Assembly: GCA_009703165.1 (NCBI GenBank)
Contig: WLGP01000010.1
Span: 1-12,026, forward strand
Origin: Actinomycetota bacterium
Lineage (GTDB): Bacteria > Actinomycetota > Actinomycetes > Nanopelagicales > Nanopelagicaceae
Direction: 5' to 3'
DNA length: 12,026 nt
Shown: one piece after another, positions 1 through 12,026 of the stretch
Layout of the letters: each line of letters starts with the position of its first letter
Position numbering within the stretch: position 1 is the first letter of the stretch
Position numbers and translations under genes: made by a program
The notes under the pieces: model-generated
Seen by the model: only the letters and a program-made list of their open reading frames with translations
Databases searched by the model: none
Told to the model about the DNA's origin: nothing

Positions 1-1
1 T

Positions 2-73
2 AAGAACCTTAAGAACTTTACGGCTCTAGCTACAGGTTCATTGCTTCCATTGCGCTCTGCGTCACTGGGATAA
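2..73 (+). CDS. C-terminal end of a probable peptide ABC transporter substrate-binding protein (partial)
   Basis: A reading frame enters from the left edge and runs 23 codons to a TAA at 71-73. The visible tail contains ATGSLLPLRSASLG. Peptide-binding proteins of the SBP_bac_5 (DppA/OppA) family commonly end in a similar short segment with a 'G-x-L-x-L-R-S' flavour. The next four genes encode a complete Dpp-type permease/ATPase set with no binding protein, so a dppA-like gene is what would be expected here. Only the tail is present, so the family call rests on position plus a short resemblance. Its ligand would probably be a di- or oligopeptide, possibly a murein peptide, given the downstream genes. 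Confidence 0.55.
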   Translation, partial: KNLKNFTALATGSLLPLRSASLG

Positions 74-85
74 ATTAATAAAGGT

Positions 86-121
86 ATGCGGTGCGCCGAA
101 ACGAGGGCTGGCGCACCGCAT
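86..121 (+). promoter_or_regulatory. Intercistronic hairpin between binding-protein gene and permease gene
   Basis: Positions 86-97 (ATGCGGTGCGCC) pair perfectly with 110-121 around a 12-nt loop, giving a 12-bp GC-rich stem. The sequence after the stem (TACCCTTTC) has no T-run, so this is not a classical intrinsic terminator. It sits 12 nt after the binding-protein stop and 34 nt before the permease start. A 3'-end stabiliser or partial terminator, allowing more binding protein than permease, is the likely role. The stem is seen directly; the role is inferred. Confidence 0.7.
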
Positions 122-155
122 TACCCTTTCATAAAGAATTAAGGAGAACCCTTAC

Positions 156-1121
156 GTGAAATCCAGACTGCGTTCGACAGTCTTCTTCACTCGCCTAGCG
201 AGTGTGCTCACAACACTCTTTGGCATCTCAATTTTCGTCTTCATCGTTCTTCGCGTTATCCCTGGCGATTCAATTACCGGTTCACTCGGAATTGAGACAG
301 GTGCACTGAACGAAGAACAGATTGCAGCGCTTAAGGTCTACTACGGCATCGACAAATCACTTGTCGGACAGTACTTCTCGTGGATGAGTTCATTCCTCTC
401 TGGAGATTTTGGCTTTGCCTACTCCAACGGAGTCTCTGTTCTTGAACTGACCAAATCCGCCCTCCCTGTCACCATTCAGCTAGCGCTCTTTGGAACGATC
501 TCTGGCGTCATTATCGGAATTAGCGTTGGCATGTTTAGCGCGAGCAAGCCAGGCAGCACCCGCGACTTTGCTGGACAATTCTTCGGACTACTCGCCTTGG
601 CAGTGCCAGGCTTTGTTTTAAGTACAACAATCGTCACCATCATGGCCAATAAATTTGGTTACTTTCCAAATGGCTACGAATACATGTCGCCATGGGAAGA
701 CCCATGGATGAATTTCCAGCAGATGATGTTTCCGGGCTTAGTTCTTGGAATTGCCGTTGCTGCGCCCGTAATGCGTACGACGCGTTCTGCCCTCCTTGAG
801 ACAGTCGATAAGGACTTTATCCGTACTGCTTACGGAAAAGGCGTTAAACATAAGATTGTTCAGTACAAGCATGTACTTCGTAACTCACTTATTCCGATCG
901 TGACCATGACAGGTATTCAATTCGGATACCTTCTTGGCGGCGCAGTTATCGTGGAGAAGATCTTTGCTATGCCAGGTATGGGGCGGCAAATCCTCGATGC
1001 GATCAATAAGCGCGAATACGCGACCGTACAAAGTAGCGTCATGATCTTCGCGATTATGTTCGTTCTTATCAATGTCATTACAGACATGGTTTACCGACGT
1101 ATAGATCCGAGAATCAAATGA
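156..1121 (+). CDS. dppB: Dipeptide/oligopeptide ABC transporter permease, DppB type
   Basis: This is the first membrane subunit of a peptide importer in the cytoplasmic membrane. The 321-residue length is normal for DppB/OppB. Hydrophobic segments lie at roughly residues 11-33, 105-128, 141-163, 190-208, 243-266 and 293-313, as expected for six membrane helices. The cytoplasmic coupling loop that contacts the ATPases is at about residues 220-247 (DFIRTAYGKGV... followed by LRNSLIP), typical of the family. The GTG start at 156 is chosen because AAGGAGA at 141-147 lies 8 nt upstream and the first helix begins at once, as in homologues. The stop overlaps the next start (ATGA, 1118-1121), so the genes are translationally coupled. 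The family is certain. The substrate (dipeptide, tripeptide or murein peptide) cannot be read from the permease; the downstream genes suggest murein peptides. Confidence 0.93.
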   Translation: MKSRLRSTVFFTRLASVLTTLFGISIFVFIVLRVIPGDSITGSLGIETGALNEEQIAALKVYYGIDKSLVGQYFSWMSSFLSGDFGFAYSNGVSVLELTKSALPVTIQLALFGTISGVIIGISVGMFSASKPGSTRDFAGQFFGLLALAVPGFVLSTTIVTIMANKFGYFPNGYEYMSPWEDPWMNFQQMMFPGLVLGIAVAAPVMRTTRSALLETVDKDFIRTAYGKGVKHKIVQYKHVLRNSLIPIVTMTGIQFGYLLGGAVIVEKIFAMPGMGRQILDAINKREYATVQSSVMIFAIMFVLINVITDMVYRRIDPRIK

Positions 1122-1960
1122 GAGAAAAGACCTGGTTTTCGTATTACCTCAAGAGCACCAGCGGAGTCGTTGGTGGCATCTTGGTACTCATCATGGTGGC
1201 AATTTCCCTGCTATCGGCGCTGGGAATCACACCTCACGATCCATTGATTCAAGATCCAATCAATGCGCTACAAGGTCCTTCATCCCAATATTGGTTTGGT
1301 ACTGATCAATTCGGTCGCGACATCTTGTCTCGCTGTATGGATGGAATGCGTAGATCCATGTTGGTCTCAATCGTTGCCGTCTCCATCGCAACTCTTGTCG
1401 GTGTCCTGATGGGTATCGTGGGCGGCTACTTCGGCAAAGTTCTCGATGGATTTGTCGTTCGCTTCAGCGATGTCATCTTCGCCTTCCCAGCAATTCTCTT
1501 GGCTCTTGCAATCGTTAATAGCCTTGGAAATTCTTGGATCGATACCTCGATTGCGATCGCAGTTGTCTACACACCAATCTTTATCCGTGTAGCCCGCGGC
1601 CCGGTCTTGAGCGTTAAAGAGATGGATTATGTAAAAGCGGTACGAATCCTTGGTTTTTCAACTCCTAAGGTCCTCTTTAGCCACATCTTGCCTAACGTTC
1701 TTCCACCGATTGTTATTCAGATTGCACTCTCTATGTCATGGGCAATTCTCACCGAATCTGGCTTGAGCTTCCTTGGCCTTGGAACACAGCCACCTGATGC
1801 CTCACTCGGTCTTATGGTTTCAGAGGCGCAATCACTTGCAGCCTTTGCATGGTGGACCCTTGCCTTCCCATCGCTCTTTATCACTATCGCAGTAGTTGGG
1901 CTCAACCTCGTTGGTGATGGTCTTCGTGACTCTTTGGACCCTGCAAGAAGGAGTTCATAA
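1118..1960 (+). CDS. dppC: Dipeptide/oligopeptide ABC transporter permease, DppC type
   Basis: This is the second membrane subunit, partner of the preceding permease. It has 280 residues with an N-terminal helix at about 14-37, an extracytoplasmic stretch containing the family motif WFGTDQFGRDILSR, then further helices. The ATPase-coupling loop starts near residue 170 (DYVKAVRILGF, then ILPNVLPPIVI). The segment ESGLSFLGLGTQPPDASLG near the C-terminus is a hallmark of DppC/OppC. The ATG at 1118 overlaps the upstream TGA, and the TAA at 1958-1960 shares one base with the next ATG, with AAGAAGGAG at 1945-1953 serving as ribosome site for that next gene. DppB and DppC together form the translocation pore. 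The family is certain and the transported peptide is inferred only from context. Confidence 0.93.
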   Translation: MREKTWFSYYLKSTSGVVGGILVLIMVAISLLSALGITPHDPLIQDPINALQGPSSQYWFGTDQFGRDILSRCMDGMRRSMLVSIVAVSIATLVGVLMGIVGGYFGKVLDGFVVRFSDVIFAFPAILLALAIVNSLGNSWIDTSIAIAVVYTPIFIRVARGPVLSVKEMDYVKAVRILGFSTPKVLFSHILPNVLPPIVIQIALSMSWAILTESGLSFLGLGTQPPDASLGLMVSEAQSLAAFAWWTLAFPSLFITIAVVGLNLVGDGLRDSLDPARRSS

Positions 1961-2928
1961 TGTCGAAGCCACTTATTGAAATTTCAAATCTCACAGTCAG
2001 CACCACTGACGATAACCGCACACTGGTCAACGATGTCTCATTTAGCATCGCCCCAGGAGAAGCAGTTGGCGTTGTAGGAGAGTCAGGATCTGGAAAGACT
2101 CTGACAGCACTCTCTCTTTTAGGTTTGTTACCTCGCGGAGTTCATGCCACATCAGGTTCGATTACATATGGCGGCAAAGATCTTCTCACTGCAGATAGAG
2201 AGACTTTGCGCTCGATTCGCGGTAACGAGATTGCCATGATCTACCAGGATCCAATGACTGCTCTTAACCCAGTCATGAAACTTGGCGCACAGCTGATTGA
2301 AGTTATCCAATCTCATGGTGGAGATACCAGCAATGCAATGGAGCGCGTCCTCACTGCATTTTCAGAGGTGGGAATTCCTGATCCAAAGCGTGCCTATGAG
2401 AGCTACCCACATGAATTCTCAGGTGGAATGCGCCAGCGCGTGATGATTGCAATGGCTTTGATCCTCTCGCCACAATTGTTGATCGCCGATGAGCCAACTA
2501 CCGCACTCGATGTAACAATCCAGCAGCAGATCCTCGCTCTTGTCATGCAAGAGCGACGTAAACGCAACATGTCGATGCTCTGGATTACCCACGATCTTGG
2601 AGTCGTTGCAAATCTTGTTGATCGCGTCATTGTTATGTATGCCGGACGTATCGTTGAGGTCGGTAGCGTGAAGGAAGTCTTCACCAACCCACAACACCCT
2701 TACACAGCAGGGCTTTTGGCATCTCTTCCTAAGGCCTCAGATAAGAACCGCACGCGTCTTCTCTCAATTCCTGGCATTCCACCTAAACCGTGGACCGTTG
2801 GAGAGAGCTGCGCCTTTAGCCCACGTTGTAGCAAAGCCGATCAACAGTGCAGATCATCACTTCCAGTACTTGCCACAAATACACATACAGATGCTGCATG
2901 TTTTCATCTGATGGGAGATAACTCATGA
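1960..2928 (+). CDS. dppD: Peptide ABC transporter ATP-binding protein, DppD type
   Basis: This is one of two cytoplasmic ATPases that power the peptide importer. The 322 residues contain a Walker A motif GESGSGKT at 40-47, a Q-loop IYQDP at 94-98, an ABC signature SGGMRQR at 154-160, and a Walker B ending in D177 with catalytic E178. The C-terminal oligopeptide-transport domain follows (NPQHPYTAGLLASLP). The tail then has cysteines spaced C-x5-C-x6-C plus a later C. In characterised DppD proteins this pattern holds a 4Fe-4S cluster. The ATG at 1960 shares one base with the upstream TAA and has a good ribosome site 6 nt away. It overlaps dppF by ATGA. All residues needed for ATP hydrolysis are present. 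DppD is the conventional name for the first of the paired ATPases. Confidence 0.94.
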   Translation: MSKPLIEISNLTVSTTDDNRTLVNDVSFSIAPGEAVGVVGESGSGKTLTALSLLGLLPRGVHATSGSITYGGKDLLTADRETLRSIRGNEIAMIYQDPMTALNPVMKLGAQLIEVIQSHGGDTSNAMERVLTAFSEVGIPDPKRAYESYPHEFSGGMRQRVMIAMALILSPQLLIADEPTTALDVTIQQQILALVMQERRKRNMSMLWITHDLGVVANLVDRVIVMYAGRIVEVGSVKEVFTNPQHPYTAGLLASLPKASDKNRTRLLSIPGIPPKPWTVGESCAFSPRCSKADQQCRSSLPVLATNTHTDAACFHLMGDNS

Positions 2929-3872
2929 CTCTTTCAATTACAGATGTCACAAAGCGCTACAAGATTCGAGTCACTCGCGCCCAAGTAAATGCGCTCAATG
3001 GAGTAACGATCGATCTTCCTGCAAAGAAGACCTTAGGTATTGTCGGCGAGAGCGGTTGTGGAAAATCAACTCTTGCTCGAATGATTGTCGGTCTTGAGCA
3101 ACCATCATCAGGAACGGTTACGTGGAACGGCGAACCAATCTTTGATAAAGCTCGCAATATGCTCTCGAGCAAGCACTCAAATATCCAACTGGTATTTCAG
3201 GATCCATACTCATCTCTCAACCCGCGCCAGAAGATTGGCGACTCGATCGCTGAAGTTCTTACAGTTCATCACCTTGTAGAGAAAGATGCAGTACAGGCAA
3301 GGATCGCTGAATTACTGACAGAGGTCGGAATTAGCCCAGAGCTGGCTCACCGCTACCCACATCAACTCTCTGGCGGACAGCGTCAACGTGTGAGCATCGC
3401 ACGCGCACTTGCATCGCAACCAGATCTCCTTGTTCTCGATGAACCGGTATCGGCACTTGATGTATCTGTACGTGCAGAGGTGATGAACCTTTTGATCGAC
3501 CTTCGTGAACGTTTAGGACTTACCTACATCTTTATCAGCCACGATCTCTCGATGATTCGCCACATCTCAGATCAGATCGCTGTGATGTATCTAGGAAAGA
3601 TTGTTGAATCTGGTCCATGGGATTCTGTCTTGGAAAATCCACAGCACCCATATACAAAGGCGTTGATTGCAGCGATGCCAGATCACACAGAGGTGGGAAA
3701 TAACGCCTACGAAGCACCACTCAAGGGCGAAGTTCCAGATCCTGCATCGATGCCAACAGGGTGCGCCTTCCATTTGCGTTGCCCGATAGCAGTTCCCTCA
3801 TGTTCAACCAACGCCCAAACGTTGCGCGAGATTGAGCCCAACCATCAGATCGCATGCCAGGAGGTTAAGTAG
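2925..3872 (+). CDS. dppF: Peptide ABC transporter ATP-binding protein, DppF type
   Basis: This is the second cytoplasmic ATPase of the importer, forming a heterodimer with the preceding one. The 315 residues contain Walker A GESGCGKST at 41-49, a Q-loop VFQDPYSSLNP, a signature LSGGQ at 148-152, and a Walker B ending D172 with E173, followed by the SALD D-loop. The C-terminal domain has the NPQHPYTKALIAAMP motif, then cysteines with the same C-x5-C-x6-C spacing as the partner and one more near the end (IACQEVK). The ATG at 2925 overlaps the upstream stop (ATGA). The TAG at 3870-3872 abuts the AnmK start directly, tying the importer to an amino-sugar kinase in one operon. The family is certain and the peptide substrate is inferred. 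Confidence 0.94.
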   Translation: MTLSITDVTKRYKIRVTRAQVNALNGVTIDLPAKKTLGIVGESGCGKSTLARMIVGLEQPSSGTVTWNGEPIFDKARNMLSSKHSNIQLVFQDPYSSLNPRQKIGDSIAEVLTVHHLVEKDAVQARIAELLTEVGISPELAHRYPHQLSGGQRQRVSIARALASQPDLLVLDEPVSALDVSVRAEVMNLLIDLRERLGLTYIFISHDLSMIRHISDQIAVMYLGKIVESGPWDSVLENPQHPYTKALIAAMPDHTEVGNNAYEAPLKGEVPDPASMPTGCAFHLRCPIAVPSCSTNAQTLREIEPNHQIACQEVK

Positions 3873-5039
3873 ATGAAAGTTATTGGAATGATCTCTGGAA
3901 CATCCTTTGATGGCATTGATGCCGGCTGCTATGAAATCTCAGTAAGCGATGGAGTAATGAGTGCTGAGCTCATTGGTTTTGAAAGTTATGAGTACCAAGA
4001 TCATGTACACGACCTGATCGCAAAGGCGATGCCACCTCAGATGACCGACCTTGAGACTGTCTGCATCCTAGATACTTACGTTGGCCAAGAATTTGCTCGC
4101 GCAGCAGTTGATCTCTCAAAACGACTTAACGTCACTGCAGATCTGATCGTCTCGCACGGTCAGACCGTCTATCACTGGATTGATAGCGACCATAAAGCGC
4201 GCGGAACGCTACAGATTGGCGAACCAACATGGATTGCAGAGGCAACTGGAGTCACAGTGCTTTCAAATATCCGCTCACGCGATGTTGTCGTCGGCGGACA
4301 TGGTGCACCCCTTGTGAGCATCTTGGATCAACTCTTACTTGGAGCTCACGACGAACCTGTTGCTGCGCTCAATCTTGGTGGAATTTCAAATGTAACCGTA
4401 ACTGGCAAAGGGTTAACGCCAATTGCCTATGACATTGGACCGGCAAATGGTCTCCTTGATGCCGCAATCTCTGCCTACACCAATGGCGCTTCTCATTACG
4501 ATGACGCCGGAAAGATTGCAGCGGCCGGAACAGTTAATCAAGAGATCTTAAAGAAACTTCTTGCAGAGCCTTACTACGCACTTTCTGCTCCAAAGTCGAC
4601 TGGCAAAGAGCTCTTCCACCTTCCATATATCACCGATCATTTTGGCGATATCTCAACGTGGAAGATCGAAGATGTGATGGCAACTTTGCTCGAACTCACA
4701 GTTGAGACAGTTGCTCTCGATGTTGAAAAATACAAAGTCTCACAACTCTTTGTTGCAGGAGGCGGTAGCGCCAACCCTGTGATGATGGCAGCACTTGCTG
4801 CACGCCTTGCACCTTGCGAAGTGCTAACAATGAGTTCACTTGGAGTAGATCCTCGCCAGAAAGAGGCGCTGGCATTTGCGATTATGGGTTATCTCTCAGC
4901 CCACGGTCAGCCAGGTTCGATTCCATCATGTACCGGTGCTGGCAAGGCGACAATTCTTGGATCATTTACTCCCGGAAGTGGCCCGCTACAACTTCCAGCA
5001 CCGCTTGCAACTGCGCCAACTAAACTCGTTATCGCCTAA
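3873..5039 (+). CDS. anmK: Anhydro-N-acetylmuramic acid kinase
   Basis: AnmK opens the 1,6-anhydro ring of anhydro-N-acetylmuramic acid and phosphorylates it with ATP to MurNAc-6-phosphate, a cytoplasmic step of murein recycling. At 388 residues it is of normal family length. The phosphate-loop motif GTSFDG is at 9-14, SHGQT at 94-98, GGHGAPLV at 141-148, NLGGISN at 167-173, a catalytic-Asp motif DIGPAN at 187-192 (D187), and GGGSANP at 296-302. Three positions differ from the pattern I know from E. coli (GGQGAP and DTGPGN): H143, I188 and A191. A strong ribosome site AGGAGG (3859-3864) lies 8 nt before the ATG, and the upstream stop ends at 3872, so the gene is coupled to the peptide importer. 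Its end overlaps the opposite-strand acetyltransferase by 4 nt. Family call firm; a shifted sugar preference is possible. Confidence 0.93.
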   Translation: MKVIGMISGTSFDGIDAGCYEISVSDGVMSAELIGFESYEYQDHVHDLIAKAMPPQMTDLETVCILDTYVGQEFARAAVDLSKRLNVTADLIVSHGQTVYHWIDSDHKARGTLQIGEPTWIAEATGVTVLSNIRSRDVVVGGHGAPLVSILDQLLLGAHDEPVAALNLGGISNVTVTGKGLTPIAYDIGPANGLLDAAISAYTNGASHYDDAGKIAAAGTVNQEILKKLLAEPYYALSAPKSTGKELFHLPYITDHFGDISTWKIEDVMATLLELTVETVALDVEKYKVSQLFVAGGGSANPVMMAALAARLAPCEVLTMSSLGVDPRQKEALAFAIMGYLSAHGQPGSIPSCTGAGKATILGSFTPGSGPLQLPAPLATAPTKLVIA

Positions 5040-5049
5040 ACGTTTAGGC
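5034..5049. repeat. 16-bp perfect palindrome at the convergent gene ends
   Basis: GCCTAAACGTTTAGGC reads the same on both strands. It contains the TAA stop of anmK (5037-5039) and the TAG stop of the opposite-strand acetyltransferase (5036-5038 on the plus strand). As RNA from either strand it could fold to a 6-bp stem with a 4-nt loop. There is no long T-run on either side, so it would be at most a weak bidirectional 3'-end element. It may simply reflect two stop codons facing each other. Confidence 0.5.
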
Positions 5050-5533
5050 TAGCAATGAGCTCTATCTCCAGCGCCGCCCATTCAGGTGTCGTTCGAGATT
5101 TTCCAGTCGGAGTAAATCCATTCTTGAGATATAAAGAATTAGCGATTTCATTATCTGCAAAGACCCACAAAGTCATCTGGGTAAATCCGCGCCCTGCAAT
5201 GCGATCCATCGCCTCGTGTAGCCCTTTCTTGCCAAAGCCACGGCCAGCAGATTCAGGATCTACATATAGCGAAAAGAGATGGCCGCGCGAGACATCATCT
5301 TTATCGCTACCGATTCGAAAGACTCCCACGATCTTCTCGTCATCGAGCAAGAGAAGAGTCTGCTTATCTCCTGGGGTTTCAATACTTGTGCGCCATAACT
5401 GCTCGGCACTTTCAGGCGTAAAGGATTCACGCGCACTTTCCGAGAGCACATTTGCATACGAGATAGTCCAACAACGCAAGAAGATTGCGGCGATTACAGG
5501 TAGATCATCAACTGTTGCATCCCTAAACTCCAT
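5036..5533 (-). CDS. GNAT-family N-acetyltransferase
   Basis: This is a 165-residue acetyl-CoA-dependent acetyltransferase of the GNAT superfamily, cytoplasmic. The acetyl-CoA pyrophosphate-binding motif (motif A) is visible as LYVDPESAGRGFGKKGLHE, with AGRGFG at 96-101. Motif B follows as LWVFADNEIANSLYLKNGF at about 122-140. The start is placed at the ATG whose complement is 5531-5533, giving MEFRDATVDDLP, the usual GNAT beginning. The open frame continues upstream to 5662 but would run antisense through the start of the epimerase gene. Only 12 bp separate this start from the epimerase ATG and I see no good ribosome site, so translation may be leaderless. It is the only minus-strand gene in the window, convergent with anmK (4-nt overlap) and divergent from the epimerase. 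The acetyl acceptor is unknown; a cell-wall amino sugar or peptide is only a guess from the neighbours. Confidence 0.85.
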   Translation of the reverse strand: MEFRDATVDDLPVIAAIFLRCWTISYANVLSESARESFTPESAEQLWRTSIETPGDKQTLLLLDDEKIVGVFRIGSDKDDVSRGHLFSLYVDPESAGRGFGKKGLHEAMDRIAGRGFTQMTLWVFADNEIANSLYLKNGFTPTGKSRTTPEWAALEIELIASLNV

Positions 5534-5545
5534 GGCGGTAAGTCT

Positions 5546-6565
5546 ATGAGTTCTCTCGACTTTACATTGGGTCGCCACGAAGTCACTTTGCGCGAACCAT
5601 TTATCACCGCCCTTCGCAGAGTTGAGCAGTATCCAGTCATCACATTTACCATCAGCGATCAATCTGGAAACTTTGGTGCTGGGGAAGCCGTTGCAACGCC
5701 AGCAATTGTGGGGGATTCACTTGAGGAGATCGAAAAGGATTTAACACAAGTCATCACACCAGCCTTGCGCAGTGTGACCGCACTTGATCAAGGACTTATG
5801 CAACTTGCAGAGGTAGGAGTTGCGCCAAGTAGTAGAGCAGCAGCAGATGTTGCGCTACGAAGTTACTTTGCCCATAAATCCGGTGCGACACTGGCTGCAT
5901 CGCTTTCGGTAACTACCAATCAGATTCGCACTGATGTAACTGTTCCAGTTGCAGAACCTGATGCTCTAGAAGAGATAGTTTCTCAACGACTGTCTCAAGG
6001 ATTTTCATCGCTCAAAGTTAAGTTAAAGAGTGAACCCTTGGAGAAGAATCTTGAAGTGATGAAGGTGATTTCTGGCCTGGTGCAAGGGCGAGCATCTCTA
6101 CGTGTCGATCCAAATCAGGCGTGGGACTTTGAATACAGTGCCGCTTTCCTGCAAGGCCTTGCAACGTTAGGAATCGAGATTGAATACCTTGAACAACCGG
6201 TAGGTAGGCACGAGATAGATGCACTCTCACAATTACAAAAGTTGAACTTAGCGCCAATCATGGCCGATGAGTCACTCTTTACACTGGGCGATCTTGAGAA
6301 GTTGCTCAAGGTAAAGGCCTGCACCTGGGTCAATGTAAAACTTCTTAAAAGTGGTGGCATCACACTCGCACTTGAGATTGCCCAGCGCGCTAGCGATGAA
6401 GGTCTCAAGGTCTCGATTGGAAGCATGATGGAAGGTGCCGGGGGAGTACATGCTGCAGCGCTATTGGCCGCAGCTATCGCGCCAGAGTTGATCCATGACC
6501 TTGATGCTGCGTGGTGGCATAGAGATAGCGCAATTGGCTATAGAGATGGTTGGCTAGCGCTATGA
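5546..6565 (+). CDS. Dipeptide epimerase of the enolase superfamily (L-Ala-D/L-Glu epimerase type)
   Basis: This enzyme probably inverts the second residue of murein-derived L-Ala-D-Glu, giving L-Ala-L-Glu that ordinary peptidases can cut. It has 339 residues, normal for the family. An N-terminal capping domain (LREPFITALRRVEQYP) precedes the barrel. Expected barrel residues are present: K157-V-K159, D188 (RVDPNQAWD), E216 (YLEQP), D241 (MADES) and K265 (NVKLLKSGG). The first lysine motif plus K265 supply the acid/base pair, and the acidic trio binds Mg2+. Near the C-terminus D318-L-D320 matches the D-x-D motif that binds the dipeptide amino group, which favours a dipeptide epimerase over muconate or succinylbenzoate enzymes. 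The ATG at 5546 fits homologues but has little ribosome site. It overlaps the following hydrolase by ATGA. Exact dipeptide preference is inferred from context. Confidence 0.9.
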   Translation: MSSLDFTLGRHEVTLREPFITALRRVEQYPVITFTISDQSGNFGAGEAVATPAIVGDSLEEIEKDLTQVITPALRSVTALDQGLMQLAEVGVAPSSRAAADVALRSYFAHKSGATLAASLSVTTNQIRTDVTVPVAEPDALEEIVSQRLSQGFSSLKVKLKSEPLEKNLEVMKVISGLVQGRASLRVDPNQAWDFEYSAAFLQGLATLGIEIEYLEQPVGRHEIDALSQLQKLNLAPIMADESLFTLGDLEKLLKVKACTWVNVKLLKSGGITLALEIAQRASDEGLKVSIGSMMEGAGGVHAAALLAAAIAPELIHDLDAAWWHRDSAIGYRDGWLAL

Positions 6566-7590
6566 CGCCAGGAAAAATATTCGCCTCAAGCATTGATGGT
6601 GTTAGGTCTATTGAGCGTGAAGGTTTACGTAATCTAGATCAGCCGGTTAATGAGAAGACAGCATGCGATCTTGGCTCTGTCACAAAGATAGTCTCGACAA
6701 CTTCCATCATTATGAAACTCGTTGAGAGTAAGACGATTGCAGTTACCGATCAGGTCGAGAGATATCTCCCTGAGTGGGCTAGTTATCAACGTGCAGGTGT
6801 AACAATCGGCGATCTCCTCGAACATCAATCTGGCCTACGTGAATGGCAGCCGCTCTACATTTCACAAGAAAATGGCGCGCAGGCTCGCCAAGTGATTGCC
6901 AAAGATGGATACGCTCATGGCTCTGGTCGCCACTATTCAGATTTGGGATTTATCACGCTAGGAAATGTGATTACCGAAGTTCTCGGAACTGATTTAGAGA
7001 GCGCCTTTAAAGAGTGGGTAAGTAATCCATTGGGATTGAAATCAACTCAATACCGCGCACCTATTGATCCCAGTGATGTCTTTGCCTCATCATTTGGAGA
7101 TCGCGCCGAAATAGAGATGATCAGAACTCAGATTCCATATAAGACAACTGAAACGTTAGAAGAATTTACCCAGTGGCGTGATCACATCTTGGAAGGCGAA
7201 GTCAATGATGGTAATTCTTTCCATCTCTACAAAGGCGTCAGTGGCCATGCTGGATTATTTTCAACTGCAGAAGATCTCCTCAAGTATGGAGAAGAGCTCT
7301 TATCTAGTCTGCATGGAGATGGATACTTTGATAGAAAAGTATTGGAATCTTTTCTTACTCCAGGGCGCGATCAGATGCAGGGACTCGGATTTAGAAATTG
7401 GATAGAGGCAGGCGAGATTGAGTATTGGGGACATACAGGCTTTCCTGGTGTAACCCTGGCTATATCACCCCATCGCAAGAACGTCCTTGTTCTCTTGAGC
7501 AATCGCTTGCTTACGGAAGAAACCCCGGAGAAGACTGAAGATATCTTCGCCGATTTTCGCTCTACGATGCGAAATCGTTATATTAAATAG
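6562..7590 (+). CDS. Serine hydrolase of the beta-lactamase class C / S12 peptidase family, cytoplasmic
   Basis: This 342-residue protein has the three active-site motifs of the beta-lactamase/penicillin-recognising fold: S39-V-T-K42 (S-x-x-K nucleophile), Y125-S-D127 (tyrosine motif, usually Y-x-N) and H291-T-G293 (equivalent of K-T-G; H-x-G is common in this family). VTIGDLLEHQSGL is the usual sequence between the first two. There is no signal peptide or membrane segment, so it should act in the cytoplasm, unlike resistance beta-lactamases or periplasmic DD-peptidases. The ATG at 6562 is chosen over an in-frame TTG at 6550 because it forms the ATGA overlap with the epimerase stop used elsewhere in this operon. 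As I recall, AmiE (YbbE), the MurNAc-L-Ala amidase in the Bacillus subtilis MurNAc operon, is a protein of this fold, so a muropeptide amidase or D-amino-acid peptidase is plausible. The substrate is not provable from sequence. Confidence 0.85.
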   Translation: MTPGKIFASSIDGVRSIEREGLRNLDQPVNEKTACDLGSVTKIVSTTSIIMKLVESKTIAVTDQVERYLPEWASYQRAGVTIGDLLEHQSGLREWQPLYISQENGAQARQVIAKDGYAHGSGRHYSDLGFITLGNVITEVLGTDLESAFKEWVSNPLGLKSTQYRAPIDPSDVFASSFGDRAEIEMIRTQIPYKTTETLEEFTQWRDHILEGEVNDGNSFHLYKGVSGHAGLFSTAEDLLKYGEELLSSLHGDGYFDRKVLESFLTPGRDQMQGLGFRNWIEAGEIEYWGHTGFPGVTLAISPHRKNVLVLLSNRLLTEETPEKTEDIFADFRSTMRNRYIK

Positions 7591-7685
7591 GTGTCTTTTC
7601 GGTGCCTGCCACCCCTATATTAATGGCAAGATTTTTCACAGACATTGCCGAGCAAGGAAATGTTTTTTCATGAAGGGGGTTGCAG
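7591..7685 (+). promoter_or_regulatory. Intergenic control region upstream of the MurR-type regulator
   Basis: This 95-bp gap is the widest gap in the window and the probable start of the second transcription unit. TATATT at 7616-7621 could serve as a -10 box; no convincing -35 lies upstream (TGTCTT at 7592-7597 is weak). Just downstream lie GGCAA at 7625-7629 and TTGCC at 7645-7649, an inverted pair whose centres are 20 bp apart. TTTTTCA occurs twice (7632-7638 and 7664-7670, 32 bp apart), the second copy overlapping the palindrome TTCATGAA (7667-7674). MurR/RpiR regulators often bind repeats beside their own gene, so these are operator candidates. No terminator for the preceding hydrolase gene is visible. 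Confidence 0.4.
7673..7679 (+). promoter_or_regulatory. Ribosome binding site deciding the regulator start
   Basis: AAGGGGG at 7673-7679 lies 6 nt before the GTG at 7686 and directly abuts an in-frame TTG at 7680. Normal spacing therefore favours the GTG as the start of the MurR/RpiR-type gene. Confidence 0.7.
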
Positions 7686-8636
7686 GTGGCTGATAAGCGC
7701 GAAAAGCACCCCATCTTCGGAGATCTCCTCGGCGAGATCGCAAATCAAATCCCTTCATTTCATGCAAGCGAAGTAGCGATCGCAGATGCAATCTTGAGCA
7801 ATCCCGAACTTGCATCAGGAATGAATATTTCGCAGATTGCAGATAAGAGCGGAACCTCTGTCGCATCTGTTGTCCGTTTCTGTAAGACGCTTGGATTTAA
7901 AGGTTATCCAGAGTTTCGCATGGCACTTATTGGCCAACTCAGCCGCCAAATTGCACAAGGTGCCGATCTTCAACTCGATGGCGGTATCACCGTTGATGAC
8001 TCTGCTGCAGAGGTAATTCGCAAGATCGCCTATGCCGACGCACTTGCCATTAAGACAACGGCAGAACGCCTCGATGTTGAGACATTTACCAAGACTGTAG
8101 ATATCTGGGAATCTGCCAGCACAATTGGAATTATCGGTTTTGCATCAAGTGGTTATGTGGCGATGGATCTACAACTCAAGCTCAATCGTCTCGGTAAGCG
8201 ATCTGTTGCCTGGTCTGATCTCCACACCGCACTTACATCCATCTCACTTTTGAAAAAAGGCGATGTACTTGTTGCAATCAGTCATAGCGGCACAACGCTA
8301 GACATTATTGATGTGATCTCTGAATTTAAAGAGAAGGGAATCACGATTGTTCTCATTACCAACGCACTACGTAGCCCAGCAACAGCAATCGCTGATCTAG
8401 TTCTCTTTACCTCTGCGCGCGAAACCACCTTGCGCAGTGGAGCAACGGCAAGTCGTATTGCCCAGTTAACGGTGGTTGATTGTCTCTGCGTCTCCCTGGC
8501 GCAGAGAAACTGGAGCGGCACCAAAGCTGCTCTAGATGAATCTAGATCGGCCGTGGGACGTCGTTCTGGAAAGAAATTGAGCGAAGTTGAAAAACCTCGT
8601 TCAAAACCTACATCCCGCTCTCGAGGAGGAAAATAA
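7686..8636 (+). CDS. MurR/RpiR-family transcriptional regulator
   Basis: This is a sugar-phosphate-sensing DNA-binding regulator of 316 residues. The N-terminal HTH_6 domain spans about 8-85, with the helix-turn-helix near 48-67 (ISQIADKSGTSVASVVRFC) and the family tail KTLGFKGYPEF. A SIS sugar-phosphate domain follows (about 125-260), with IGFASSGYVA and the phosphate-binding A197-I-S-H-S-G-T-T204. The last 30 or so residues are a basic, serine-rich tail (GRRSGKK, SKPTSRSRGGK) beyond the usual family end. The GTG at 7686 is chosen from ribosome-site spacing. The stop abuts the binding-protein start, so regulator and importer are co-transcribed and probably autoregulated. E. coli MurR senses MurNAc-6-phosphate, which is the AnmK product; this ligand fits the neighbourhood, but glucosamine-6-phosphate or another phosphosugar is possible. 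Confidence 0.9.
   Translation: MADKREKHPIFGDLLGEIANQIPSFHASEVAIADAILSNPELASGMNISQIADKSGTSVASVVRFCKTLGFKGYPEFRMALIGQLSRQIAQGADLQLDGGITVDDSAAEVIRKIAYADALAIKTTAERLDVETFTKTVDIWESASTIGIIGFASSGYVAMDLQLKLNRLGKRSVAWSDLHTALTSISLLKKGDVLVAISHSGTTLDIIDVISEFKEKGITIVLITNALRSPATAIADLVLFTSARETTLRSGATASRIAQLTVVDCLCVSLAQRNWSGTKAALDESRSAVGRRSGKKLSEVEKPRSKPTSRSRGGK
8623..8630 (+). promoter_or_regulatory. Strong ribosome binding site for the sugar-binding protein
   Basis: GAGGAGGA, inside the last codons of the regulator gene, lies 6 nt before the GTG at 8637. It is the strongest ribosome site in the window and fits high output of the binding protein. Confidence 0.75.
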
Positions 8637-9920
8637 GTGAAGATCTCACAACGCCGCGTACGCGGTTTGGTAGCTGCGGCAGTTGCTGCGTCAGTAATTG
8701 CTGGCCCAGTAATCGCTTCAATGCCAGCACAAGCAGCATCAGAACTCACATTCTGGAGCTGGCGCACAGAAGATAAGGCTTTCTATGAAGAACAACTAGG
8801 TATCTTCAAGGAAAAGACCGGAATCTCAGTTAAGTTCACGCCATATGTGAACACTGAATACAACGCAATCTTGTCTACAGCTCTTACAGCTGGAAGCGGA
8901 CCAGATGTTATGCAGGTCCGCCCATACGGTGGAATGGCTAACCTTTCAGATGCAGGTAACTTCCTAGCGCTTACCGCTGCGGATGTACCAGCACTTCGCA
9001 GAATGTCTCCTGGCGTACTTGCTGGAGTTCAGGGTTACACAGTGAAGAAGCAGTTCGGTCTTCCATACGCAACATCAGTCATTGGTGTTATGTACAACCC
9101 AGATCTTCTTAAGGAAGCTGGCGTTAAGGCTCTGCCATCAACATGGGATTCATTCCTACGCGTTCTTCAGCAGATCAAGTCAAAGGGAATCATTCCACTA
9201 GGTAACGCATCAGGAAATGCTCCAAGTCTTGAGCAGATGCACGCTGGAATCGGGCCAACCTTCTACGGTGGAACACAGTTCTTTAACGATGTCGTTAAGG
9301 GAACACGTACCTTTACTGATAAGAATTACGTCGCATCATTGCAGGCAGTTAAGGATCTCGTTCCTTTCATGCCAGCAAACCCAGCAGGCGTTGATTACAA
9401 CACCGCTCGCGGACTTTTCGCTAATGAAAAGGCTGCCTTCTACATCGGTGGAAACTATGAAATCTCATACTTCCGCTCACTCAACCCATCACTCAACGTT
9501 GCTTGGATGCCAGCACCAGCTGCTGCACCAGGTGCTAAGCGCTTTGTGACAACATGGGCAGATGGTGGCTTTGGTATCAACGCAAAGACCAAGGCAAAGC
9601 CAGAAGCAATCAAGCTTCTTAACTTCCTTGCTAGCAAGGAGTTCAACCAGGCAGCAGCAGATCAGCTCGGTTGGATCCCAACAGCTCCGTACATCAAGAT
9701 CACAGATCCTGCGATCGCAAAGATGTCGAAGTCACTAGCATCACAGGGCACACCATTCTTGAACGTAGTTGGTTTCCGTTTCGGAACACCTACTAGCTCA
9801 GCAATTTTGCAGCCAGGATTCCAGAAGCTCACTGCGGGTACAACAACAGCCGCAGAACTTGCTAAGGATGTCCAGGCAGCAGTTGCAACTTGGTACGCTC
9901 CACAAAAGGGTAAGTCCTAA
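8637..9920 (+). CDS. Extracellular sugar-binding protein of a CUT1 ABC importer
   Basis: This is the 427-residue solute-binding subunit (SBP_bac_1 family) that captures a sugar outside the membrane. The N-terminus is a Sec signal peptide: basic MKISQRRVRG, a hydrophobic run to about residue 28, and a type I cleavage site AQA|A after residue 33. The mature part begins ELTFWSWR and shows family traits: GPDVMQVRPYG, the hinge region GLPYATSVIGVMYNPDLLKEAG, and GFGINAKTKAKPEAIKLLNFL. There is no lipobox and no cysteine anywhere in the protein, so it is not an ordinary lipoprotein. The GTG start directly follows the regulator stop, with a strong ribosome site. Lysine is almost always AAG, suggesting selection for high expression. 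The ligand is unknown; with a MurR-type regulator beside it and AnmK nearby, a muramyl or GlcNAc sugar is likely. Confidence 0.9.
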   Translation: MKISQRRVRGLVAAAVAASVIAGPVIASMPAQAASELTFWSWRTEDKAFYEEQLGIFKEKTGISVKFTPYVNTEYNAILSTALTAGSGPDVMQVRPYGGMANLSDAGNFLALTAADVPALRRMSPGVLAGVQGYTVKKQFGLPYATSVIGVMYNPDLLKEAGVKALPSTWDSFLRVLQQIKSKGIIPLGNASGNAPSLEQMHAGIGPTFYGGTQFFNDVVKGTRTFTDKNYVASLQAVKDLVPFMPANPAGVDYNTARGLFANEKAAFYIGGNYEISYFRSLNPSLNVAWMPAPAAAPGAKRFVTTWADGGFGINAKTKAKPEAIKLLNFLASKEFNQAAADQLGWIPTAPYIKITDPAIAKMSKSLASQGTPFLNVVGFRFGTPTSSAILQPGFQKLTAGTTTAAELAKDVQAAVATWYAPQKGKS

Positions 9921-9929
9921 GAAATAGAG

Positions 9930-9979
9930 ATCGGGTGCGGAAAATTTTTTCCGCACCCGATTTTTCTTGTTTTGTTTTT
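9930..9979 (+). terminator. Intrinsic terminator after the sugar-binding protein gene
   Basis: The arm 9930-9944 (ATCGGGTGCGGAAAA) pairs perfectly with 9947-9961, giving a stem of up to 15 bp. A T-rich tract (TTTTCTTGTTTTGTTTTT) follows at 9962-9979. This is a textbook Rho-independent terminator. It begins 9 nt after the binding-protein stop and lies within the operon, before the permease genes, so read-through must occur for the permeases to be expressed unless a separate promoter exists. I see no clear promoter between 9980 and the next start. Confidence 0.9.
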
Positions 9980-10002
9980 GCTATCTGAGAAGAGGAATGT
10001 AA

Positions 10003-10923
10003 GTGAAGCTCAGCGGTATTAAGAGAGAGCAACGTAAATTTCGTTGGCTCCTGCTCTCTCCAGGATTATTGATTATTATTATCTTTACCAGCGTCCCTGC
10101 GCTGACAACACTGAGTTACGCCTTCTTTGAGTGGAAGGGCTTCGTCCGTGGTTCATGGGCTGGCTTTACCAACTTCGAACGCCTCTTCACCTTCCCTTTC
10201 AGAGATCAATTCTTTATGGCATTTCGCCACAATGTTCTTGTCTTTATAGGAATTATGATTTTGCAGACATCTCTTGGTCTGCTCATCGCATATGCACTCT
10301 TTAATCTTCAGAGAGGTCAACGATTCTTTAGAACAGTTACCTTCCTTCCAGTTATCTTCTCTCTGGTAATCGTGGGCTATATGTGGCAGATCATCCTTGA
10401 TCCGTACTACGGCCCAATTAACTTGATCGTAGGAGAGCTGGGACAACCAACCTGGGCGCGGGCATGGCTCGGCGATACAGCAACAGCCCTTCCTACACTT
10501 GTCTTTATCAACTTATGGCGCTGGGTCGGATTCCCAGCAATCATCTTCTTGGCCGGACTTAATGCGATCAGCACCGATTACATCGAAGCCGCCCGCATTG
10601 ATGGAGCATCTGAAGGAAAGATCTTTAGAAAGATTCTCTTCCCACTTCTTGCCCCATCGATGACGATCATCACGATCCTCACATTTATCGGAGCCTTTGA
10701 ATGGTTTGATCTCCCATACATTCTGGGTGGATCTAATGGCTCTCCCGCCGGAGCTACAGATACTTTGGCGCTGATGTTCTATCGCCTCTCATTTGGTTCA
10801 GTTGATTCTGGCGCCAACGAAGTTGGTGTGGGTTCAGCACTCGGTGTAATTATCTTTACCGTTGTAGGAGTAGGCGCTGCCGTCGGTTCTAAATTACTGC
10901 GTCGCAGAGAGGTGGAGATGTAA
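10003..10923 (+). CDS. Sugar ABC transporter permease, CUT1 family (MalF/UgpA type)
   Basis: This is the first membrane subunit of the sugar importer, 306 residues. The first helix is at about 14-36 (WLLLSPGLLIIIIFTSVPAL), and hydrophobic segments recur to the C-terminus, as expected for six helices. The EAA loop that docks the ATPase starts at E195 (EAARIDGASEGKIFRKI, then LFPLLAPS), an excellent match to the CUT1 consensus. The GTG at 10003 is preceded by AGAAGAGGA at 9988-9996 with about 6 nt spacing; the nearby ATG at 9998 is closed at once by TAA. The gene follows the terminator-like hairpin, so it is probably expressed below the binding protein. Its TAA at 10921-10923 abuts the start of the second permease. 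The imported sugar cannot be read from the permease itself. Confidence 0.93.
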   Translation: MKLSGIKREQRKFRWLLLSPGLLIIIIFTSVPALTTLSYAFFEWKGFVRGSWAGFTNFERLFTFPFRDQFFMAFRHNVLVFIGIMILQTSLGLLIAYALFNLQRGQRFFRTVTFLPVIFSLVIVGYMWQIILDPYYGPINLIVGELGQPTWARAWLGDTATALPTLVFINLWRWVGFPAIIFLAGLNAISTDYIEAARIDGASEGKIFRKILFPLLAPSMTIITILTFIGAFEWFDLPYILGGSNGSPAGATDTLALMFYRLSFGSVDSGANEVGVGSALGVIIFTVVGVGAAVGSKLLRRREVEM

Positions 10924-11748
10924 ATGAAACTCTTCATGTCAAAGACATTCTTCCGCGGAGTCTTGATTGTCAACGCCATCGTGATCTTGCTTCCGGTTCT
11001 CTTCCTTGTCAACTCAAGCCTTCGTGAGACAAATGATTTTGCACGAACGCCACTCAAACTTGCAACAGATCCTGCATGGAGTAACTTCGCGTCAGTCTGG
11101 CAAGACGGTAACTTTGCGATCTACCTAAAGAATTCAATCCTTGTCACCGGTGGTTCGCTGATCCTAATTCTTGTCTGCGCACTTGGTGCAGGCTTTGTTC
11201 TAGGTCGTTATGAGTTCCGCGGCCATAGCTTGATCATGGCCTTCGTCCTTTCAGGAATGTTAGTTCCGGCAAAACTTGCGATCCTCCCACTCTTTATCCA
11301 GCTCAAGTGGATGCACCTGCTCAACTCCCATCTAGGTCTGATCTTGGTCTATGCCGCAGGCGCACTTCCTGCTGCGATATTTATTATGAGTGGCTTCTTT
11401 AGATCACTTCCTGCAGATCTAGATAACGCAGCCCGAATCGATGGGGCATCTGAATTCCAACTCTTACGTCGAGTCCTCATGCCACTAGTCCGACCAGGAC
11501 TTGCGATCGTTGCAATCTACTCAGCAATTCCAATCTGGAATGACTTCTTCCTGCCCCTTGTATTCCTACAAGATCCTGAGAAGAAGACGATCATGCAGGG
11601 GTTGACGATGTTCTTTGGTCAGTACTCATCACAATGGGGAGTCCTCTTTGCAGGCCTGACTATGGCAGCCCTTCCTCTGATCGTTCTCTATCTCATTCTC
11701 TCTGAGCAATTCATTAAGGGGCTTACCGCCGGTGCTGTGAAAGGCTAG
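10924..11748 (+). CDS. Sugar ABC transporter permease, CUT1 family (MalG/UgpE type)
   Basis: This is the second membrane subunit, 274 residues, typical for MalG/UgpE-like proteins. A first helix is at about 12-32 (VNAIVILLPVLFLVNSSL), and the motif FVLGRYEFRG and further helices follow. The EAA loop appears as N168-AARIDGASEFQLLRR, followed by VLMPLVRPGL. The ATG at 10924 directly follows the upstream TAA, with GAGAGGTGGAG just before it as ribosome site. Together with the preceding permease it forms the pore of a carbohydrate importer. No ATPase gene follows. Many actinobacterial CUT1 systems borrow a shared MsiK-type ATPase encoded elsewhere, and that is the likely explanation. Confidence 0.93.
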   Translation: MKLFMSKTFFRGVLIVNAIVILLPVLFLVNSSLRETNDFARTPLKLATDPAWSNFASVWQDGNFAIYLKNSILVTGGSLILILVCALGAGFVLGRYEFRGHSLIMAFVLSGMLVPAKLAILPLFIQLKWMHLLNSHLGLILVYAAGALPAAIFIMSGFFRSLPADLDNAARIDGASEFQLLRRVLMPLVRPGLAIVAIYSAIPIWNDFFLPLVFLQDPEKKTIMQGLTMFFGQYSSQWGVLFAGLTMAALPLIVLYLILSEQFIKGLTAGAVKG

Positions 11749-11752
11749 GCAT

Positions 11753-12026
11753 ATGGCTTTTCTAGGAATTGATGCCGGCGCCTCATCGGCTAAGTGGGCG
11801 TTGGCAGATGAGAGCTCAATCGTGCTCACGGGAGTTACTGGACCAATCGATGGCCATATCACTCGGAGTGAATCACTTGAGCGGATGCAGAAGAATCTGG
11901 CGCAGATAAAGTCTGAGTGTTCACAGAGTATTGATCACGTAGTAATCGGCATTACTGGAATCGCAGAGACTCCTGCAGAGCGCGCGCAGACACTTAAGGT
12001 CATCGCAGATGTATTTACCGATTCCA
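11753..12026 (+). CDS. BadF/BadG-type sugar kinase, probable GlcNAc/MurNAc kinase (5' part)
   Basis: This open frame begins at ATG 11753, 4 nt after the permease stop, with AAAGG at 11740-11744 as ribosome site, and runs off the right edge after 91 codons. The beginning MAFLGIDAGASSAKWALAD is the first phosphate-binding motif of the ASKHA fold (usually GIDGGGTKTK in this family). VVIGITGIAE at about 63-72 fits the second strand-and-loop element. The BadF/BadG/BcrA/BcrD family contains N-acetylglucosamine kinases and Clostridium MurK, which phosphorylates both MurNAc and GlcNAc. Next to a MurR-type regulator, a sugar importer and AnmK, an amino-sugar kinase is the best reading. Most of the protein is missing, so substrate residues cannot be checked. 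Confidence 0.75.
   Translation, partial: MAFLGIDAGASSAKWALADESSIVLTGVTGPIDGHITRSESLERMQKNLAQIKSECSQSIDHVVIGITGIAETPAERAQTLKVIADVFTDS

Follow-up and report, generated by a model that had tools for sequence, protein, structure and literature searches.

Gene content of the contig and its continuation upstream

The window, the whole stretch of DNA analyzed here, is an entire contig (12,026 bp) from G000, a MAG of 65% completeness. It encodes the permeases and ATPases of an Opp peptide importer, AnmK, a GNAT acetyltransferase, an epimerase, an S12 hydrolase, a MurR/RpiR regulator, a CUT1 importer, and the start of a BadF-type kinase, arranged as follows:

2..73, + strand: oppA 3' end, last ~24 codons only, of a family-5 peptide-binding protein; remainder on contig C62
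86..121, +: stem-loop between binding-protein and permease genes; 12-nt perfect inverted repeat, 86-97/110-121
156..1121, +: oppB permease (PF00528, PF19300)
1118..1960, +: oppC permease (PF00528)
1960..2928, +: oppD ATPase (PF00005 and PF08352)
2925..3872, +: oppF ATPase (PF00005 and PF08352)
3873..5039, +: anmK, anhydro-N-acetylmuramic acid kinase (NF007146)
5036..5530, −: GNAT acetyltransferase, start approximate (PF00583)
5546..6565, +: putative dipeptide epimerase, L-Ala-D/L-Glu type (1jpm, D-x-D)
6550..7590, +: S12 serine hydrolase, candidate cytoplasmic (anhydro)muramoyl-L-alanine amidase (PF00144)
7625..7640, +: operator-like site 1, a degenerate copy departing from the family consensus at 3 positions
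7656..7671, +: operator-like site 2, spaced 15 bp from site 1, 1 mismatch
7680..8636, +: murR-type RpiR regulator (PF01418 and PF01380)
8637..9920, +: sugA, CUT1 sugar-binding protein (PF01547; ortholog distribution)
9923..9968, +: stem-loop between sugA and sugB; 22-nt inverted repeat, 86%
10003..10923, +: sugB permease (PF00528)
10924..11748, +: sugC permease (PF00528)
11753..12026, +: badF-type sugar kinase start, candidate MurNAc kinase, first 91 codons only

Every gene named in the sequence-only reading of this stretch was recovered by Pfam or NCBIfam profile matches, or in the case of BadF by an ortholog. Two of those calls hold in part: the peptide importer is represented by its permeases and ATPases but only by the last codons of its binding protein, and the 91-codon BadF start has no Pfam or NCBIfam match at E 0.001, although the full-length ortholog in the relative L021 matches PF01869. 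For the epimerase, S12, MurR, CUT1, and BadF proteins, all matches to named NCBIfam equivalogs stay below the cut-offs. The minus-strand GNAT gene is an addition to that reading. A hairpin similar to the stem-loop at 86..121 is visible by eye in L021.

The end of contig C62 carries 149 bases identical to window positions 1-149, and its gene order is clpC-murQ-oppA. The oppA gene on this contig (L131:77-1606(−)) matches SBP_bac_5 at 255 bits, and MurQ, which the sequence-only reading proposed to look for in the flanking sequence, lies directly upstream of it (G000:C62, 378.9 bits against a cut-off of 302). The search for nagA and nagB gave a NagA fragment of 145 bits at a contig edge in the same MAG and, in the relatives L023 and L029, nagA and a gene for a NagB-II-like deaminase adjoining the locus.

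A MurQ core with two proposed import arms and a common operator-like promoter

Among 151 Nanopelagicaceae genomes, many of them incomplete, we used AnmK as the marker of a peptide arm and SugA as that of a sugar arm. The 27 murQ-bearing genomes comprise 7 with the peptide arm only, 10 with the sugar arm only, and 10 with both, and the 124 genomes lacking murQ contain AnmK in none and SugA in one (G065, where sugA sits at a contig edge and no murQ scores above cut-off). At least one arm thus goes with murQ in 27/27 genomes against 1/124 (Fisher p = 5e-29, with related genomes counted as independent). The gene arrangement is far beyond chance, and the neighborhood recurs in relatives, a comparison of gene order having been proposed as a check. 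In the MurQ tree, arm types are mixed within clades, with one well-supported g1-g4 pairing, too little to reconstruct a history.

In 25/27 murQ-positive genomes of the family, oppA, murR, or sugA is immediately preceded by a tandem operator-like promoter, which occurs in 0/124 murQ-negative ones. A whole-genome scan returned 29 operator-like sites in 25 genomes, all murQ-positive, against 2 matches for a reversed-pattern control; checked singly, 20 sites immediately precede murR, 8 precede oppA, and 1 precedes sugA. Such a site precedes sugA even where this gene stands apart from murR (L037 = G142). The murQ-positive genomes G048 and G128 have no operator-like site at 3 mismatches in the whole-genome scan, and the paired site of the window itself is degenerate, with 4 mismatches and no TTGAC box. 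The signal is significant only as a paired site across many loci: single-site scans gave 3 matches in the window alone (equaled in 33/200 shuffles) and 6 in L021 (15/100 shuffles), neither significant. The regulator contains HTH_6 and SIS domains (PF01418 and PF01380), in keeping with the earlier call, and scores 138.6 bits against the NCBIfam MurR cut-off of 408, so we limit the claim to "MurR-type." Its start is called at TTG 7680, but comparison of the upstream regions of relatives makes GTG 7686 likelier. The paired dyad-like site stands at MurNAc-catabolic genes, where contact with the regulator is predicted; a MurR-type repressor would act through this tandem operator before oppA, murR, or sugA. 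At the level of sequence, a common operator-like promoter links the two arms.

Given the co-occurrence of the arms with murQ and their common tandem promoter, the two arms appear to form a single MurR regulon whose routes meet at MurNAc-6-phosphate and MurQ, which would convert this intermediate to D-lactate and GlcNAc-6-phosphate, the latter for NagA and NagB. We consider it likely that this is a MurR-controlled muramic-acid locus with two import arms around one MurQ core, in which ligands, S12 specificity, MurR binding, and the scavenging purpose are predicted from gene identities, co-occurrence, gene order, and promoter motif. With murQ directly upstream, a conserved neighborhood, and two arms tied by their promoter, the sequence-only interpretation of the locus as serving muropeptide use was largely right.

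The locus could alternatively recycle the cell's own wall instead of debris from others, a possible but doubtful reading. It draws on MltG, an enzyme that produces anhydro ends in the cell's own glycan and is present in 143/151 genomes, and on Streptomyces, also an actinobacterium, for which the available text of PMC5061867 describes MurNAc recycling through MurQ. Wall turnover is general, however, yet murQ occurs in only 27/151 family genomes, and the Rpf lytic enzyme family, which we rejected as a source of anhydroMurNAc, is found in 0/17 AnmK-positive genomes (5/151 overall). The scavenging reading suggests a way in which wall debris could supply part of the nutrition of some streamlined lake bacteria, an accessory trait confined to those 27 genomes among the 151 sampled.

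NagZ and NamZ had been put forward as partner glycosidases, a proposal that did not hold. GH3, the NagZ family, occurs in 2/17 AnmK-bearing genomes, which do not differ significantly from the rest of the family (13/151 overall), and one of these two matches is a 750-residue open frame; no GH3 was found in the 65% complete G000. NamZ was found in 0/151 family genomes. Hence, the usual splitting of disaccharide fragments would not be possible, a point that counts against the proposed pathway. Mpl exceeded its cut-off in 0/151 genomes, with weaker matches probably representing MurC; we therefore discarded re-ligation by Mpl, and the peptides are probably broken down instead of being reused intact.

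The peptide and sugar arms

Full-length AnmK exceeds the equivalog cut-off of NF007146 (496.6 against 440 bits), which places it within the family and bears out its earlier identification. It matches the Pfam AnmK profile at 348 bits and, among solved structures, scores higher against AnmK 3cqy (212 bits) than against levoglucosan kinase (164); a DIGPAN motif is present in 81/81 aligned sequences. The S12 protein matches PF00144 at 147 bits, with SxxK in 61/61, Y-S-D in 59/61, and H-x-G in 61/61 aligned sequences. Its SxxK serine is residue 43, leaving no space for a signal peptide, in line with the predicted cytoplasmic location; no relative named as an amidase appears among the best 60 solved sequences listed. 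OppABCDF would import muramoyl peptides, probably 1,6-anhydroMurNAc-peptides, the S12 hydrolase would free the sugar from L-alanine in place of AmpD or AmiE, the latter a member of the beta-lactamase family, and AnmK would convert the anhydro sugar to MurNAc-6-phosphate.

It is unlikely, in our view, that the peptide arm takes up only murein peptides or ordinary oligopeptides, with AnmK acting on internal anhMurNAc. The nearest solved relatives of OppA include, by name, opine, peptide, heme, and nickel binders, murein-peptide-binding protein chains score lower against it (55 bits), and in E. coli, Opp imports murein tripeptide together with MppA. Such a division of labor is hard to reconcile with the surroundings of AnmK elsewhere: at the 66 AnmK loci from beyond the family, we found oppB next to 50, oppC next to 49, oppA next to 48, S12 next to 48, murR next to 48, and murQ next to 42, and the peptide-arm neighborhood is kept in further Actinobacteria as well as in two MAGs of Chloroflexota. 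Moreover, in genomes with the peptide arm only, the locus has no other importer; an example is G003, which, like G109, carries this arm alone with murQ and murR.

The CUT1 importer, called as such before, consists of a binding protein and two permeases (8637-11748); no second ATPase gene for it was seen in the window or in L021. MurK kinases of Clostridium acetobutylicum act on MurNAc, and the first solved match of the L021 and L138 BadF orthologs is the MurNAc/GlcNAc kinase 8zo3, at 67-86 bits. All 14 murQ-linked BadF copies have G-G-W at the putative lactyl pocket and Ser, Thr, or Ile before the catalytic Asp, a position where the nanE-linked copy has Asn and for which the paper on Tannerella MurK emphasizes a residue other than Asn. 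This residue argument for a MurNAc kinase is weak because 8zo3, named for both MurNAc and GlcNAc, itself has Asn. The order murQ-murR-sugABC-badF runs without a break in 9/10 genomes that have the sugar arm only, leaving BadF as the only MurNAc-6-phosphate source seen at the locus; the tenth, G116, has its contig end inside murR. The CUT1 importer would carry in free MurNAc, its predicted ligand, and the BadF kinase would phosphorylate it to MurNAc-6-phosphate, replacing the PTS protein MurP.

We judge it quite improbable that the sugar arm instead imports GlcNAc or chito-oligosaccharides and has only its regulator in common with the peptide arm. The NCBIfam matches of SugA include a GlcNAc/chitobiose binder, weakly (43 bits, where the cut-off is about 400), the only NCBIfam match of BadF is a GlcNAc kinase (90 bits against 370), and a divergent version of the arm in L032 adjoins nanE. 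Against this, 54/124 murQ-negative genomes have a NagA match (E 1e-30) and only one, G065, has sugA; MurQ in sugar-only genomes would be left with no visible MurNAc-6-phosphate source in the locus; and the sugar arm has the same operator-like promoter, even with sugA apart. The G128 sugA, a 43% relative beside nanE, may serve another sugar.

The epimerase has as its best solved relative the L-Ala-D/L-Glu epimerase 1jpm (138 bits), and the motifs K-x-K, second Lys, D-x-N, EQP, and D-x-D are present in 28/28 aligned sequences, as is Arg at position 24, with ADES in 23 and ADEA or VDET in 5. This agrees with the earlier description of a dipeptide epimerase with a D-x-D motif; the named epimerase equivalog reaches 121 bits against a cut-off of 500, and we claim no named subfamily. 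The enzyme would turn L-Ala-D-Glu into L-Ala-L-Glu for ordinary peptidases. A DgcA-like N-acetyl-D-glutamate route formed with the adjoining GNAT, for which the top NCBIfam match is DgcA (131.7 bits against 400), is very unlikely in view of the 1jpm relationship, the invariant D-x-D, and the presence of GNAT in loci with no detected epimerase (a GNAT relative is found in 22/66 other AnmK loci).

Relation to known muramic-acid systems

Compared with E. coli recycling (AmpG, NagZ, AmpD, AnmK, MurQ; MurP/MurR), the locus has AnmK, MurQ, and a MurR-type regulator in common, along with a putative downstream NagA represented by the contig-edge fragment. Here, ABC importers replace AmpG and the PTS protein MurP, the S12 hydrolase would replace AmpD, GH3/NagZ is not found in 15/17 AnmK carriers, and all genes lie in one locus. 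The Bacillus subtilis operon, given in the available part of PMC5061867 as murQ-murR-murP-amiE-nagZ-ybbC, likewise groups murQ, murR, and a beta-lactamase-family amidase, here a candidate. Set against that account, our locus lacks PTS, NagZ, and NamZ, its hydrolase has no signal peptide, and it adds AnmK, the epimerase, and two ABC importers; the earlier contrast with this PTS-based operon holds, and no PTS transporter is annotated in the window or in L021.

YejBEF-YepA of Agrobacterium, described in the accessible portion of PMC9790009, resembles the proposed peptide arm as a peptide-type ABC muropeptide importer, with another subunit set, in another phylum, and, on that portion, differing from the linkage to AnmK and MurQ in one locus seen here. 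The MurK kinases of Tannerella and C. acetobutylicum (the latter named in the part of PMC10465942 available) belong to a family related to BadF and share MurNAc as the proposed substrate; the BadF orthologs reach only 67-86 bits to 8zo3 and are joined here to a CUT1 importer and MurQ. In the Streptomyces coelicolor murR-murQ cluster (SCO4305-4308), too, murQ is accompanied by a MurR-like regulator, and this species lacks a MurP ortholog; the available text of PMC5061867 names no importer for it. Among the literature matches listed, no title or abstract describes a locus of this kind, most subscription papers lying outside the search.

We lean toward the view that CUT1 plus BadF forms an ABC-type MurNAc route and Opp plus S12 plus AnmK an anhydromuropeptide route, and that these are missing muramic-acid uptake systems of MurP-less Actinobacteria, exchanged as modules around MurQ-MurR under one tandem operator. 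A 2026 mycobacteria preprint posits, in its available part, MurNAc uptake "by an unknown transporter" and reports no MurP in the Mycobacteriales examined (PMC13041923). What is new here are candidate importers, predicted from sequence, for that step: from another actinobacterial order, the locus nominates two importers, a kinase, an amidase, and an operator as candidates, each within reach of one purified protein or one deletion.

A GlcD-like gene adjoins the locus and occurs in 11/27 murQ-positive genomes. Its role as a D-lactate oxidase is only partly supported, and we did not adopt it; the gene is present in 8/124 murQ-negative genomes too.

Gene content of the locus and its flanks

The window, the complete contig C2 of a MAG of 968 kb (153 contigs, 65% complete), contains only the first 91 codons of the BadF-type kinase. 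A second contig of the same MAG, C62, carries clpC, murQ and oppA and ends in a stretch identical to window positions 1-149, so that murQ lies in the flanking sequence, where the sequence-only reading had proposed to search for it (TIGR00274, 378.9 bits against a cut-off of 302). The complete gene order is present in the nearest relative found, locus L021 (WLHB01000003), whose AnmK is 87% identical.

Gene orders and located features
Window: oppB, oppC, oppD, oppF, anmK, GNAT (opposite strand), epimerase, S12, MurR/RpiR regulator, CUT1 binding protein, two permeases, badF start
L021: clpC, murQ, oppABCDF, anmK, GNAT, epimerase, S12, murR, sugABC, badF, GlcD-like oxidase, mutY
86-121 and 9923-9968: strong hairpins, each between a binding-protein gene and its permease gene
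5036-5530 (-): GNAT, antisense between anmK and the epimerase gene
8637-11748: CUT1 importer, with no ATPase gene alongside
L021:18738-20090: GlcD-like FAD oxidase

The AnmK of the window passes its NCBIfam cut-off. In the epimerase, the catalytic lysines are conserved, as are two substrate-contacting elements, the D-x-D motif and Arg24; its best solved relative is 1jpm, the L-Ala-D/L-Glu epimerase of Bacillus. The SxxK, Y-S-D and H-x-G motifs are all present in the S12 protein; its serine, residue 43, lies too near the N terminus for a signal peptide to fit, and the hydrolase is predicted to be cytoplasmic. The CUT1 importer probably borrows a shared ATPase encoded elsewhere, and the hairpins may possibly raise binding-protein mRNA relative to permease mRNA.

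The reading of the locus as a two-importer set for scavenging peptidoglycan fragments stands, with the amendments that one binding protein is encoded off the window, that BadF is cut and that the GNAT had been overlooked; the ligands of the importers and the scavenging purpose are what we infer. The parts are of known kinds, and no description of their combination, of the two ABC routes or of a common operator was found in the literature searched. Of the genes that the sequence-only reading had proposed to look for near the locus, nagA and, as a candidate for nagB, the gene of a NagB-II-like deaminase are seen in loci L023 and L029; the L023 nagA and both deaminases, those scanned, fall below the NCBIfam cut-offs.

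The gap between clpC and mutY/radA holds the locus in L021, L137-L139, L142 with L143, and L144, its content being the peptide arm, the sugar arm or both; in L131 the clpC side alone is visible, and other relatives carry the locus at different places. Several genomes have the GlcD-like oxidase next to the locus, where it might burn the D-lactate released by MurQ, but the oxidase is also present without murQ. Divergence between the window and L021 is uneven: protein identity is 86-94% for AnmK, both transporters and MurR and only 56-69% for GNAT, epimerase, S12 and BadF (5036-7590, 11753-12026), while pS is low for murR (0.56) and sugA (0.40) and 0.63-0.85 for the other genes compared, the GNAT row being dropped. 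This pattern could stem from rapid evolution of the enzymes, from codon bias or from a mosaic make-up of the locus.

Two arms around murQ

Across 151 genomes of the family, with AnmK as marker for the peptide arm and SugA for the sugar arm, AnmK occurs in 17, SugA orthologs (E 1e-80 or better) in 21, and MurQ over the cut-off in 26, or 27 with genome G128, whose murQ lies in two pieces on two contigs. Every murQ genome has at least one arm (AnmK only in 7, SugA only in 10, both in 10, neither in 0), and the 124 genomes without murQ hold no AnmK and a single sugA, at a contig edge in G065. Nine of the ten sugar-only genomes show murQ-murR-sugABC-badF, the tenth contig stopping in murR, and the peptide arm stands alone with murQ and murR in G003 and G109. 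Judged by gene content, the BadF kinase would be the sole visible producer of MurNAc-6-phosphate for MurQ within the locus in sugar-only genomes, and AnmK in peptide-only genomes.

The sugA of G128 is only 43% identical and may serve a different amino sugar, the matching public locus, L032, having its sugar arm beside nanE. This divergent copy of the sugar arm (L032:3128-4665), accompanied by another BadF kinase as well as nanE and adjoining the peptide arm, is perhaps for ManNAc.

The best solved match of two full-length BadF orthologs is the MurNAc/GlcNAc kinase 8zo3 (67 bits for L021, 86 bits for L138). A study of Tannerella MurK ascribes MurNAc specificity to two features: a loop that is not bulky and, preceding the catalytic Asp, a residue other than Asn (PMC10465942). 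Each of the 14 murQ-linked BadF copies examined carries Gly-Gly-Trp and, at the position preceding the catalytic Asp, Ser, Thr or Ile, whereas Asn occupies that position in the nanE-linked paralog of L032. Because 8zo3 itself also carries Asn at this position, the pattern is only suggestive of a preference for MurNAc in the murQ-linked copies.

Beyond the family, we took the best 80 of 136 AnmK loci, with up to 10 kb per side (some shorter), and sorted 66 as outside; L037 bears the title Streptomycetaceae, but as it has the coordinates of genome G142 it was treated as a family member. In the 66, at E 1e-7 and 45% coverage, which makes the counts roughly lower bounds, the neighbors are oppB (50), oppC (49), oppA, S12 and murR (48 each), murQ (42), oppF (35), GNAT (22), oppD (21) and epimerase (16). 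At the same thresholds none of the 66 has a sugA or badF relative, and sugC-like (4 loci) and sugB-like (2 loci) permeases are 27-32% identical. Hence, among the loci seen, a sugar arm next to a peptide arm is confined to the family. The GNAT gene is on the same strand in many Microbacteriaceae and sits beside nagA in a Chloroflexota locus, L056. GlmA of C. acetobutylicum re-acetylates de-N-acetylated amino sugars, and by analogy this is a possible role for the GNAT.

Source of the imported fragments

The locus could alternatively recycle the cell's own wall, whose glycan could yield anhydro ends given that MltG is near-universal (143 of 151 family genomes); the patchy distribution of the locus across the family and the failure to find Rpf in AnmK carriers, however, speak against such a housekeeping role. 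No Mpl exceeds the cut-off in family genomes, which agrees with peptide breakdown as food. As for the nagZ and namZ that the sequence-only reading had named, GH3, the enzyme family of NagZ, is rare throughout the family, and a search of the family's genomes turned up no NamZ; the imported fragments are therefore probably monosaccharide-based, or a different glycosidase acts.

In Microbacterium foliorum, a modified MurNAc probe gave background labeling only, according to a preprint (PMC13041923). Several other loci from Microbacterium have a peptide arm but lack the sugar arm, while the AnmK loci of some Microbacterium have no peptide arm either. Judging from the peptide-arm-only loci, the background labeling would not conflict with the model.

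A paired element at the murR, oppA and sugA promoters

The regions upstream of murR, oppA and sugA share a two-site element, GGCRATNATTTTCAYC and TGAARNNNTTTTTCAY separated by 15 bp, in which GGCRATNATTTTCAYC occupies the position expected of a -10 box after TTGAC. The pair is present in 29 of 31 hand-picked regions with 0 to 5 mismatches in total, the center spacing being 29.5 in 27 of the 29. In the two exceptions (L023, L144) murR follows closely behind S12 and oppA carries the pair. Six further oppA regions, initially left out of the set, yielded none: oppA lies directly behind murR in L029, L031 and L037 and behind a badF gene in L026 and L032, and the L022 contig is uninformative, as it begins 70 bases before oppA.

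On both strands of 34 sequences, some genomes being included twice (e.g., L029 and L142), we found 31 pairs, 28 at murR, oppA or sugA promoters and 3 elsewhere, against 0 in one mononucleotide shuffle. Scanning the 151 genomes with at most 3 mismatches allowed over 25 informative positions gave 29 pairs spread over 25 genomes, each of which has murQ; the pairs stand directly before murR (20), oppA (8) or sugA (1). The control with the reversed pattern had 2 hits. Since the motif derives partly from these same genomes, the telling result is its absence from the 124 others and from elsewhere in the carriers. MurR would be the protein that binds the paired sites.

The murQ genomes without a pair at this threshold are G048 and G128; L022, whose coordinates match G048, has one after S12 with a gap of 14 bp instead of 15. 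In the MAG of the window, there are 3 mismatches in the pair before oppA, on C62, and 4 in the pair before murR, which lies in the window itself.
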